Assembly (NCBI GenBank): GCA_938082375.1
Contig: CALKCJ010000001.1
Span: 1-64,000, forward strand
Length of the DNA: 64,000 nt
DNA from: an uncultured Thermomicrobiaceae bacterium
Lineage (GTDB): Bacteria > Chloroflexota > Chloroflexia > Thermomicrobiales > Thermomicrobiaceae
Reading direction: 5' to 3'
Shown here: in pieces, positions 1 through 64,000 of the stretch
Position numbering within the stretch: the first letter of the stretch is position 1
How the letters are laid out: every line of letters starts with the position of its first letter
The notes under the pieces: generated by a model
Database searches by the model: none
The model's input: the letters and a program-made list of their open reading frames with translations, nothing else
What the model was told of the DNA's origin: nothing
Translations under genes and position numbers: made by a program

Positions 1-716
1 TGACCTGGCTGGACTTCGATGCCCTGCGCCGCGAGACCGATCTGGTCTTGATCCCGCTCGGCGCGGTCGAGGTCTACGGCCCGCACCTGCCGATGGGCGC
101 CGACGGCATCGCCACGCTGGCGCTGGCCCAACGCGTGGCCGAGCAAGTACCTGCCTTCGTGGCACCTTTGATCCCGGTCGGCTTCTCGCAGTCACTGGCT
201 GAGTTCCCCGGCACCCTTTCGGTCCGCCCCCAGTCGCTCCTCGCCTACACCCGTGACGTGGCCGAGAGCTTCATCCGCTGGGGCTGCCGCCGTCTCCTGT
301 TCGTCAATGGTCACGCTGGTAACGTCCCCTACCTCAACGAGCTGGCACTCGAGCTCGAAGCTGCGTATCCGATACGCTGCGCGCAGATCGACTGGTGGCG
401 CTTCATCCAGCCCCTGGTCGAGGATCTAGTCGAGAGCGATGTGCTGCCGCACGGGCATGCCGCCGAGTTCGGCACTAGCGTGATGCTTTACCTGGTGCCC
501 GAGCACGTGCGGATGGAGCGAGCAGTGCGTACCGAGCCGGCTCTGCACCACGACTTCCCCGATTTCCTCCGTCCCCGGAGCTACCGTGCCCAGACCGAGA
601 CCGGCGTGCTCGGCGACGCCACCAAGGGTACAGCCGAAAAAGGGGCCGAGGTGATGCGCCGGGCAGTGGAGCGCGTGGTGACATTCATCCAGAGCGACGC
701 CTTCCGCGCGCCCTGA
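1..716 (+). CDS. Creatininase-family amidohydrolase, 5' end cut by one base
   Basis: The reading frame is open from base 3, and the first bases (TG followed by ACC TGG) fit an ATG whose A lies one base before the window. The protein is then about 238 residues, normal for the creatininase family of metal-dependent amidohydrolases. Family motifs are GAVEVYGPHLP near residue 21, NGHAGN, and HGHAAEFGTS in the middle. The usual metal-ligand motif is EQHGPHLP; here the histidine is replaced by tyrosine (E24-V-Y26), so metal binding may differ. The substrate cannot be told. A truncated class II aldolase lies at the other end of the window, but no operon link can be claimed. Confidence 0.85.
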   Translation, partial: TWLDFDALRRETDLVLIPLGAVEVYGPHLPMGADGIATLALAQRVAEQVPAFVAPLIPVGFSQSLAEFPGTLSVRPQSLLAYTRDVAESFIRWGCRRLLFVNGHAGNVPYLNELALELEAAYPIRCAQIDWWRFIQPLVEDLVESDVLPHGHAAEFGTSVMLYLVPEHVRMERAVRTEPALHHDFPDFLRPRSYRAQTETGVLGDATKGTAEKGAEVMRRAVERVVTFIQSDAFRAP

Positions 717-905
717 AGGCTTTCGCTCCAGTACATTTCCACTGGATCCCGCAAGCAGATACCTATGGACTCTGGCTCGAAGTGGAGAACGGCGGCCAGA
801 TAGCAGCCTGGATCGTAGCGTTCACGGCGCACGTCCGCATTTCGATCGGGTCGAGCCAGCTCGACAAGGCATGAGGATCCCTGAACTCGCATTCCACACC
901 TCCGA

Positions 906-914
906 TGTTATAAT
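906..914 (+). promoter_or_regulatory. Extended -10 promoter of ftsH
   Basis: A perfect TATAAT at 909-914 is preceded by TG at 906-907, an extended -10 arrangement. No good -35 is seen at the expected distance. It lies 77 bases before the ftsH start, the only rightward gene it could serve. Confidence 0.5.
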
Positions 915-990
915 CGAGGCGCCCTGGCGATCGCCGCGAAGTGCGGCCTGATTGTGGGGACGAGCGATCATCGCAGGCGGAGGACACCCC

Positions 991-2961
991 ATGTCTGACA
1001 ACAAGTGGTTGCGCAACGGCTTTGTCTGGATGATTTTGATCATCGCCGTTGTCGCTGTGTGGTTCACCTTCGTCAACAGCGGGAGCAGCGGTCGCCGCAT
1101 CAACATGGCCGACGTGGCCGCCGACATCAAGGCCGGCAAGGTCGAGCGGCTGGTAATGACCGAGAACTCCAACGAGGTGCAAGTGCACTACGTCGGTTCG
1201 CAAGAGATCCGCACGACGACGCTGCCACCGAATACGAACATCTACGACGTACTGAAGGAATTCGGCATCCAGGCGCAAGACTTCGAGCTTCAGGTGAACG
1301 AAGCCAGCCAGTGGGGTAGCTGGTTGAGCGCCCTCACGTTCATCTTGCCGACGCTCTTCCTCATTGGCATCTTCGTCTTCATGATGCGCCAGGCTCAAGG
1401 GACGAACAATCAGGCCATGTCCTTCGGCAAGAGCCGGGCACGCGTCTTCACCAGCAACCGGCCCACGGTGACGTTTGACGATGTCGCCGGGGTTGAGGAG
1501 GCCAAGGAAGAGCTGGCCGAGATCGTGGAGTTCCTGAAGTACCCCGAGAAGTTCGCCTCGCTCGGGGCCCGTATCCCAAGAGGGGTGCTGCTCGTCGGGC
1601 CGCCGGGCACCGGCAAGACGCTGCTTTCCCGCGCGGTCGCCGGGGAGGCGGGCGTGCCGTTCTTCAGCATCAGCGGCTCCGAGTTCGTCGAGATGTTCGT
1701 CGGCGTCGGTGCCAGCCGCGTGCGCGACCTGTTCGATCAGGCCAAGCGCAACGCACCCTGCATTGTCTTCATCGACGAGATCGACGCGGTCGGCCGGCAG
1801 CGGGGGGCCGGGCTCGGCGGCAGCCACGACGAGCGCGAGCAGACCTTAAACCAGATCCTAGTCGAGATGGATGGCTTCGATAGCACGACCAACGTGATTG
1901 TCATCGCTGCCACAAACCGTCCCGACGTGCTCGATCCCGCGCTGCTACGGCCGGGTCGCTTCGACCGGCAGGTGGTGCTTGATCGACCAGATTTGAACGG
2001 CCGCCTACAGATCCTGAAAGTCCATACGCGCGGCAAGCCACTGGAGAGCGATGTGAGCCTCGAGGAGTTGGCCCGCCAGACGCCCGGCTTTTCCGGTGCC
2101 GACCTGGAGAACCTGGTCAACGAGGCCGCCATCCTGGCAGCCCGGCGCAACAAGAAGACGATCGGCCGACGGGAGCTGTATGAGGCCATCGACCGTGTCG
2201 TGGCCGGGCCGGAGCGGAAAAGTCGAGTGATCAGCGAGCGCGAAAAGCTGATGACGGCCTACCATGAGGCCGGGCACGCGCTCGTCGCGCGGATGCTGCC
2301 GCACGCCGATCCGGTGCACAAAGTGTCGATCGTGGCACGCGGGATGATGGGTGGGTACACCCGGGTGCTCCCCGAAGAGGATCGGTTCTTCTGGACAAAG
2401 AAGCAGTTCGAAGCGCAGCTCGCTGTCTTCATGGGCGGGCATGTGGCTGAGGAACTGGTCTTCCAAGAAGTCTCGACTGGCGCAGCGAACGATATCGAGC
2501 GGGCGACGAATCTCGCCCGCAGGATGGTGACCGAGTACGGCATGAGTAAGCGGCTGGGGCCACTCGCCTTCGGTAAGAAGGAGGAACTCATCTTCCTAGG
2601 CCGGGAGATCAGCGAGCAGCGCAACTACAGTGACCAGATCGCTTACGAGATCGATCAGGAGGTGCGCCAGCTCATTGAGGAGGCATATGAGCGCGCAAAG
2701 GATATCCTGCTCCAGCACATGGACAAGCTGGAGAAGATCGCCCTGCTGCTCGTCGAACGAGAGACGATCGAAGGAAGTGAGATCGAGGCGCTGTTCGATG
2801 AACCGCGGCCTCGTCCAGAACTCGTCGGCCCACCGCTGACACGGCCGGCCGCAGTCATCGCCGTGGAGCAGCGACAGGTAGGCCGAGACACTCAGGTCGC
2901 ACCGCCGCAGCCAGGTAATGCCGCTCCACCACCGCAGATCCGGCCACAGCCGGCTTCGTGA
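991..2961 (+). CDS. ftsH: ATP-dependent zinc metalloprotease FtsH
   Basis: This is a 656-residue membrane-anchored AAA+ protease that degrades misfolded membrane proteins and short-lived regulators. Two N-terminal membrane segments (about residues 10-28 and 108-130) flank a short extracytoplasmic domain. The AAA module has Walker A GPPGTGKT at 203-210 and Walker B around IVFIDEID. The zinc site HEAGH is at 425-429. The C-terminus is a proline-rich tail. The ATG at 991 is chosen over an in-frame GTG at 952 because GGCGGAGGA at 976-984 is a well-placed ribosome-binding site. In many bacteria ftsH follows tilS-hpt; here those lie about 42 kb away. The gene is intact. Confidence 0.97.
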
Positions 2962-3027
2962 GTCATGCCTGTGGTGGAACACGCGGCAGCTGACAGATCA
3001 CAGGTGGCCGCTCGTCGGCCCAGGGAA

Positions 3028-3063
3028 CACTAGCGCCGGTGGACTTGCCCACCGGCGCTAGTG
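3028..3063. terminator. Strong hairpin between convergent genes
   Basis: A perfect 15-bp inverted repeat (CACTAGCGCCGGTGG, 3028-3042, with 3049-3063) encloses a 6-base loop. It sits between the end of ftsH and the end of the convergent small gene, so it could end transcription from both sides. No T-tract follows on either strand. Confidence 0.7.
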
Positions 3064-3094
3064 GAGGTCGCCTGTTACAGCTATTCTATCGCGC

Positions 3095-3364
3095 TCACGC
3101 CTCCGGTGTCAGCGCCCCGCTTTCCTCGGACAGCAATACAAAGCAATCGATTGCCGCGACTTCGTCGAAGCTGTACCACCCCGCATCGAGTATGGGGCGG
3201 TAATCGTACTGCTGCCTGATCGCTTGGGCATCGCGAGCCGTTATGCGAACGAGACGGGCGCCACAACCCGGGCGGATGTAATAACGCCCTTCCCGATCGC
3301 GAAAGAGGAGGCTCTGCGGATAGTCGCCCCGGCGTCCGATAAGCTGATAGCTGCGGCTATCCAT
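3095..3364 (-). CDS. Small conserved hypothetical protein (89 aa)
   Basis: I do not recognise a named family. The chosen ATG at 3364 has a strong ribosome-binding site (GGGAGGAGGG) on the minus strand just upstream, which supports a real gene. The frame stays open further upstream, but that extension has no comparable signal and runs toward the tRNA. The protein begins MDSRSYQLIGRRGDYPQ and is soluble, with an RDREGRYYIRPG segment, an arginine-rich middle and an acidic C-terminus with aromatic residues. No membrane segment or cysteine motif is present. It lies between ftsH (convergent) and tRNA-Ala (upstream on the same strand). Confidence 0.6.
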   Translation of the reverse strand: MDSRSYQLIGRRGDYPQSLLFRDREGRYYIRPGCGARLVRITARDAQAIRQQYDYRPILDAGWYSFDEVAAIDCFVLLSEESGALTPEA

Positions 3365-3485
3365 GGGCTCCCTCCTCCCTCGGGGTTCCGCACAGGCGCA
3401 GGGAAACAACATACAGTACCTGCACCCTGTCCAGGGTAACCGCTTCGCGTAGCAGATCCCGGTGGAAACGGGGGCCAACGCTGGG

Positions 3486-3558
<73 letters not shown>

Positions 3559-3577
3559 ACGCGTTTGGCCGTTAGAG

Positions 3578-3607
3578 AGTATACGCCAGGCACGGACGCT
3601 TCGTCAA
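3578..3607 (-). promoter_or_regulatory. Sigma-70-type promoter of tRNA-Ala
   Basis: On the minus strand TTGACG (3602-3607) is followed after 18 bases by TATACT (3578-3583), 19 bases before the tRNA 5' end. The rest of the gap from here to 3839 shows no convincing gene. A short minus-strand frame there lacks a ribosome-binding site and family resemblance. Confidence 0.7.
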
Positions 3608-3839
3608 GAACGCACGGTAGACCACGCCGACCACGGTTCAAGGACCCTTCCCTATTGCCGCTCTCGGCACCTGCAAGGTAGCCCGCGAGATCCCTGGCCA
3701 CAAGCAGGCGGGTGTGGTCGGTGGCCTCGTCGTCAAGTGAGCCGGACTCGAACCTGTTGAGCGCCGCCACACCCGGCACTGGTACCGTGGACCGAGGGGT
3801 ACACGATTCTAAGGCGCTAGGCACCTGATCCAAGCGGTC

Positions 3840-4340
3840 TCAGCGAAAGGCCGGGATGGCGAGCAGGGTCACGAGCGCGGCGAGGCTGAGCCAACAGGCC
3901 AGAACCAAACCAATACCTACCCACCCGATGCCTGGCCCATCCGTAGCCCGGGCTTCCGCGGCCGCCTGGCACTCCGCGAAAACCCCCGGCGGGATCAGCC
4001 GGATCGCCAGCACCACGAGTAGCGGTACCAGAACGAGATCATCCAGGTGCCCGAGCACCGGGATGAAGTCCGGGATCAGATCGATCGGGCTGAGGACATA
4101 GGCGGCGATGCCCAGCGCCAAGACCCGAGCATACCACGGTACCCTCGGATCCCGATACGCCAGGTAGAGTGCAGCGGCATGCACTCGCAGCCGACGCGCA
4201 CACTGCCGCCAGCGCTCGAGCCTGCCCCGACGCAGACTTGTCCCTCCACCCAGTTCAAAGCGCGTTGTCGTAGCTGGTTGCCTCAGCCTCGTTAAATCCC
4301 GCCCTCCATGAGGCACACCTCGAAAGCCTGAGTTCACCAC
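3840..4340 (-). CDS. DUF1232 (YkvA-type) membrane protein
   Basis: The core contains the DUF1232 signature SPIDLIPDFIPVLG followed by LDD, with flanking hydrophobic segments, and a further membrane segment at the C-terminus. The function of this family is unknown. The start is uncertain. I place it at a GTG (4340) just after the stop of the MFS exporter gene, where TGAGG lies about 8 bases upstream, giving about 166 residues. A shorter start near the DUF1232 core is possible. The close spacing suggests co-transcription with the exporter and MarR genes upstream, although a role in drug export is not implied by the family. Confidence 0.7.
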   Translation of the reverse strand: MVNSGFRGVPHGGRDLTRLRQPATTTRFELGGGTSLRRGRLERWRQCARRLRVHAAALYLAYRDPRVPWYARVLALGIAAYVLSPIDLIPDFIPVLGHLDDLVLVPLLVVLAIRLIPPGVFAECQAAAEARATDGPGIGWVGIGLVLACWLSLAALVTLLAIPAFR

Positions 4341-4348
4341 CTTGCGCC

Positions 4349-6067
4349 TCAGTCGTCCAGGGTGTCGCCTCGTGCCCGCGACCGTTCGCGTCCAGCCACC
4401 GCTGGCTCTGTCGGTGCCGGCCCAACCTCGACGGCCGCGCTGACGGCCGTAGCCGCCCGCTGCGTCCGCCGGAGCGGGATCTCCGGGAGAGCGGCGGTGG
4501 CGAGCCACGCCAGCAACATAAAGGCTGCTCCAACCGCAAATAGGCCAGTAATGGCCGAGCTCAGGCTCAGACGCAGCGCGATCATTACTTGGTCGAAGAG
4601 CTGTTGACCTGCTGAGCCGAACTGCTCGAAGGCCTGCTGCATCCGCGCCATCGCCTCGGGCGACACCAGCGCCTGCGGGTTGCGCAGCAGGCCAAGCTGC
4701 TCTGGAGCCACACGCTGGCGAATTGGCTCAGGCAAGTTCACCGTAAAGGCGCTGGTAAAGCGATTTGTCAAGACGGATCCGAGGATGGCGGCTCCCAGCG
4801 TCCCCCCAATGGAGCGAAAGAAGACGAGGCCCGAGGTCACCTCCCCCAGCACCTGAGCCGGGAACGCATTCTGCACCACGATGGTGAAGAGGCTCATGGT
4901 CGTACCGATCCCCAGCCCGGTCACGACCATGTTCCGCACCACCTCGCCACCCGTACTCTGTGGCGTCATGCGCGACAGTAACACCATGCCTAGGGCCGCA
5001 AGGGCCACGCTGCCCATCGCCAGCACCTTGTAGCGGCCCGTGCGGGCCATGAGCTGCCCGCCGACGACGCTGCTGGCGACGAAGCCGAGCATCATCGGCG
5101 TCAACACGGCACCGGAGTTCGTCGCTGTGCGTCCCAGCACCCCCTGGATAAAGAGCGGTAGGTAAAGGATCGTCCCGAACATGCCGACAGCGATAAAGAA
5201 GCCAGCCAGCACCGAGAGGGTGTAGATCCGGTTGCGGAACAAGCGCGGGTTCACAATTGGCTCTGGTGCTCGCAGTTCGACCAGGAAGAAGACGCTGAGC
5301 ATCAGCGCGGCGAACGTGAGGAGCCCGACGATCTGCGGAGAACTCCACGCATACTCCGTACCCGCCCAAGACAGCGCGAGAAGCAGGGGCACGGTGCCGC
5401 CAAGCAGTAACGCGGCACCCAGGTAGTCGATGGTGTGTGCTCGGCGACTGAGTCGCCCTGGGATAGTAAGGCCGGCTGTCACCAGGGCCACGGCCCCGAC
5501 TGGCATGTTCACGTAAAAGACCCAGCGCCATCCTAAGTGGTCAGTAATCCAGCCGCCGAGTGTCGGGCCGACGATCGCCGTCACCCCCCAGACCCCCGCA
5601 AAGACCCCCTGCCACTTCCCTCGCTCAGCCGGCGGAAGGAGGTCACCAACAAGCGCAAGGGAGATTGGGAAGAGGGCTCCGGCACCCAGCCCCTGTACCG
5701 CGCGGAACACGATGAGCTGCGTCATGGTCTGAGCGAGTCCGGACAGCGCCGAACCGAGTAAGAAGACCCCCATGCCGAGGAGGAAGAAGATGCGTCGGCC
5801 GTAGATGTCGGACAGCTTGCCGTAGATTGGCACCGTCACCGTCGATGCGAGCATGTAGGCGGTAAACACCCACGCGTAGTGCTCAAGACCCCGGAGCTCT
5901 GCGATAATCCGCGGCATCGCGGTACCGACGACCGTCTGGTCGAGTGCCGCCAGCAGCATCCCGAGCAGGACACCGGCCAGCACCAGCCAGACACGTCGCT
6001 GCGTCACTCCATCGTCCGCCTCCGGTTGGCCAGCGCGGCGAATCAAGTGCGTCGCGTGCGTCGTCAT
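4349..6067 (-). CDS. MFS drug exporter, DHA2 (EmrB/QacA) family
   Basis: This 572-residue protein has the length and many hydrophobic segments of the 14-TM DHA2 proton antiporters. The N-terminal DQTVVGTAMPRI is the characteristic TM1 motif, and the loop motif GKLSDIYGRR follows. Such proteins export hydrophobic drugs or cations across the inner membrane. The ATG at 6067 overlaps the stop of the upstream marR gene in an ATGA junction and has a GAGGAGAGGG ribosome-binding site, so the two are translationally coupled. Regulation by that MarR protein is likely. The exact substrate cannot be told from sequence. Confidence 0.92.
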   Translation of the reverse strand: MTTHATHLIRRAGQPEADDGVTQRRVWLVLAGVLLGMLLAALDQTVVGTAMPRIIAELRGLEHYAWVFTAYMLASTVTVPIYGKLSDIYGRRIFFLLGMGVFLLGSALSGLAQTMTQLIVFRAVQGLGAGALFPISLALVGDLLPPAERGKWQGVFAGVWGVTAIVGPTLGGWITDHLGWRWVFYVNMPVGAVALVTAGLTIPGRLSRRAHTIDYLGAALLLGGTVPLLLALSWAGTEYAWSSPQIVGLLTFAALMLSVFFLVELRAPEPIVNPRLFRNRIYTLSVLAGFFIAVGMFGTILYLPLFIQGVLGRTATNSGAVLTPMMLGFVASSVVGGQLMARTGRYKVLAMGSVALAALGMVLLSRMTPQSTGGEVVRNMVVTGLGIGTTMSLFTIVVQNAFPAQVLGEVTSGLVFFRSIGGTLGAAILGSVLTNRFTSAFTVNLPEPIRQRVAPEQLGLLRNPQALVSPEAMARMQQAFEQFGSAGQQLFDQVMIALRLSLSSAITGLFAVGAAFMLLAWLATAALPEIPLRRTQRAATAVSAAVEVGPAPTEPAVAGRERSRARGDTLDD

Positions 6068-6558
6068 GTACCCTCTCCTCTTGCCTCCGCGCGGCGCTGC
6101 TCGACGGGTCCGGCACTCGCTGCCGCCTCGGCGGCCCGTGCCAGCGCCGCGAGACCCCGATCGAGCGCGTGAAGATCTTCACGGCCGAGCTGCTCGAGGA
6201 GCGGGATCAGGGCTTCACGGTTCCCTTGGCGCAGTCGGCGAGTCAGCGATTCGCCTTCGAGCGTCAATCGCACCAGGGTGCGCCGCCGATCGGCCGGATC
6301 CTCACTACGGACGACGAGCCCCGCCTGCACGAGCTTGTCCACCAGGTGGCTCGCGGTCGGCGCACTAATGCCCAACCACTCGGCCAGCTCACCGACGGTG
6401 ACCGGCTGGATGAAGGAAAGCGCAAACAGCGTCCTGAGCTGCGCCATCGTCAGTTCCAGCTCCAGCCACCTCTGCATGCCCGCCATGTGGAGCGCCTGCA
6501 TCACCACACGCAGGTTGTCCAGCAGCCGCTCGATGATCTCAGCCCGCGATTCCCCCAT
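6064..6558 (-). CDS. MarR-family regulator of the adjacent exporter
   Basis: This 164-residue winged-helix protein has the MarR core: VGELAEWLGISAPTASHLVDKL as the DNA-reading helices, then DPADRRRTLVRLT as the wing. It is first in a unit with the DHA2 exporter, with a 4-base ATGA overlap. MarR proteins normally repress their own operon and are released by ligands that the exporter removes. A palindrome that could be its operator overlaps the promoter just upstream (6593-6613). Ligand is unknown. Confidence 0.92.
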   Translation of the reverse strand: MGESRAEIIERLLDNLRVVMQALHMAGMQRWLELELTMAQLRTLFALSFIQPVTVGELAEWLGISAPTASHLVDKLVQAGLVVRSEDPADRRRTLVRLTLEGESLTRRLRQGNREALIPLLEQLGREDLHALDRGLAALARAAEAAASAGPVEQRRAEARGEGT

Positions 6559-6579
6559 AACGGGACCTCCATGTCCGGC

Positions 6580-6613
6580 AGTCTAGCACAATCAATTCGA
6601 TGTTGTCAAATTG
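6580..6613 (-). promoter_or_regulatory. marR-exporter promoter with palindromic operator
   Basis: On the minus strand TTGACA (6604-6609) and TAGACT (6580-6585) are 18 bases apart. A 21-base imperfect palindrome, CAATTTGA-N5-TCGAATTG (6593-6613, one mismatch), overlaps the -35. Its size and position fit a MarR operator. Confidence 0.65.
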
Positions 6614-6850
6614 CTACAAGGGTTCAACACAGACCCCAACGACCCATAGGTCGCCGTTGTCCCGCCTCAGCCAACGAGTTGCCTACCAGGCAAGCGAGCG
6701 GGTCGGCGCAAGTTGCCCACCCCATTCACTATCCAGAGGGAACCAAACCAGCTCCCGCAACGTATATGAGTATGGAGACGGTCAAGACCGACTCCGCCCA
6801 GTCCTCCAACCGGAGCGAGAACCGCTCCACCCCTCCCCTTCCCGCGCACG

Positions 6851-6873
6851 AGCCGGGTCATTGCGGCCCGGCT
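6851..6873. other. Inverted repeat upstream of dnaA
   Basis: AGCCGGG (6851-6857) and CCCGGCT (6867-6873) form a perfect 7-bp stem. No T-tract follows. The surrounding 6614-6902 contains no gene and no copy of the DnaA-box consensus TTATCCACA on either strand by eye. Confidence 0.35.
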
Positions 6874-6902
6874 CTGCGTTATGTGTGCCACTGAGGCACG
6901 TC

Positions 6903-6931
6903 TTGCTGCATGCGTGTTTGCATGCTACGAT
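6903..6931 (+). promoter_or_regulatory. Probable dnaA promoter
   Basis: TTGCTG (6903-6908) and TACGAT (6926-6931) are spaced by 17 bases, ending 62 bases before the dnaA start. The spacer carries two copies of the palindromic hexamer GCATGC. Confidence 0.5.
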
Positions 6932-6993
6932 CATGCCCACGGAAATGTACGTACACACGGACGAGTTGGCCAGGTGGCAGCGGAGGATCGGCG

Positions 6994-8379
6994 ATGCAGG
7001 CCAAGCAGATCTGGCAGGTAGCGCTTAGCGATCTGGAAGCGCGCGTCTCCCGGGCCAACTACGAGACCTGGCTCCGCAACACTGAGCTGATCTCGTTCGA
7101 GGAAGACTGCGCGACGATCGGCGCGCCCAGCAGCTTCGCAGCGGAACAGTTGCGCAGCAAGTTCGCCGCACCCATTCAAGAGATCCTCTCGCTGATCACC
7201 GGCCGACCGGTCGCCGTCCAGTTCACGGTGCTCAACAGCGACCGCCAGGCGCTCCGACCCGCGGCCCACCGGCAGGCCAGGCGCAGCGCGATGCTCGAAC
7301 TCGAGCGGCCCCCCACGCCAGCATCACTCCAGCTGGAGCTGGCCGCCACTCCCGAGCACGGCCTGAACCCCCGTTACACCTTCGAGAAGTTTGTCGTCGG
7401 CGCTAGCAACCGCCTCGCCCATGCCGCCGCCATGGCCGTCGCCGACCGGCCAGCCGACAAGTTCAACCCACTCTTCATCTACGGCGGGGTGGGGCTCGGC
7501 AAGACCCATCTGCTCCACGCCATTGGTCACCGGGCGCTGTCCCGGCGACCACAGCTCAAGGTGCGGTACGTCTCCTCCGAGACCTTTACTAACGACCTCA
7601 TCCACGCCATCCGCCAGCAACGTACCGACGACTTCCGTAACCGCTACCGCACCATCGATATCCTGATGGTCGACGACATCCAGTTCATCGCCGGCAAGGA
7701 GAGCACCCAGGAAGAGTTCTTTCACACCTTCAACGCGCTCTACCAGGCCGGAAAACAAATCGTCATCTCTAGCGATCGGCCCCCCAAGGCCATCCATAAC
7801 CTGGCCGATCGCCTGCGCTCACGCTTCGAGGGTGGGCTTCTCGCCGATATCCAGCCGCCTGACCTGGAGACGCGCCAGGCGATCCTGGCTGAGAAGGGCC
7901 GCGAACTGGGTGTCGAGGTTCCCGACGACGTCCTCGAATACGTCGCCCGCAAGATCGAGAGCAACATCCGCGAGTTAGAAGGCGCGCTCAACCGGATCGT
8001 GGCGCTGGCGCAGCTCTATCACCGCTCTATCACCCTCGACCTCGCCGTCCAGGCCCTGACCGACGCGCAGGCCGAATCGCGACGGCAGCGGTTGACACCC
8101 GACGCGGTGATCGACGCCGTCGGCCAGCACTTCCGGGTCTCGGTGCCAGAACTCGTCGGGCCAAGCCGGCGACGTGACGTCGTTGTCCCCCGCCAGGTGG
8201 CCATGTACTTGATGCGCGAGGAACTCGGGCTCTCGCTTATCGAAATTGGCCAGCGACTCGGGGGGCGGGATCACACGACGGTGCTGCACGGGATCGAGAA
8301 GATTGCACAACAGCTCCAGCACGACAGCCAGCTCCGTGGCGAGCTGCTGGCCGTCCGTGAGCTCCTGTACACCGCGTAA
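6994..8379 (+). CDS. dnaA: Chromosomal replication initiator DnaA
   Basis: This 461-residue protein is the AAA+ ATPase that opens the replication origin. The N-terminal domain matches the DnaA interaction domain (IWQVALSDLEARVSRANYETWL). The ATPase has Walker A GGVGLGKTH from residue 164 and a Walker B MVDDIQFIAGK. The C-terminal DNA-binding domain carries the DnaA signature DHTTVLHG at about residue 426. The ATG at 6994 follows GCGGAGGA (6980-6987). No dnaN, recF, gyrB or rpmH lies beside it, and no obvious DnaA boxes flank it, so this may not be the origin. Confidence 0.97.
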   Translation: MQAKQIWQVALSDLEARVSRANYETWLRNTELISFEEDCATIGAPSSFAAEQLRSKFAAPIQEILSLITGRPVAVQFTVLNSDRQALRPAAHRQARRSAMLELERPPTPASLQLELAATPEHGLNPRYTFEKFVVGASNRLAHAAAMAVADRPADKFNPLFIYGGVGLGKTHLLHAIGHRALSRRPQLKVRYVSSETFTNDLIHAIRQQRTDDFRNRYRTIDILMVDDIQFIAGKESTQEEFFHTFNALYQAGKQIVISSDRPPKAIHNLADRLRSRFEGGLLADIQPPDLETRQAILAEKGRELGVEVPDDVLEYVARKIESNIRELEGALNRIVALAQLYHRSITLDLAVQALTDAQAESRRQRLTPDAVIDAVGQHFRVSVPELVGPSRRRDVVVPRQVAMYLMREELGLSLIEIGQRLGGRDHTTVLHGIEKIAQQLQHDSQLRGELLAVRELLYTA

Positions 8380-8385
8380 CCGAGT

Positions 8386-8805
8386 TCAGCGCCGCCAGCT
8401 CAGAAAGTGGAGTATCAGCACTCCGGCCCAGGCAGTCAGGATCCCAGGCAGACCAGCTGTGAAGCCCCCGACTGCGGTCAAGGGGATTGCAAACACCAGC
8501 AGCAAGATCAATCGGGGCGTGGTAATGAGGGCCGCGCGACGGCGTCGCCGCTCGTACTCGGCCAGCCGAGCCTCCACGCGCGCGTCGATGGCCTGCTCCA
8601 CCTGCCGGAGGAAGCGCTCGATCACGAGCTCCTCGTAGTCGTCACCCAGCTCGCGCCGCGCTCCTAGAGCCGCCCGTAGCTCGAGCGCCGTCTCCGGCCG
8701 AGCCAGGCAACTCGAGCCCTCTGCCCCATCTGCCCGTGCCAGTAGCGCCCGAATAATCTGTCGCGTCACCGACGATTTCGGCGGCATCGAGAGACGTGCC
8801 CACAT
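8386..8805 (-). CDS. Small membrane protein of unknown function
   Basis: I do not recognise the family. The 139-residue protein has a soluble N-terminal half and a charged, probably helical stretch rich in E and R (FLRQVEQAIDARVEARLAEYERRRRR). Two hydrophobic segments end it (about residues 95-112 and 115-133). It could be a C-terminally anchored membrane protein with a coiled coil in the cytoplasm. It converges on dnaA with only 6 bases between them and begins 16 bases after the stop of the leftward oxidoreductase gene, so it is probably co-transcribed with that gene. The start is uncertain; an ATG 18 bases further in is also possible. Confidence 0.6.
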   Translation of the reverse strand: MWARLSMPPKSSVTRQIIRALLARADGAEGSSCLARPETALELRAALGARRELGDDYEELVIERFLRQVEQAIDARVEARLAEYERRRRRAALITTPRLILLLVFAIPLTAVGGFTAGLPGILTAWAGVLILHFLSWRR

Positions 8806-8820
8806 GGCGTACCACCGATC

Positions 8821-11781
8821 TCAATCAGCCGCAGCCTCCACCTTCTCTCTCCGGTCGGACGTCACCGGGGCCAAGCGCGCGGCGAGTACTTCGACCAGGT
8901 GAAGCGGTCGTCGCCGCGTGAAGTGCGCGATCTGCTCCCGGCAAGAGACGCCCGCCACCGCGATGACGACGTCCGGCGGTTGGCCGTCGACCTTCGGGAA
9001 CAGTCGCTCGGCACCGATCTTGCGAGAGATGTCGTAGTGCTCCACCTCGTATCCGAAGGAACCGGCCATACCGCAACAGCCAGCACCACTCTCTTCGACC
9101 GAGCAGCCCGACGCCTTCAGCACCGCGAGAGAGGGCGAGACACCGATCAACGCCTTCTGGTGGCAGTGCCCGTGGAACAGCACCTTCGGCCCCGGCTCTT
9201 CGCGCCAGGGGAGCGACAGCTCGCCCCGCTCGAGCGGCCTAGCCAAAAACTCGTCGATCATGAAGCTGTTCTCGGCCACGAATACCGCTTCCGGATGGCC
9301 CGGAAGAAGATCCAGGTACTCGTCGCGCAGGGTCAGGATGCAGCTCGGCTCGGTGCCCACGATGGGGATGCCGGCCCGGGCGTACGGTGCCAAAAGCTCC
9401 ACATTAACCCGCGCCAGCCGGCGCGCCCGCTCGACCAGCCCCTTCGACAGTAGCGGCCGGCCGCAGCAGACACGTCGCTCGACGATGGTGACGTTGTAAC
9501 CGGCGGCCTCGAGCACCGCCACCGCCGCGCGGCCGATTTCGGGATAGTTGTAGGTCGTGAATGTATCGTGGAAGTAGACGACCGGGCCACGCACCCCCTC
9601 TCCACGCTTGCTCGATCGAGTGCGGAACCAGCGGTCGAACGGCACCCGCGCGAAGCGCGGCAGATCGCGCTCGGGATGCACGCCGAGCACCCGCTTGCCA
9701 AGCCGTCCCAGCGGGCTACGGGCTGCCAAGTTGGCGAACGGAGCGACCCGCGAGCCGAGCTTGTTGATCAGATGGATATTGCCAAACGCCAGAGCACGCA
9801 GTGGCGTGCCGTGAGCATGATAGTAGTGTGCCAGGAACTCAGTCTTGATCTTCGCCATGTCGACACTGGACGGGCACTCAGTCTTGCAGGCCTTACAGGA
9901 AAGACAGAGATCGAGCACCGCATAGGTGCGGGGATCGGTGAAGTGCTCCGGCCGGAGAACCCGGCCAGCCAACGCCGCCCGCAGGGCATTCGCCCGCGCA
10001 CGTGTCGTATCCCGCTCGTCCCGCGTGGCCATATAGGATGGGCACATGGTTCCGACGCCGAGCTTGCGACAGACGCCGGCCCCGTTGCACATCTCGATCG
10101 CCCGCGCAAAGCCACCGTCGCGCTCGAAGCTCAGGTGCGTCCGGATATCTCTGGTGCGATAGTCCGGCCCGTAGCGCAGGTTTTGATCCAGCGGCGGGCA
10201 ATCGACGATCTTCCCCGGGTTCATCAGCCCGTCCGGGTCGAAAGCACCTTTGAGCTCCTTCATGCAGCGGTACAGCGTTGGGCCGAACAGTCGCTCGTTC
10301 AGCTCGCCACGCGCCAGCCCATCACCGTGCTCGCCGCTCATCACGCCGCCGAAACGGAGAGCCAGCTCCAGCGCTCCCTCAGTCAGCGCTCTCATGGTCC
10401 GCACACCGCCGGACGTCTTAAGGTTCACGAGTGGACGAACGTGCAGGCAGCCAGCACTCGCGTGCGCGTAGAACGCCGCGGTTGTGCCGTGCTCGCTCAC
10501 CAGCCGTAGGATCTCACGCACGTACTCAGCCAGGTGTTCGACCGGCACCGAGACGTCTTCGATGCACGCGATCGGCTTGGCATCGCCGCGCATGCTCATC
10601 AAGAGCCCCTGGCCAGCCTTGCGCACCGACCAGACGTCTGCCTGGCGCGCCGGATCGAAGATCGGGATCGGATCCTGTACGACGCCTTGGCGCGCTAAGT
10701 GCTGCTGGAGCCGCTCGACCTTCCCCTTCAGCTCCGCCTCGGTCTCGCCGTAAAACTCGACCGTCAAGATGGCCTGAGGCTCACCCTGGATGAAGGCGAT
10801 TTGAGACGCAAAAGCAGGCTGCTTCCGCGTCAGTGAGAGTAGCACTCCGTCCATCAGTTCCACGGCCGACGGTTCGCACTCGAGAATCGACGGCACGGCT
10901 TCCATCGACCGTACCAAGTCGTCGAACTGGAGCAGTACCAGCGCGGTGCGACTCGGGCGTGGCACGAGGTTCAACGTGTACTCGAGGCCGAAGGCGAGTG
11001 TACCCTCAGAGCTGGCCAGCAGCCGCGCGACGTTAAAGTCCTCTCGCAGCAGCTCCTTGAGGCCATAGCCGCTGGCCCGGCGCCAGTGACGCGGGTACTC
11101 ACGCTCGATCGCCTCCGCATAGCGCTCACGCAGGGAGATGAGGTCACGGTAAAGCTGACCTTCACGGGTCGAGCGTTGTGCCCGGGCTGCCAGCTCGTCG
11201 GGCCTGAGCGACTGGAAGATGATCTCGGTTCCGTCCGAGAGGATCGTGTGCGCCGCGATGACATGGTCAGAGGCCATGCCGTACAGGATGGAGTGCGAGC
11301 CCGAGGCGTTGTTGCCGATCGCCCCGCCGATGGTGGCGCGGTCGGCACTGGCCGGATCCGGGCCGAACATGAGACCGTACTTGCGCAGCTTGGCATTGAG
11401 CTGGTTGACCACAATCCCCGGCTGGACGCGGGCGACCCGCGCGGCCGGGTCGACTTCGAGGAGCTGGTTCAGGTACTTGGAGGTGTCGATGACGAGGGCG
11501 CGCCCGACGGCCTGGCCGGCGAGGCTGCTGCCGCCGCCACGCGGCAGGATCGGGGTCTGGTACTTGGCCGCGAGCTCGATCGTCCAGCGGACGTCGTCGT
11601 AGGTCTTCGGGATAACCACACCGAGCGGCTCGATCTGATAGTTCGAGGCGTCGGTGCTGTACAGCATGCGGCTGTAGAGGTCGAACCGCACCTCACCCTC
11701 GAGACGCCAACGTAGTTCCCGCTCCAGCTCTCCAAGGGTTGCTTCAGGAACGGTTCCCGGCTCATGTCGTCTTCTATTCAT
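8821..11781 (-). CDS. FAD-linked oxidase / Fe-S (GlcD-GlcF-like) fusion
   Basis: This 986-residue protein joins two modules. The first (about residues 1-530) is an FAD-binding oxidase of the glycolate/D-lactate dehydrogenase type, with ILPRGGGSSLAGQAVG and IGGAIGNNASGSHS as the flavin-binding segments. Next come iron-sulfur cysteines (CNGAGVC, then CLSCKACKTECP). The last part has paired CCG-domain motifs (CCGRPLLSKG, GCCGMAGSFG) like GlcF and heterodisulfide reductase subunits. Such enzymes oxidise 2-hydroxy acids and pass electrons to the quinone pool. The substrate cannot be told. It has no partner subunits nearby, consistent with a self-contained enzyme. Domain order and length match known single-chain homologues. 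Confidence 0.9.
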   Translation of the reverse strand: MNRRRHEPGTVPEATLGELERELRWRLEGEVRFDLYSRMLYSTDASNYQIEPLGVVIPKTYDDVRWTIELAAKYQTPILPRGGGSSLAGQAVGRALVIDTSKYLNQLLEVDPAARVARVQPGIVVNQLNAKLRKYGLMFGPDPASADRATIGGAIGNNASGSHSILYGMASDHVIAAHTILSDGTEIIFQSLRPDELAARAQRSTREGQLYRDLISLRERYAEAIEREYPRHWRRASGYGLKELLREDFNVARLLASSEGTLAFGLEYTLNLVPRPSRTALVLLQFDDLVRSMEAVPSILECEPSAVELMDGVLLSLTRKQPAFASQIAFIQGEPQAILTVEFYGETEAELKGKVERLQQHLARQGVVQDPIPIFDPARQADVWSVRKAGQGLLMSMRGDAKPIACIEDVSVPVEHLAEYVREILRLVSEHGTTAAFYAHASAGCLHVRPLVNLKTSGGVRTMRALTEGALELALRFGGVMSGEHGDGLARGELNERLFGPTLYRCMKELKGAFDPDGLMNPGKIVDCPPLDQNLRYGPDYRTRDIRTHLSFERDGGFARAIEMCNGAGVCRKLGVGTMCPSYMATRDERDTTRARANALRAALAGRVLRPEHFTDPRTYAVLDLCLSCKACKTECPSSVDMAKIKTEFLAHYYHAHGTPLRALAFGNIHLINKLGSRVAPFANLAARSPLGRLGKRVLGVHPERDLPRFARVPFDRWFRTRSSKRGEGVRGPVVYFHDTFTTYNYPEIGRAAVAVLEAAGYNVTIVERRVCCGRPLLSKGLVERARRLARVNVELLAPYARAGIPIVGTEPSCILTLRDEYLDLLPGHPEAVFVAENSFMIDEFLARPLERGELSLPWREEPGPKVLFHGHCHQKALIGVSPSLAVLKASGCSVEESGAGCCGMAGSFGYEVEHYDISRKIGAERLFPKVDGQPPDVVIAVAGVSCREQIAHFTRRRPLHLVEVLAARLAPVTSDRREKVEAAAD

Positions 11782-11916
11782 TGCGCTGTCCTCGGAAGAC
11801 CGCCCGCACCGTTCGACCCATGAGTTGCCACGCCACCACGGATCCAGCGATGTAACGCCGGTCCCGCGCTGGTACCCAGTCTACCATCCAGTTCGCTTAT
11901 CAGACGGGGCGGCAAC

Positions 11917-12873
11917 CTACTCAGCAAAAGCGTCGACATCAGGGTCATCCAGGCGCCAAAACTGGGTGGGCGGCTCAAACCCTCGCTCAACCAGAGCCTG
12001 AATCGTCTCGAGGATGACGGAATCCGGAGTCGATGCCCCAGCGCTAAGCCCGACCGTCTGCACCCCCTCGAACCACTCGGAACGCAACTCCTGGACCCGC
12101 TCAATCTGATAACTCGGCACGCCACACGCGCGACCGACTTCCACGAGCCGCGCAGTGTTCGAGCTCTTACGTCCGCCAATGACGAGAATAAGATCGACCT
12201 GATCTGCGAGTTTCCGCAGTGCCTCCTGTCGTTCCCACGTCGGCTGGCAGATGGTGTTTACCACCCGGAGTTCCCCACCGTGCGGCAGAACCATCCCGGC
12301 AAGACCCTCAGCGAAGGATAGAAATGCCTCCGTCTGCTTCGTTGTCTGTGATATCAAGGCTACCTTGCGCGGCGGACTTTGCCCCTCACCTCCTCTGGCG
12401 ACCGTCCAAGGCAGATCGGCCGCCCGCTTCGCGACAACTGCGCGCGTAGTGTCAGCCCATTCGAGAATGCCGCGAACTTCCGGATGATCGCGGTCCCCGA
12501 AGAGCACCAAGAAGTAACCCTCACGAACTAACCGCTCCGCCAGTCTCTGCACTTTCATCACCAATGGGCAAGTGGTGTCTACCACCCCAAGCCCTAACGA
12601 CATAGCCTGGCGCACTCTCGAGGGACCGGCGCCGTGCGCGGTGATCGCCACCCACTGGAAACCACCGGCATGGGCATCGTCGATCGAGTCGACCGGTTCA
12701 ATGCCATACATCTGGAGTTCCTGGACAACGTGTGGGTTGTGGATAATATCGCCCAAGGCCGCAATCCGGCCACCCTGCCGCGATGCCTGTTGCACGATCT
12801 CCAGAGCACGGCGCACACCCCAGCAGAATCCCATCACCTCCGCGAGGACAATCCGACGTTGCCCTGATGACAT
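11917..12873 (-). CDS. ispH: 4-hydroxy-3-methylbut-2-enyl diphosphate reductase
   Basis: IspH carries out the last step of the MEP pathway, reducing HMBPP to IPP and DMAPP with a [4Fe-4S] cluster. The three cluster cysteines are in GFCWGV near the N-terminus, TTCPLV, and NTICQPTWERQ. The motifs IIHNPHVV, ITAHG, HPEVRG and SAGASTPDS are also present. I use the ATG at 12873 (318 residues); a GTG at 12912, inside the end of crtI, gives 331 residues and cannot be excluded. It is the last gene of the carotenoid operon, overlapping or abutting crtI, which fits a role in supplying isoprenoid precursors for pigment. Confidence 0.93.
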   Translation of the reverse strand: MSSGQRRIVLAEVMGFCWGVRRALEIVQQASRQGGRIAALGDIIHNPHVVQELQMYGIEPVDSIDDAHAGGFQWVAITAHGAGPSRVRQAMSLGLGVVDTTCPLVMKVQRLAERLVREGYFLVLFGDRDHPEVRGILEWADTTRAVVAKRAADLPWTVARGGEGQSPPRKVALISQTTKQTEAFLSFAEGLAGMVLPHGGELRVVNTICQPTWERQEALRKLADQVDLILVIGGRKSSNTARLVEVGRACGVPSYQIERVQELRSEWFEGVQTVGLSAGASTPDSVILETIQALVERGFEPPTQFWRLDDPDVDAFAE

Positions 12874-12893
12874 TGCCCGCTCAGTAGCACCTG

Positions 12894-14456
12894 TTACCGC
12901 TGGGCTAACCACCGTTCCCCCTTACGTTGAGTTACTTCGATCGGCAGATGTCCTACCGACAATTCCACTGTTCTACGAGAGCGCGATATATCGTCCAAGA
13001 CCAGTCGAGACGTGATTCGCGCCGAGAGGAGCACGCCAGGAATACCCGCACCCGGATGCGTTCCGGCACCAACCAGATACAGTCCTGGGACCGCTCCCCG
13101 ATTATGTGGGCGAAAGTAAGCCGATTGCGCCAGCACCGGTTCGAGCGAGAAGGCCGCCCCCAACTGGGCACCGTGTTGCTCTAGAAAATCTCGCGGCGTC
13201 TTTTCAGCAATTACGTGGGCGGTGTCGATTCCCTCCAACCCATGCAGATGGCACAGAGTCGTTACCACTCGCTCGCGAAAACGCTCTGTCTCCTCAGGTG
13301 ACCACCGGTCACCATGTCCTAAATGGGGAACCGGCGTCAGCGAGTAAAGACTATCGGCCCCCGGTGGCGCAAAAGAAGGATCTGTCCGCGCTGGTGCGTG
13401 AAGATAGAAAGCAAGCTCTGCGAGCGTGCCGTCTCCGTCAAAGAGTTCGTGAAGATGAGCTTCATAGTCTACAGGCATAAAAATTGTATGGTGTCGGAGC
13501 AGCGGATGACGGCTTGGTGCAGCCAGGTACAGCAGATAACAGCTCATGGAGTAGTAAGCTTGGCGAAGCCGCCACCGCCAAAGCCGGGCACCTGCGGCAG
13601 CTGGAAGCAGACGAAGGTAGGTGGTCGCGACGTCGGCGTTCGAGACCACAGCGTGAGCGCGCAGCTCCTCGCCCCCGGCCAGGTGTACGCCGCAGACGCC
13701 CTCTCCGGACAGCACGAGCCGCTCGACCAGCGCCCCGTAGCGGATCTCACCGCCGAGCGCGCCGAACAGTCGCTCCAAGGCCTCAACGACACGCCCCATC
13801 CCACCGACGGCAAAATAGACCCCTTCCTGGCGCTCGAGATACGGGATCATACTGTAGATGGCACTAGCACGAAGCGGATTCCCACCAATAAAAAGTGGGT
13901 GAAACGAGAAGACCATTCGAAGGGATGGGTGCGTGAAGTAGCGCGAGACAAACCGATAGACACTCTCGTGCGCCCGTAATTGCAGGAGCCGGGGGACGAT
14001 CTTTACGAAGTCTCGCAACTGTTCAAAGGGTTGTCCGGCCAGTTCCCGAAACGCGCGCTGGTAGATTTCGCGGGTAGCCGCAAGGAAGTCGCGATATCCC
14101 TGGACATCTCGCTCGGAGAAGCGAGCGATCTCTGCCTCGTCTCGCTCACTATCGCCCCAATAGTCAAACCATCGCCCATCGGCAAATACAATGCGGTAGT
14201 ACGGTTCCAACCGCACGAGCGTCAGGTCATCCTCCAGTGCCCGGTTCGCACATGCCCACAGCTCGCGGAGGAGGCTCGGCGCCGTAATCAAGGTTGGCCC
14301 GGTATCGAAGCGGAATCCATCGTGCTCCAGCACCCCCGCCCGTCCCCCAGGCATTTGACTGCGCTCAACGATGCACACCTGCAAACCCGCAGTCTGCAGG
14401 CGAACGGCGCAGGCCAGCCCGCCGAGTCCCGCCCCAATGACGATCACATCGTACAT
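12894..14456 (-). CDS. crtI: CrtI-type phytoene desaturase
   Basis: The 520-residue flavoprotein begins with the dinucleotide-binding motif GAGLGGLACAVRL and continues ERSQMPGGRAG. It ends with the CrtI signature VGAGTHPGAGIPGVLLS. CrtI enzymes desaturate phytoene stepwise to neurosporene, lycopene or 3,4-didehydrolycopene. It is the only desaturase-like gene in the operon, so it probably does the main desaturation. A CrtD-like role (3,4-desaturation of a hydroxylated carotenoid) is an alternative given the neighbouring cruF. The start lies 8 bases after the stop of the CruF-acyltransferase gene. Confidence 0.9.
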   Translation of the reverse strand: MYDVIVIGAGLGGLACAVRLQTAGLQVCIVERSQMPGGRAGVLEHDGFRFDTGPTLITAPSLLRELWACANRALEDDLTLVRLEPYYRIVFADGRWFDYWGDSERDEAEIARFSERDVQGYRDFLAATREIYQRAFRELAGQPFEQLRDFVKIVPRLLQLRAHESVYRFVSRYFTHPSLRMVFSFHPLFIGGNPLRASAIYSMIPYLERQEGVYFAVGGMGRVVEALERLFGALGGEIRYGALVERLVLSGEGVCGVHLAGGEELRAHAVVSNADVATTYLRLLPAAAGARLWRWRLRQAYYSMSCYLLYLAAPSRHPLLRHHTIFMPVDYEAHLHELFDGDGTLAELAFYLHAPARTDPSFAPPGADSLYSLTPVPHLGHGDRWSPEETERFRERVVTTLCHLHGLEGIDTAHVIAEKTPRDFLEQHGAQLGAAFSLEPVLAQSAYFRPHNRGAVPGLYLVGAGTHPGAGIPGVLLSARITSRLVLDDISRSRRTVELSVGHLPIEVTQRKGERWLAQR

Positions 14457-14464
14457 CGACGACC

Positions 14465-16033
14465 TTACCCTCGGTAGGCACCGGGCATTGCGTAGTCCGC
14501 TGCCCCTACTGACCCTGAAAGGATCTGCACCTCGGATTCGAGGCTAGCCAAAGCCGCTCCCAAGTCGGTCGTTTCGGAAACCAGGAACGGCGTGCCCAAC
14601 TGGACGAGAATCTGTTTCTGGCCGGAAGTATGGTAGGCAATCCCAACCGGGATCACCGAAATCGGACGGCCAGACCGATGAGCAGCCTGGTGACACAACC
14701 AAACGACCCCGCGCTGGAACCCATGCCCCAGGCGAGCCCGCACTCCAGGGGTATGGGGGTCAATCACCGGGAAACCTTCTGGGAAAACCACGACAACTTC
14801 CCCGTCCTCCAGAAGGCGCAGCGCCTCGCGCAGTCCCCGCACCAGGTATCGCGGGAGTTCGTTCTGACAGTAGACGGCTGGCGGATCCGCAAGACGAAAA
14901 CGTTGCGGACGCAGAATGACCGGCCAGCCGGCCCACCTACACAGCTGCTCCATGACAAACCGTTGCGACGGCGTTCGTACCCAGTCGAGCGCAACAAGAA
15001 AGCGGAGCGGCCGCGGCGACAGGGCCATCAGAGCACAGGCGTCCAAGAGGTGGTGCTCATGACGCACCGCCAGCACCACCGGGCCGCTTCCCGGGAGCCG
15101 CTCGAGGTTTATGGGCCGGAGCGTCCAGCCACGCAGGAACGCACCTGCTCCGATGCGAAGCACGGCATCAACGACTCGGCCCCACCCGCGATGCCGTCTC
15201 ACCCGGATGCTCGGACGCTGTCGCCTCCCCCGAAGCACCCACATGGCGGGCAAAACGCCGGCAACGAAGCCGAGCCCAATCGGCAACCACAACCCGACAC
15301 TCACACAGACAGCCATCCCAAAGGCCAGATTCGCCAGATAGACCATCACTGGAAAGCCAGGCATTTCGTCCCGCGGCGGTTCCCCCCGCCAAAGCACGCG
15401 GCTTAAGCCCATGAAAGCGAGTGCAGTAACGGCCCACCCAGCGAAGTTCTGGATCGGCATTCCCTCATACGGCCCCGATTCGTGCCAAATCCAGAAGCGC
15501 GCCGAAAGGCTTTCGTGGGCCATCGCGGGGTCAAGCACCAAGTCCCAGACCACCAATAGCCAGACGCCAGCCGCAAGCCGAGCGGCAGTTCCTGCTCGCC
15601 CGTACACGCGCTGAAACAACGCGGCCCCAATGAGATAAGTCACCAAGCCCATATAGAACCAGGAAAGCGGGATCGTGAAGGGCACACGGTCAGCGATTTT
15701 CGCGCCGAGCCCGGAGGTATAGCTATAGTTCCCGAAGGGCCAGCCAGTTCCCGTGCCGATGAGTTCTGAGGCCAGCGAGATTGACGTAGCGCAGACGAAG
15801 AAGATCACTGTCCGCCTGGCCCCCAGCTTCGTGATCCCGTACGCTAACACCGCAACGGTTGCAAAAACAATCTGCAGCACACCCGCGTAGCGGGTGCCAA
15901 AGGCATAGACATTCACTGCCACTTGACTGTGCGCCCATAGGTCTGGACGCCGCATGGCAATCGTCAGTCCAGCCAAACCAAACACCATCATCACCAGATG
16001 CGCCGCAAATGCCCATCGCGCAAGCCGGTTCAT
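14465..16033 (-). CDS. CruF-like carotenoid hydratase fused to PlsC-like acyltransferase
   Basis: The N-terminal half (about residues 1-265) is a polytopic membrane domain of the carotenoid biosynthesis family that includes CruF, the 1',2'-hydratase. Typical stretches are ELIGTGTGWPFGNYSYT, VPFTIPLSWFYMG and WDLVLDPAMAHE. The C-terminal half (about 295-522) is a lysophospholipid-acyltransferase-like domain with RHEHHLLDA, a His-x5-Asp variant of the usual His-x4-Asp, and FPEGFP. I infer it hydrates the carotenoid end and may acylate the attached sugar. The ATG at 16033 overlaps the upstream stop (TGATG) and has GGGAGGCAGG before it. Length is 522 residues. The acyl acceptor is not proven. Confidence 0.82.
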   Translation of the reverse strand: MNRLARWAFAAHLVMMVFGLAGLTIAMRRPDLWAHSQVAVNVYAFGTRYAGVLQIVFATVAVLAYGITKLGARRTVIFFVCATSISLASELIGTGTGWPFGNYSYTSGLGAKIADRVPFTIPLSWFYMGLVTYLIGAALFQRVYGRAGTAARLAAGVWLLVVWDLVLDPAMAHESLSARFWIWHESGPYEGMPIQNFAGWAVTALAFMGLSRVLWRGEPPRDEMPGFPVMVYLANLAFGMAVCVSVGLWLPIGLGFVAGVLPAMWVLRGRRQRPSIRVRRHRGWGRVVDAVLRIGAGAFLRGWTLRPINLERLPGSGPVVLAVRHEHHLLDACALMALSPRPLRFLVALDWVRTPSQRFVMEQLCRWAGWPVILRPQRFRLADPPAVYCQNELPRYLVRGLREALRLLEDGEVVVVFPEGFPVIDPHTPGVRARLGHGFQRGVVWLCHQAAHRSGRPISVIPVGIAYHTSGQKQILVQLGTPFLVSETTDLGAALASLESEVQILSGSVGAADYAMPGAYRG

Positions 16034-17184
16034 CACCTGCCTCCCACCATGAGTGTCCTGCCGCGCCACAGATAACGACGTTGCCATGCGCATCTCCAGA
16101 TTCGCAGGATGACCGGCAGGTCAACGAGCGGCGACAGCCAGTACCACCATCGGCGCCGCGGATAGGCACGACGGGTGCCGACGAGGACGCCAACCCGCAC
16201 CGCTAGGAGCAGAAGGTTGATTCCGACAAGCCGGCGGGGCAGGTCACGCCGGGCCAACCCCAGCAGGCTGAGCGGTATGGGCAACGCTTGGGCGAACAGC
16301 AGCGACAAAAGCTGCCACACCGTGCGCGCTTGTGATTGCCCATCAGCGAGCGCCAGAGAGCGGGGCCAGCCGTTCCACACTTCGCGCCCATCTCGGTACA
16401 TCTTGACCGTGACTGCACCATCCGCCTCAAAGAAGCCAAACAGTTGACCACTCTGGACTACCCGCCGAGCGAGCGCCACATCCTCCGCATTGGCTTCGGC
16501 AACCACGGCAAACCCACCGAGATGATCGAGCACCTGGTGGTGCAAAAGCATTACCTGGCCATTGGCCCATACGTCGCTCGGGCGACTAGCCAGAGAACCC
16601 GGGACACCAAATCGATACACAAGCGTGGTGAGCATCGACGGATGAAGCAGCCAACTCAGCCAATCCCCACCCAGTGACTGGAGAGGGGCAATGCTAAGCG
16701 CCCGGAGGTTGGCACGCCGCGCAGTCTCGAGCAGCATGCGGATAAGATCGGATGAAGGGCGGACATCGGCATCCATAGTCAGTACCCACACCGAAGCGCT
16801 CGAACGGGATCGCCAACCGATCTCTAGGCCCCAGGCTTTCCCATTCCAGCCGGGGGGGATTGGCGCTGCCGAGATAAGCCGCACCCTCCCGTCACGAGCC
16901 GTGTAAGCCTGGACGAGCTGAGCGGTGCGGTCAGTCGAGCCACCGTCCACCACCAGGATCTCAGCCACTTCTTCACCGCTGCGGATCAGTCCCTCCAGAC
17001 AGGGCGCGAGCCGAGCCTGTTCGTTGAGCACGGGCACGATCACTGAGACCGCGCCAGCACTTGGTGCGAGCTGCCCCCTGGCGCAACTCTGCCGATTCAC
17101 CGCGCTGCGTATAAGGCGCGAGACGACGGCAAGCAGGGCGACGCACTGACACCAAAGGAGCACCGACCACAGGTGCCGTATCAC
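16033..17184 (-). CDS. CruG-like family 2 glycosyltransferase
   Basis: This 383-residue membrane glycosyltransferase has an N-terminal membrane segment and a GT2 fold. Motifs are VSVIVPVLNEQARL, VVDGGSTDRTAQL, a DxD-type MDADVRP, and an acceptor region AEANAEDVALARRV. Two or more C-terminal hydrophobic segments follow. The arrangement matches CruG-type enzymes that glycosylate hydroxylated carotenoids, and the next gene encodes CruF. Its GTG start at 17184 overlaps the hydrolase stop (GTGA), and its own stop overlaps the next start (TGATG). The sugar donor and the exact carotenoid are unknown. Confidence 0.85.
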   Translation of the reverse strand: MIRHLWSVLLWCQCVALLAVVSRLIRSAVNRQSCARGQLAPSAGAVSVIVPVLNEQARLAPCLEGLIRSGEEVAEILVVDGGSTDRTAQLVQAYTARDGRVRLISAAPIPPGWNGKAWGLEIGWRSRSSASVWVLTMDADVRPSSDLIRMLLETARRANLRALSIAPLQSLGGDWLSWLLHPSMLTTLVYRFGVPGSLASRPSDVWANGQVMLLHHQVLDHLGGFAVVAEANAEDVALARRVVQSGQLFGFFEADGAVTVKMYRDGREVWNGWPRSLALADGQSQARTVWQLLSLLFAQALPIPLSLLGLARRDLPRRLVGINLLLLAVRVGVLVGTRRAYPRRRWWYWLSPLVDLPVILRIWRCAWQRRYLWRGRTLMVGGR

Positions 17185-18011
17185 GCCAGTCCTCCCGCGA
17201 TGAACTGACCAATGAGGCGAAAGGTCAGTTCTGCACTCGGGTGATCGGTTCGCACGAGCTGGTGGCCCCCGGGCACCTCCACGAGGGCGACGCGCCCGGC
17301 CAAGGTTGCGACCAGTTGCCGCGTGGTCCAGCGAGGTACTGTTTGGTCGTCACATCCTTGGATGACGAGCACTGGACACTGAACTCGACGGGCTGCCGCG
17401 TTGGCATACTTCCCCGTTTTGCGCAGCTCGTCGAGGACAGCAAGCGGTAAGCGCACGTTTCGCAGCGCCATTTGGACCGCAGGATCGTCGAGATCCAGCC
17501 CCGGATCGATCGCCTGCAGAATCTGGCGCGTCTGCGAATCCCGAAAGTCAGCATTTGCAAAGGGCCGAAACTCCTTGCGAAAGCGCCGGATCACAGGCAG
17601 GAGTGGCACTCGCCAATCGCCCGGCAGTAACCGAGTGAACGGCGCTACCAGCACGAGTTGATCCGGAGGCGACAGCGCCGCAACGTGCAAAGCGATCGCC
17701 GCCCCCATGGAAAAACCCAGTAAGACGACTGGGCCGCTTGAACTCGTACGCACTTCTCGCCAGCGTTCCAGGGCAAAAGCGAACCACTCATGTGCCCTGA
17801 CCGACGGCAATCGCGCGAGTTCGCTCCCGAAACCGGGAAGCAGCGGTACCGACACTGCAGCACCCAGCCCAGCAAGATGCTTCGCAAGAGGGCGGAGCTC
17901 CGCTGGCGTGCCCATAAACCCGTGCAGCGCCATCACCACGGGCTTCGTCCCAGGTAAGGAAAAGGCATGGTGCTCCGCCCCGCTAAAGAGGCGCATGGCA
18001 AGGGTCGTCAT
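17181..18011 (-). CDS. Alpha/beta hydrolase in the carotenoid operon
   Basis: The 276-residue protein has the esterase/monoacylglycerol lipase pattern. The oxyanion region is LHGFMGTPAE, the nucleophile elbow GFSMGAA holds the serine, the aspartate is in GCDDQTVP and the histidine is in PGGHQLV. The ATG at 18011 overlaps the crtB stop (ATGA), and the stop overlaps the next GTG, so it is firmly part of the operon. Its role is unknown. It could remodel or release acyl groups on carotenoid esters, or act on lipids generally. The association with an acyltransferase domain two genes on makes the first idea attractive but unproven. Confidence 0.85.
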   Translation of the reverse strand: MTTLAMRLFSGAEHHAFSLPGTKPVVMALHGFMGTPAELRPLAKHLAGLGAAVSVPLLPGFGSELARLPSVRAHEWFAFALERWREVRTSSSGPVVLLGFSMGAAIALHVAALSPPDQLVLVAPFTRLLPGDWRVPLLPVIRRFRKEFRPFANADFRDSQTRQILQAIDPGLDLDDPAVQMALRNVRLPLAVLDELRKTGKYANAAARRVQCPVLVIQGCDDQTVPRWTTRQLVATLAGRVALVEVPGGHQLVRTDHPSAELTFRLIGQFIAGGLA

Positions 18012-19000
18012 GATCCCTCTCCACTGAGGGACGCAGCGACTGCCAGTGAGATCCACAGTGCGCGGCCGAAGTCGAACACCTTTTGGTCGATGGTCGTCTT
18101 GGCTCGGAGTCGCAGCGTATCGTAGTCGTTGCGCTCGACCTGTCGCAAGATACGACGATAGGCATGTGCGGCAGTACGGATCCCGATTTGCGTTTCAAGG
18201 GGAAGGAGGTCGATGCCGTCAGCCGCCCGCTCGTAGTACGTATCAGCACGGATGATCTCGAACTGCATGAGCATCCGGAAGCGCTGATCAGGTCCGCGGC
18301 CAGCCGCCAGCAAACTGTACAAATGCTCAGGCAAGCAATTGAAGCGGCGCAGATCTTCGAGCGGCAGGTAGAGCCGACCCCTTCGTAGGTCCTCGCCGAC
18401 GTCGCGGATGATGTTCGTGAGCTGCATAGCGATGCCGAGATCACGAGCAGCCTGGAGTGCAGCCGAGGAGTTCACACCCAGCATGGGTGCCATCGCAAGC
18501 CCAACGGTCGACGCCACACAGTAGCAATAGCGTAGGAGCGCAGCGGAGTCAGTGATCGGCCGATGGTCGAGGTCGATGAAGAGTCCTTCCAGAAACTCAA
18601 TAAAGTAGCGGGGATCCAGCCGATACGACGCGATCAGGGCGGCAAGGTCGCTGCCAAGAGGTTCTCGCGGCGCAGCACCAGGGCGCACAGATCCGAACCA
18701 GCGACGCCAGGCCAGGAGTTCGGCCCGAACCTCGCTGTGCTGCGCTGCTGGAGCTTCGTCGACAAGGTCGTCGAGCGTACGGAAGAAGGTGTAGAGGACG
18801 GCAATTTGGTAACGAAGTGAAGGAGGGAGGAACAGGCTGGCGAAGGAGAAGGTGCGGGCATGAGTGCGCATGACGCGAGCATACCAGCGTATGGCACTGT
18901 CCTGGGTAAACACTGAATCTCCCGCGGTGCCCCGGATCGACCGACGGCGCCAGCGCAGCGTTGGGAACCCGAACCTCGCAAGCTGACCAGTGCGGGACAT
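18008..19000 (-). CDS. crtB: Phytoene/squalene synthase
   Basis: This enzyme condenses two geranylgeranyl diphosphates to phytoene, the first committed carotenoid step. The first aspartate-rich motif is TFFRTLDDLVDE and the second is TNIIRDVGEDLRRGRLYLP. I use ATG 19000, which follows AGGAG closely and gives 330 residues; an ATG at 18874 would remove an N-terminal extension. It is the promoter-proximal gene of the leftward operon crtB, hydrolase, glycosyltransferase, CruF-acyltransferase, crtI, ispH. It could in principle be a squalene-type synthase, but the operon argues for phytoene. Confidence 0.92.
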   Translation of the reverse strand: MSRTGQLARFGFPTLRWRRRSIRGTAGDSVFTQDSAIRWYARVMRTHARTFSFASLFLPPSLRYQIAVLYTFFRTLDDLVDEAPAAQHSEVRAELLAWRRWFGSVRPGAAPREPLGSDLAALIASYRLDPRYFIEFLEGLFIDLDHRPITDSAALLRYCYCVASTVGLAMAPMLGVNSSAALQAARDLGIAMQLTNIIRDVGEDLRRGRLYLPLEDLRRFNCLPEHLYSLLAAGRGPDQRFRMLMQFEIIRADTYYERAADGIDLLPLETQIGIRTAAHAYRRILRQVERNDYDTLRLRAKTTIDQKVFDFGRALWISLAVAASLSGEGS

Positions 19001-19054
19001 CACTCCTGACCTAACATTTGGTAAGTGCAACCAGCACCCCAATGCCACTGTCTT

Positions 19055-19068
19055 AAGCTTGCAAGCTT
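19055..19068. promoter_or_regulatory. 14-bp palindrome in the crt leader, possible operator
   Basis: AAGCTTGCAAGCTT is a perfect palindrome lying 54 bases upstream of the crtB start and about 20 bases downstream of the -10 below, where a repressor could block transcription. Confidence 0.4.
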
Positions 19069-19087
19069 CAGTCCTCCGTTGGTTCCC

Positions 19088-19117
19088 AGTATACCCGCAC
19101 CTATTCTCCGAAGGCAA
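19088..19117 (-). promoter_or_regulatory. Probable promoter of the carotenoid operon
   Basis: On the minus strand TTGCCT (19112-19117) and TATACT (19088-19093) are 18 bases apart. The leader to crtB would be about 80 bases and contains the palindrome at 19055-19068. Confidence 0.55.
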
Positions 19118-19168
19118 GACCGAGACGGGAATTCCCCGCTACGACTCAGCCCCGCCTACTCGACACGG

Positions 19169-19204
19169 AGGTGGAGGGGACATCGGTTTTACGCCCCTCC
19201 ACCT
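19169..19204 (-). terminator. Hairpin after tetR, before the crt operon
   Basis: AGGTGGAGGGG (19169-19179) pairs perfectly with CCCCTCCACCT (19194-19204) around a 14-base loop. It lies 53 bases beyond the tetR stop and would insulate the crt promoter. No T-tract is present. Confidence 0.6.
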
Positions 19205-19256
19205 TCAGCCTGCGTCCTAGCCAGACTGAGTGCTTTGGCCTGTTCGGTTGCGCGTG

Positions 19257-19835
19257 TTAGCCTTGCAGTCCGGACAACTGCAGCTTTAACGCCTCGTCGA
19301 CCAGCTCACTCGGATCACGATTCATAAGCCGCGCGGTGGCAAGAACTCCCTCAGCCGTCGACAACACCAGCGCTGCGGCCAAACGTTCGTTTCCAATGCG
19401 CGCTTCGCTCCGCTCGCGTGCCGCCACGATCATCGACTCGATCGGCTGGATCAGCGACTCGACCGCAAGCTGGGTCAAGCGCCGGGCATGCTCCTCGGAC
19501 ACCGCCGGAAAATCGGCCAGGAGCATCCGACCGAGATCGATCGGCGGATGCGTGACCAACCAGCGGAGCACTGCCCGGAGCTGCGCCTCAAGGTGCGGGC
19601 CCGCGTCGCGGATCGCTTGATTTAGCCCTTCGGCATGCGCCCGCAGCCCTCGCTCCGTTACCGTGACGTAGAGCTCTTCCTTCCCACCGGGGAAGTGATA
19701 GTACAACGACGCCTGGCGAATCCCCAGTTCCTGGGCGATGTCGCGCAGCGTCACCGCCTTGTACCCGCGCTCGGCGAACAACCGCTCCGCCACCGCATTG
19801 ACGCGCTCCCGCGCCGAACTCTGTGCGATTGCCAC
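19257..19835 (-). CDS. TetR-family regulator
   Basis: The 192-residue protein has a canonical TetR DNA-binding domain: VTLRDIAQELGIRQASLYYHF with GGKEELY after it. The C-terminal ligand domain is not diagnostic. The GTG start at 19835 follows AGGAGGAAG. It is divergent from an MFS transporter, and an 18-base element is repeated in both promoters (19897-19914 and 20013-20030), so the transporter is the most likely target. The crt operon lies downstream on the same strand but is separated by a hairpin. The ligand is unknown. Confidence 0.9.
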   Translation of the reverse strand: MAIAQSSARERVNAVAERLFAERGYKAVTLRDIAQELGIRQASLYYHFPGGKEELYVTVTERGLRAHAEGLNQAIRDAGPHLEAQLRAVLRWLVTHPPIDLGRMLLADFPAVSEEHARRLTQLAVESLIQPIESMIVAARERSEARIGNERLAAALVLSTAEGVLATARLMNRDPSELVDEALKLQLSGLQG

Positions 19836-19871
19836 GGCTTCCTCCTACCCTACGCCCCCACCTATATCCCG

Positions 19872-19900
19872 ATCATAGCGGAAAGTCCGGGTGTCGTCAA
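19872..19900 (-). promoter_or_regulatory. tetR promoter
   Basis: On the minus strand TTGACG (19895-19900) and TATGAT (19872-19877) have a 17-base spacer. The -35 overlaps the first copy of the repeated element TCAACTGGCCGTTTGGTC. Confidence 0.65.
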
Positions 19901-20030
19901 CTGGCCGTTTGGTCACGTCATTTCCGGTCCTCATTGCCGGTTCCGGTTGTACGGTCACGTCACGTTGCCTCGAACGACAGTCGAGCGGTCCCTCTTCATA
20001 CCGCACGTTCGCTCAACTGAGTGTTTGGTC
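19897..20030. repeat. Pair of 18-base direct repeats in a divergent promoter region
   Basis: TCAACTGGCCGTTTGGTC (19897-19914) and TCAACTGAGTGTTTGGTC (20013-20030) differ at three positions. Between them GGTCACGTCA occurs at 19911-19920 and again from about 19953. They are candidate operators shared by tetR and the MFS gene. Confidence 0.5.
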
Positions 20031-20053
20031 TATCGTACCACAGTCGTGACAAT
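20025..20053 (+). promoter_or_regulatory. Possible MFS transporter promoter
   Basis: TTGGTC (20025-20030) and GACAAT (20048-20053) are 17 bases apart, and the -35 lies in the second copy of the repeated element. Confidence 0.4.
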
Positions 20054-20129
20054 ACGGTTAGCGCCGTCGTCAACTCTCGTCGACTGCTCAACGCCCAGGT
20101 ATCATAGGCGCAGAGCAGCCCTGCTGCCC

Positions 20130-21425
20130 ATGACACAAGCTGAGGGTTACGTGCCCTCACGCCGACAGGGAGAGGCATTGAGTCGGAGACGGTTCGTGGC
20201 AGGGGAGACTCGTTCCGGGACGCTCATCCAGTCGCAAGTCGCAAGCGCCTGGACAAGCTGGATCGCCCGGCTGGTCGTGTTCGTTGCCTTCTTCGACCTC
20301 TTCGTCCAGTATCCGCTCGCCGCTCCATACGCCGAGTCGTTGGGTGCGAGCCCTGGCCTTGCTGGCCTGGTCGTCGCGAGCTACTCCATCGCGAACCTAG
20401 TCGGCAATATCGGCGCTGGCCCACTGCTCGACCGCTTTGGTCGCATCGGGCCGTTGCTGGCTAGCTTGATCGCGACCGTTGTCGCCCTCACGGCCTACAC
20501 CGTGGTCACCAGCGCCTTGCAGTTACTCGCCATACGTGTCCTGCACGGGTTGGCGGTCGCGACGCTCGCACCTGGTGCCTTCGCGTTGATTGGCGACATC
20601 GCGCCGCCCGAGCAGCGCGCCCGAGCGATGGGTATCAACGGCACGCTGATCGCCGTCGCGGCGGTGGTGGCGCCCCCACTCGCAGGCATCGTCCAGGATC
20701 GCGCTGGCTACGCACCGGTCTTTCTCGCTGACGCCGCGCTGATGGCGCTGGCGGCCGTCGTCGTTGTCATGAGTCTCCGGCTCTTACCGAGCTGGAGACC
20801 GCCCCGGTCTCCTGACACCGAGTCCTTCTCCAGTAGACGATATCTTCGCTTAGCCCGTCGGCCGCGGCTGAGACTGGCCTATGTCGCGATTCTCGCTTTT
20901 GCTCTGAGTTTAGGGCTCCTGGTCACCCATCTGCCGCTAGCGCTGGTGGCAGACGGGAGGAGCGCCGCGCTGCGCGGCTTCGCCTTCAGTATCTACGCTG
21001 TCGTGGCTGCAGCGGTCATGGTGAGCCCGTTGAGCCGCGCCAGCGACCGGCACGGCCGCCTGACACCGATCGGAGGCGGGCTCCTATTTGTTGGTCTCGG
21101 CTTGATCATCCTCGCGCTGAGCCTTGCGCGCTCGCCATTAGCGCTGGGGATGGGGATCTTCGGGTTGGGCTTCGGCTTACTGTTCCCGTCGACGAGCGCC
21201 CTGGTGGTCGAGGCGAGCGCGCCTGAAGAGCGAGGCTCGGCCTTCGCTCTCTTCTACGCGCTCTACTCGGTTGGGGTCATCCTTGGCGCACTGCTGAGCG
21301 GGTTTCTGGCCGAGGCGGCCGGAACAAGCTCTGGCCTGCCTTTCCTGGTCAGCGGCCTGCTCGCTGTCACCGCGGGTGGCGCCGTCGCGCGGAACCAATT
21401 CCACCCTCCTCGACGTGAGGCCTAG
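20130..21425 (+). CDS. MFS transporter (12-TM type)
   Basis: The protein (about 431 residues) shows regularly spaced hydrophobic segments and the MFS loop motif as GPLLDRFGRIGPL, repeated weakly as SRASDRHGRL in the second half. This fits a 12-TM single-component efflux or uptake permease. The start is uncertain. I use ATG 20130; TTG 20178 has a better ribosome-binding site (GGGAGAGG) and would remove 16 residues. It diverges from tetR, and its last four bases overlap the convergent marR gene. The substrate is unknown. Control by one or both flanking regulators is likely. Confidence 0.85.
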   Translation: MTQAEGYVPSRRQGEALSRRRFVAGETRSGTLIQSQVASAWTSWIARLVVFVAFFDLFVQYPLAAPYAESLGASPGLAGLVVASYSIANLVGNIGAGPLLDRFGRIGPLLASLIATVVALTAYTVVTSALQLLAIRVLHGLAVATLAPGAFALIGDIAPPEQRARAMGINGTLIAVAAVVAPPLAGIVQDRAGYAPVFLADAALMALAAVVVVMSLRLLPSWRPPRSPDTESFSSRRYLRLARRPRLRLAYVAILAFALSLGLLVTHLPLALVADGRSAALRGFAFSIYAVVAAAVMVSPLSRASDRHGRLTPIGGGLLFVGLGLIILALSLARSPLALGMGIFGLGFGLLFPSTSALVVEASAPEERGSAFALFYALYSVGVILGALLSGFLAEAAGTSSGLPFLVSGLLAVTAGGAVARNQFHPPRREA

Positions 21426-21916
21426 CGACCGCGTTTCGGCCCGAGTTCCAGCCGCGGGCGGCCGACCAGTTGAGTCGAAAGCGCGCCCACGAGTAATCGG
21501 AGGCCACGCGCAACGTCAGCGCGCTCAGCCTCACTCAGACGCTCTAGGGCTCGAGAGAGGTGGGGCAAAAGAGTCATCTGACGGGTGATCAGCTCTTTCC
21601 CGCCTGCTGTTGCACGAACCACCGTGACCCGGCGATCTCGCTGGTCGCGCTCGCGAACCAGCATACCACGCGCCTCTAGTCGATCCAGGATGCCGGTCAT
21701 TGTGGGGTTCGACACCCCGATCTGTCTGGCGAGATCGGACACTCGCATTGGCCCCGCGGCGACCAGCAACTGGAGCGTGACGTGCTGGCGTGGCGGCAGC
21801 TCTTCCCCTCCCTGGTGGGTGATAGCCGCAAGGAGTTGCAGTGAGATGCAAAGGGTGAAGACGTCCTGCACGAGGTCTGCTGACCCCGCCGGCTCCCCGG
21901 GATACTCGGCAAGCAT
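21422..21916 (-). CDS. MarR-family regulator
   Basis: This 164-residue winged-helix protein has the MarR helices MRVSDLARQIGVSNPTMTGILDRLE followed by the wing sequence RDQRDRRVTVV. It runs convergently into the MFS gene with a 4-base overlap of the two stops, a tight packing that leaves no room for a terminator. It may control the transporter or an unlinked target. A TATAGT-like -10 is visible at 21968-21973 on the minus strand, with no convincing -35. The ligand is unknown. Confidence 0.88.
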   Translation of the reverse strand: MLAEYPGEPAGSADLVQDVFTLCISLQLLAAITHQGGEELPPRQHVTLQLLVAAGPMRVSDLARQIGVSNPTMTGILDRLEARGMLVRERDQRDRRVTVVRATAGGKELITRQMTLLPHLSRALERLSEAERADVARGLRLLVGALSTQLVGRPRLELGPKRGR

Positions 21917-22294
21917 CGCTCGGTCTACCCCCCGTGGTGATCGCGAGCGTGATCCTCATTGGCGCCAACTATAAGCGTGTGCACCAGGGCGACACCGTAC
22001 CGCCAGCCCACTCAGCCTGGTAAATTCTTCCTATCCACTCAGTCGTGGTTTCGTGTGCCCCCCTTCCTCCCACCAGCGGCGCCGTCCGTCGCTATGCGAC
22101 CCGTGCCTTGATCCGGCTTCACTCCCCATCCAGCGCACCTGTGTGCAGCGGAACCGGCTCGTGCTAGTCTTGCAGGATGGCAATCCGACTCGTCCTGGAG
22201 TCGGGCACTGGCGATAGCGTCGGAGAGCGCGGAATCGAGGACGAATGCGCGCGCCGTGCCGGCGAGAAGTCAATAAGTCGCGAAGGAGGAAACC

Positions 22295-22948
22295 ATGTCG
22301 CAACATCCGACGCTGAAGGGAACGCGCCGCTCAGTCATCGGCAAGCAGGTCAAGCGCTTGCGGCGCGAGGGACTGACACCGGGGGTCATCTATGGCCCGG
22401 TCGTCGGTGCTCCGTTGCCGGTTAGTGTCGAGGCGCAAGAGTTCGAGCGAGTCTATCAGCGTGCTGGCTCGACGACACTGGTCGATCTGAAGGTGAACGG
22501 GCTCACGTACCCTGTCTTCATTCGAGAGGTCGAGCGACACCCGGTGAGCAACCAGCTCTTGAACGTCGAGTTCTATGCTCCGGATCTTCGGAGGCCGGTC
22601 ACGGCCCTTGTACCGATCGTCACCATTGGTGAAGTGCCAGCCGGCATCGATGGGGTCGTAACCTACGCGAAGCCCGAGATTGAAGTGCGCACGCTGCCGG
22701 AACGGATTCCCCACCAGCTCGAGGTCGACCTCGGTCTCCTGAGCCCGGAACGACTTGCTGTCTATGCTGGTGACCTGCTCCTACCCGAGGGGGTGGAATT
22801 GGTTACGCCAGCGGAGGATGTGGTACTCGTCGTCGAGGCCACAATGGTTGCCGAGGAAGTGACGCCGCCTGAGCACGTGCTAGCGGAGGAGATCGGTGAC
22901 CGGCCTGCTGCCGTGGAAGAGGGTGCGAGCCCTGTGGAAGAGGAATGA
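22295..22948 (+). CDS. rplY: 50S ribosomal protein L25 (Ctc type)
   Basis: The 217-residue protein matches the long (Ctc/TL5) form of L25, which binds 5S rRNA through its N-terminal beta-barrel and has a second C-terminal domain. Typical segments are GKQVKRLRREGLTPGVIYG near the N-terminus and YAKPEIEVRTLPERIPHQLEVD in the linker. The C-terminal tail is acidic. AAGGAGGAAA directly precedes the ATG. It stands alone, with a convergent small gene 22 bases after its stop. The upstream gap (21917-22294) shows no further gene. Confidence 0.95.
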   Translation: MSQHPTLKGTRRSVIGKQVKRLRREGLTPGVIYGPVVGAPLPVSVEAQEFERVYQRAGSTTLVDLKVNGLTYPVFIREVERHPVSNQLLNVEFYAPDLRRPVTALVPIVTIGEVPAGIDGVVTYAKPEIEVRTLPERIPHQLEVDLGLLSPERLAVYAGDLLLPEGVELVTPAEDVVLVVEATMVAEEVTPPEHVLAEEIGDRPAAVEEGASPVEEE

Positions 22949-22970
22949 CCGGACAGTCGATCCACCGTGC

Positions 22971-23429
22971 TTACTCGGCAAGGCGACGCAATGACGGGAG
23001 CCGGGCCCACTCCCAGCGAGTTAGGATTCGATACATGAGCAAGGCTCCCGCCACCCCCGCCAGGCCGAGGCCGATTTGGCGTGCTGCCGAACCGCGTGGT
23101 GACGCTTCCAACACGGGCATGCTCCAGGTGCTGGTCTGGTGAACAACGACACGGCGGGCGGGGGTGGCTACACGAACGTGCACTTCCGTGTAGGTGAATT
23201 CTGCCTCCGAGAACATAGCGTGCGCTTCGTGTTGCTGTCTCAGTCGACGTTTCGCATCCCAAGCGCGCCGCGCGAACCGGAGCAACTCAGGCGAGAACTC
23301 AGCGGCCGTCGCGGCTAGCGCCTGGACTGCGGGGTGAAGCCCTCGCTCTCGATAGATCCCCCGAGCTGCATCTCGGACTCGAGGAAAGGCAGGTCGGCTC
23401 GCGACGACAGGCAGGCGAGACTCAGCCAT
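22971..23429 (-). CDS. Hypothetical protein with one C-terminal membrane segment
   Basis: I do not recognise the family. The 152-residue protein is basic and alanine/arginine-rich, with one likely membrane segment near the C-terminus (QIGLGLAGVAGALLMYRIL) followed by a short basic tail. GAGGAGG precedes the ATG at 23429, which supports this start over one seven codons earlier. It ends close to the convergent rplY. The next gene upstream on the same strand, encoding a CpXC-domain protein, stops 39 bases before it, so the two are probably co-transcribed. Confidence 0.65.
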   Translation of the reverse strand: MAESRLPVVASRPAFPRVRDAARGIYRERGLHPAVQALAATAAEFSPELLRFARRAWDAKRRLRQQHEAHAMFSEAEFTYTEVHVRVATPARRVVVHQTSTWSMPVLEASPRGSAARQIGLGLAGVAGALLMYRILTRWEWARLPSLRRLAE

Positions 23430-23468
23430 TCGTCCTCCTCGGTTTCTCACAGCCCAACCAGCGACCGC

Positions 23469-23993
23469 TCAGACCTTCCGCACCACTTCGGTTCCCGGGC
23501 CTTCTACTCCTTCACCTGAAGCATCGCCAACCGGTGTCTGGCGGCGTGCTTCCCACTCCCTCCGAGCAGCAGCGACCGCTTCCTGCCCGCCAAGGTACTT
23601 CTCGATCATCTCGTCGAAACCGAACACGACATCGACGCGCACATCATACGTCGCATACTTCAAGACCAGATCCTCGTAGCGCGCCCAGTACCACTCTTCC
23701 CCACCACCGGCTTTGATCTCCCATGCCGGACGCACCTGCACGACGAGCTTGCGTTCGGGATCGTAGTAGTCGAAGATCGTCTCGATCTCACGTGGCTTCT
23801 GACACAGGGGACACGCAGTCCGGTGCATCGTCTTCAGCAGAATTCCGAGTCGAGCATCCGGATGAGTCACCACATTGACGCGTCGTACCACCGGAGCACT
23901 CCACGACGCATTGCACGGTACGCACCGCATCTCGATCTCGGTGAATTCTGTTATGATCTCCGGCGTAGTCTCGCCCCTCGCGCCATCAGCCAT
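23469..23993 (-). CDS. CpXC-domain protein
   Basis: The 174-residue protein has two cysteine pairs, MRCVPCNASW and ACPLCQKPRE, separated by about 40 residues. With the following IFDYYDPERKLVVQVRP this resembles the CpXC domain, a presumed zinc-binding module of unknown function. The C-terminal third is charged and probably helical. AGGAG lies upstream of the ATG at 23993; the frame stays open further upstream without start signals. It heads a short leftward unit with the single-TM protein. A plausible promoter lies at 24099-24126. Confidence 0.75.
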   Translation of the reverse strand: MADGARGETTPEIITEFTEIEMRCVPCNASWSAPVVRRVNVVTHPDARLGILLKTMHRTACPLCQKPREIETIFDYYDPERKLVVQVRPAWEIKAGGGEEWYWARYEDLVLKYATYDVRVDVVFGFDEMIEKYLGGQEAVAAARREWEARRQTPVGDASGEGVEGPGTEVVRKV

Positions 23994-24098
23994 ACGGGCT
24001 CCTTCACATTGTCCAAGCTTCTCCCGGAACCACCCATTCCCTGCTTTCATCTGCCGGGATGAAGCACACCACGACTGATCGCTCGCTCTTCGCATATC

Positions 24099-24126
24099 AT
24101 TGTAGCGTTTAGCGTCGTCCTGTCTC
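24099..24126 (-). promoter_or_regulatory. Possible promoter of the CpXC gene
   Basis: On the minus strand TACAAT (24099-24104) follows GAGACA (24121-24126) with a 16-base spacer. The -10 is good and the -35 weak. Confidence 0.4.
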
Positions 24127-24143
24127 GGGTGGCTGTCCTGGTA

Positions 24144-24214
24144 GGAGAGCAGCAGCGCCACTAAAGCGGCGCAGCGAGGCCTTAGCGGCCTGTCGCGACC
24201 GTTCCGTGCTCTCC
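24144..24214 (+). other. Nested inverted repeats, possible structured RNA leader
   Basis: An outer 8-bp perfect stem GGAGAGCA/TGCTCTCC (24144-24151 with 24207-24214) encloses two hairpins: GCGCC/GGCGC (24155-24159 with 24168-24172) and AGGCC/GGCCT (24177-24181 with 24187-24191). It lies 55 bases before the small gene at 24270 and could be its leader or an independent RNA. Confidence 0.4.
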
Positions 24215-24269
24215 CGCTAGAGTGAAGCCAGATTCTCCTTTGAAGAGAAGAGAGCGAAGGGGACCACCG

Positions 24270-24518
24270 ATGGACGGCACGCACAAAGCGATCATGCATG
24301 CGTTCCGCGTGCGAGGCTTTCGTCCCGCATACGAATCCTCAGCGATCGCCATTTTGGCGCACCCCGATTACCCGGGTACCGAGGTCAGAGTCGGTACGGT
24401 CTATGTGGTGCTCGAACGCGACGGACAGGAGATCTACCGCGCCCGTCACGACGAGTTCGACATCGCTGAGGCTCTACGGCGGCTGCCCGCCGCTATCTCC
24501 TCGGCCACCAAAGCATAA
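24270..24518 (+). CDS. Small hypothetical protein (82 aa)
   Basis: No family is recognised. The ATG at 24270 follows GAAGGGGACC. The predicted protein is soluble, with a central segment of alternating hydrophobic residues (TEVRVGTVYVVLERDGQEIYRARH) that looks like beta strands and an alanine-rich helical end. An alternative upstream frame extension of 16 codons is lysine/arginine-rich and lacks a ribosome-binding site. It lies between the CpXC gene (divergent) and the trmO-like gene (same strand, about 155 bases later). The gap 24519-24674 shows nothing else. Confidence 0.5.
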   Translation: MDGTHKAIMHAFRVRGFRPAYESSAIAILAHPDYPGTEVRVGTVYVVLERDGQEIYRARHDEFDIAEALRRLPAAISSATKA

Positions 24519-24674
24519 TTGCTTCGGTACACGTGCGGTAGGGATTCGAGTATGTCACCCGAGCAGTGGGCAGAGTACGGTCGAGAGACCTGGTAGCCAT
24601 CCACGTCCGGCTGGCTCTGGGTGACGAGAACACCTCGATGGCCACGTCGGTGCTGTCGGTAGGAGAGTGTGGCT

Positions 24675-25493
24675 GTGTCGCTCTTGGAGCGGTATGACGT
24701 CTATCCTATTGGGGTTGTCCACTCGCGGATCGCTGACCGGCGGATGATGCCGGCCCAGGGAGTTACGGCTGAGATCGAGGTCTTCCCAGAGTTCCAGGAT
24801 GGCCTATTGAGGATGGAGGAGAACTCGCACATCTGGGTGATCGGCTGGTTGCACGAAGGCGATCGCCACCGGTTGCAGCTTGTCCGGCCGGAGTACGAGC
24901 CGACCCGGCGTCGGCGTGGCGTCTTCGGCTTACGCTCGGTCGCGCGGCCCAACCCGCTCTCGCTGAGCGCCTGCCGGCTTCTGGCCGTCGAGGGCAACCG
25001 CCTTGTCGTCGATCCACTGGAGCTGATCGATGGGACTCCAGTGCTCGACATCAAACGCTACTCCGTGAGCTGGGACTGCATCTTCTCGGCCCGCAGCTCG
25101 CGCGACCGCTACCTCATCGACTTGACCGCCCCTGAACGACTGGCCGAGTTCGAGCGCGAAGCCGCCAACTTTCACGGCGAGCGATGCGCGTGGGTGGTCG
25201 CTGGTGCGCGGTTGATCCAGCACCTCTACGAACTCTGGGGCGTGCGTCCGAAGGATGACGAGCTCGTCCTTACCGTTGGCCTCGATCCAGAGCTGTTTCA
25301 CCTCGTCGACACGCTGCAAGCGCTCACCGGCGCGACGCTCGGTACGGGCCGCCTCTGGGCTCGCCCAGGCAAGTTCGTGGCCTTCGAGTATGGCGAGCGG
25401 CACCTGGCCTTAGCGCCGACTCGATTGCCCGCAGATCTGGACGAGATCAGAAAGCGACCGATCACCGAACTGTTCACGCCAGTCGAGGACTGA
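24675..25493 (+). CDS. TrmO-type tRNA methyltransferase fused to degenerate FmdE-like domain
   Basis: Residues about 5-135 match TrmO (YaeB/TsaA), the SAM-dependent methyltransferase that methylates t6A37 in tRNAs. Motifs are PIGVVHSRI, RRRRGVFGLRSVARPNPLSLS and DGTPVLDIKRY. The remainder (about 155-250) resembles FmdE: NFHGERCAW, a central LVDTLQALTGATLGTGRL, then KFVAFEYGER. Most FmdE metal-ligand cysteines are missing; only the first histidine and one cysteine remain. GTG 24675 is preferred because AGGAG (24661-24665) is well spaced; GTG 24669 is the alternative. The role of the second domain is unknown; it may bind substrate or another protein. Confidence 0.8.
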   Translation: MSLLERYDVYPIGVVHSRIADRRMMPAQGVTAEIEVFPEFQDGLLRMEENSHIWVIGWLHEGDRHRLQLVRPEYEPTRRRRGVFGLRSVARPNPLSLSACRLLAVEGNRLVVDPLELIDGTPVLDIKRYSVSWDCIFSARSSRDRYLIDLTAPERLAEFEREAANFHGERCAWVVAGARLIQHLYELWGVRPKDDELVLTVGLDPELFHLVDTLQALTGATLGTGRLWARPGKFVAFEYGERHLALAPTRLPADLDEIRKRPITELFTPVED

Positions 25494-25545
25494 CAGCCGC
25501 ACGCGGTGTCGCTCGCCGAAGCGCGGGAGAGAAGCACTCGGGTGT

Positions 25546-26161
25546 TCATCCCCAACCGGCAGGCGACACCGGCCGGAAGAGGTAGGCAAACACGTCGCGC
25601 GCCGCTCGCTCCGGGTCGTCGCCTAGCTCGGGCGGCAAGGTGCCGGTAGCCCACAGCTCGGCGAACCCGTGAGCGAGCGACCAGGCAGCCACGCCAGCTC
25701 GCAGCGGGTCGAAGGCCGGACCATTGCGAGCGAGCCTCCGTAGCGGCCCGTAGAGTAGCTCGCGGGCCACCTGCCTCGCTTCCACCAGGGCGGGATCGTC
25801 GGCCTGGTACAGCTCGGGGCGGAACCTGATCGCCACGTACGCCCCGTGTTCGATCGCAAAGCGGACGTAGGCGACGCCGACGTCGAGGGAGCCCCCGATC
25901 CGTTCCCAGGCCTCGCTACGCGTCGCGGTCAGCAGCCGGTAACCCTCGGTCGCCAGCGCCCGTCAACAGCCCCGCTTTATCGCCGAAGTGGTGAGCTGGC
26001 GCGGCGGGTCGGCGTGTCGCACGCCGCGCCAGCTCGCGCAGGCTGAAGGCAGCTGGTCCATCCTCGGTGATCGACTCGAGCGCCGCGTCGAGCAGCGCGC
26101 GCCGGAGGTTGCCGTGATGGTAGGGGTGTGGCCGAATAGGCGCTGTCAACCGCTTTCTCAT
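25546..26161 (-). pseudogene. TetR-family regulator, frameshifted and with a 15-bp microinversion
   Basis: The minus strand encodes a TetR protein in two frames. The N-terminal part (26161 down to about 25962) begins MRKRLTAPIRPHPYHHGN and includes AFSLRELARR. A CCC run at 25959-25961 (GGG on the coding strand) has one base too many. Removing it joins GDKAGLLT to ALATEGYRLL and to the C-terminal ligand domain ending at 25546. In addition the residues expected as VGVSH at the helix-turn-helix read ATRRP, because a 15-base segment between 14-bp inverted repeats is flipped. As given, the gene cannot make a normal regulator. It diverges from a membrane-protein pseudogene. Confidence 0.85.
25993..26035. 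repeat. 14-bp inverted repeat around a 15-bp inverted loop
   Basis: GAGCTGGCGCGGCG (25993-26006) and its perfect complement (26022-26035) enclose the loop 26007-26021. Flipping the loop restores GELARRVGVSHAAPAHHF in the TetR frame. The plus strand as given already reads ELARRVGVSHAAPA. Confidence 0.95.
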
Positions 26162-26166
26162 GCCCC

Positions 26167-26196
26167 AGCATAGCCGATCGATCTTGCCATTGACAA
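26167..26196 (-). promoter_or_regulatory. Probable promoter of the broken tetR gene
   Basis: On the minus strand TTGTCA (26191-26196) and TATGCT (26167-26172) are 18 bases apart. The -10 ends 6 bases before the ATG at 26161, implying a leaderless or very short leader. Confidence 0.5.
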
Positions 26197-26234
26197 GATC
26201 GTCGCACCCTGGCGACTTGCCACTGTCAAGATCG
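26184..26234. repeat. Direct repeats, likely TetR operators
   Basis: TTGCCATTGACAAGATCG (26184-26201) and TTGCCACTGTCAAGATCG (26217-26234) differ at two positions. The first lies in a larger dyad, CGATCTTG-N7-CAAGATCG (26179-26201), overlapping the leftward -35. Confidence 0.6.
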
Positions 26235-26274
26235 ACGGGCTCTCGCCGGTACCGCGGACGCGAGGGAGGTCACC

Positions 26275-26695
26275 TTGGGTGCATTTCTGCCACTGTCGGC
26301 GGATACGCGGACGACTGCCGGGCTGATCCTGTTGACGATCGTCACCATCGAGTCAGGCGGGTTGCTTCTACTGCGCGTCCTGCGCGGCCGCCATCCGATG
26401 ACAGCTGTCCAACAAGCGTTTGCCCGGGCCGGACATGCCGACGCTGGCGTGCTCGTGACACTGGCACTGGTGTGTCAGATCCTGGCTGACGCTGCCAAGC
26501 AGAGCGGGCTGCTCGCCTCCTTCGCCCGCAAAACGGCATCTGGGCCGCCGCCATCCTGATGCCCGCCGGGTTTTCCTGTCGTCGGCCGGGCACCGCGTCA
26601 CCGCGCCGAACCGGCTCCTCGCCCGAGTGTACGCTGGCGCGGTCTCGCGGGCCCTCGGCGTCGTCTCGCTCGGAATCGGCCTGCTCACCACCTGA
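26275..26695 (+). pseudogene. Membrane protein, two frameshifts
   Basis: A TTG start at 26275 follows GGGAGG. The first frame encodes about 85 residues with hydrophobic segments (TTAGLILLTIVTIESGGLLLL, AGVLVTLALVCQILAD). After an AAAA run (26530-26533) the coherent sequence moves to another frame (NGIWAAAILMPAGFF). After a TTTT run (26571-26574) it moves again, ending at 26695 with RALGVVSLGIGLLTT. Each run appears one base short. The joined protein would be about 140 residues with four membrane segments. I do not know the family's function. It diverges from the broken tetR gene, whose operators it shares. Confidence 0.7.
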
Positions 26696-26726
26696 TGCAG
26701 CATCACGTTGACCACCGCTCGGCCGT

Positions 26727-27491
26727 TCACTCCCAGCGGAACGTGCGCGATGCCACCGCGAGGGCGGCAACGAACCAGAGTGCGAGAGCGAGGATCTGGG
26801 CCAGTGGAACCCCTGGCTGCTGACCGAGGCTCAACCTGAGGCCTTCAGCCAGCGCATTGGACGGCAGCAGCAGGCCCACGAGGGCCAGCGGGCCAGGAAG
26901 CCGCTCGACTGGCCACACGATGCCGCCCAGCAGGAGCAGCAAGAGATAGAGCGCGTTGGCAGCGGCCAGCGTCGTCTCAGCCCGTAGGGTTCCGGCCAGG
27001 AGCAGCCCGATGCTGGAGAACGCGGCCGTGCCGAGGGCAAGCGCCAGGAGCGCCCAGAGGAGGGAGCCGCCTGGTCTCCAACCGTAGCCGACGACCGCGA
27101 TCCCAAATAGCAGGGCGATCTCGGCGGCCACGACGGCCACGACTGAGATGACCTTCGCCCCCAGCAGCCGTCCTCGGCCTAGTGGCGTGCTACCGAGCCG
27201 CTTGAGCACGCCGTAGCTCCGTTCATAGGCGGTTCGGATGCCCAAACTGACCAGCCCAGTAGACATCACCGCCAGCGCGAGCATCCCTGGCAGCAGGAAG
27301 TCGACCGGCCGCGCGTACTCTGGCGGTGCAATACCGAGCGAGGCGAAAAACACGAGCAGCACCGCTGGTACCACTAACGTAATCAGCACGCCCTCAGCGC
27401 GGCGCAACGTCAACAGCAGTTCCATTCGAGTTTGCGCGAGCAGCGCCCCCACTTCCCCTGCCTCTTCATACATACGCGCAACCGCCGCCAC
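26727..27491 (-). CDS. ABC-2 type transporter permease
   Basis: The 254-residue protein has six hydrophobic segments in the ABC-2 (DrrB-like) pattern and the conserved loop sequence ERSYGVLKRLGSTPLGRGRLLGAK. It follows its ATPase with a 28-base gap, so the pair forms an exporter (probably two permeases and two ATPases per complex). The start may be GTG 27491 or ATG 27473; neither has a clear ribosome-binding site. The substrate is unknown; this class exports drugs, antibiotics or lipids. Confidence 0.88.
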   Translation of the reverse strand: MAAVARMYEEAGEVGALLAQTRMELLLTLRRAEGVLITLVVPAVLLVFFASLGIAPPEYARPVDFLLPGMLALAVMSTGLVSLGIRTAYERSYGVLKRLGSTPLGRGRLLGAKVISVVAVVAAEIALLFGIAVVGYGWRPGGSLLWALLALALGTAAFSSIGLLLAGTLRAETTLAAANALYLLLLLLGGIVWPVERLPGPLALVGLLLPSNALAEGLRLSLGQQPGVPLAQILALALWFVAALAVASRTFRWE

Positions 27492-27519
27492 GCGAGCCGC
27501 GGCGTGCTCGCCTGGCAGT

Positions 27520-28527
27520 TCACTCCCGAAGCTCGTGGCCGGTCAGCCGGAGAAAGACCTCCTCCAGCGACTCGTGGCCAACGCGGATCGTCTGCAGCAG
27601 CACGCCAGCATCGCGCGCCCAGGCCGTCAGTTCCGCCAACAGGTCGGCCGGCCGCTTAGTGTGGATGACATACTGCCCGGGCTGGGTCTCCTGTGCATCG
27701 AGCACATAGGGAAGCGCGCGCAGCGCCACGAGATCCAGCCCCTCTGGAGCGGTCAGCTGCACCTCGTCGGTCTCCGCCTGTGTCAGCTCTCGTGGCGATG
27801 CGAGCGCCACGAGCCGGCCGTTGTCGACAATCGCCACGCGGTCGGCAAGCCGCTCTGCTTCTTCCATGAAGTGCGTGGTCAGCAGCACGGTGATGCCGCG
27901 CTCGCGCAACGACGAGATCAACGACCAGGTGAGCCGCCGCGCCTGCGGATCCATGCCGGTGGTCGGCTCATCGAGGAACAACAGCTCCGGCTTCCCCACC
28001 AGAGCAGCCGCCAGAGCCAGGCGTCGCTGCTGCCCACCCGAAAGCTGGCGGTAGCGAACCCGCGCGACCTCGTCCAATCCGACCAACCGAATCAACTGCT
28101 GCGGATCCTCGGAATCCTCGTAAAAGTGGCTCAGAAGATCGAGAAACTCGATCGGCGTCACGGTCGGGTAGATGCCCCCACTCTGAAGCATCACCCCGAT
28201 GCGCTTCCTGAGCTCGGCGCCATCCCGCTGTGGATCCAGCCCCAGCACGCGTACCTCACCGCCGTCGGCCTTCCGATATCCTTCGAGGATCTCGATCGTC
28301 GTCGTCTTACCAGCACCGTTTGGCCCTAGGAGCGCGAAGATCTCCTTGTGCGGAATAGCGAAGCTGAGCCCGTCGACTGCCACACGCTCACCGTACCGTT
28401 TCACCAGATCGCGAACTACGACTGCCTCGCCGCTGGGCTCACGCTCCCCATCGCGGACAGCCCTGTACGTGGCAGCACTCGCTACTCGACCCACCGCTGG
28501 GCGGGGTTGGCGATCTTGTATGCCCAT
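27520..28527 (-). CDS. ABC transporter ATP-binding protein (DrrA-like)
   Basis: This 335-residue ATPase powers the adjacent ABC-2 permease. Walker A is GPNGAGKT, the signature is LSGGQQRR, Walker B is LLFLDEPTTG, and the switch histidine lies in LLTTHFMEEA. A C-terminal extension of about 80 residues is typical of drug-export ATPases of the DrrA/CcmA type. The ATG at 28527 overlaps the stop of the upstream phosphatase gene (TGATG), so translation is coupled to that gene. A GTG one codon earlier is also possible. The link to the phosphatase may be functional or simply transcriptional. Confidence 0.93.
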   Translation of the reverse strand: MGIQDRQPRPAVGRVASAATYRAVRDGEREPSGEAVVVRDLVKRYGERVAVDGLSFAIPHKEIFALLGPNGAGKTTTIEILEGYRKADGGEVRVLGLDPQRDGAELRKRIGVMLQSGGIYPTVTPIEFLDLLSHFYEDSEDPQQLIRLVGLDEVARVRYRQLSGGQQRRLALAAALVGKPELLFLDEPTTGMDPQARRLTWSLISSLRERGITVLLTTHFMEEAERLADRVAIVDNGRLVALASPRELTQAETDEVQLTAPEGLDLVALRALPYVLDAQETQPGQYVIHTKRPADLLAELTAWARDAGVLLQTIRVGHESLEEVFLRLTGHELRE

Positions 28528-29663
28528 CACTTCTGTACCCTGTCTTCGGATCCCAACTCTGGTTCCGGCAACTCGAGCGACCTTACGAGATCGAGGTGCC
28601 AGCAGAGCCGCTCGACCGGTACCTGCGCACGGTATCCCCAGATGGGGACTCGGGCCTCGTGTAGCCCACCGTGCGACCGTAACCGCACCGGCGCGCTGAT
28701 CGTCTCGATCGTGCCAGGCTCGGTGAACACCGTGTCCGCCGCGGCCAGAACGAACACATCGCCGATACGGTCAGCGGGGAGCCGGAAGCGCTCGACCGCC
28801 TCGGAGCGAGTATAGACCGCCTCGATCCCCGCTGTTTCGCGCAGCACGCTGGCGGCTTCGTCAACCCGCTCAGGCGCGAGGTAAAGGTATCCTGCGCCAC
28901 CCATGTTGTGGTGATGGACGACATAGCGATCCTTGATCGGCGGGACGAAAGTCGCGCGCATCCCACGCGCGCTCAGAAGTGCCACCAGGTCCATCGCGAC
29001 AGACTTCTCGCGCATCCCGTGGTCAGCGGTAATCAACATCTGATAGCCGTCACTGGCCTCGAGCACTTCGCCCAACAGGGCATCGAGACGCTCGACATGC
29101 GAAATCGCCTCAGGCGACTCTGGGCCGAACATGTGCATCACGTAGTCGGTCGTGCTGCAGTAGACGAGATCGGGATCGAAGGTACGGAGCAGCCAGCGCA
29201 AGGCACGGAGTTGCCAGTAGTCGATCTCGGCTGAATAGATGCTGGCGGGCTCACCCACTGCTCTGATCGCCTCGACGGGCGGCCGCTCCGCTGAGAGGGC
29301 AATGGCTGTACCGCGACCGAGAAAATGCAGCAATTTCTCCTTCGTCACGAGAAGCGCCGACCGCAGACCGGCTTTCGATGCGCGCTCGAGAACCGTCGGA
29401 CAGCGCAAGTAGTCTGCTGTCTCGATAAAGCGTCCCTGGCCGGTGACGGGATCGTACCAGTAGTTGCTTGCGATACCGTGTGCTTGAGGGAACTCACCGG
29501 TCAGGATCGAGGCGTTGTTGACATTGGTCACCGAAGGCAGTACGGCCCGGCCAAGAGTGAAGAAGCCCGCGCGGGCGATCGCGTCCAAAGTAGGGGTACG
29601 GGCCGCTGCCACGTAGTCCGGATCCAGGCCATCGATGCACAGGAGAATGGTCTTTCGCCACAC
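28527..29663 (-). CDS. Alkaline phosphatase superfamily enzyme, phosphonoacetate-hydrolase-like
   Basis: The 378-residue protein has the type I phosphodiesterase/nucleotide pyrophosphatase fold. Metal and catalytic motifs are LLCIDGLDPD near the N-terminus, SVTNVNNASILTG with the likely threonine nucleophile, STTDYVMHMFGPES, ITADHGM, and a late HGGLHE. The TNVNNAS segment and HGIASNYW after it are like phosphonoacetate hydrolase (PhnA), which cleaves the C-P bond of phosphonoacetate. Other members act on nucleotide or lipid phosphodiesters, so substrate is open. Its GTG start is 14 bases after the DUF420 gene, and its stop overlaps the ABC ATPase start. Confidence 0.8.
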   Translation of the reverse strand: MWRKTILLCIDGLDPDYVAAARTPTLDAIARAGFFTLGRAVLPSVTNVNNASILTGEFPQAHGIASNYWYDPVTGQGRFIETADYLRCPTVLERASKAGLRSALLVTKEKLLHFLGRGTAIALSAERPPVEAIRAVGEPASIYSAEIDYWQLRALRWLLRTFDPDLVYCSTTDYVMHMFGPESPEAISHVERLDALLGEVLEASDGYQMLITADHGMREKSVAMDLVALLSARGMRATFVPPIKDRYVVHHHNMGGAGYLYLAPERVDEAASVLRETAGIEAVYTRSEAVERFRLPADRIGDVFVLAAADTVFTEPGTIETISAPVRLRSHGGLHEARVPIWGYRAQVPVERLCWHLDLVRSLELPEPELGSEDRVQK

Positions 29664-29676
29664 CCCTCTCGACTCC

Positions 29677-30087
29677 TCAGAGCGCGTACAGCATCACATA
29701 GATTACCCAGCCGCTCACCGCCACATAGAGCCACATCGGCAGCGTCACCCGAGCGATTCGGCGATGGCGTCCAAACTGCCGGGTCAGCGCTCGATAGAGC
29801 GTCACCAGCACCATCGGCCCGAGGATCGTCGCAAGGACGGTGTGCGAGATGAGCACGGCGAAATAGACCACACGTACAGCTCCCTCGCCGGTATAGAGCT
29901 TGCTGCCCAGGAGGACGTAGCGCGCGATGTAGACGACGAGGAATAGCGCCGCAAAGGCCGCGGCCGTCAGCATCGACCACTTGTGAGCCTCGACCTTACG
30001 CTGGCGAATACAGAGATAGCCAGTCGCAGCAGCGACGCCACTCACAGCGATCAGGCCGGTGTTGACGATCGGCAGCCAGGTCTCCAC
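29677..30087 (-). CDS. DUF420 membrane protein
   Basis: This 136-residue protein has four hydrophobic segments and matches the DUF420 (YozB) family, with conserved polar residues RKVEAHKWSM and SHTVLATILGPMVLVTLYRAL. The histidines are suggestive of heme or metal binding, and the family often lies near cytochrome oxidase or Sco genes, but none is present here. The start is a GTG at 30087 with GGAGGAG upstream. It leads a leftward unit: DUF420, phosphatase, ABC ATPase, ABC permease. Confidence 0.88.
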   Translation of the reverse strand: METWLPIVNTGLIAVSGVAAATGYLCIRQRKVEAHKWSMLTAAAFAALFLVVYIARYVLLGSKLYTGEGAVRVVYFAVLISHTVLATILGPMVLVTLYRALTRQFGRHRRIARVTLPMWLYVAVSGWVIYVMLYAL

Positions 30088-30213
30088 GGTCCACCGTGCT
30101 CCTCCTCGCTAACCTGGCGCAATCGCGCGCCAGAACGAGCGCTTTATGAGCATAGGACAACAGGACGGCCCATTCGGTCAGGAAATCCCTGACCTCAGCA
30201 AGCGATACATACC

Positions 30214-31269
30214 TCAGGTGCTGAAAGCTTCTGGCGGCACCACTCCATAGCGCGCAGCGGTGGCCAGGAGCTGGCTCCAAGTCGAGTCCTCGATCAGGAT
30301 GCCGGTTCGGCGGCGTTGCTGCTCGGCCAGGTACTCTGGCTCTCCGGGGTACAGCACCTCGCTGAAGCCCTCGGCCGGCGGCGTCTCCTTGAGGTAGCGA
30401 ACGAAGGCGGCGACCTCGGCCTTAAACTCGCCGAGCGGCCGGAAGGCGCTCGGGTCAATGACCAGCATGAAGGCGCCGTCGTTGTGCCGGCCCTGCAGAT
30501 CGACACCGAAGCCCAGGCCCGGCAGCAGGGCAGCGAGGATCTCAACGGCGACTGAGAGCGCGTACCCCTTGTGCCCCTCCGAGCCGCCGAGCGGCAGCAT
30601 AACGCCACCGGCGTAGAAGTCGTCGGGGTCGGTCGTGGGACGGCCGTCGCGGTCAAGGATCCAGTGCGGTGGGATGGCCTGGCCACGGGCGCGGGCCAGG
30701 TCGAGCTTGCCCAGTGCGACGGCGCTCGTCGCCATGTCGACCACCAGCGGGGCTTCCAGGTCGCTGGGGAAGGCGATCGAGATCGGGTTCGTGCCCAGCC
30801 GCGCCTCGCGGCCGCCGAAGGGCACAACCTGCTTGGGAGCCTGCCCGGAATCGCAGAGCATGATGCCGATTAAGCCGGCACGAGCTGCCATCAGCGGGTA
30901 GTCGGCCAGTCGGCCGACATGCCCCTGCTCGCGCACCGCCGCAGCCGCCAGTTTGGTCTGATGTGTCTTCGTGATGCAGCGTTCCATCGTCCACTCGGAG
31001 ACCACCTGCCCGAAGCCCCAGTTGCCACGCACGAAGAGGGTAGCCCCAGTCTCGCCGATCACGGACGGCCGGGCCGCCGGGTCGAGGTGCCCGCGCTCGA
31101 TCGCGGCGACGTAGCTGGGGAGCAGGCGCACCCCGTGCGAGTCGTGGCCGCCCAGGTTCGCGCTGACCTGATGGCGCGCGACGATCGCGGCGTGCTCCGG
31201 CGGCGCGCCGGCGGCCTGGTAGATCGCGGTGGCGAAAGCAAAGAGGTGCTCGTGACTCACAACCGGCAT
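30214..31269 (-). CDS. Malate/L-lactate dehydrogenase-type (LDH2) oxidoreductase
   Basis: This 351-residue protein belongs to the LDH2/MDH2 family, NAD(P)-dependent dehydrogenases of 2-hydroxy acids that include ureidoglycolate and sulfolactate dehydrogenases. Characteristic stretches are GGHDSHGVRLLPSYV (active-site region), GLIGIMLCDSG, GTNPISIAFPS and VVDMATSAVALGK. The ATG at 31269 follows GGAGGG; the frame continues upstream through pgl without meaning. It is the last gene after the pentose phosphate genes, separated from pgl by 91 bases. The substrate is not predictable. It may use 2-oxo acids or sugar-derived acids. Confidence 0.88.
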   Translation of the reverse strand: MPVVSHEHLFAFATAIYQAAGAPPEHAAIVARHQVSANLGGHDSHGVRLLPSYVAAIERGHLDPAARPSVIGETGATLFVRGNWGFGQVVSEWTMERCITKTHQTKLAAAAVREQGHVGRLADYPLMAARAGLIGIMLCDSGQAPKQVVPFGGREARLGTNPISIAFPSDLEAPLVVDMATSAVALGKLDLARARGQAIPPHWILDRDGRPTTDPDDFYAGGVMLPLGGSEGHKGYALSVAVEILAALLPGLGFGVDLQGRHNDGAFMLVIDPSAFRPLGEFKAEVAAFVRYLKETPPAEGFSEVLYPGEPEYLAEQQRRRTGILIEDSTWSQLLATAARYGVVPPEAFST

Positions 31270-31360
31270 CGGCTTCCCTCCGCAGCGACAACGATTTCTC
31301 TCTGCCGGCCCAGTCACCCGGCACACCGGTAGCCCTTGCAGCTGCGCACGCCCTTCCGCG

Positions 31361-32128
31361 CTATCCAGCGCTCGCCAGCCGGCTGCCAGCAGCACGGTCG
31401 AGCAGCCACACCACGCGGCCCTGTGCGCATCGCAAAAGCTGGGCCGGTGTCTCCTCCACGTCTTTCGGGCCTTCGATCGCACGCGCGACGGCGTCGGCCT
31501 TGTCCGGCCCTGTCGCCAGCACGATGACCAGCGCAGCCGCTTGCACCAGGGGCGCCGTGAAAGTGATGCGGGTCGTGCCGATCTGTGGCACCTCGTTGGC
31601 CACCACCAGACGGTCGCGGACGGCCAACGCCGCAGTGTGAGGGAACAACGAGGCAGTGTGCCCGTCGGCCCCAATGCCGAGCAGAATGAGGTCGAAGACC
31701 GGAACTTCACCAGGGGTGACGCCGAAGACCTGTCGTAGCTCCGTCTCGTATTGCTCAGCGGCTGCGTCCGCACCACGTTCGCTGAGGATGCGATGCACGT
31801 TCGCGGGCGGGATGGGGAGGTGATCGAGCAGGGTCTCCTTCGCCATCCGGTAGTTGCTCTCCGGATGGTCGGGCGGCACCGCTCGCTCATCGCCCCAGAA
31901 CAGGTGAACCCGGTGCCATTTGATCTCCTCGCACACGGGCGGCTGGGCCAGCCGGCGATAAAGCGCGCGTGGCGTCGAACCGCCGGAGAGCGCCACAGCG
32001 CTCCAGCCACGCTGGGCGATCGCGCTTCGCACAGCCTCGACAAAGAAACGGGTAGCGGCCTCGGTAAGTGCTGCCGCGTCAGGCAACATCACGATCTCAG
32101 GTTGTCTCATCTGCCTCTGTTCCTTCAT
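31361..32128 (-). CDS. pgl: 6-phosphogluconolactonase
   Basis: The enzyme hydrolyses 6-phosphogluconolactone, the second step of the oxidative pentose phosphate route. Motifs are ALSGGSTPRALYRRL, HLFWGDERAVPPDHPESNYRM and LLGIGADGHTASLFP. I use ATG 32128, which has GGAG at good distance, giving 255 residues. An ATG at 32167 would overlap the opcA stop (ATGA) and add 13 residues; ATG 32110 is also possible. Position directly after opcA and zwf in the same operon supports the assignment. Confidence 0.93.
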   Translation of the reverse strand: MKEQRQMRQPEIVMLPDAAALTEAATRFFVEAVRSAIAQRGWSAVALSGGSTPRALYRRLAQPPVCEEIKWHRVHLFWGDERAVPPDHPESNYRMAKETLLDHLPIPPANVHRILSERGADAAAEQYETELRQVFGVTPGEVPVFDLILLGIGADGHTASLFPHTAALAVRDRLVVANEVPQIGTTRITFTAPLVQAAALVIVLATGPDKADAVARAIEGPKDVEETPAQLLRCAQGRVVWLLDRAAGSRLASAG

Positions 32129-32163
32129 CGGCAGCATCTCCGTCTTCCACCGGCGCGGCCCAC

Positions 32164-33351
32164 TCATGCGAACCACTGCTCCACGAGGCTGGCGAGTCCT
32201 TCGGCCTCACGCAGAGCCGCCTCGTAGAGAGGATCGGCCGCAAGTGTCTGCAGCTCGCGTACGAGCAGCCGGCGGAGGTCGAAGAGTGCGTGGTGAAACG
32301 CGTATTCGAGGAGCACCTGCTGCTCGTTCTGCGCGCGCAGCTTCACTGTTCCACGCTCCAGCCCCCCTCGGGCGATCGTGAAGGTCGCCTGCTCGCCACC
32401 CTGGCGAGCCTGAAATCGCACCGAGAGCAGATGACCGTGCAGGCGTGCAGCATACGGCTCAAAGCAGATGTTCCATTCGATGCGCTGCCCAGCGGCATCC
32501 TTCATACACAGGCAGCAGCCTTCCGGGCGCGACATCGCGTCGTCAAACTCCCAGCCCAGCCGGCTAGCCATCCATCCCAGGTACAGCAACGCCTGCGAGG
32601 GATTCGCTGGCCAGTGCTCAAACCGACCACTGACCACCCAGACGTCGGTCAGCGCGTCCAGCGCCCAGCGGCTCTGCGGGACATCGAAGATACGGGCAGT
32701 CATCTCCTGCCAGGGTGTGATTCTGGCCCAGTTGAGATCGGAAAGGACGGTATCCTGTCCCCTGAGCTGGTTGTACAGCCGCCGGGTCAGCACCAGGTCG
32801 TGCACCGGCCGGGTAAAGTCGAGCGAGTCCACGATGACACGGTCGACAGCTCGCGCTACCCTGAGAAAGCGCCGGTCGTCGAGCGGCGGGGGACCCATCC
32901 ACCAGAGGAAGGACGGCAGATCAGGTAAGGCGAGGGGGATCAGGAGACTGGGCAGGAGATCGAGCGCGTTGGCGGGCATGCCGATGGTAATCTGCTCATA
33001 ACACGGCGCATAGCGCTCAGCCACACCCAGTTTGCACTGGATGCTGACCTCGGCACCAGGCTGCTCCGGGCCAGAAGCCTTCTGATCCATGGCAGTCAGC
33101 AACACGACCCGCGAGGGATGCTCGCTCGAGAGCTGGTCGATCAGCTCCTTCGCCTGCTCGGCGCGCGCCGAATCGATCGTGTAGACGAAGAGCGTGAGTA
33201 CGCTGGTTCGGCTCAGGGCGACCTCGACGCCGCGTGCGTCGAAGCGGCCGGAGCTACGCCACAGGTCAGCCAGCTCCCGCTCGATCGCGTCGACGTCGAT
33301 CGTGGTGCCCTCCACGCGCGGTAGCAGTCTCCTGGTCTGGAGCTCAGCCAT
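32164..33351 (-). CDS. opcA: Glucose-6-phosphate dehydrogenase assembly protein OpcA
   Basis: The 395-residue protein matches OpcA, which binds and activates glucose-6-phosphate dehydrogenase and is known mainly from cyanobacteria and actinobacteria. Typical features are the N-terminal RTSVLTLFVYT and the central PSLLIPLALPDLPSFLWWMG followed by DRVIVDSLDF. It lies between zwf (68 bases upstream) and pgl in the expected order. No catalytic residues are expected. In cyanobacteria OpcA action is redox-linked; whether that applies here cannot be told. Confidence 0.92.
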   Translation of the reverse strand: MAELQTRRLLPRVEGTTIDVDAIERELADLWRSSGRFDARGVEVALSRTSVLTLFVYTIDSARAEQAKELIDQLSSEHPSRVVLLTAMDQKASGPEQPGAEVSIQCKLGVAERYAPCYEQITIGMPANALDLLPSLLIPLALPDLPSFLWWMGPPPLDDRRFLRVARAVDRVIVDSLDFTRPVHDLVLTRRLYNQLRGQDTVLSDLNWARITPWQEMTARIFDVPQSRWALDALTDVWVVSGRFEHWPANPSQALLYLGWMASRLGWEFDDAMSRPEGCCLCMKDAAGQRIEWNICFEPYAARLHGHLLSVRFQARQGGEQATFTIARGGLERGTVKLRAQNEQQVLLEYAFHHALFDLRRLLVRELQTLAADPLYEAALREAEGLASLVEQWFA

Positions 33352-33419
33352 AGTTGGCCTGCCTTTCTACCCTGCGCGGCAGTCAGTACTCCCCGATCGG
33401 ACGGCCGGGAAACCGCTGC

Positions 33420-34967
33420 CTATGGTCGCCGCCACCGGCGCCCGTCACGGGCAATGAAGTCATCCGCCTCCGCTGGCCCCCAGGTACCGGCATCATAGTT
33501 CGGAAAGCGAGGCGGTGGTTGCTCGGCCCAACCCTGCAAGATCCTCGTAATCGGCAACCACGCCGCTTCTGTTTCGTCGCGGCGCGTGAACAGAGTCGAA
33601 TCGCCCAACATGCAGTCGAGCAGCAACCGCTCGTACGCGTCGGGCGCCTGAACCAGGAAAGACGTACCGTAGAGAAAACCCATGCTCACCGTGCGCAGCC
33701 GAACGCGCGGCCCAGGCGCTTTGGCCGCGATGTTGAGCGAGACACCTTCGTCCGGCTGGATCCGGATTACCAGAGTGTTGGGCTCGAGCCCGGCAGCGGC
33801 GGGCCCGGTAAAGAGCCGGTGAGGTACCTGCTTGAACTGAAGGGCAATCTCGGTCACTCGCCGCGGAAGCCGCTTGCCCGTGCGCACATAGAACGGGACA
33901 TCGGCCCAGCGCCAGTTGTCGATGAACAGCTTGAGCGCCACGTACGTCTCGGTCTGTGAGTTCGGATCGACTTTCGGCTCCTCCCGGTACCCTGGAACCG
34001 GCTGGCCTCCGATGAAGCCTGGCCCGTACTGCCCGCGAACCGCGATCGCATCGACCTCCTCCGGCCGGATCGGCCGGATGGCTCGTAGCGCCTTGACCTT
34101 CTCGTCGCGTACCGGGTCGGCTTCGAAGGCGATCGGGGGCTCCATGGCGATGACGCTCAGGAGTTGCAGCATATGGTTCTGTACCATATCCCGGAGTGCA
34201 CCGGCTCGCTCATAGTAGCCCCCGCGCTCTTCGATCCCGATGCTCTCGGCCACGGTGATCTGCACATGGTCGATGTAGTTGCGGTTCCAAATCGGCTCGA
34301 AGATCGTATTGGCGAACCGGAGCGCCAGGATGTTCTGGACGGTCTCTTTCCCCAGGTAGTGGTCGATCCGGTAGATCTGCTCCTCCTGGAAGAAGCGGAG
34401 CAGGTGCTCGTTGAGCTCGATCGCACTCTGGAGATCACGTCCAAACGGCTTTTCGACGATCAGGCGAACCCAGGAATTCCGGTCAGAAGGGTGTGAGAGA
34501 CCAGCCTCCCCGAGGCGTTCGACGATGAGTTCATAGGCATCAGGCGGCGTCGCGAGGTAGAAGATCCGGTTGCCCCCTGTCCCGCGCTCGCGGTCGATAC
34601 GCTCGAGGAGCTCCCCCAGCCGATCGTACGCGCGCACCTCGCTGAAATCGGCTTCGAGGTAGAAAAGGCCGCGAGCGAACGTCTGCCAGACGTCCTCGTC
34701 GATCGGCTGGCGCCGGGAAAACCGCTCGACCGCTTTCCGCATGCTGGCCCGGAACTCGTCGTCGGCCATGGCACGACGCGCATAGCCGACGATCGAGAAG
34801 CCGGGTGGCAACAAGCCGTCGTAGGCGAGGTTGTAGAGCGCCGGTATCAGCTTACGCCGCGTAAGATCGCCTGAAGCACCGAAGATCACCATGACACAGG
34901 GGTCTGGTATCCGCTCGAGGCGCAGCCCCTCGCGCAGGGGGTTGAGCAGCGTCGTCGCGCGCGTCAT
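33420..34967 (-). CDS. zwf: Glucose-6-phosphate 1-dehydrogenase
   Basis: This 515-residue enzyme oxidises glucose 6-phosphate and makes NAD(P)H. The nucleotide-binding motif is VIFGASGDLTRRKL near residue 27, the substrate site is RIDHYLGKE, and the length is normal. ATG 34967 is chosen because GGAGGT lies five bases upstream; a GTG two codons earlier is weaker. The operon order tal-pgi, gnd, zwf, opcA, pgl contains the entire oxidative branch with carbon re-entry. The start is 13 bases from the gnd stop. Confidence 0.97.
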   Translation of the reverse strand: MTRATTLLNPLREGLRLERIPDPCVMVIFGASGDLTRRKLIPALYNLAYDGLLPPGFSIVGYARRAMADDEFRASMRKAVERFSRRQPIDEDVWQTFARGLFYLEADFSEVRAYDRLGELLERIDRERGTGGNRIFYLATPPDAYELIVERLGEAGLSHPSDRNSWVRLIVEKPFGRDLQSAIELNEHLLRFFQEEQIYRIDHYLGKETVQNILALRFANTIFEPIWNRNYIDHVQITVAESIGIEERGGYYERAGALRDMVQNHMLQLLSVIAMEPPIAFEADPVRDEKVKALRAIRPIRPEEVDAIAVRGQYGPGFIGGQPVPGYREEPKVDPNSQTETYVALKLFIDNWRWADVPFYVRTGKRLPRRVTEIALQFKQVPHRLFTGPAAAGLEPNTLVIRIQPDEGVSLNIAAKAPGPRVRLRTVSMGFLYGTSFLVQAPDAYERLLLDCMLGDSTLFTRRDETEAAWLPITRILQGWAEQPPPRFPNYDAGTWGPAEADDFIARDGRRWRRP

Positions 34968-34979
34968 GCGCACCTCCGC

Positions 34980-35897
34980 TCATGTGTCCTCTCCGTGTGG
35001 CGTCTCGACCGGCAGGACTGCGTGCCCGCCAAACTCGCGGCGAAGTGCGGCTGCGACCTTGGCGGCGAAAGAGTCCGCCTGGCGGGAGCGGAAGCGCATC
35101 TGCAGCGAGAGCGTGATGACCGGAGCCGGCACGTCCTCCTCGATAGCGGTCAACACTGTCCAGCGGCCCTCTCCCGAGTCTTCGACGTAGCCCCGAATGG
35201 ACTCCAGTCGGGGATCTCGCCGGAACGCCCGCTCCGCCAACTCCAGCAGCCAAGAGCGGATCACACTGCCGTGGTTCCAGAGATTGGCCAGTCCAGCCAG
35301 GTCGTAGTTGAAGGGCGACGCCTGCAAGATCTCGAAGCCTTCGCCGTAGGCCTGCATCAGGCCGTACTCGATCCCGTTGTGCACCATCTTGGCAAAGTGG
35401 CCCGCACCGCTCGGGCCAACGTGACGGTAGCCGTCTTCGGGCGCCAGCGTGCGGAATGCAGGTTCTACTAGACGGAAGGCTGCTTCGTCGCCACCAACCA
35501 TCAGGCAGTAGCCGACTTCTAGTCCCCAGATGCCGCCGCTCGTACCGACGTCGAGGAACGCCATGCCACGCTCGCGCAGGCGCTCGGCTCGCCGCACCGA
35601 GTCCTTCCAGTACGAGTTACCGCCGTCCACGAGAACGTCTCCGGGTGCCAACAGCTCAGCGAACTTCTCGACCATCTGCTCAGTCGGATCACCGGCCGGG
35701 ACCATCAGCCAGACGACTCGAGGAGCGCTTAGCTGCTCCACGACCGCCTCCACGCTGTAGGCGCCGATCGCCCCGGCCGCCTCAGCCTCCCGTACCGGCT
35801 CTGGACTCCGGTTGTAGGCCACCACGCGATGGCCGCCCCGCAGCAGCCGCTTCACCATGTTGCTGCCCATGCGGCCAAGACCGACGATTGCCAGCTC
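34980..35897 (-). CDS. gnd: 6-phosphogluconate dehydrogenase, decarboxylating (short type)
   Basis: This 305-residue protein is the short, NAD-type 6-phosphogluconate dehydrogenase (GntZ/YqeC-like) rather than the roughly 470-residue form. It makes ribulose 5-phosphate and CO2. The N-terminal Rossmann motif is IVGLGRMGSNMV, followed by VAYNRSPE. The substrate-binding region is VDGGNSYWKDS, and the catalytic lysine is in GPSGAGHFAKMVHNGIEYG. GGAAGG precedes the ATG at 35897. The start lies 35 bases after the tal-pgi stop in the same operon. Confidence 0.93.
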   Translation of the reverse strand, partial: ELAIVGLGRMGSNMVKRLLRGGHRVVAYNRSPEPVREAEAAGAIGAYSVEAVVEQLSAPRVVWLMVPAGDPTEQMVEKFAELLAPGDVLVDGGNSYWKDSVRRAERLRERGMAFLDVGTSGGIWGLEVGYCLMVGGDEAAFRLVEPAFRTLAPEDGYRHVGPSGAGHFAKMVHNGIEYGLMQAYGEGFEILQASPFNYDLAGLANLWNHGSVIRSWLLELAERAFRRDPRLESIRGYVEDSGEGRWTVLTAIEEDVPAPVITLSLQMRFRSRQADSFAAKVAAALRREFGGHAVLPVETPHGEDT

Positions 35898-35932
35898 CAT
35901 TGCCTTCCCGCTCCCTGCTCGCGTCTCAGCGC

Positions 35933-38764
35933 CTAGCGTATCGCTAGGGTGACTATTTGCTGCATGAGCCACTCCAGTCCACGGACGGGATCCGCACGCA
36001 TGCGGAGGAGGAGCACCGGTTTGCCTCGCTCGGCGAGCGCCTGGAAGTCGCCGAACGCCTGTGCCAGAAAGAGCGTACGGAATGTGTAGGCTTCTCCCGG
36101 AATTGGCAGATCGCTTCGCGGTTCGGCGACAAGCATGAGAAAGACTCCGCCCGCCGGCCCACCCTTGTAGAGCTGTCCGATGGAGTGCAGATACCGCGGC
36201 CCGTAGCCGAGCGTCGTCGCCACTCCGAGTCGTTCGAGCAGCAAGCGGCGAGCCTCTCGCAGCTGGCGATCCACTTCCTGCGTGGGGTCGGCAAACGCGA
36301 GGAGTGAGAGGTACCCACCGACTCTCACCTCCGAGAGCACGCCCTCGATCGCTTCCGGCACGCTGGCTGCGGCGACACCGCTGGCGAGCATGACCTCATT
36401 TGCGACCGTCACCGGCGGTGCCACCAGCTCACCGGTTGCCGCAAACCCCTCGAGCAGCCGGGCAGTTCGATCTTTGCTCTCCTGCACGTTCGGCTCGTCG
36501 AACGGGTTGACTCCAAGCAGCGCCCCGGCGATCGCCGTCGCCACCTCCCAGCGGAGGAACTCGGCACCGAGCTCCCAGGTATTCCACAGCCGCGAGCGCA
36601 ACACCGGATGGCCGACCGCGGCCAGCGCGTCGAGCAGCGCCTCGGTCTGCGGGTGCGGCTGCAGCGCCAGGTCGATGCCGACGAAGAGACGGTCAGCTCC
36701 ATACGCCTCCGGCGCGAGGCGTGGCTCACCGACGACCGGCACCAGCCCGGTTTCCTGTTTGCCGGTGCTCTCGGCTAGAAGCTGTTCTAGCCAGTCGCCC
36801 AGGCGAGCCAGCGCGGGCTCGGTGATGAAGGTGACCTTGTCACGGCCGGCCTCGGCGAGCCGAGCCAGCGCCGCTCCGAGCCAGAGGCCGGGGTTGTCGA
36901 TGCGCTGGGCACGCAGGCGCTGCGCCATCCGTTCAGCGGGATCGAGGAGTGCTCGCACCGGCAGGCCGATGACTGCGGCCGGCACCAGGCCGAAGTAAGA
37001 AAGCGCCGAGTAGCGCCCGCCGATGTCTGTCGGGTTCAAGAACACCTGCCGAAACCCACGCTCCTGAGCTTCCTGGGCGAGCGGTGTACCAGGATCGGTA
37101 ATGGCGATGAAACGGCTCGTGGCCTCGTGCCCGAGACGCTCGCTGAGCTTGGCCCACCAGTAGCGGTACAAGCACCGCGTCTCGATCGTGGTGCCGGACT
37201 TGGAGCTGACGATGAAGAGCGTCCGGTCGAGATCGAGTTCCCGTTCCAAGCGCGCAATGGTATCCGGGTTGGTCGTATCGAGGACGATCAGCTCGGGCGA
37301 GCTGGCCTCGTGGCCGAACACCCGTTGGAACACTTCGGGGGCCAGGCTGCTACCGCCCATACCGAGCAGCACGGCGTGCCGGTACCCCTCCTGGCGCACC
37401 TCCTCGGTCAGCGCTTCCAGCTCCCCTACCCGCTCGAGCATCACCTCGTGGATCGTTAGCCAGCCCAACCGGTCGGCGATCGCTCGCTGCACCGCCGGGT
37501 TCTGACTCCAAATGCTCGGGTCTCGGGCCCACAGCCGCTCGATGACCCGCTCCCGAACGAGCCGCTCGGCGGTAGCCCGGACATCGGGATCAAAAGGGCC
37601 GAGGTGGCTCGCCCTCCCTTCGATCATGACCGCGAGCTGCCGGCGCTTCTCGTCGATCCGGCGCAGCACGCTCCGATACGACTCGGCGAACAGCTCCACA
37701 CCCTGCCGCTGCAGCAGCTCCGTCACCTCGTCGTAGCTAATACCGACCTCAGCGACGGCAGCCAGCGTCCGCTCGGCTTCCTCCAGGCCTTCCTCAACCG
37801 TGTTCGGTCGCGGCTGGCCGTGGTCGCGGTAGGCCTCCACCGTGACCGGCGCCATCGTCTGCACGGTGTAGGGGCCGATCAGGTGCTCGACGTACATGAC
37901 GTCGCTGTAGACCGGGTTCTTGATGCTGGTGCTGGCCCAGAGCGGGCGCTGGATGCGGGCGCCGTACTGCCCATGCAGGCGCTTGAAGCGCTCGCCCTCG
38001 AGGAACACGCGCTTGAAGCGCTGGTAAGCGATCTTGGCGTTGGCGATCGCGACCTTCCCTTTGAGCCCCTCCAGCCGCGCCCGCTGCGCTGCGCTCTCGG
38101 CGCGAGCGACCAGCTCGTCGAGGCGATGGTCGACCTCGGTATCGACACGGCTAACGAAGAAGCTGGCGACCGAGGCGATCCGATCGATCGCCAGCCCGCG
38201 CGCGGCCCGCCGCTCGAGTCCACGGAGATACGCCTCCATCACCTGCTCGTAGTTCTGGATCGAGAAGAGCAGCGTGACGTTGACGTTGACGCCATCAGCG
38301 ATGAGCTGCTCGATGGCCGGGATGCCCTCAGGGGTGCCGGGTACCTTGATCATCGCGTTGGGACGGTCGATCAGCGCGAAGAGGCGCCGGGCTTCGCGGA
38401 TCGACCCCTCGGTGTCGTAGGCCAGCTCGGGTGGCAGTTCGAGCGAGACGAAGCCGTCCTGGCCGTCGGCAGCCTCGTAGACCAGCCGGAGCAGGTCGCA
38501 GGCCTTCTGCACGTCATGGACAGCAATGGTCTCGAAGATGGCTTCGCTCGAGAGGCCGCGGGCTGCCAGCTCCGCGATCTCCTCGTCGTATTCGTCGGTG
38601 CTGGCGATTGCCTTATCGAAGATCGTCGGGTTCGAGGTGACGCCGCACAGGCCATCCTCTTCGATGAGGCGATTCAGTTCGCCAGAAGTGATCATGGCCC
38701 GGCTCAAAAAGTCCAGCCAGAAGCTCTGGCCGTACGCGCCGAGCTGCCTGAGTGGATTCGTCAT
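35933..38764 (-). CDS. tal-pgi: Bifunctional transaldolase / glucose-6-phosphate isomerase
   Basis: The 943-residue protein joins two enzymes. Residues about 1-365 are transaldolase, with CGVTSNPTIFDKAI, the Schiff-base lysine in AMIKVPGTPEG and the ILWASTSIKNP-like segment RPLWASTSIKNP. Residues about 400-943 are phosphoglucose isomerase, with LLGMGGSSLAPEVF, FIVSSKSGTTIET and GGRYSALSYFGLVPA. The fusion links the non-oxidative pentose branch with fructose/glucose 6-phosphate exchange, so carbon can cycle back to Zwf. Similar fusions are known in other bacteria. GGAGGG precedes the ATG. It is the first gene of the operon. A clear promoter is not seen; TTGACA at 38820-38825 (minus strand) lacks a good -10. 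Confidence 0.95.
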   Translation of the reverse strand: MTNPLRQLGAYGQSFWLDFLSRAMITSGELNRLIEEDGLCGVTSNPTIFDKAIASTDEYDEEIAELAARGLSSEAIFETIAVHDVQKACDLLRLVYEAADGQDGFVSLELPPELAYDTEGSIREARRLFALIDRPNAMIKVPGTPEGIPAIEQLIADGVNVNVTLLFSIQNYEQVMEAYLRGLERRAARGLAIDRIASVASFFVSRVDTEVDHRLDELVARAESAAQRARLEGLKGKVAIANAKIAYQRFKRVFLEGERFKRLHGQYGARIQRPLWASTSIKNPVYSDVMYVEHLIGPYTVQTMAPVTVEAYRDHGQPRPNTVEEGLEEAERTLAAVAEVGISYDEVTELLQRQGVELFAESYRSVLRRIDEKRRQLAVMIEGRASHLGPFDPDVRATAERLVRERVIERLWARDPSIWSQNPAVQRAIADRLGWLTIHEVMLERVGELEALTEEVRQEGYRHAVLLGMGGSSLAPEVFQRVFGHEASSPELIVLDTTNPDTIARLERELDLDRTLFIVSSKSGTTIETRCLYRYWWAKLSERLGHEATSRFIAITDPGTPLAQEAQERGFRQVFLNPTDIGGRYSALSYFGLVPAAVIGLPVRALLDPAERMAQRLRAQRIDNPGLWLGAALARLAEAGRDKVTFITEPALARLGDWLEQLLAESTGKQETGLVPVVGEPRLAPEAYGADRLFVGIDLALQPHPQTEALLDALAAVGHPVLRSRLWNTWELGAEFLRWEVATAIAGALLGVNPFDEPNVQESKDRTARLLEGFAATGELVAPPVTVANEVMLASGVAAASVPEAIEGVLSEVRVGGYLSLLAFADPTQEVDRQLREARRLLLERLGVATTLGYGPRYLHSIGQLYKGGPAGGVFLMLVAEPRSDLPIPGEAYTFRTLFLAQAFGDFQALAERGKPVLLLRMRADPVRGLEWLMQQIVTLAIR

Positions 38765-38905
38765 TGTCTCCCTCCAGTCGAGTCGCCTGACGGGTCGTGT
38801 TCACCGTGTGCGCACTTGCTGTCAACGGTTCAAGGCCAGTACGATGGAATCGGCCTTCAATGATACCCCAGTGACCATCTCAAGATTTGTGCCACGACGA
38901 AGCGC

Positions 38906-39415
38906 TCACACTGGGGTGTGGGGAACGATCTCGACTACGGGCAGCTCCTCAGCGTGGGCGACTGCAAGGGCGATCTCGGCGTCGTAGTCGAAGAGGCCCA
39001 GCGCCCGCAGCACGGGTCGCAGGGCGACCGGCGGCCCGCAGCGCCGCGAGTAGTCACGCATGCGAAGCATCAGCTCGCGCCGGCGCGCCGGATCCTCCAC
39101 CACGTGGGCGGTCGCGCGCCAGCGCCGGCGGCCGATCCGGACGGTCACCTCCGGGTTAGTTAGGATATTCCGGTACCAGTTCGAGTGGATGCCAAAGCCG
39201 CTGAAGACGACCCAGCGATCCGCGAGCGGCATAAAGCTTACCGCGGTCGTCCGGGGCAGCCCGGTCTTGCGGCCGGTGGTGGTCAGAAGCATCACGCAGC
39301 GCCAGGCGAGCAGGCGCGCGAATGGGCCAAGGTAGAGTTTCGGTGGGACGGCCAGGAAGAGCCGCAGCAGGCCGCGCGGGCGCTCGCGGACGAAGGTCGG
39401 CGGTCGGGCGGTCAT
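38906..39415 (-). CDS. Ddn-type nitroreductase family (F420-dependent-like) protein
   Basis: The 169-residue protein resembles the deazaflavin-dependent nitroreductase family, which uses coenzyme F420 in mycobacteria and Chloroflexi. Typical stretches are LLTTTGRKTGLPRTTAVSF and SNWYRNILTNPEVTVRIGRRR. ATG 39415 follows GGAGG at proper distance. The gene stands alone between the tal-pgi operon and a lipoprotein gene. The substrate is unknown. Gaps 38765-38905 and 39416-39629 show no further gene. Confidence 0.85.
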   Translation of the reverse strand: MTARPPTFVRERPRGLLRLFLAVPPKLYLGPFARLLAWRCVMLLTTTGRKTGLPRTTAVSFMPLADRWVVFSGFGIHSNWYRNILTNPEVTVRIGRRRWRATAHVVEDPARRRELMLRMRDYSRRCGPPVALRPVLRALGLFDYDAEIALAVAHAEELPVVEIVPHTPV

Positions 39416-39629
39416 CCGGCAGTCCTCCAATCTCTCCACCCCGGCGCTGCTGCCAGTATAGCGAGGGACTGGTCAGTTTCGCGAGCGCGTTCCTGGCACT
39501 CCACGCCAGCCGAGGACGGCGACGCGCGGCCACCTCCAAAGCTGCGATGCGCGAGATACGGTGAGCCCTACCACGCCACGAGATGCAGGGAAGCCACTGA
39601 GCGGCCGGCGGCGCTGGGACACAGCCGGT

Positions 39630-40940
39630 CTACGTGCCACCTTCGCAGCCCGGCAACGGCGGCAGCGCGGCAACCGGTACGAGGCGCACCAGGTCGGGCG
39701 GCGGGAAGGGGTGGTTGTAGATCGGATCCTGCTCCGGCGGCCCCTGCCGACTCGGGATAAGGACGAGGAGCAGGTCGCCGAAGCCCTCGCTGTGCCCAGG
39801 CATCTCGGCCACGCTGCCACTCCGCGTGTCGGCGACCATCGGAGGGCGGGCGGGCGGCTGCCAGGCGACCAGTGGCCCGGCGATCGTCAGGAACTGGATG
39901 GCATCGTCATCGGTCCTGCCCCGCTTTCGAAAGATCGCCTTGGCCTCAGGTTGGCCTGGCCGCCAGACCCACAGCGTTCGGTAGTCACTCCAGGCGAGCA
40001 GATCCGGACTCGTCGCCAGCCAGACGATGTGTCGCTGGTGCGCAGCGAGCGGTGCCGGCAACGGCACGGGTGTGCCGGTTTGGATATCCGCCATGGCGAG
40101 CTGCCCTCGCTGACCAGGAGCCTCCAGTTTGGACCAGATCAGGTACGGCCACCAGAAGACGACCGGGTAGGTCGGGAGGTCCGTGGAGAGGATGCGGTCG
40201 GTGCGCCGGGCCAGGTCGTAGACGTGAAGTTCAGAGTGCACACGAGGTGGCGCCTCGGGCGTGGCCGGAGGCTCCAGCCCACCCTGAACCCAGGCGAGCA
40301 GGCCGTGGGAGAGCGCGGGCCAGATCTGCCAGCCGAGGAACCCCTCGCCAGGGTTCGGGCGGCTGATCTCGAAGGTCTCACCGGTCTGGCTGTCCCAGGC
40401 AAAGAGGCGCCACTCCGCCCACCAAGCATTGGGAGCCCATATGAAGGCGAGCCAGCGTTCGTCGGCAACGAGCGGTGTCACCTGTTCGACCGGCGCATTG
40501 CTGATCTGGGACACCCGCTGGTAGTCTCGCTCGCCGACTAGCCCGGTGACGATCCCCGACCACTCGGTCGCGGTCAGGACGCCGAACCACCGCTTGCCAT
40601 CGGAGCTCAGGATGGAGAACCGGAAATGGTGGCCGGGGCCATCCTGGGTCAGCTCCTCAGGGAGCGCGATGCTATTACGCGCGAGCGCCTCGTTCCAGCT
40701 CACCGGACGCTCGACGAGACAGCCGAGCTCGCCGGCCACCGCGCTGGGGGTTGGCATTGCGGTCGGCCTGGCCGGAGACACCGCAGGGCTTGGACTGGAG
40801 AGGGGCATGGTCGCCGTCACCTGCTGGGGCGTCGTCTGGGGTGAGAACGGCGCGGGCGACGGAGTCGTCGCCCGCGCGCAGCCAGTCGCCAGGATGCCAA
40901 GCGTAAGGAGCCCTATCAGCACAGCCTTGCGACCAGACAT
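39630..40940 (-). CDS. Lipoprotein with probable beta-propeller
   Basis: The 436-residue protein starts MSGRKAVLIGLLTLGILATGC, a lipoprotein signal peptide with lipobox LATGC. A low-complexity S/T/P-rich linker follows to about residue 70. The remainder has repeated aromatic beta-strand segments with W and D residues (DERWLAFIWAP, PYLIWSKLE, DLLAWSDYRTLWVW), like TolB/WD-type propellers, so it probably binds a ligand outside the membrane. The family is not recognised. It is downstream of the C39-like gene, and the corrected frame of that gene overlaps its 5' end. Confidence 0.75.
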   Translation of the reverse strand: MSGRKAVLIGLLTLGILATGCARATTPSPAPFSPQTTPQQVTATMPLSSPSPAVSPARPTAMPTPSAVAGELGCLVERPVSWNEALARNSIALPEELTQDGPGHHFRFSILSSDGKRWFGVLTATEWSGIVTGLVGERDYQRVSQISNAPVEQVTPLVADERWLAFIWAPNAWWAEWRLFAWDSQTGETFEISRPNPGEGFLGWQIWPALSHGLLAWVQGGLEPPATPEAPPRVHSELHVYDLARRTDRILSTDLPTYPVVFWWPYLIWSKLEAPGQRGQLAMADIQTGTPVPLPAPLAAHQRHIVWLATSPDLLAWSDYRTLWVWRPGQPEAKAIFRKRGRTDDDAIQFLTIAGPLVAWQPPARPPMVADTRSGSVAEMPGHSEGFGDLLLVLIPSRQGPPEQDPIYNHPFPPPDLVRLVPVAALPPLPGCEGGT

Positions 40941-41803
40941 AGCCGCGTCCCCCGAGGATGATAACCAGGGTCGGTGTGTCAATTGAATTATAGGGCTGGA
41001 CACTTGACCACACTGTCGTCGCCGAGTCCATGTAGTTCGTGAGGTTACCATTGTCACAGTAGCCGTAAATGGTGAACCAGTGAAAGATCTGCTGAGTACA
41101 GGGGGTGTCCAGGCAAGTGGGGATACTGGCAGCCGGCAAGCTCCCAGGCATCGCCGATCACTGGGTAGCCATAGCCGATATCGAAGGTCATGCGGTTGAT
41201 GAATGTGGCCACATCTGATGAGGATGGCCGGTCAGACAATGTTTGCGGGACATACCACCCATATCCGAGCTTATAATTAAGCACGTCTGGAACTGGATAC
41301 CCTGTGGGATTGGGCACGTTTGCGTAAACGCCTGACCACGCTGTGCCATCGGTTGTCGTGCGGAGCAATGATGCTGCAGCGCTCTGGCTCAGGCTGATAC
41401 CTTTGATTGCCAATGCCTCGGAGACGGCTGCCGGACCGCACCAATACGCTGTCTGCTGACCCTGTTGCGTCGCGGCCAAATTAAAGCATGAGGCGGCGTG
41501 AATCGACGATGAAGCGTGATCGGCTCCCACGCGCTCACGTGTGCGGAGATATTCATCGACCATTCGCTGCTTTTCGGCAATGAGAGCCTGCACCTCAGGC
41601 GGGAGTGGCACATGTGGGTCTCGGTCGCTTTGTGCCTTTTGCGCAGCCATTTGGTCCAGTACCTCGTCGGGTATTCCGTCAATGTGGACTGGCACGTCCG
41701 GCTCTGCGGCGGAGACCCCGAGGGGCCACAGGAGGAGTGACACCCAGGCCAACCATGCGATCCATGATCGCCAACTTCGATAGCCTCGATACTTCATCAT
41801 CAA
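40675..41803 (-). pseudogene. Secreted C39-like peptidase-fold protein, frameshifted
   Basis: The first frame (from ATG 41803) has a signal peptide (IAWLAWVSLLLWPLGVSA), a coiled middle, and a C39-like core with QQTAYWCGPAAVSEAL holding the predicted cysteine. At a run of five G (41101-41105 on the plus strand) the coherent sequence changes frame. Removing one base joins HLPGHP to CTQQIFHWFTIYGYCDNG, which carries the predicted histidine, and then to ILGGRGYVW, the likely C-terminal end of the domain. The corrected frame runs on without a stop to 40675, inside the lipoprotein gene, so the true end is unclear. Substrate unknown. Confidence 0.7.
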
Positions 41804-41955
41804 TGTCGCCCTTTCATGTCAAAAGGCGGAATGCCGCTGCACAAGATAATCTCCCTGCATCACATTGGGCTGCCGGAACTCAGCCTAGCGAGTCCGGAGT
41901 GACGAAGCAACTGAAGTTCAGGGGGAATTTTGTCAACGAGCAGAGGGGAATCCCT

Positions 41956-41986
41956 GTCACCTTGAGCGGTGACGCGGGATGTCACC
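41956..41986. repeat. Alternating GTCACC/GGTGAC inverted repeats
   Basis: GTCACC (41956-41961), GGTGAC (41968-41973) and GTCACC (41981-41986) can form two mutually exclusive short hairpins. They lie between the LuxR gene and the C39-like gene; the rest of 41804-42051 contains no gene. Confidence 0.4.
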
Positions 41987-42051
41987 CGACGATCTCGATC
42001 ACTGGGAGAGCGGCCGGCTCACGAGTGGAGGGAGACGTTGGCATGTCTACT

Positions 42052-42791
42052 TCACTCATGAGGGGTACCCTCTTCCGCCATGAGGACAAGGCCACGCTGG
42101 ATGGCAGCCTCGAGAATGGCGTCGCGGCGACGTGCAACCCGAGCTTGTCAGCGATGCGCGTCGCATGCGTCTTCACCGTCTCCCGGCTGACTGGTGGGTC
42201 GAGCCGGGAGCCAATCCGTTCATATGTGAGATCCTTCCTCGCGAGTAACTGCAGAACCTGATACTCGCGCGGGGAGAGCGAGTACGGCGAGTAGAAAGTT
42301 ATCGGACTGTGTTCTATCCTAGCTTTTCGACATATATTACCGAAGTAGTTACAGAGTATACTGAAGGTTAGTCCGGTCATGCCTATAAGTAGACTACCCC
42401 CGATGACGGTGCGCAACAACTCTTCAGAGGCCGTTCTGGAGATGAGCCATGTTCGATAAGCGGTGTAGAGCCACAGGGAAATCATGGCACAGGGGGCAGT
42501 CACAACCGCACAAGCGCGAGCCCGCAGACTCGTCACGGCGACATTGTAGGCGAGGATAGCCGCAGCAAGGACCATTGAGGCACGGACAAGCACAAGTAAT
42601 GCGCCAGCCCCCAACCAGTCAGTCATCAAGGCAACGAACTGTGTGAGACGCCACCGTGCCCTAGAGACGTCTAAGCGGAGTAAGCGCGAGACGACGATGT
42701 TGCCAGTGGCCCACCAAAGGGCCAGTGCGACCGAATAGTGCCAGGCTACGCCAGGGGCCAATGGGATGAGCAGTAAACTCGCACGACCCAA
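42052..42791 (-). pseudogene. Membrane-anchored LuxR-family regulator, frameshifted near the end
   Basis: The N-terminal half has several hydrophobic segments (VAWHYSVALALWWATGNIVV, AGALLVLVRASMVLAAAIL and others) and no receiver domain. The C-terminal half is a LuxR helix-turn-helix: SPREYQVLQLLARKDLTYERIG, then VSRETVKTHATRIADKLGL. At about 42124-42129 one base appears to be missing. Restoring it gives HVARDAILEAAIQRGLV, the usual LuxR ending, with stop at 42052. The uncorrected frame runs on to 41982 with an unrelated tail. The DNA-binding helices are intact, so some function may remain. The TTG start at 42791 has no ribosome-binding site. Confidence 0.7.
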
Positions 42792-42800
42792 GCCCAGCGT

Positions 42801-42806
42801 ATTTTA
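42801..42806 (-). promoter_or_regulatory. Possible -10 for the LuxR gene
   Basis: TAAAAT on the minus strand ends 9 bases before the TTG start, suggesting a leaderless transcript. The -35 is not clear. The gap 42807-43224 contains no convincing gene; short frames there lack start signals and resemble nothing I know. Confidence 0.3.
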
Positions 42807-43224
42807 ATCCTCGCAACTTCTATCGTATCGTAAGTTGAGTTCGCATGAGCTACAACCAGCCTTGCGCGCAACATGCGGCCTCCCTATCGGAGATCCCATT
42901 TTCACCGGTGGCGTTGAGACCGACAGCGGCTCGGCAGCGGAGGGTAGCACAAAGAGAAGGTTTATGGCAACTGCGATGGGTGGCACTCCTGGGTATCGCT
43001 TGGCCATCCTCGCGGTTGTGAGCTTGCCCCGACCGGTATGTTCGAACCCGACACGTCCGGGCGACACCGCGTGTGGCCTGCTCCGCGTCGCTTGGGAGCC
43101 GAGGCGAAGTGGTCCCGACAAAAGCCACCGATTGTAGCCGCACGGCCGAGCGGGCAGCATGCGCCGCTCGTGGCGGCGCACAGGAAGCGCACGAGCGGAG
43201 TACGTCTGCAACGATTCCGTCCCG

Positions 43225-43833
43225 TCAGCGGCGGAGCCAGCGCTCGATCTGCTCGGCCAGCTCCGCGACGAGCCGATCGGCCCGGCTGGGGTCCGGGTCG
43301 GCGAGGAGCTGGTAGCCGATGCCCTTCATCTGGGCGACAATCGCTTCGGCTGCCTGGAAGGGCTCCACGTCGCTGCGAAAGATCCCTTCCCGGATCCCCC
43401 GCCCGATGATGCTCGCCAGGTAGCCCTGCCAGCCGGCATCGAGCCCGCTGAGCGCGGCGGCGATACCCGGGTCTCGCCGGGCCCGTGCGTGCAGCTCGGC
43501 CAGGACGGCAATCTGCTCCGGAGCGCTGCGAATGCGCTCCCGGAGATCGGCGAACTCCCAGCGCAGTTCCTCGAGTGCGGAGACCTCCTCGTCGGCGGGT
43601 GGCGTCACGGCCGGCACCTGAAACTGCTCCGCGAGATATCCGATCACCGCGTCGATCAGGTCTTCTTTCGTCGGGAAATAGTAGTGCAGCGTCGCGATGT
43701 TCACGCCGGCGGCGCGCGCAACGTCGCGCACGCGCAGGCCCTCGAACCCGCGCTCCGCGAGCTGGTGGTAGGCGATGCGAGTCAATTCCCGGCGCCGGTC
43801 GGTCCTCGTGCCGCGCGATCGCTGCCCTTCCAT
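43225..43833 (-). CDS. TetR-family regulator
   Basis: The 202-residue protein has a complete TetR DNA-binding domain, LRVRDVARAAGVNIATLHYYF with PTKEDLIDAV after it, and a C-terminal ligand domain with helices rich in A, E and R. It is the second gene of a leftward pair with a membrane protein gene that ends 84 bases upstream, so it may control that gene. The ligand is unknown. Unlike the TetR gene at 25.5-26.2 kb, this one is intact. Confidence 0.9.
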   Translation of the reverse strand: MEGQRSRGTRTDRRRELTRIAYHQLAERGFEGLRVRDVARAAGVNIATLHYYFPTKEDLIDAVIGYLAEQFQVPAVTPPADEEVSALEELRWEFADLRERIRSAPEQIAVLAELHARARRDPGIAAALSGLDAGWQGYLASIIGRGIREGIFRSDVEPFQAAEAIVAQMKGIGYQLLADPDPSRADRLVAELAEQIERWLRR

Positions 43834-43917
43834 GGTTCTGCTGTTCGCCCCTCAGCTCCCAGTCGGTCACAGCTCTTCCCGTACGAGCGCCCCGGAGCCA
43901 GTGTCGATTTCGGCGGT

Positions 43918-44412
43918 TCAAAGGTGGCCGAAGCTCCGGTAGGCCACCCAGAAGACCAGGATGCCATAGGCCGTGATCAGCGCAACCCGGAGCCAGTGGG
44001 TGACGACCAGCAAATGGTACAGCTCGGTGTTGGCCAGCCCGAGACTACCGGGCGGGGCATCGCCCAGCGCGATCTGACCCTGCCAGCGACCCCAGAGGAG
44101 CGCGGTGAGGATCCAGAGGAAAAGCTGGATACCGAGCCCGAGCCAGAGCGCGGCTTTGGGAATCCCCGGCGGGCGCCGGCGCAGCAGCGCGAGCGCGCCG
44201 AGGGTAGCGAGGGCCGCCTGCGGGAACACGACGAGGAAGAGACGCACGAAGTGGTAGCTCTGCGCGTCGCCGAAGTCGGCGGTCGGGATGAATGCCCACG
44301 ATGGATAGATCAGCACCTGCATGAGCCAGATGACCGCCACGTTATACCAACTCACCGCCAGCGTCGCGAGGAGAATCTGCTGAGCCCGCGTCACCGCTGA
44401 CGTCCGTTCCAC
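43918..44412 (-). CDS. Membrane protein of unknown function
   Basis: This 164-residue protein has four to five hydrophobic segments (for example ILLATLAVSWYNVAVIWLM and LWLGLGIQLFLWILTALLWG). I do not recognise the family. The GTG at 44412 has no ribosome-binding site, but a GATAAT (44421-44426, minus strand) ends 8 bases upstream, so a leaderless message is plausible; an internal GTG seven codons on is the alternative. It precedes a tetR gene on the same strand, suggesting a regulated transport or stress function, and is divergent from the CAU tRNA. Confidence 0.65.
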   Translation of the reverse strand: MERTSAVTRAQQILLATLAVSWYNVAVIWLMQVLIYPSWAFIPTADFGDAQSYHFVRLFLVVFPQAALATLGALALLRRRPPGIPKAALWLGLGIQLFLWILTALLWGRWQGQIALGDAPPGSLGLANTELYHLLVVTHWLRVALITAYGILVFWVAYRSFGHL

Positions 44413-44420
44413 ACAACACG

Positions 44421-44426
44421 ATTATC
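44421..44426 (-). promoter_or_regulatory. -10 element directly before a GTG start
   Basis: GATAAT on the minus strand ends 8 bases upstream of the membrane protein GTG. A transcript from the usual distance would begin at or beside the start codon. No clear -35 is seen. Confidence 0.35.
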
Positions 44427-44511
44427 AATCAAGCACTTGCTGAAGTATCGCACGAACTCGCCTCCTGTCAAGCCCCTCGGCTGGGCGAAGCCCTTCCAGC
44501 ATGGACGACAG

Positions 44512-44541
44512 TTGACGTACGCCGTCCGTGATTGCTACACT
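44512..44541 (+). promoter_or_regulatory. Sigma-70-type promoter of the CAU tRNA
   Basis: TTGACG (44512-44517) and TACACT (44536-44541) have an 18-base spacer, 17 bases before the tRNA. The -35 and spacing match the tRNA-Ala promoter, and both spacers contain CGTCCGTG. Confidence 0.7.
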
Positions 44542-44558
44542 ATCTCCCCGGAGATTGG

Positions 44559-44630
44559 GCCGGTGTAGCTCAATGGCAGAGCAGGGGACTCATAAGCCCT
44601 TGGTTGGTGGTTCGAATCCGCCCACCGGCA
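44559..44630 (+). tRNA. tRNA with anticodon CAT (Met, or Ile2)
   Basis: A 72-base cloverleaf: acceptor GCCGGTG pairs perfectly with CACCGGC, the D arm has TAGCTCAATGGCAGAGCA, the anticodon loop CTCATAA gives CAT, and the T arm has GGTTCGAATCC. The discriminator is A and CCA is not encoded. The anticodon stem GGGGA/GCCCT has an A-G opposition next to the loop. It reads as elongator Met, but tRNA-Ile2 (lysidine-modified) also has CAT, and tilS follows 100 bases later. The G4-C69 pair argues for Met. Confidence 0.9.
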
Positions 44631-44730
44631 CCGGAGGAGCGCAGGACACGAGTGGCCGGCGTTGCCGGCCACAGATCATTTGTGGCAGAACGCATATCAG
44701 CGCATCGGGCCGCCTCCTAGGAGCAGTGCC

Positions 44731-46731
44731 ATGACCGATCTCCCGCTTGCTGCCAGCCGGCTGCTTGAAGAGATCGCAGCCCGGCTGAGCGAGGCCGGCC
44801 TGGGTCCGGGCGACACGGTCGTGGCCGGCTTTTCCGGCGGGCCCGACTCGCTTGCACTCCTGTGGGCGCTGGCCACGCTGCAGCGGCAGGGTCGAGGGCC
44901 GCGCGTTATCGCCCTGCATGTCGATCACCAGTTACGGCCAGACTCAGCCCGCGACGCCGAGCGGGCCCTGGCGCTGGCGCAGGAGCTCGGGGTTCCGATC
45001 GAAGTCGAGCGAGTCGACGTGACTGCCTGGCCGGAGTACTCCAGCGAGGGGACGGAAGCTGCCGCGCGTGCGGCCCGCTATGCCGCGCTCGGCCGGCTGG
45101 CCCGGAGGCTGGGCACGTCCTGGATCGCGGTGGCTCACACCCGCGACGACCAGGCAGAGACGGTGCTGCTCCGCCTGCTGCGTGGCGCCAGCCTGGAGGG
45201 GCTGGCCGGCATGCGACCGCTCACCCGGCGCCGGGTACGGCTCGATCCCGTCGGCTCCGAGGAAGTTGAGGTCACCCTCTGGCGCCCGATCCTCAGACTA
45301 GGACGCGACTCGGTCAGCGTGTGCCTGGCGACGCTCGGCCTCAGGCCGATCGAAGACCCCTCGAATTGGGAACTCCAGTACCGGCGCAACCGGATACGCT
45401 ATCAGGTCATGCCCCTGCTCGAAGCGATCGCACCCGGAGCCAGCGAGGTGATAGCGCGCGTCGCCGACTTGCTCCAGGACGACGCGGCATATCTCGAGAC
45501 CGTAGCAGCGCGGCATGGAGCGGAGCTCGTTAGGCAGGAAAACAGTCTGGTACGCGTCGACCGAGCCAGGTTTGCCAGCCTCCCGGTCGCCCTCCAGCGA
45601 CGAGTGCTGCTGGCGGGCGTGTTGCGGGCGAGCAATGACCGGCTCGTGCCGACCGCGGAGCGACTCGAGGCTCTGCGATCGACTGCACTCGAGGGTAAAG
45701 TCGGCACGCGGCTCGAGCTGGGCGGCGGATGGGAGGCCCTCGTCGAGTACAATGCCGTTGTGATTGGCCCGGCGGGCGAGACGGAAGCCGTCCTCCGCCG
45801 CTGGACGGGGTTACCACTGCTCGACCCGGGAGCTCGGATCGAGCTCGCTGGCGAGATGGAGATCGAGCTCGGTAATTGCTGGCGACTGCGCTGCCGGTCT
45901 GTCCCGCCAGGCCGCTGGGTGCTACGGACTCGGCGACCTGGTGACCGGTTGCGGCCGGCGCCGGATCGGCCGCTCGTTCGCCTGCAGGACTGGCTGGTGA
46001 ACCGAAAGGTGCCGGCTTACGTACGTGATTGGCTGCCGCTCTTGGCCGATAACGGAACCGTCTGGTGGGTCGGCGGGCTTATGGGCACGTCGTTCTCGCA
46101 TCCTGATGGTCTGCTCGAGGCCGAGCTGATGCGAGAACCGGCGACGGAAACAGTAACAGTAGAGGAGATAGGAACCACCGTGGCTGAGGAGCAGGTGCTC
46201 GCCGAGCAGCTTGGCCTCGAACGCGTGTTGATCGACGAGGAGACTTTGCAACGGCGCGTGGCGCAGCTCGGAGCCGAGATCTCGGCACACTACCAGGGGA
46301 AACGGCCGCTCCTCGTCGGCGTGTTGACGGGCGCGTTCGTCTTTATGGCCGATCTCGTCCGCCATATGCCGATCCCGCTCAACATCGACTTTATCGCTGT
46401 CTCCAGCTACGGCCAGGCGACTGTCACATCGGGTGTGGTGCGGATTCTCAAAGATCTCGACCGGCCCGTCGAGGGCGAGCATATTCTCCTCGTGGAAGAT
46501 ATCGTCGATAGCGGGCTGACGCTCAAGTACCTGAGCGATCTGTTGAAGCGACGCAACCCGGCGAGCCTGAAAGTCGTCACCCTCCTGCGCAAGCAGAAGG
46601 AGGGCGCGCTCCAAATGCCGCTCGACTGGGTCGGCTTCGAGATCCCTGACGAGTTCGTCGTCGGCTACGGCCTGGACGTCGGCGGCCGGTTCCGGAACCT
46701 GCCCTTCGTCGCGGTGTACCGCGGCCAGTAG
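44731..46731 (+). CDS. tilS-hpt: Bifunctional TilS / hypoxanthine phosphoribosyltransferase
   Basis: The 666-residue protein fuses two enzymes. Residues about 1-475 are TilS, which converts C34 of tRNA-Ile2 to lysidine; its PP-loop SGGPDS is at 35-40. Residues about 485-666 are hypoxanthine phosphoribosyltransferase, with the PRPP-binding motif LLVEDIVDSGLTL, for purine salvage. The ATG at 44731 follows AGGAGC. Between the modules a GTG (46180, residue 484) is preceded by GGAGATAGGA, a possible internal start producing Hpt alone. The two genes are often adjacent or fused, and usually followed by ftsH, which here lies 42 kb away. Confidence 0.95.
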   Translation: MTDLPLAASRLLEEIAARLSEAGLGPGDTVVAGFSGGPDSLALLWALATLQRQGRGPRVIALHVDHQLRPDSARDAERALALAQELGVPIEVERVDVTAWPEYSSEGTEAAARAARYAALGRLARRLGTSWIAVAHTRDDQAETVLLRLLRGASLEGLAGMRPLTRRRVRLDPVGSEEVEVTLWRPILRLGRDSVSVCLATLGLRPIEDPSNWELQYRRNRIRYQVMPLLEAIAPGASEVIARVADLLQDDAAYLETVAARHGAELVRQENSLVRVDRARFASLPVALQRRVLLAGVLRASNDRLVPTAERLEALRSTALEGKVGTRLELGGGWEALVEYNAVVIGPAGETEAVLRRWTGLPLLDPGARIELAGEMEIELGNCWRLRCRSVPPGRWVLRTRRPGDRLRPAPDRPLVRLQDWLVNRKVPAYVRDWLPLLADNGTVWWVGGLMGTSFSHPDGLLEAELMREPATETVTVEEIGTTVAEEQVLAEQLGLERVLIDEETLQRRVAQLGAEISAHYQGKRPLLVGVLTGAFVFMADLVRHMPIPLNIDFIAVSSYGQATVTSGVVRILKDLDRPVEGEHILLVEDIVDSGLTLKYLSDLLKRRNPASLKVVTLLRKQKEGALQMPLDWVGFEIPDEFVVGYGLDVGGRFRNLPFVAVYRGQ

Positions 46732-46801
46732 CTCTGCTCCGCTTAACCGGCTGGCTTAGAGCCTGGCCGCTCTGAGCACCTAGGCTCGGTTCAAGATCTC
46801 A

Positions 46802-48442
46802 CTACCGGCCGCCGACCCGCCGGAAGATCACCGCACCGGGCCCGTCGTAGACTACTTCATACCGTGGATCGCTGCGAAGCGACGCTTGGATGGCCGCTGT
46901 CCTGTCGATCAGCACCCCTTCGATGTTGGCCGGCCGCCTGGTCACGTACACGTAATTGAACGCGATGCCGTGCTCACTCGCCCAGTTCTCGAGACAGCCG
47001 CTGTTCTGCGTCGCACAGGCCTGAAGCTGCTCGTGCCTGGCGATCCGCTCCACGAATCCCCCGACCCATTCGTACCCCTGCACGACGTCCACGCTGACCC
47101 GCTGAGCCAGTGCCGGGAACCATTCCGAGGCTCGGTCCTGGCCGAACCAGGGCTCACCGGTAATGACGATGAACGAGCTGGCCGGGGGCGTGCTGCTGGC
47201 GGCCCAGTCCATCGCGGCCCGCTCATCGGCCGACAGACCAGTCAGGAGCGGGCTATAACCGTAGGCCGTCGACGCCGCGGACTGCACCGCCAGTACCAAA
47301 AGGAGGATCTGCAGAAGCCGGGGGCCACGTACGAGCTGGGTGACTCTCCTTACGGAGAAGCCGTCAGTAGACGACGGTGACAGCCATCCGACGTCGAGTA
47401 TGCGTTCGACCAATGGGAGTACCACGCAGACCAGCCCGATACCTGCGAGCATCGCCAAAGGAATAACCGCTCGCTGATCAGCGGCTCGCGGCTGGAGCAC
47501 GTGGATAACCACTACCCATACCGGGAGCAGGTACTCTCGCTGGGCCAAGCAGACGAATGCCCCAAGCAGCGCGAGACCGCCCAGCATCGTGAACGTTGGC
47601 TCCCGGCTGATGTCTAGGTGCAGAAGCTGAACGACGCCATAGTAAAACGGCCATCCCGGATCGTGCGCTGGCTTGAGGGCCGACATGCCATGCCGTTGCA
47701 GTACGGTCACCCACCACGGAGCGGTCAGCGCGAGGGCGCCACACCCAGAAAGAAGCGAGTGAAGGAGACCCCGCCGATCACGAGCGAGGAACAGGTAGAA
47801 CAACGGCAGGCTGTAGGCAAGAAACCACGCCGCTTCTGGGTGGCTCATCATGGTCAACCCGACGAGTACGGCCAACGAGACCGCGTCTCGAAGGCCGCCA
47901 CGAGTGTAGAGTCGGTAGGCCTGCCAGAGCGCCAGAATGGAGAAAAGCTGACCGAGCGCACGGGTGATCCCCCCGCCCATGATCTGCCAGACGAACGCCA
48001 TCGGAAGCAGCGCGAACGCGAAGGTCGCCGGGACAATTGCGGCTCTTGGCCGAAGCATGGCCTGGCAGAGCAGCACGAAGGCGCCGAGCGCCAGAATCGT
48101 GACCGCGACCGGGAAAAAGCGCATTACCCCGGCCAGACTCCAGGGGCCGAGGTCGTCGATGATCCCGACGAGATAGAAGGCAAGCGGCGGATAAGCAAAC
48201 GGGATCCCATCAAGGTTGTAGGACGTATAGGACGGCAGACGGTAGTTCGCGTTCTGGAGGTCCCGCACCATGCTGTAGAAAAGGCCACCATCGTTCAGCG
48301 GGAAATCGCTTCGGAGAACGAAGTACAGACGGAGTGTTGCGGCGAGCAGAAGAGCTTCTCCAGCCAGTAGCAAGCCACGGAGCGTGGGGCGCCCCGCGAG
48401 CCGGCGTCGCCCCGTCCCGACGGCACGTTCTCGGACTGCCAC
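46802..48442 (-). CDS. Polytopic membrane protein, GT-C glycosyltransferase-like
   Basis: The 546-residue protein has about ten to twelve hydrophobic segments and, after the first, an extracytoplasmic loop with FPLNDGGLFYSMVRDL. The acidic residue in that loop and the overall plan resemble GT-C (PMT/ArnT-type) enzymes that use lipid-linked sugars. The C-terminal 150 residues are soluble, with SSFIVITGEPWFGQDRASEWFP. GTG 48442 follows GAGGAGGGG, better than an upstream TTG. It forms a leftward pair with the CvpA-like gene. The assignment is by topology only. Confidence 0.65.
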   Translation of the reverse strand: MAVRERAVGTGRRRLAGRPTLRGLLLAGEALLLAATLRLYFVLRSDFPLNDGGLFYSMVRDLQNANYRLPSYTSYNLDGIPFAYPPLAFYLVGIIDDLGPWSLAGVMRFFPVAVTILALGAFVLLCQAMLRPRAAIVPATFAFALLPMAFVWQIMGGGITRALGQLFSILALWQAYRLYTRGGLRDAVSLAVLVGLTMMSHPEAAWFLAYSLPLFYLFLARDRRGLLHSLLSGCGALALTAPWWVTVLQRHGMSALKPAHDPGWPFYYGVVQLLHLDISREPTFTMLGGLALLGAFVCLAQREYLLPVWVVVIHVLQPRAADQRAVIPLAMLAGIGLVCVVLPLVERILDVGWLSPSSTDGFSVRRVTQLVRGPRLLQILLLVLAVQSAASTAYGYSPLLTGLSADERAAMDWAASSTPPASSFIVITGEPWFGQDRASEWFPALAQRVSVDVVQGYEWVGGFVERIARHEQLQACATQNSGCLENWASEHGIAFNYVYVTRRPANIEGVLIDRTAAIQASLRSDPRYEVVYDGPGAVIFRRVGGR

Positions 48443-48553
48443 GGCTCCCCTCCTCAGTTCCGCCAATTCCCCCCTTTCTCACGGGGTCCGCTCCCCCGCT
48501 GCCTGGCGAGCGACGATCCTTCAAGCCATGCAAGACGAGAATCGCTGCGGAAA

Positions 48554-49420
48554 CTACAGGACACGACCGCAACGCGGGCAGAAACCATCCTCCTCCCGCA
48601 CGGGCGCATGACAGTACGGGCACATGCCGGCCGCCGGCGGCGGAGTGGCAGCCTGTTGCCTTCGCTGGCGGGCGACAACAGCAGTGTCGATCGCCGACAG
48701 GTCGGCTGGACGTCCTGGTGAACCTGCCAGCTGCGTCGACTCCGCCACCCGGATCGGTCTCGTCTGCTCCGTTTCCAGCCGCCGCGGCTCGGTCTTGTAC
48801 GCGACGGGCGACTGTCCGGTGCTGGCCGGAGCACGCGGTGGATACCGTCGAGTCGGGGTCTCCTGGCGTTGAAACCCCTCGTCGAGCGACTCGTACTCGA
48901 CAAGAGGCGCCTGTCCGAACAGCGCGAGATAGAGGATGATGGGAAGAAACGCGGCTACTCCGCCCAACAGCAGCCACCCCAAGCTCTCGCTCAGCAACCG
49001 CGCCACCACGGCGCGTTCGAAGAGGCCAAGCTCGTTTTGAAGCAGGAAAATCCGAATGTTGCGCAGCGAGAAACCGAGTAAGAGCGCGCCGTTCCCCGCG
49101 GCCACCACTGCCCCAACCAATCGCCCAGCGAGACCCGGGGCTGGGAGGATGAGCGCCGCGCCTAGTCCGTACCCAATCAGAAATGTGCTCCCGACCAGCA
49201 AGAGCATGGCAACGAGGAAGACACCGCCGTTTTCGCTCAGTCCGCTCCGCTCCGCCAGATCCCGCCCCCACGGCCCTGCCCAGAACTCACCGAGCACGAC
49301 GCCCAGCAGCACCCCGAACGACACCAGTACCTCACGCTGGGCGCCTCGCCAGAAGCCGATCGGCACGAAGAGCGCAAGGAGGATCAACAGCAGCACATCG
49401 AGTAGGAGATAGGGATTCAC
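48554..49420 (-). CDS. CvpA-like membrane protein with C-terminal zinc ribbon
   Basis: The 288-residue protein starts with a GTG (49420) after GGAGGA. The first 165 residues have four hydrophobic segments with the CvpA-like start LLLDVLLLILLALFVPIGFWRGAQREVL. A long, proline- and arginine-rich, probably disordered linker follows. It ends with a zinc ribbon, MCPYCHAPVREEDGFCPRCGRVL in form (two CxxC pairs). CvpA is linked to colicin V and envelope integrity, but the function here is unknown. It lies 111 bases before the GT-C-like gene. Confidence 0.75.
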   Translation of the reverse strand: MNPYLLLDVLLLILLALFVPIGFWRGAQREVLVSFGVLLGVVLGEFWAGPWGRDLAERSGLSENGGVFLVAMLLLVGSTFLIGYGLGAALILPAPGLAGRLVGAVVAAGNGALLLGFSLRNIRIFLLQNELGLFERAVVARLLSESLGWLLLGGVAAFLPIILYLALFGQAPLVEYESLDEGFQRQETPTRRYPPRAPASTGQSPVAYKTEPRRLETEQTRPIRVAESTQLAGSPGRPADLSAIDTAVVARQRRQQAATPPPAAGMCPYCHAPVREEDGFCPRCGRVL

Positions 49421-49486
49421 GATGCTCCTCCCGGCTATCGGGCCTGACGCGGCACACACGACACCGGGCAAAGCGTACCACGCTCC

Positions 49487-50785
49487 TTAGCGCAGTAACC
49501 TCGCTCCGAGTATTATGTCGCGGAGTGTTCGGCCTGGCGGCAGCGCTGTGCGGAGCTGGCCGGCGATCTTTCCGTACTTACGCGCTTTCGGTGTCCCGTC
49601 TACCGTAAGATAGTCACGGAGTGCGCTCGCCAAGGCGTCGGGAACCTGCCCGAGCAGATAGGGCCGCCGATGCACGAATCGCGTTACGTTTCGAATGGTG
49701 TAGAGATCCTGGAGGACGAAACTGTCCTCCAGCAGTTCCTGGTAGCGGCTCAAACCAGTAGCGGAAAAGTCGCCGCTCTGTTTGGCTTCGATGATTGCCT
49801 GCGCAGCTAACTTGCCGGAGATCATGGCAAGGTTCGATCCCTCGCGGCTGATCGGATTCACGAACCCGGCAGCGTCCCCGACCACCAGCGCCCCGTCAAT
49901 GAACAGTTTCGGTAACGCATACCAGCCACCTTCAGGGATGAGATGCGCCGAGTATTCAACCAGTTCACCGCCCTCCAAAAGGGGGGCAATCGCCGGGTGC
50001 CGCTTAAAACGCTCGAGCAGGTCGCTGACATTCATCCCACGCTCGATCAGGTCTGACAGAAGTGCGCCGGTTCCGACGGAGAGCGTCTCGCGATTCGTGT
50101 AAACGAAGCCGTAGCCGAGCAGGCCAGCGGTCGACTCGCCGAACACCTCCATCGCCACCCCGAGACCGGATGGCACGCCGAACCGCTCGTTGATCACGTC
50201 CTCGGACAGGCGGATCAACTCCTTGGCCACCAGCGCTTGCTCGCTCGGCTGCCATTCCCGATGCATGCCCGCCTTCTGCGCCAGTAGCGAGTTGGCCCCG
50301 TCGGCTAGCACCACCACGTCAGCGAACAGTTCATCGCCGTCGTCTCCTGCCCGCACCCCAGCGACCGCACCGTCGAGCCACACCACATCGTCGACGGTCA
50401 TGCCGGTGGCAATGTACGCGCCGGCTGCCTCGGCCTGTGAGGCGAACCACTGATCCCACTCGGCTCGCATGACGCTGAAGGCGTTGTGCGGCTCCTGCGC
50501 GAACGCTTGTGTCCGGTAACTCACGCTGATCGCGCTATCCTCGGTGAGCAGCACGTAGCGCTGCTCGATGATCGCCCGCTCCAAGGGAGCTTCGCGCCAG
50601 AAGCCGGGAACCAATTCCTCCGTCGGCTGGCGATACAGAATCCCGCCCATGACGTTCTTAGCGCCGGGGTAACCACCACGCTCGAGGATCACGACCTCGA
50701 GGCCCGCTCGCGCCAGCGTCAAACCAGCGGCCACCCCGGCCGGCCCGGCGCCAACTACGATGACATCGACCTTCTCCTGGCTCAT
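49487..50785 (-). CDS. fixC: FixC-type ETF-quinone oxidoreductase
   Basis: This 432-residue flavoprotein passes electrons from electron-transfer flavoprotein to quinone. The FAD-binding motif VVGAGPAGVAAGLTLA is at the N-terminus, and GALVVGDAAGFVNPISREGSNLAM is the second flavin segment. Like FixC it lacks the C-terminal Fe-S domain of mitochondrial ETF-QO, which in bacteria is supplied by the separate ferredoxin-like FixX; none is found next to it. ATG 50785 follows GGAGG. It is the last gene after etfB and etfA. Confidence 0.92.
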   Translation of the reverse strand: MSQEKVDVIVVGAGPAGVAAGLTLARAGLEVVILERGGYPGAKNVMGGILYRQPTEELVPGFWREAPLERAIIEQRYVLLTEDSAISVSYRTQAFAQEPHNAFSVMRAEWDQWFASQAEAAGAYIATGMTVDDVVWLDGAVAGVRAGDDGDELFADVVVLADGANSLLAQKAGMHREWQPSEQALVAKELIRLSEDVINERFGVPSGLGVAMEVFGESTAGLLGYGFVYTNRETLSVGTGALLSDLIERGMNVSDLLERFKRHPAIAPLLEGGELVEYSAHLIPEGGWYALPKLFIDGALVVGDAAGFVNPISREGSNLAMISGKLAAQAIIEAKQSGDFSATGLSRYQELLEDSFVLQDLYTIRNVTRFVHRRPYLLGQVPDALASALRDYLTVDGTPKARKYGKIAGQLRTALPPGRTLRDIILGARLLR

Positions 50786-50810
50786 CCAACCTCCGTGCCA
50801 GGCAGCGCGC

Positions 50811-51806
50811 TTATGCTGTCCCGCGGAGTTCGCGCAGCCGCTTCGTCAGCCTTGGGACGATCTCGAACAGGTCACCAACGATCGCGAAGTCCGCCATCTT
50901 GACCAGCGGCGCGTTGGGATCGCGGTTGATCACCACGATCGTGTCGGAACCCCGCATCCCTACCGTATGCTGTACGGCGCCAGAGACCCCGACGCCGAGG
51001 TACAGCTTGGGCCGGACGTTCTTGCCGGTCTGGCCGATCTGCTCGTAGTGGGGCCGCCAGCCTAGATCGCTCACCGCCCGCGTGCAGCCGACAGCACCGT
51101 CGAGCGCCGCCGCCAATTCCTCCACCAGGCGGAAGTTCTCCGCCGACCCGAGCCCACGCCCACCGACGACGACGATCGGCGCATTCTCCAGGTTGGTCAT
51201 TCCCCTGGGTTTCTCGACGAGCTGTGTGACGACTACTGCCCGGTCAGCATCGGTCAACGAGACGGCAAGCGACTGGATCGGAACCTGCCGACCCGGTTGC
51301 GCCTCAGGCACCGCGAACGCGCCTGAACGCACGGTGACGAACACCCTCTGGCTCCGAGGGGCGCGCACGGTGGTGAGCAGTTTGTCCTGGTAGACCGGGC
51401 GGGTGACTCTCACCGTCTCGTCATCCACCTCGATCCGGAGACAGTTGACCAAATGGGCGGCTCCATACCTCGCGGCCAGGAGCGGTGCGACGTCGCGCCC
51501 CAACGTGGTCGCGGGCAGGAGGATCAGGGCTGGATCGGACGCCGCGATCGCCGCCTCGACAGCCCGCGCGGCGCGCGCCGCAACCGGTTCGCCGAGTGCC
51601 GGGTCATCTGCGAGCAGCACTCGATCCGCACCGAGACGGCCCGCCAGCTCCGCGACTCCCTGGACTCCGCTCCCGATCACCAACCCGACGAGTTCGCCCC
51701 CCAGCCGATCGGCAAGCGGCCGGCCGGCACCGAACAGCTCGAGCGACGCTGGCCTCGCCTCACTGCCGACCGTCTCCACGACGACTAACACGCGTTCTTG
51801 CGCCAC
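50811..51806 (-). CDS. etfA: Electron transfer flavoprotein, alpha subunit
   Basis: The 331-residue protein is EtfA/FixB, which binds FAD in its C-terminal domain. The N-terminal part is variable with LLPATTLGRDVAPLLAARYG. The flavin domain has GGRGLGSAENFRLVEELA, then IGQTGKNVRPKLYLGVGVSGAVQHTVGM and INRDPNAPLVKMADFAIVGD, all conserved. The start is GTG 51806 after AAGGAT. It sits between etfB (29 bases upstream) and fixC (25 bases downstream). It accepts electrons from acyl-CoA dehydrogenase encoded in the same region. Confidence 0.96.
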   Translation of the reverse strand: MAQERVLVVVETVGSEARPASLELFGAGRPLADRLGGELVGLVIGSGVQGVAELAGRLGADRVLLADDPALGEPVAARAARAVEAAIAASDPALILLPATTLGRDVAPLLAARYGAAHLVNCLRIEVDDETVRVTRPVYQDKLLTTVRAPRSQRVFVTVRSGAFAVPEAQPGRQVPIQSLAVSLTDADRAVVVTQLVEKPRGMTNLENAPIVVVGGRGLGSAENFRLVEELAAALDGAVGCTRAVSDLGWRPHYEQIGQTGKNVRPKLYLGVGVSGAVQHTVGMRGSDTIVVINRDPNAPLVKMADFAIVGDLFEIVPRLTKRLRELRGTA

Positions 51807-51835
51807 CGCGTCATCCTTTCGGTACTCCGGCGCGC

Positions 51836-52600
51836 TTAGATCAACCGGTGCTCTTGCAGGAACGCGACCAACTGCTCCACCGCCTGATCTGGATCGACGT
51901 CACGTAAGACGATCCCAGCCGCCTTCTCCTCTTCGAGAAAGAGTCCACCCCAGCTCACGACGGGCGCGAGATCCTCCTCCGTCAGGCCGAGGTCGGCCGG
52001 CGACAGACGCTCGCTCGGCTTGCGGCGGGCCTCCATAATCCCTCGTAGTGTCGGCAGCCGAGGCTCGTCCAGGGCCGACAGCGCGCAGAGAAGGGCCGGC
52101 GGCTGCACCTGCTGGAACTGGTGCCCGTCCTCGATCTCGCGTTCCAGCGTCAGGACGCCGTCCCGGTACTCCCAGCCGACGACGTTGCTCACGAGCGGGA
52201 TGCCGAGCAACGCTGCGACCTGCGGGCCGACGTTGCCCGTACCGGCATCGCTCGTCTCCTGCCCGGCCCAGATCAGATCCGGAGCCTCGCGTTGTAGCCA
52301 GGCGGCGAGTACTCTGGCCGTCGCCAGGCTATCGCCCGGCAGGCCCGGCCCTTCGATAGCCACCGCCCGGTCGGCTCCTATCGCGAGGCAGCGGTTCAGG
52401 GTCTCCCGAGCGGTTCCGACGCTGGCCACGACGACTTCAGTTCCACCAAGCTGCTCCTTCATGCGCAGCGCAGCCTCGACGGCATACAGGTCGTACTCGT
52501 TGGTCGCCTGCGGCGTCCCGGGGACGAGGTCGCCAAGCCGCGGATCGAACCGGATCGCGTTGGGGTCAGGCACCTGCTTCACCAGCACCGCAATCTTCAC
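51836..52600 (-). CDS. etfB: Electron transfer flavoprotein, beta subunit
   Basis: This 254-residue EtfB/FixA subunit begins KIAVLVKQVPDPNAIRFD, typical of the family, and has the nucleotide-binding segment GTARETLNRCLAIGADRAV and the signature LPTLRGIMEARRKP near the C-terminus. It pairs with EtfA to form the soluble FAD carrier. Start is GTG 52600. The unit etfB, etfA, fixC is leftward and follows an enoyl-CoA hydratase gene after a 127-base gap (52601-52727) that shows no gene or clear promoter. Whether this ETF can bifurcate electrons cannot be decided from the sequence alone. Confidence 0.95.
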   Translation of the reverse strand: MKIAVLVKQVPDPNAIRFDPRLGDLVPGTPQATNEYDLYAVEAALRMKEQLGGTEVVVASVGTARETLNRCLAIGADRAVAIEGPGLPGDSLATARVLAAWLQREAPDLIWAGQETSDAGTGNVGPQVAALLGIPLVSNVVGWEYRDGVLTLEREIEDGHQFQQVQPPALLCALSALDEPRLPTLRGIMEARRKPSERLSPADLGLTEEDLAPVVSWGGLFLEEEKAAGIVLRDVDPDQAVEQLVAFLQEHRLI

Positions 52601-52727
52601 CGTCTCGCTCCAGTTCTCTCAGTCCTTCTGCCGCTGGGGGTAGAAGACAGGCAAACCGAGAAGTGCCTCGCATCCACCGTCGAAGCTGGCCCACCCGGTC
52701 AAACCGCGTGCATCGTACCGCGAGAGG

Positions 52728-53501
52728 TCACAGACCGCGGAACACCGGAGCGCGCTTTTCGAGGAAGGCGCTCATCCCCTCCCGCTGATCGGCTGTACTG
52801 AACGCCAGGGCAAAGGCCTGGGCTTCCAGCGCCAGCCCGGCCTCCAGATCCACATCCAGACCTCGGCGGATCGCTTCCTTGGCGAGGCGAACCGCCACTG
52901 GCCCGTTGCGCGCGATGTCGGCCGCCAGCGCTCGAGCACGCTCAAGTAACTCGCTGGGTGGACAGACTGCGTTGACGAGCCCGATCCGCAAAGCTTCCTC
53001 CGCGCCCACCCGTCGGCCCGTGAAGATCAGTTCCCGCGCCAGCCCCGGGCCGACCAGGCGCGGCAATCGCTGGGTTCCTCCCCAGCCTGGTGGCACGCCA
53101 AGCGTCACCTCGGGCTGGCCCAGCACGGCCTGCTCGCTGGCCAGCCGGATATCGCAGGCCAGGGCAACCTCACAGCCACCTCCAAGCGCGTACCCATTAA
53201 TTGCCGCGATCACTGGTTGAGGTGCCGACTCGATCGCCGAGCACACAGCCTGGCCTAAGCGCGCAAACGTGAGCGCCTCTGCTGGCCCTTTATCCTTCAT
53301 CTCAGCGATGTCAGCGCCAGCGATGAAGGCGCGGTCGCCAGCTCCGGTGAGGACGATAGCCCGCACCGATGGATCCTGCGCCAGCTCGTCAAAGGTTCTC
53401 AGCAACGCTCGCAGCGTCTCGGTATCGAGAGCGTTCAGTCGCTCGGGGCGATCGACCGTGACGGTGGCGATGTGGCCTTCGCGAGTCACTCGGATCGGCA
53501 T
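52728..53501 (-). CDS. Enoyl-CoA hydratase/isomerase family protein
   Basis: The 257-residue protein has crotonase features: VDRPERLNALD, oxyanion-hole GDRAFIAGADIAEM and GYALGGGCEVALACD, and the glutamate-bearing GQPEVTLGVPPGWGGTQRL. It hydrates 2-enoyl-CoA, the second step of beta-oxidation, or a similar reaction. ATG 53501 follows GGAGGG. It lies between the acyl-CoA dehydrogenase gene and etfB on the same strand, so the three steps dehydrogenation, hydration and electron transfer are encoded together. Confidence 0.93.
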   Translation of the reverse strand: MPIRVTREGHIATVTVDRPERLNALDTETLRALLRTFDELAQDPSVRAIVLTGAGDRAFIAGADIAEMKDKGPAEALTFARLGQAVCSAIESAPQPVIAAINGYALGGGCEVALACDIRLASEQAVLGQPEVTLGVPPGWGGTQRLPRLVGPGLARELIFTGRRVGAEEALRIGLVNAVCPPSELLERARALAADIARNGPVAVRLAKEAIRRGLDVDLEAGLALEAQAFALAFSTADQREGMSAFLEKRAPVFRGL

Positions 53502-53618
53502 CGGTCTCCCTCCCACCCATGAGGTACGAGCGTACGCCGCACGCTCGGGCACATACCCCTACTCGCGCATACGACCAGCGCTCGCCATATGCCGCAAGGC
53601 TCGCGCGCCATCCGCGAG

Positions 53619-54830
53619 TCAGGCACGCGCGGCCTGCTCCTCGAATGCCTGAGCCGGGGGTTGCGGGCAACGCAGCGGCCGATCGATCCGATAACCAAGC
53701 GCGTACTCCGCTTGGAGGACTTGGTGGATCTCCCTGGTTCCCTCGTAGATGACCGCACCGCGAGAGTTCCGCAGGTAGCGCTCCACCGGATACTCGTTCG
53801 AGAAGCCGTACGCGCCGTGAATCTGGACGGCGTCGTTGGCCGCCTCGAAGGCCGCATCGCAGGCGACCCACTTGGCCAACGAGGTCTCGCGGGTGTTGCG
53901 GATGCCGCGGTTCTTAAGCTCCGCCGCCCGGAACACCAGCAGCCGCGAAGTCTCGTAGCCTTTCACCATTTTGGCGATCATTTGCTGTACGAGTTGGAAC
54001 CGGCCAATCTCCTGACCGAACGCCTGCCGCTCGTGGCAGTACTTGATGCTAGCTTCCAGGCACGCCCGGATCAGTCCGCACGCCCCAGCAGCCACTGTAA
54101 AGCGCCCCTGGTCGATAGCGCTCATCGCGATCTTAAACCCCTCGCCCGGCTCACCGATCATGTGTTCCGCCGGAACCCGCACGCCCTGCATCGAGATCCA
54201 GCCCGTATCGCCTGCCCGGATACCCAGCTTGCCGTGGATCGAGCCGGTCGTCAGTCCGTCCATGCCCCGCTCGAGCATGAAGGCCGCCAGGCCACGGTGC
54301 TTTTGCGCCGGGTCGAGCGTCGCGAAGACGAGGAAGTGATCGGCCGTATTGGCGAGCGAGATCCACATTTTCTCGCCACTGAGGACGTAAGAATCGCCGT
54401 CTTTCACGGCTTGGGTCTGGATGCTTCCGGCATCCGAGCCAGCGCCTGGCTCAGTCAAGGCGAAGGTAGCGAGCTTCTCACCCCTCGCCTGTGGCACCAG
54501 CCACCGTTGCTTCTGCTCTTCGGTCGCCCATTGGTGTAGCGTGAGACTGTTGAGCCCGACATGGACGCTGATCACCACTCGGAGAAAGGTATCGACCGCT
54601 TCGAGCTCCTCGCAGGCGAGCGCCAGGCTTACGTAGTCGAAGCCGCCACCACCGTAACGCTCCGGTATGGGTAGGCCCAGGATGCCCAGCTCGCCCATCT
54701 TGCGGAAGACCTCAGGGTGGTATTCACCCTTAGCGTCCCAGTCACGGATGTACGGGGCCACCTCGCGCTGGGCGAACTCGCGCACCATGTCGCGCACCTG
54801 GATCTGCTCAGGAGTCAATTCGAAGTCCAT
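53619..54830 (-). CDS. Acyl-CoA dehydrogenase
   Basis: This 403-residue FAD enzyme oxidises acyl-CoA to 2-enoyl-CoA and passes electrons to ETF. Motifs are FALTEPGAGSDAGSIQT, MWISLANTADHFLVFA, and the C-terminal IHGAYGFSNEYPVERY with YEGTREIHQ, where the catalytic glutamate (YEGT) is in its usual place. The C-terminus extends about 15 residues past the normal end with proline-rich sequence. ATG 54830 has GGAGGG just upstream. It is the first gene of the leftward beta-oxidation/ETF set. Chain-length preference cannot be told. Confidence 0.95.
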   Translation of the reverse strand: MDFELTPEQIQVRDMVREFAQREVAPYIRDWDAKGEYHPEVFRKMGELGILGLPIPERYGGGGFDYVSLALACEELEAVDTFLRVVISVHVGLNSLTLHQWATEEQKQRWLVPQARGEKLATFALTEPGAGSDAGSIQTQAVKDGDSYVLSGEKMWISLANTADHFLVFATLDPAQKHRGLAAFMLERGMDGLTTGSIHGKLGIRAGDTGWISMQGVRVPAEHMIGEPGEGFKIAMSAIDQGRFTVAAGACGLIRACLEASIKYCHERQAFGQEIGRFQLVQQMIAKMVKGYETSRLLVFRAAELKNRGIRNTRETSLAKWVACDAAFEAANDAVQIHGAYGFSNEYPVERYLRNSRGAVIYEGTREIHQVLQAEYALGYRIDRPLRCPQPPAQAFEEQAARA

Positions 54831-55140
54831 CCCCGCCCTCCAGGAACTCGGACGGCACCAGCACGCGGTTCTCCACCCTGAACCGCGCCGCTGGCGGCAG
54901 TATAGGCTAGGCACGGAGACCGGGCAAGCCTCACCAGGACGCCGGCCTGCACCAGCCGACCACACCACGGGCGAACCGTTCGGATGCGGGACGAGAGACC
55001 GACCAATAGCCAGCACGAATCCGGACCAAACTCCCATGCACACGCCGATAGGAGCGACGACGATCCACTGAGGGAGTACCCATCTCCGCGTCGGCCTCTG
55101 CACGCTCGCGGAGCAACACGGCGCTGTGGAAGCGAACGCG

Positions 55141-56097
55141 ATGCAGCACATGCTCTCACGCCTCATCCAGGAGGCGCGCGACGACACGCTGGGTTCCGCG
55201 CTCGGCGCGATCCGCCAGGGAGCGGCCGAGTTGAGCCAGCCACGACCCGACTCCACGCTTGTCGACGGTACCAGCCACGCGCTAGAGCAGATCATCGAGG
55301 CCTGTGGACTGACGGAGGCACTCCGGCTTGCAGAGCTTATCCGTCTTGTTGAGCACGCGCTCGGGCTGGTGCGGGAAAGTCAAGGTCGTGTGCTCCTGGC
55401 GCCGTACCTGCAGGCGATGGTGCTCGACTTGGAACGCGCCGTCCTGGCCTTCACCACCGGCTCATCCATTCAGCGCCTCCTCGAGCATGCTCGCGAATTG
55501 AGCCAGTCGATCGAGCGCTGGCAACCGGAACAGCTGATCCTCCTTGATGCCTACGAGCGTTTTAGTTCTGACGGAGGAGAAGCACCCGAATCTCGTGAAA
55601 GTCCGGTTTTAAAGCTGACGAATCGGCTCTCGCTGATCGCCACAGGCTCATCACACAGGGGTACAGGCTGGTTGGCCGGTGGCCTCCACCGCCACGATGC
55701 CCACCTCGATCAAGCGGAAGAGGGAAAGCCGCACCCGCGAGCGACTATTGGCGAAATCCTCTCCACGGCCGATATGCTCCTGACCGCGCTGAGTGCCATG
55801 CCAACTCGACTCGAACTGCTCGACGCTCTGTACGTTTGTGCCCATACCATCGTGGACATGGTGACCGGCCTGCCCGGGCCACTTCCCCAGCTAGCCGCCG
55901 CCGCAGCCGAGCTCCTTTCCTCCTGCCGGGCCCGGCTCGTCGCACCCGACGATCACCATCGCGAGTACTTGCGTACTCTCTGGTTGATGTCGAGCTTGCT
56001 TCTCGCAACGCCCGATCCACCACGAGCGCTGCTGAGCGCCGTCGACAACCTGCTCGCCGAACCGCCGCCACCGCCTCGCGCAGACAGCCGCGGGTGA
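55141..56097 (+). CDS. Hypothetical helical protein (318 aa)
   Basis: No family is recognised. The protein is almost all alpha-helical, rich in leucine and alanine, with no membrane segment or signal peptide. A segment SHALEQIIEACGLTEALRLAELI then LVEHAL loosely resembles a histidine phosphotransfer (Hpt) helix pair, but the fit is weak and no kinase genes are near. The second half has helical repeats (ADMLLTALSAMPTRLELLDAL and a C-terminal proline-rich tail). ATG 55141 is used, with a GGAAG upstream; GTG 55126 is possible. It diverges from the acyl-CoA dehydrogenase gene. Confidence 0.6.
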   Translation: MQHMLSRLIQEARDDTLGSALGAIRQGAAELSQPRPDSTLVDGTSHALEQIIEACGLTEALRLAELIRLVEHALGLVRESQGRVLLAPYLQAMVLDLERAVLAFTTGSSIQRLLEHARELSQSIERWQPEQLILLDAYERFSSDGGEAPESRESPVLKLTNRLSLIATGSSHRGTGWLAGGLHRHDAHLDQAEEGKPHPRATIGEILSTADMLLTALSAMPTRLELLDALYVCAHTIVDMVTGLPGPLPQLAAAAAELLSSCRARLVAPDDHHREYLRTLWLMSSLLLATPDPPRALLSAVDNLLAEPPPPPRADSRG

Positions 56098-56115
56098 CGC
56101 CCGCTCCCGGCTGTC
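56083..56115 (+). terminator. Hairpin spanning the stop codon
   Basis: GACAGCCG (56083-56090) pairs with CGGCTGTC (56108-56115), and an inner CGGG/CCCG (56091-56094 with 56100-56103) continues the stem with a bulge. The stop codon lies in the loop. No T-tract follows. Confidence 0.5.
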
Positions 56116-56241
56116 GACGCCATCAGTCTCTAGCCCACATCCTGTCAGACCACACGCCCCCGTCGGTAGTATGCTGGGAAGGCTGCTAGAATTGGCCGCC
56201 GGCTGAACCGTTTGGAGAGCAGCGGAAGGAATCAGAAGGGG

Positions 56242-56742
56242 ATGAGCGAGGTCAGACTGGTGGCTCTCTCGATCGCCGTCCTGCTGCTTATCTCGAGCGC
56301 CCTCACTGCGTGCGCGCGCGGGAAAGAGGGTGAGGCCCGTCTGACCGCGCAACCGCAAGAGGCTCGAACGGAGCAAGCGCCTGCTTCGAGCGGCGCAGTC
56401 GAAACCGCACCTCAGCCGGCGCGCATTTCCACCGCCGAGCTGCAGATGATCGAGGAGTGGCAGCGTAGCCAGGTGCCTGCCTACCCTGGCGCGACGCGCG
56501 TGGATTTCGAGCCGTTCTCGACTCAGGTCGAAAACGGCGGGATGATGGTGTTCCGCACTGCCGACACGCCTGAACGCGTCATTGCCTTCTACCGAGGCGC
56601 ACTGAGAGCCCTCGGCTGGCAGGAACTGCGAGCGGCCGCCAACAAGGTGGTGGCCGCACGAGGCGAGGCGGCCCTGACCGTCAACGTGAACCAGGAGGAA
56701 GGGGCGACGGCGATTCTTTTGATGTTAACTGACGCCCCGTAG
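56242..56742 (+). CDS. Lipoprotein of unknown function
   Basis: The 166-residue protein has a lipoprotein signal peptide, LVALSIAVLLLISSALTAC, with the lipobox cysteine at its end. A low-complexity A/E/P/Q-rich linker follows, and the C-terminal 90 residues form a compact domain beginning YPGATRVDFEPF and including TADTPERVIAFYRGALRALGW, which resembles small ligand-binding domains found in thermophilic Chloroflexi lipoproteins. GAAGGGG is adjacent to the ATG at 56242. It is probably anchored to the outer face of the membrane. The next gene is convergent. Confidence 0.7.
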   Translation: MSEVRLVALSIAVLLLISSALTACARGKEGEARLTAQPQEARTEQAPASSGAVETAPQPARISTAELQMIEEWQRSQVPAYPGATRVDFEPFSTQVENGGMMVFRTADTPERVIAFYRGALRALGWQELRAAANKVVAARGEAALTVNVNQEEGATAILLMLTDAP

Positions 56743-56814
56743 AGCCACTCCGCTCTGTCACTCCAACTCGGGGAGCGAACTCTGTGCGCCGCGCCCATCC
56801 CACTGGCAGCTTCC

Positions 56815-57255
56815 TCACCTGCGCGAAACGAGCCGGTAGAGCGTGCTCAGGAAGAGCCCACACAGCAGACCAAGAAAGAGCCCCAGGCGCGAGACGTCTG
56901 CCGGCTGCGTGGGCAAAGCCAGCACGGCTCGGAACGCCTGTGCCAGAGGCCCTGGGAGGAATAGCCAGCCGACGACCGCCCCGGCGAATCCAGCGACGGC
57001 GATCAGGACGAGGCTCTCCAGCAGCGGATCGCTCGCCGGCAGGCTGCCTGGTTCCTGCTCCGGCGTACTCGCTGGGGAGATCGGCGGGGTCGTAAACAGA
57101 CCCAGGGCGACATCGGAAAACGAGGGATCGCGCTCGGCATCCGGGCGAGGAACAGCCGCGCCACACGCCTGACAACGCTCGGCTCCTGCGCATAACGGCG
57201 CTCGGCACCATTGACAAGAGTCGCGTATCAAAGACCGCGGAACATCGCTTTCCAT
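56815..57255 (-). CDS. Zinc-ribbon membrane protein
   Basis: The 146-residue protein starts with a zinc ribbon (CQWCRAPLCAGAERCQACG, two CxxC pairs), then a proline- and serine-rich linker, then two hydrophobic segments (LVLIAVAGFAGAVVGWLFL and GLFLGLLCGLFLSTLYRL). This arrangement, ribbon plus linker plus membrane anchor, is similar in style to the CvpA-like protein at 48.5 kb but with the ribbon at the other end. GGGAGG precedes ATG 57255. Function is unknown. The region 57256-57472 contains no further gene. Confidence 0.7.
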   Translation of the reverse strand: MESDVPRSLIRDSCQWCRAPLCAGAERCQACGAAVPRPDAERDPSFSDVALGLFTTPPISPASTPEQEPGSLPASDPLLESLVLIAVAGFAGAVVGWLFLPGPLAQAFRAVLALPTQPADVSRLGLFLGLLCGLFLSTLYRLVSRR

Positions 57256-57472
57256 AAGCGACGCCTCCCGTGAAGCCATGGAGACGGCCGGTGAATTCGA
57301 TCTCGCTCTACCACGAATGTATGCCCGTCATCGGTGCAAATCTAGTGGACTCCAGTACCGGAAATCCGATGTGACAACCCGGCCAGCGATCACCTCTCCT
57401 CGGCACCACCCAGCGGTGCTACTGGCCGCGTCGCCTGCCCGCCTGCGCATTCCCGCTGCTGCGCCTGGCCTC

Positions 57473-58858
57473 TCACGTCACCTGCTCGAACAGCCCCTCA
57501 TCCCGCATTCGGCGCACGGAACGATCGAACGCCGCGATCGTCCGCTCGATGTCCTCGGGCGTATGAGCCACGCTCAGCAGCCCGCCACCGTGGAAGAGGT
57601 CGACGCCCTCGTTGATCATTGCCTGCTGGAGTGCGAGTCCAAGGCGAGGGTTCATGCCTGCCTTAAGCACTTCCGGAGCCACACCCTCCGGCACCCGGAT
57701 ATCTTCGCCGCGCTGGTTGGAACACGTATGCCCCAGAGCGATATGGAAGACCGAACTCTCGCCCCAAACAAATCCGGGCACGCCTTGCTGCACCAGTACC
57801 TGGTTGAATCCCTGCCGCAGACGTGCCGCCATCGCGTCGGCGTGCTGTTGGACGCCCGGGTCAGCGACGAGTTGGAGACACGCGCACCCAGCGGCTGCTG
57901 ACAATGGGTTGGCATTGAACGTACCCGGGTGACCGACTCGGCGTCGAGCGTTCCAATCGGGATCGTCGCGGAACTCGAGGAGGCTCATGATGTCGGTTCG
58001 GCCGCCGAGGGCGCCGCCCGGTAGCCCGCCAGCCACGATCTTGGCCATGGTCGTCAGGTCGGGTGTGACACCGACGAGGCGCTGAACCCCACCTGGTGAC
58101 CAGCGGAACCCGGTGATGACTTCGTCGAAGATCAACAGCGTGTCGTGTCGTCGCGTAATCTCGCGCAGGCGCTGCAGGAAGCCCTCCGGCAGCGGGATCG
58201 AGGCCCAGGAGGCGCCGCTCGGCTCGAGGATGACTGCGGCGACATCCCCCTCGGCCAGGCGCCGGTCGACGAACTCGAGGTCGTTGACCGGCGCCACGAC
58301 GACGGTATCGAAGACTGCCTTCGGGATGCCGGGTGACTCCCGCTGGTCGAACGGCAGCCTCTCTCCTGGGACCGCGTAGTCATGCCAGCCGTGGAAGTGC
58401 CCAGCAAACTTAAGGATCTTCTCGCGACCGGTATAGGCCCGAGCGAGCCGCATGGCCATTAGCGTGGCTTCCGTGCCAGACGCAGTGAACTTCACCCGCT
58501 CGCAGGAGGGTTTGAGTTCCCGAATGCGCTCGGCCCATTCGAGTTCGAGGTCATGGCCGGCCCCGTAGTGCGTACCGCGACGAACTTGAGCCGTAACCGC
58601 CTCGATGACCTGCGGGTGAGCGTGACCCAGGAGCAGCGCACCATGTCCCATTGTGTAGTCGATCAACTCATGGCCGTCCAGATCCCATTTCTTCGATCCG
58701 GCGGCTCGCTCGATATAGATGGGAAATGGCTTCAGATAGCGTACATCGTGGGTAACACCGCTCGGAAAGTCCTTTAGGGCGCGCTCGTATCGCGCGCGCG
58801 ACGACGGGTGCTTCTCAATATACTCCTGCTCGATCGTCATCGTATGCTGCCGGGCCAT
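57473..58858 (-). CDS. Class III aminotransferase (glutamate-1-semialdehyde aminomutase-like)
   Basis: The 461-residue PLP enzyme has GHGALLLGHAHPQVIEAV, FTASGTEATLMAMRLARAYTGR, LIFDEVITGFR and the PLP lysine in TMAKIVAGGLPGGALGG. It is close to glutamate-1-semialdehyde 2,1-aminomutases in sequence, but the context (D-cysteine desulfhydrase-like, MmgE/PrpD-like genes) is not heme synthesis, so it may be an amino acid or amine transaminase of related type. GAGGAGGG precedes ATG 58858. It is divergent from the next gene, with about 220 bases between them. Confidence 0.88.
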   Translation of the reverse strand: MARQHTMTIEQEYIEKHPSSRARYERALKDFPSGVTHDVRYLKPFPIYIERAAGSKKWDLDGHELIDYTMGHGALLLGHAHPQVIEAVTAQVRRGTHYGAGHDLELEWAERIRELKPSCERVKFTASGTEATLMAMRLARAYTGREKILKFAGHFHGWHDYAVPGERLPFDQRESPGIPKAVFDTVVVAPVNDLEFVDRRLAEGDVAAVILEPSGASWASIPLPEGFLQRLREITRRHDTLLIFDEVITGFRWSPGGVQRLVGVTPDLTTMAKIVAGGLPGGALGGRTDIMSLLEFRDDPDWNARRRVGHPGTFNANPLSAAAGCACLQLVADPGVQQHADAMAARLRQGFNQVLVQQGVPGFVWGESSVFHIALGHTCSNQRGEDIRVPEGVAPEVLKAGMNPRLGLALQQAMINEGVDLFHGGGLLSVAHTPEDIERTIAAFDRSVRRMRDEGLFEQVT

Positions 58859-59082
58859 TCCGCGTCCCTCCTCGCACTCGCAACGATTGGCCTGCCGGCC
58901 GCTGCGCATTATCGGTCAGCGGAGCTCTGCCTGTCCAGCGCTGAAGATGGCACCTGCTCACCTGCAAGCCATGCGCTTGAGGATGAGAGAGGATGGCATC
59001 CAGCCAGACAGGTTGACAGCGGCTCCAGCGGGTGCTACCACAGGGCAACGCTATGTGGCTCAGACCGAGGAGAGGGATAATT

Positions 59083-60084
59083 ATGCGTTTGCCTTCGCTA
59101 CCACGCTGGCCGCTGGCCCACCTGCCGACGCCCTTGGAGGACGCCCGCAACCTGAGCGCGGCGCTCGACGGCCCGCGCATCCTCATCAAGCGCGACGACC
59201 TGACCGGTCTGGCACTCGGCGGAAACAAGACACGCAAGCTCGAGTACCTGATCGCCGACGCCTGGGAGCAGGATGCGACGGTCGTCATTACCACTGGGGC
59301 TGCCCAGTCGAACCACTGTCGCCAGACGGCCGCAGCTGCGCGCATTGCAGGCATGCGCTGTATCCTGGTGTTGAGCAGCACCGATCACGACCCCCCAGCG
59401 CAGGGTAACCTCCTCCTCGATTACCTGCTCGGCGCGGAGGTGCACTTCGTTCGTGACCGCAGCGAGCGCATGCCGGCTATGGAGCGGATCGCAGAAGAGC
59501 TGCGCCGGCAGGGTGAGCGGCCGTACCTCATTCCTACCGGCGGCTCAACTCCGCTCGGAGCATCCGCCTACGTGTCCGCCGCCTTCGAGCTGACCCAGCA
59601 GCTCATCGCAAACGGCTGGGGGGTCTCTCGCGTCTATGTCACCAGCAGTACCTCAGGCGGCACGCACGCCGGCCTGGCACTCGGCGCGCGGTTGTGCGGG
59701 AACCCGTTTCAGGTCGTCGGCATCGGGATCGAAGCAGATGTTGGAGCCATTCGAGACGTGGTGCTTCCGCTGGCCAACGCCACCGCGGAGTTCCTCGATG
59801 TCGACGTCCGGCTGGAGCCGGATGAGCTGCACATCGACGACCGGTATGTCGGCCCTGGCTACGGCGTGCCGACGGCAGAGTGTCTCGAAGCGATCCGGCT
59901 CGCCGCCCAGACCGAAGGCCTACTTCTCGACCCGGTGTACACCGGCAAGACGCTCGCCGGCCTGATCGACCATATCCGACGGGGAGAGATCGGGCGTGAC
60001 GAGACGGTGGTCTTCATCCATACTGGCGGCGCTCCGGCACTCTTCGCTCAGGCGGAAACGATTGCGGCCTCGGTGCGACAGTAA
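59083..60084 (+). CDS. D-cysteine desulfhydrase / ACC deaminase family PLP enzyme
   Basis: The 333-residue protein matches the family that includes D-cysteine desulfhydrase and 1-aminocyclopropane-1-carboxylate deaminase. The PLP lysine is in LALGGNKTRKLEYL, and GAAQSNHCRQTAAAAR and SSTSGGTHAGLALG bind cofactor and substrate. These enzymes split small amino acids to an oxo acid and ammonia, sometimes with sulfide. ATG 59083 follows GGAGAGGG. It is convergent with the MmgE/PrpD gene. The exact substrate cannot be decided from the sequence seen. Confidence 0.9.
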   Translation: MRLPSLPRWPLAHLPTPLEDARNLSAALDGPRILIKRDDLTGLALGGNKTRKLEYLIADAWEQDATVVITTGAAQSNHCRQTAAAARIAGMRCILVLSSTDHDPPAQGNLLLDYLLGAEVHFVRDRSERMPAMERIAEELRRQGERPYLIPTGGSTPLGASAYVSAAFELTQQLIANGWGVSRVYVTSSTSGGTHAGLALGARLCGNPFQVVGIGIEADVGAIRDVVLPLANATAEFLDVDVRLEPDELHIDDRYVGPGYGVPTAECLEAIRLAAQTEGLLLDPVYTGKTLAGLIDHIRRGEIGRDETVVFIHTGGAPALFAQAETIAASVRQ

Positions 60085-60125
60085 GGTGTGACGGGGGAGC
60101 CGGCTCGTCTCGTTTCCGCCGCGGA

Positions 60126-61487
60126 TCACCACTGTGTCGGCCAGGGTGCGCACGCCTGCACCAGCTCCGATATCGAGCCCCCAGCACTGAGTCGGCTCAC
60201 CGTAGCGACGAGCCGCTCCACGCGCTCTGAGCCCAGGACTGGAACCAGCAGTGCGCGGAGCTTCTCCCGGAGCTCGTCGTCGCTCATCGGATTGCCCGCC
60301 ATGCCGCGCGGTACGGTGACGGTCTCCTCTCTCACCTCGCGCCCCGAGAGCGTGACCCGGACGCGTGCTGGCCACAGGCGCGGGTAGACGGCGGTGAACT
60401 CCGGCACTGCCCGCACCGTGACCCGAGAGCGCAGCTCTACTACCTCGGGATCGACCAGGCGCGGAGGGCGGAACTGCTCGAGGCCGGCCACGCCGTCGAG
60501 CAGCGCGACGGCTACCGCGTGCTGCAGACTGAACTTCGCGGCCGTCTCCGTCCGCGGCATCGGCTTATCAGTGATCTCGAGCGCAACCTGATACGTTTCG
60601 ACCTCGACTTGCTCGATAGCGCGCCCGGCGAGCCGCTGGCGCAGGGAAAGCGCGGCGTCGACAGCCGTGTGGGTATGGCCACAGCACGCGTGCCGCTTGT
60701 ACCCGATTTCCTGGATCTTGAAGCGCTTCCCCAGGCCCTCGGTAACCCGCGATACATCGACCGCTTCGGCCGTAGCGGCAAAGAAGCCACGTCGGCCTTC
60801 CAGAATCGCGTGAGCGCCCGTCAATCCCGCCTTCGCCAGCTCAGCAGCCAGCAGACCGTCGTGGGCCGCTTTACCCGCGTGTAACGGCTTCGACATCGCT
60901 CCCTCGTCGAGGAACTGCCACAACCCGCCGGCCATCGTCCCCGCGCTCCCTAGCGCGTCGGCAAGCTCGTGGGAGGAGAGGCCGAGCACCGTTCCAGCTG
61001 CAGCAGCCGCCCCAAAGACACCACAGGTCGCGGTCGGGTGCCAGAAACGATAGTGCGAGGGATTGACCGCTTCCGCGAGCCGGATACCGACCTCGTATCC
61101 CGCGACGACCGCTCGCAAGAACGTCTCCCCGCTCGCACCAGCTCGCTCCGCGGCCGCCAGCGCGGCAGGGAGGATCGGTGCCGCGGGATGAAATGTCGAA
61201 GCCTGGTGGAGATCGTCCAGCTCGAGGACGTGCGAGGCGGCGCCGTTGGCGAAGGCCGCGCCCAGGGCCGAGAGCCGCTCTCCGCTCGCCAGCCCTGTCG
61301 CCTCATCTCCGGGCATCGTGCGGCGGGCCACCTCGAGGACGACTTGCGCCGGGAGAGCTTCACCACCCCGGATGGTCGAGGCGAGCCAGTCGAGCACCGC
61401 TCGCTTCGCTTCGCGTTCTACCTCCTCCGGGAGCGGTCGAGTTGCGATGCACACGACGAACTCGGCGAGCTGTTCCGTCAGTGTCAC
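60126..61487 (-). CDS. MmgE/PrpD family protein
   Basis: This 453-residue protein belongs to the MmgE/PrpD family, which includes 2-methylcitrate dehydratase and cis-aconitate decarboxylase. Typical stretches are FANGAASHVLELDDLHQAS, HPAAPILPAALAAAE, WHPTATCGVFGAAAAAG and KRHACCGHTHTAVDAAL. The start is GTG 61487. No methylcitrate synthase or lyase is present nearby, so a role in propionate breakdown cannot be assumed. It lies convergent to the D-cysteine desulfhydrase-like gene. The C-terminal quarter is the more variable part and gives no further hint. Confidence 0.9.
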   Translation of the reverse strand: MTLTEQLAEFVVCIATRPLPEEVEREAKRAVLDWLASTIRGGEALPAQVVLEVARRTMPGDEATGLASGERLSALGAAFANGAASHVLELDDLHQASTFHPAAPILPAALAAAERAGASGETFLRAVVAGYEVGIRLAEAVNPSHYRFWHPTATCGVFGAAAAAGTVLGLSSHELADALGSAGTMAGGLWQFLDEGAMSKPLHAGKAAHDGLLAAELAKAGLTGAHAILEGRRGFFAATAEAVDVSRVTEGLGKRFKIQEIGYKRHACCGHTHTAVDAALSLRQRLAGRAIEQVEVETYQVALEITDKPMPRTETAAKFSLQHAVAVALLDGVAGLEQFRPPRLVDPEVVELRSRVTVRAVPEFTAVYPRLWPARVRVTLSGREVREETVTVPRGMAGNPMSDDELREKLRALLVPVLGSERVERLVATVSRLSAGGSISELVQACAPWPTQW

Positions 61488-61596
61488 TGCTCCCGACCCC
61501 CGGTGAAGAAAGCGCAGCTGCCACTAGTCCCGCCGCACAGGGGCCGGTAGGGTACGAACATGGATACGCCCCCAAGCGAAAGCAGCGGTGCGCAAC

Positions 61597-61860
61597 CTAC
61601 GATGTCCAGACACCAGCCGCGTAGCGCGCGGTAACCGCGCCGCAGACTGAGCAGCGGGCCTCGATCCCGTGTGTCGTCCGTCTCAGTCGTACCCGGCTCG
61701 TATCAGGGTGGTCTTCACCGCACTGGGAACAGACGACCGGCTCCCAGGCAGCGCGAGCGTCGTCAATGCTCTCGTTTCGCGTGCGACTCCTCCGAGCGCG
61801 AATGGGCTCATGCTCTTCTTCGAACGCGACGTCGAGCCTGTATCCACGCTGACGCTTCAT
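61597..61860 (-). CDS. Small zinc-ribbon protein (87 aa)
   Basis: The protein has two CxxC pairs, VCSQCGED and RCSVCGAV, about 27 residues apart, forming a probable zinc ribbon, and a basic N-terminus (MKRQRGYRLDVAFEEE). GAGGCAAGGG precedes the ATG. It could bind nucleic acid or another protein; I cannot assign a function. The region 61861-62289 contains no gene I trust; a possible small frameshifted frame begins MSNRNAWHEVSDELSK near 62010 but stops after 23 residues. Confidence 0.65.
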   Translation of the reverse strand: MKRQRGYRLDVAFEEEHEPIRARRSRTRNESIDDARAAWEPVVCSQCGEDHPDTSRVRLRRTTHGIEARCSVCGAVTARYAAGVWTS

Positions 61861-62289
61861 GCCCTTGCCTCGTCCTCCGCGTCAGTACACCTCGACCGGT
61901 CACCCTGTAGGGCGATGCCTGGCAGGTCTACCGCAGGTTGCTCTGTTTCGCGCTCCGTTCACCGGTTCCTGATGCTTGCTGTATAGCATCCGTCGAACGC
62001 TGGGTCAAGATGTCCAATCGAAATGCCTGGCACGAAGTGTCGGACGAGCTGTCGAAGCCCCGCTCTCCAGCGAGGTGCTGATCGCCCTCGGCCTGGTGGT
62101 CACCGAGCTCGCCCGCGCCGCCGGTATCCATCAGGCCGCCGGATTCGCTCCCACTCCTGACCCGACGTACTGCGGCTCCCAGCTTGGTGCTACGCAACGC
62201 CGTAGACAAGCAAAATGGTGAGAGAAGCGGCGATGGTTCTCGCCTTGGCCTCGCGGTACGTGGTCAATAGGGAGACGTACAATTCCAGT

Positions 62290-63345
62290 ATGTGTCACGC
62301 CACGATCAGCCTGCTCGCCCAGCGCATCCATGCTGGTGACCCACTCGATCAGGATGAAATCACCGCGATCTCCGGCTGGCAAGCTGAGGTCAGATGGCAA
62401 TTCATCGATATCTTGTTTTTGTCGCCCTTAGGCCGCCGCTGGCTCCGTGCCCGGTTGCTCAATGTCCTGCCCGCCCCAGAGCGCGCTGCCCTCGCTGAAC
62501 GGCTACTCGACTGGATCGAGGACTTCGACCCGCTCCACCGCGACCGGTCGATCCGCGAACTGGTGTCGGCCCTGCCGGAGGAGACGTTCGACCGTGTGCT
62601 CGTCTGGCTCGCGGGCACCAATGCTGCTGGTGCTGTCTGGGAAAGGGTCGCCGGTACTAGCCGTGCCGCGCTTCGTGAAGCTGCTTTGCACGTGCTTCAC
62701 CACGGCACACCTCTCGCACGCGAGACGATGATCTACTTACTCCTCCTCGACCCCGAGCATCCTGACCTGCTTTCGACCGAGGATCGCACCGCGCTGCTCG
62801 TCGAGATGCTCGTCGATCCCGATCCGGAAGTGCGCGGCCACGCAGCCGAACTGGCCGCAGAGTCGGATCCTGAGCTGCTGCTGACGGAGCTCGACACCTT
62901 CCTCTACGACGAGAGTGAGCGTGTACGCGCCGCCGCCTGGGCAACCGCTTTCGCTGCCGATCACGGAGCCGCCGCCGAGCGCGCGGCAAGACTTGTCGCC
63001 GATGAGGGTGCTCCCCTCTCCATACGGCGGAGCGCGCTCTGCGCGCTTGGTGAGCGGCTCTCGACCGAACAGATTGCGCCGCTCCTCGCGCTCCTGGTCA
63101 CCAACCCCGAGCGAACGCTGGCCGAGGACGCTGCTGAGCTGCTGTGGCGTCAACACCGCCACCCGCTCCCAGCCCAATCCGCGGTCCAGAGTCCGCATCC
63201 TGCGGTGCGTGAGATCGGCGAGCGGTTGCTCCACCCCACGCACGGCTCACCGGCCGCCGGTGGTGACCGCCCCGGTGCGCCCTCGTCCGCGTTTTACCGC
63301 AACCTGCTGGGGGTTAGAAAGAAGCTAAAAAGGAGCAAAGATTGA
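62290..63345 (+). CDS. HEAT-repeat protein
   Basis: The 351-residue protein is built of helical pairs like HEAT/armadillo repeats: LLVEMLVDPDPEVRGHAAELAAESD, FLYDESERVRAAAWATAFAAD and similar units between residues 130 and 320. Such proteins usually act as binding scaffolds. A TACAAT (62278-62283) ends 6 bases before the ATG, and no good ribosome-binding site is present, so the message may be leaderless. An upstream extension of 25 codons (from GTG 62215) is possible. The C-terminus is basic (KKLKRSKD). Function unknown. Confidence 0.7.
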   Translation: MCHATISLLAQRIHAGDPLDQDEITAISGWQAEVRWQFIDILFLSPLGRRWLRARLLNVLPAPERAALAERLLDWIEDFDPLHRDRSIRELVSALPEETFDRVLVWLAGTNAAGAVWERVAGTSRAALREAALHVLHHGTPLARETMIYLLLLDPEHPDLLSTEDRTALLVEMLVDPDPEVRGHAAELAAESDPELLLTELDTFLYDESERVRAAAWATAFAADHGAAAERAARLVADEGAPLSIRRSALCALGERLSTEQIAPLLALLVTNPERTLAEDAAELLWRQHRHPLPAQSAVQSPHPAVREIGERLLHPTHGSPAAGGDRPGAPSSAFYRNLLGVRKKLKRSKD

Positions 63346-63390
63346 CAGCACGACCACCCCCACGAGGATGGCCGCAACCGCGAGGAGCAT
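63325..63390 (-). CDS. Possible 21-aa membrane peptide
   Basis: ATG 63390 follows GGAGGT directly and encodes MLLAVAAILVGVVVLSIFAPF, cut here at one hydrophobic helix, ending at 63325. It follows the aldolase gene on the same strand. It may be a real small membrane peptide or chance; the distance from GGAGG to ATG is short. Confidence 0.25.
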   Translation of the reverse strand: MLLAVAAILVGVVVLSIFAPF

Positions 63391-63410
63391 ACCTCCGAAG
63401 GGCTCGACGT

Positions 63411-64000
63411 TCAGCCTCCGGTGTGATAGACGCTCCGCCGCAGCTCCGCTACCGCCTGTTGGCCCATCCCGTGCAACCGTAGGCCAGCGGCGCGCGCTGT
63501 GACCACCATCCGGCACAAGAACTCGAGCGTTTCCATCCGGCGAAAGGATGTCAAGGGCGAGTCGCCGACCGTCACTGCCCCGTGATTGGCCATGAGCACA
63601 ACGTAGCGGTCATCTCCCAGCGCCTCGGCCACCGCTCGCGCCAGGTCCTCAGTTCCAGGCCTGATGTAGGGCACGCGAGCGATTTGTCCGAGATAGAGCG
63701 CTGTCTCTGGCACGAGATCTGTGGGCGGCTCCTGTTCGCTACAGGCGATCAGCGTGGTATAGAGCGGTGACAGGTGGATGACGCAGTGCACGTCAGGCCG
63801 GCGCTGGTAGATACGCCGGTGAAGCTGGACTTCGCTCGAGGCTTGCGCCGGCTGGCCGGGTTCACCGAGAAGTGGGCACAACACTAGGTTTTGCGGATCC
63901 AGTTGGTCGAGCCTGGTACCGCGTTCGGTTATGACAAAGTGCGCTTCGCTGTAGCGTACGCTGAGGTTGCCACCCGTGCCCCACAGCAGGCCGCGGCATC
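63411..64000 (-). CDS. Class II aldolase/adducin family protein (5' end outside window)
   Basis: The frame is open to the window edge, so the start is missing. The visible 196 residues begin with the family motif GTGGNLSVRYSE, then FVITERGTRLDQLDP, and include VIHLSPLYTTLIACSE, the metal-binding type sequence of L-fuculose-phosphate aldolase relatives, and YVVLMANHGAVTVGDS. Such enzymes cleave or isomerise phosphorylated sugars with a zinc ion. The first histidine (CVIHLSP) matches usual HxH only partly. The substrate is unknown. Confidence 0.85.
   Translation of the reverse strand, partial: CRGLLWGTGGNLSVRYSEAHFVITERGTRLDQLDPQNLVLCPLLGEPGQPAQASSEVQLHRRIYQRRPDVHCVIHLSPLYTTLIACSEQEPPTDLVPETALYLGQIARVPYIRPGTEDLARAVAEALGDDRYVVLMANHGAVTVGDSPLTSFRRMETLEFLCRMVVTARAAGLRLHGMGQQAVAELRRSVYHTGG

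Follow-up and report, generated by a model that had tools for sequence, protein, structure and literature searches.

A predicted carotenoid end-group hydratase fused to a PlsC-fold acyltransferase in the carotenoid cluster of a Thermomicrobiaceae bacterium

The locus lies in a window of 64,000 nucleotides (positions 1 to 64,000 of contig CALKCJ010000001.1, assembly GCA_938082375.1) from an uncultured Thermomicrobiaceae bacterium, whose genome belongs to the same genus-level group as that of Thermalbibacter and to one family with Thermomicrobium. It encodes, on the minus strand, a cluster in the order TetR-family regulator, crtB, alpha/beta hydrolase, CruG/CruC-like GT2 glycosyltransferase, a protein combining a CruF-type and an acyltransferase domain, crtI, ispH, and an FAD/Fe-S ORF. 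The features are as follows, with counterparts in the cluster of the pink hot-spring bacterium Thermomicrobium roseum designated by the trd numbers of Wu et al. 2009 (PMC2615216).

19257..19835, minus strand: TetR-family regulator upstream of the cluster, in a position conserved in Thermomicrobiaceae (profile)
18008..19117, minus strand: phytoene synthase, crtB (SQS_PSY, E = 1e-68)
17181..18056, minus strand: alpha/beta hydrolase, a conserved member of the cluster that occupies the place of hypothetical trd_1160 (profile)
16033..17184, minus strand: GT2 glycosyltransferase of CruG/CruC-like type, corresponding to T. roseum cruC trd_1161 (profiles, conserved locus, PMC2615216)
14465..16033, minus strand: CruF-acyltransferase fusion, 522 aa from the ATG at 16033 (ORF and profiles)
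14465-16093, minus strand: mechanically called ORF of the fusion, 542 aa, uninterrupted
15248..15883, minus strand: CruF-type membrane domain, PF04240 Caroten_synth (Pfam; eight helices in the model of the CruF region)
14639..15109, minus strand: PlsC-fold acyltransferase domain, PF01553 (Pfam and fold match to 5kym)
15041..15064, minus strand: RHEHHLLD, the His-x5-Asp catalytic motif with H345, H347, and D351 (H, H, and D invariant in 27 domains)
14774..14785, minus strand: FPEG motif, aa 437-440, with FPE invariant and G or A as the fourth residue in the subfamily (alignment)
12894..14456, minus strand: CrtI-family carotenoid desaturase (TIGR02734, 523 bits)
11917..12912, minus strand: ispH/lytB, HMBPP reductase, for isoprenoid precursor supply (profiles)
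8821..11781, minus strand: large FAD/Fe-S glycolate-oxidase-like ORF at the position of trd_1165 (sequence reading; kept in relatives)

Residues are numbered here in the 542-aa form of the fusion (minus 20 for the 522-aa form). The ATG at 16033, which a preceding sequence-only reading had chosen over the mechanical start at 16093, is the better start, because the sequence GGGAGG lies 6 nt upstream of it, it overlaps the stop codon of the GT2 gene as TGATG, and the ORF of the Thermalbibacter longus homolog (67% identical) begins at the same residue. That reading had also taken the protein to join a CruF-like membrane domain to a PlsC-like domain, and both Pfam families indeed score above their gathering cut-offs, Caroten_synth over aa 71-282 (E = 5.9e-62, 209.7 bits, cut-off 25) and Acyltransferase PF01553 over aa 329-485 (E = 4e-7, 30.3 bits, cut-off 23). 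A single ORF thus carries a CruF-type domain followed by an acyltransferase domain, the arrangement of T. roseum trd_1162. CruF models are matched almost over their full length by the N-terminal domain; the fusion differs from CruF in its additional acyltransferase domain and in its score, which for its best NCBIfam model (CruF, NF045693) is 252 bits against an equivalog cut-off of 400, so that we call this part CruF-type rather than a curated CruF equivalog. The glycosyltransferase encoded directly upstream, earlier described as CruG-like, likewise has CruG (NF045692) as its best NCBIfam model, at 296 bits and below the equivalog cut-off of 600.

The architecture, the genomic context, and the proposed role of such a fusion are already known since Wu et al. 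2009. The T. roseum cluster trd_1158-trd_1167 contains crtB (trd_1159), the hypothetical trd_1160, cruC (trd_1161), trd_1162, crtI (trd_1163), and a glycolate oxidase paralog (trd_1165); trd_1162 was described as a 1,1'-hydroxylase whose C-terminal acyltransferase domain presumably acylates the sugar added by CruC, with two separate proteins taking its place in Salinibacter ruber (PMC2615216). The acylated carotenoid glycosides of T. roseum rest on HPLC and saponification evidence, in that the very hydrophobic native pigments yielded upon saponification a polar glycoside resembling oscillaxanthin (PMC2615216). Glycosyl fatty-acyl carotenoids have been associated with other Chloroflexota in which cruF, cruC, and cruD are separate genes (PMC3368417, PMC4155588), and our literature search recovered nothing on the fusion beyond Wu et al. 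The protein studied here shares with trd_1162 the two-domain architecture, the cluster, the gene order (crtB, hypothetical, GT, fusion, crtI), and the proposed roles, and it comes from another genus of the same family, the Thermomicrobium relatives being about 44-49% identical to it. As the architecture, context, and role were published in 2009, our observation is essentially a rediscovery in a related genus and of low novelty. It provides independent comparative support for the 2009 proposal that the first and the last end-group steps reside in one Thermomicrobia protein, to which it adds mainly a lengthened HxHHxxD motif and natural split homologs; these, along with two relatives that lack the pathway, supply handles for testing the proposal.

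As reported for T. roseum (PMC2615216), the fusion gene is situated between the glycosyltransferase gene and crtI, with crtB in the same cluster. The same cluster order was recovered in Thermalbibacter (L031), in Thermomicrobium relatives (L032 and L034), and at a further locus of the family (L061). A search of the genome for CrtI paralogs found one distant match (27% identity), and a search for the PF05834 lycopene-cyclase family found short or weak stretches only, one of them inside CrtI, and no convincing cyclase of that type. Given that none has been reported in T. roseum either, the substrate is probably acyclic. The alpha/beta hydrolase (17181-18056) is kept between crtB and the glycosyltransferase gene in Thermomicrobiaceae, and a relative of it adjoins split genes at locus L050. 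Its T. roseum counterpart trd_1160 was among the candidates of Wu et al. for the missing 2,2'-hydroxylation (PMC2615216), a role for which the hydrolase seems an unlikely candidate.

To place the fusion in a wider context, we examined 400 sampled Chloroflexota genomes, 121 of which matched the query. At least 19 of the 400 carry both domains in a single ORF, a recurrence that argues against an assembly artifact. Within the family, 14 of 21 genomes matched, with the gene split over two contigs in two cases (G403 and G410). G126 and G407, two near-complete genomes of relatives that do not have the fusion, contain neither PF04240 nor a gene of the SQS_PSY squalene/phytoene synthase family, and as all three are missing together, the pathway is absent from them as a unit. 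Elsewhere, the domains are encoded by adjacent separate genes in the order GT2-CruF-acyltransferase (L050, L052, and L054), or the acyltransferase gene directly follows that for GT2 with no adjoining CruF (L067 and L026). Arrangements of this sort point to a place for the acyltransferase at the glycosylation end of the pathway. Close to the split genes at L050 is also an ORF (2612-4882) with a molybdopterin-binding oxidoreductase domain, the N terminus of which gives a weak lycopene-cyclase-like PF18916 match just below the cut-off.

The AlphaFold2 model of the fusion, built with 34 sequences, has a mean pLDDT of 87.5 and a pTM of 0.60, the latter making the relative placement of its two domains uncertain. 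Whereas a sequence search of the PDB with the whole protein gave only a weak PlsC match, a profile of the acyltransferase domain recovered Thermotoga maritima PlsC (PDB code 5kym; E = 9e-6), and the C-terminal part of the model matched the same structure with a Z score of 17.9, followed by plant GPAT (14.6), mycobacterial PatA (12.8), and LpxM (10.2). PatA is the mycobacterial PIM acyltransferase, which acylates a mannose. The last membrane helix of the fusion continues into an arginine-rich linker, which by the positive-inside rule suggests that the acyltransferase domain lies on the cytosolic face. The CruF region modeled alone attains a pLDDT of 93 and a pTM of 0.92. In a separate comparison, the model of the CruF core (15212-16069 of the window) matched the mycobacterial Insig homolog MvINS (PDB codes 4xu4 and 4xu6) with a Z score of 8.3 at 3.1-3.2 Å over 136-138 of 189 residues, the sole match covering most of a target, the next one having a Z score of 6.6 over 76 residues. 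As the match is one between helical bundles, it is suggestive, not conclusive, of a fold shared by carotenoid hydratases and Insig.

The acyltransferase domain contains, as the sequence-only reading had pointed out, both an FPEG motif (aa 437-440) and a His-x5-Asp variant (R344-H-E-H-H-L-L-D351). With PlsC 5kym it has the fold and the FPEG motif in common; it differs in being joined to CruF, in its genomic context, and in having HxHHxxD where 5kym has HX4D. The genome's own PlsC displays the canonical HX4D form (ANHLHNAD), and the motif of the fused domain is longer by one residue, as it is in all 27 aligned domains, fused and unfused, each of which has [RQH]HxH[HYN]xxD followed by FPE[GA]. 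A search of six genomes of the same class with a profile of the subfamily found only distant acyltransferases, none with HxHHxxD and most with HX4D. The His-x5-Asp form is thus a hallmark of the subfamily rather than a sign of decay. The invariance of H345, H347, D351, R395, and F-P-E across the 27 domains is as expected for an active enzyme.

Taking these lines of evidence together, we consider it probable, from comparative sequence analysis, that one protein hydrates a carotenoid end group and later acylates the sugar that GT2 has added to it, the product being a glycoside fatty-acyl ester. The CruF-type domain would carry out 1,2-hydration of one or both psi ends of lycopene, or of a desaturated derivative, to give a 1-hydroxyl; the CruG/CruC-like GT2 would then place a sugar on an end-group hydroxyl; and the PlsC-fold domain would acylate that sugar with a fatty acid, the donor probably being acyl-ACP or acyl-CoA, so that the product would be a carotenoid glycoside fatty-acyl ester such as has been reported from T. 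roseum. The two activities, the order of the steps, the acyl donor, the attachment site, and the sugar are as we infer them. For CruD of Chlorobaculum, Chloroflexus, and Salinibacter, which is a separate protein, acylation of a carotenoid glycoside has likewise been proposed. In favor of this function we count the presence of both domains, their folds and motifs, the conservation of the cluster, the split loci, the separate phospholipid acyltransferases of the genome, the joint absence of fusion, PF04240, and SQS_PSY from G126 and G407, and the published Chloroflexota with separate cruF, cruC, and cruD; against it stand the lengthening of HX4D by one residue, the CruF and CruG matches below the equivalog cut-offs, and the stand-alone members of the subfamily. 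The operon route of hydroxylation, glycosylation, and acylation predicted earlier is therefore supported by domains and context, as well as by the published reading of trd_1162 and the pigment chemistry of T. roseum.

A different acceptor is the alternative that survives best, unlikely as we hold it to be: the domain would acylate another lipid peculiar to these bacteria, for example a 1,2-diol or a different glycolipid, while a different enzyme would acylate the carotenoid. Long-chain 1,2-diols make up the membranes of T. roseum (PMC2615216), and some genomes without a CruF match contain stand-alone members of the subfamily, but the fused domain sits inside the carotenoid cluster and its relatives pair with a CruG-like GT2 even where CruF is not adjacent. 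Slightly less probable again is that an ordinary lysophosphatidate acyltransferase was fused to CruF by chance and serves glycerolipid synthesis. In its favor, the domain has the Pfam family and the fold of PlsC; however, the genome encodes separate PlsC, PlsY, and PlsX, so that glycerolipid synthesis does not depend on the fused domain, and its own canonical PlsC scores 111.9 bits against 32.9 for the fused domain. A very long branch separates that PlsC in the tree from the entire subfamily, fused or unfused; further, the catalytic motifs differ, and the phytoene synthase family is missing as well from the near-complete relatives that have no fusion. An action on glycerolipids only, which the sequence-only reading had named as the finding that would speak against its route, is accordingly made less likely by the separate PlsX, PlsY, and PlsC. 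That the domain is inactive, a mere membrane- or partner-binding extension of CruF, is very improbable, for although His-x5-Asp replaces HX4D, the altered motif, FPE, and other polar positions are invariant in all 27 domains, whether fused or not, and this, together with the existence of stand-alone copies, speaks for catalysis having been retained.

Beyond the preferred assignment to carotenoid glycosides, we see an evenly balanced case for a distinct PlsC-fold subfamily, marked by HxHHxxD and devoted to glycosylated terpenoid lipids, that was fused to or parted from CruF repeatedly within Chloroflexota. The trees do not sort fused from split forms, which intermingle; they force at least three label changes for the acyltransferase part and one for the CruF part. 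We also considered a single origin of the fusion, which these trees do not show, though neither do they decide for repeated fusion or fission, since three changes can amount to one gain and two losses.

Additional members of the subfamily were observed away from such clusters. Stand-alone HxHHxxD acyltransferases (L062 1634-2380, L063 3492-4205, and L057 7047-8105) have no carotenoid genes seen alongside, and the genomes of the first two (G025 and G035, respectively), both incomplete, yielded no CruF/PF04240 match. The subfamily is therefore not strictly linked to carotenoids and may serve other glycolipids as well. Finally, large-genome Chloroflexota possess a second fused CruF-acyltransferase paralog (L064 6648-8219, L065 7070-8668, L015, L017, L020, and L022), which is about 33-35% identical and carries the motif RHFHYFYD; at the two loci examined (L064 and L065), it is found near other GT2 genes and does not adjoin crtB or crtI.
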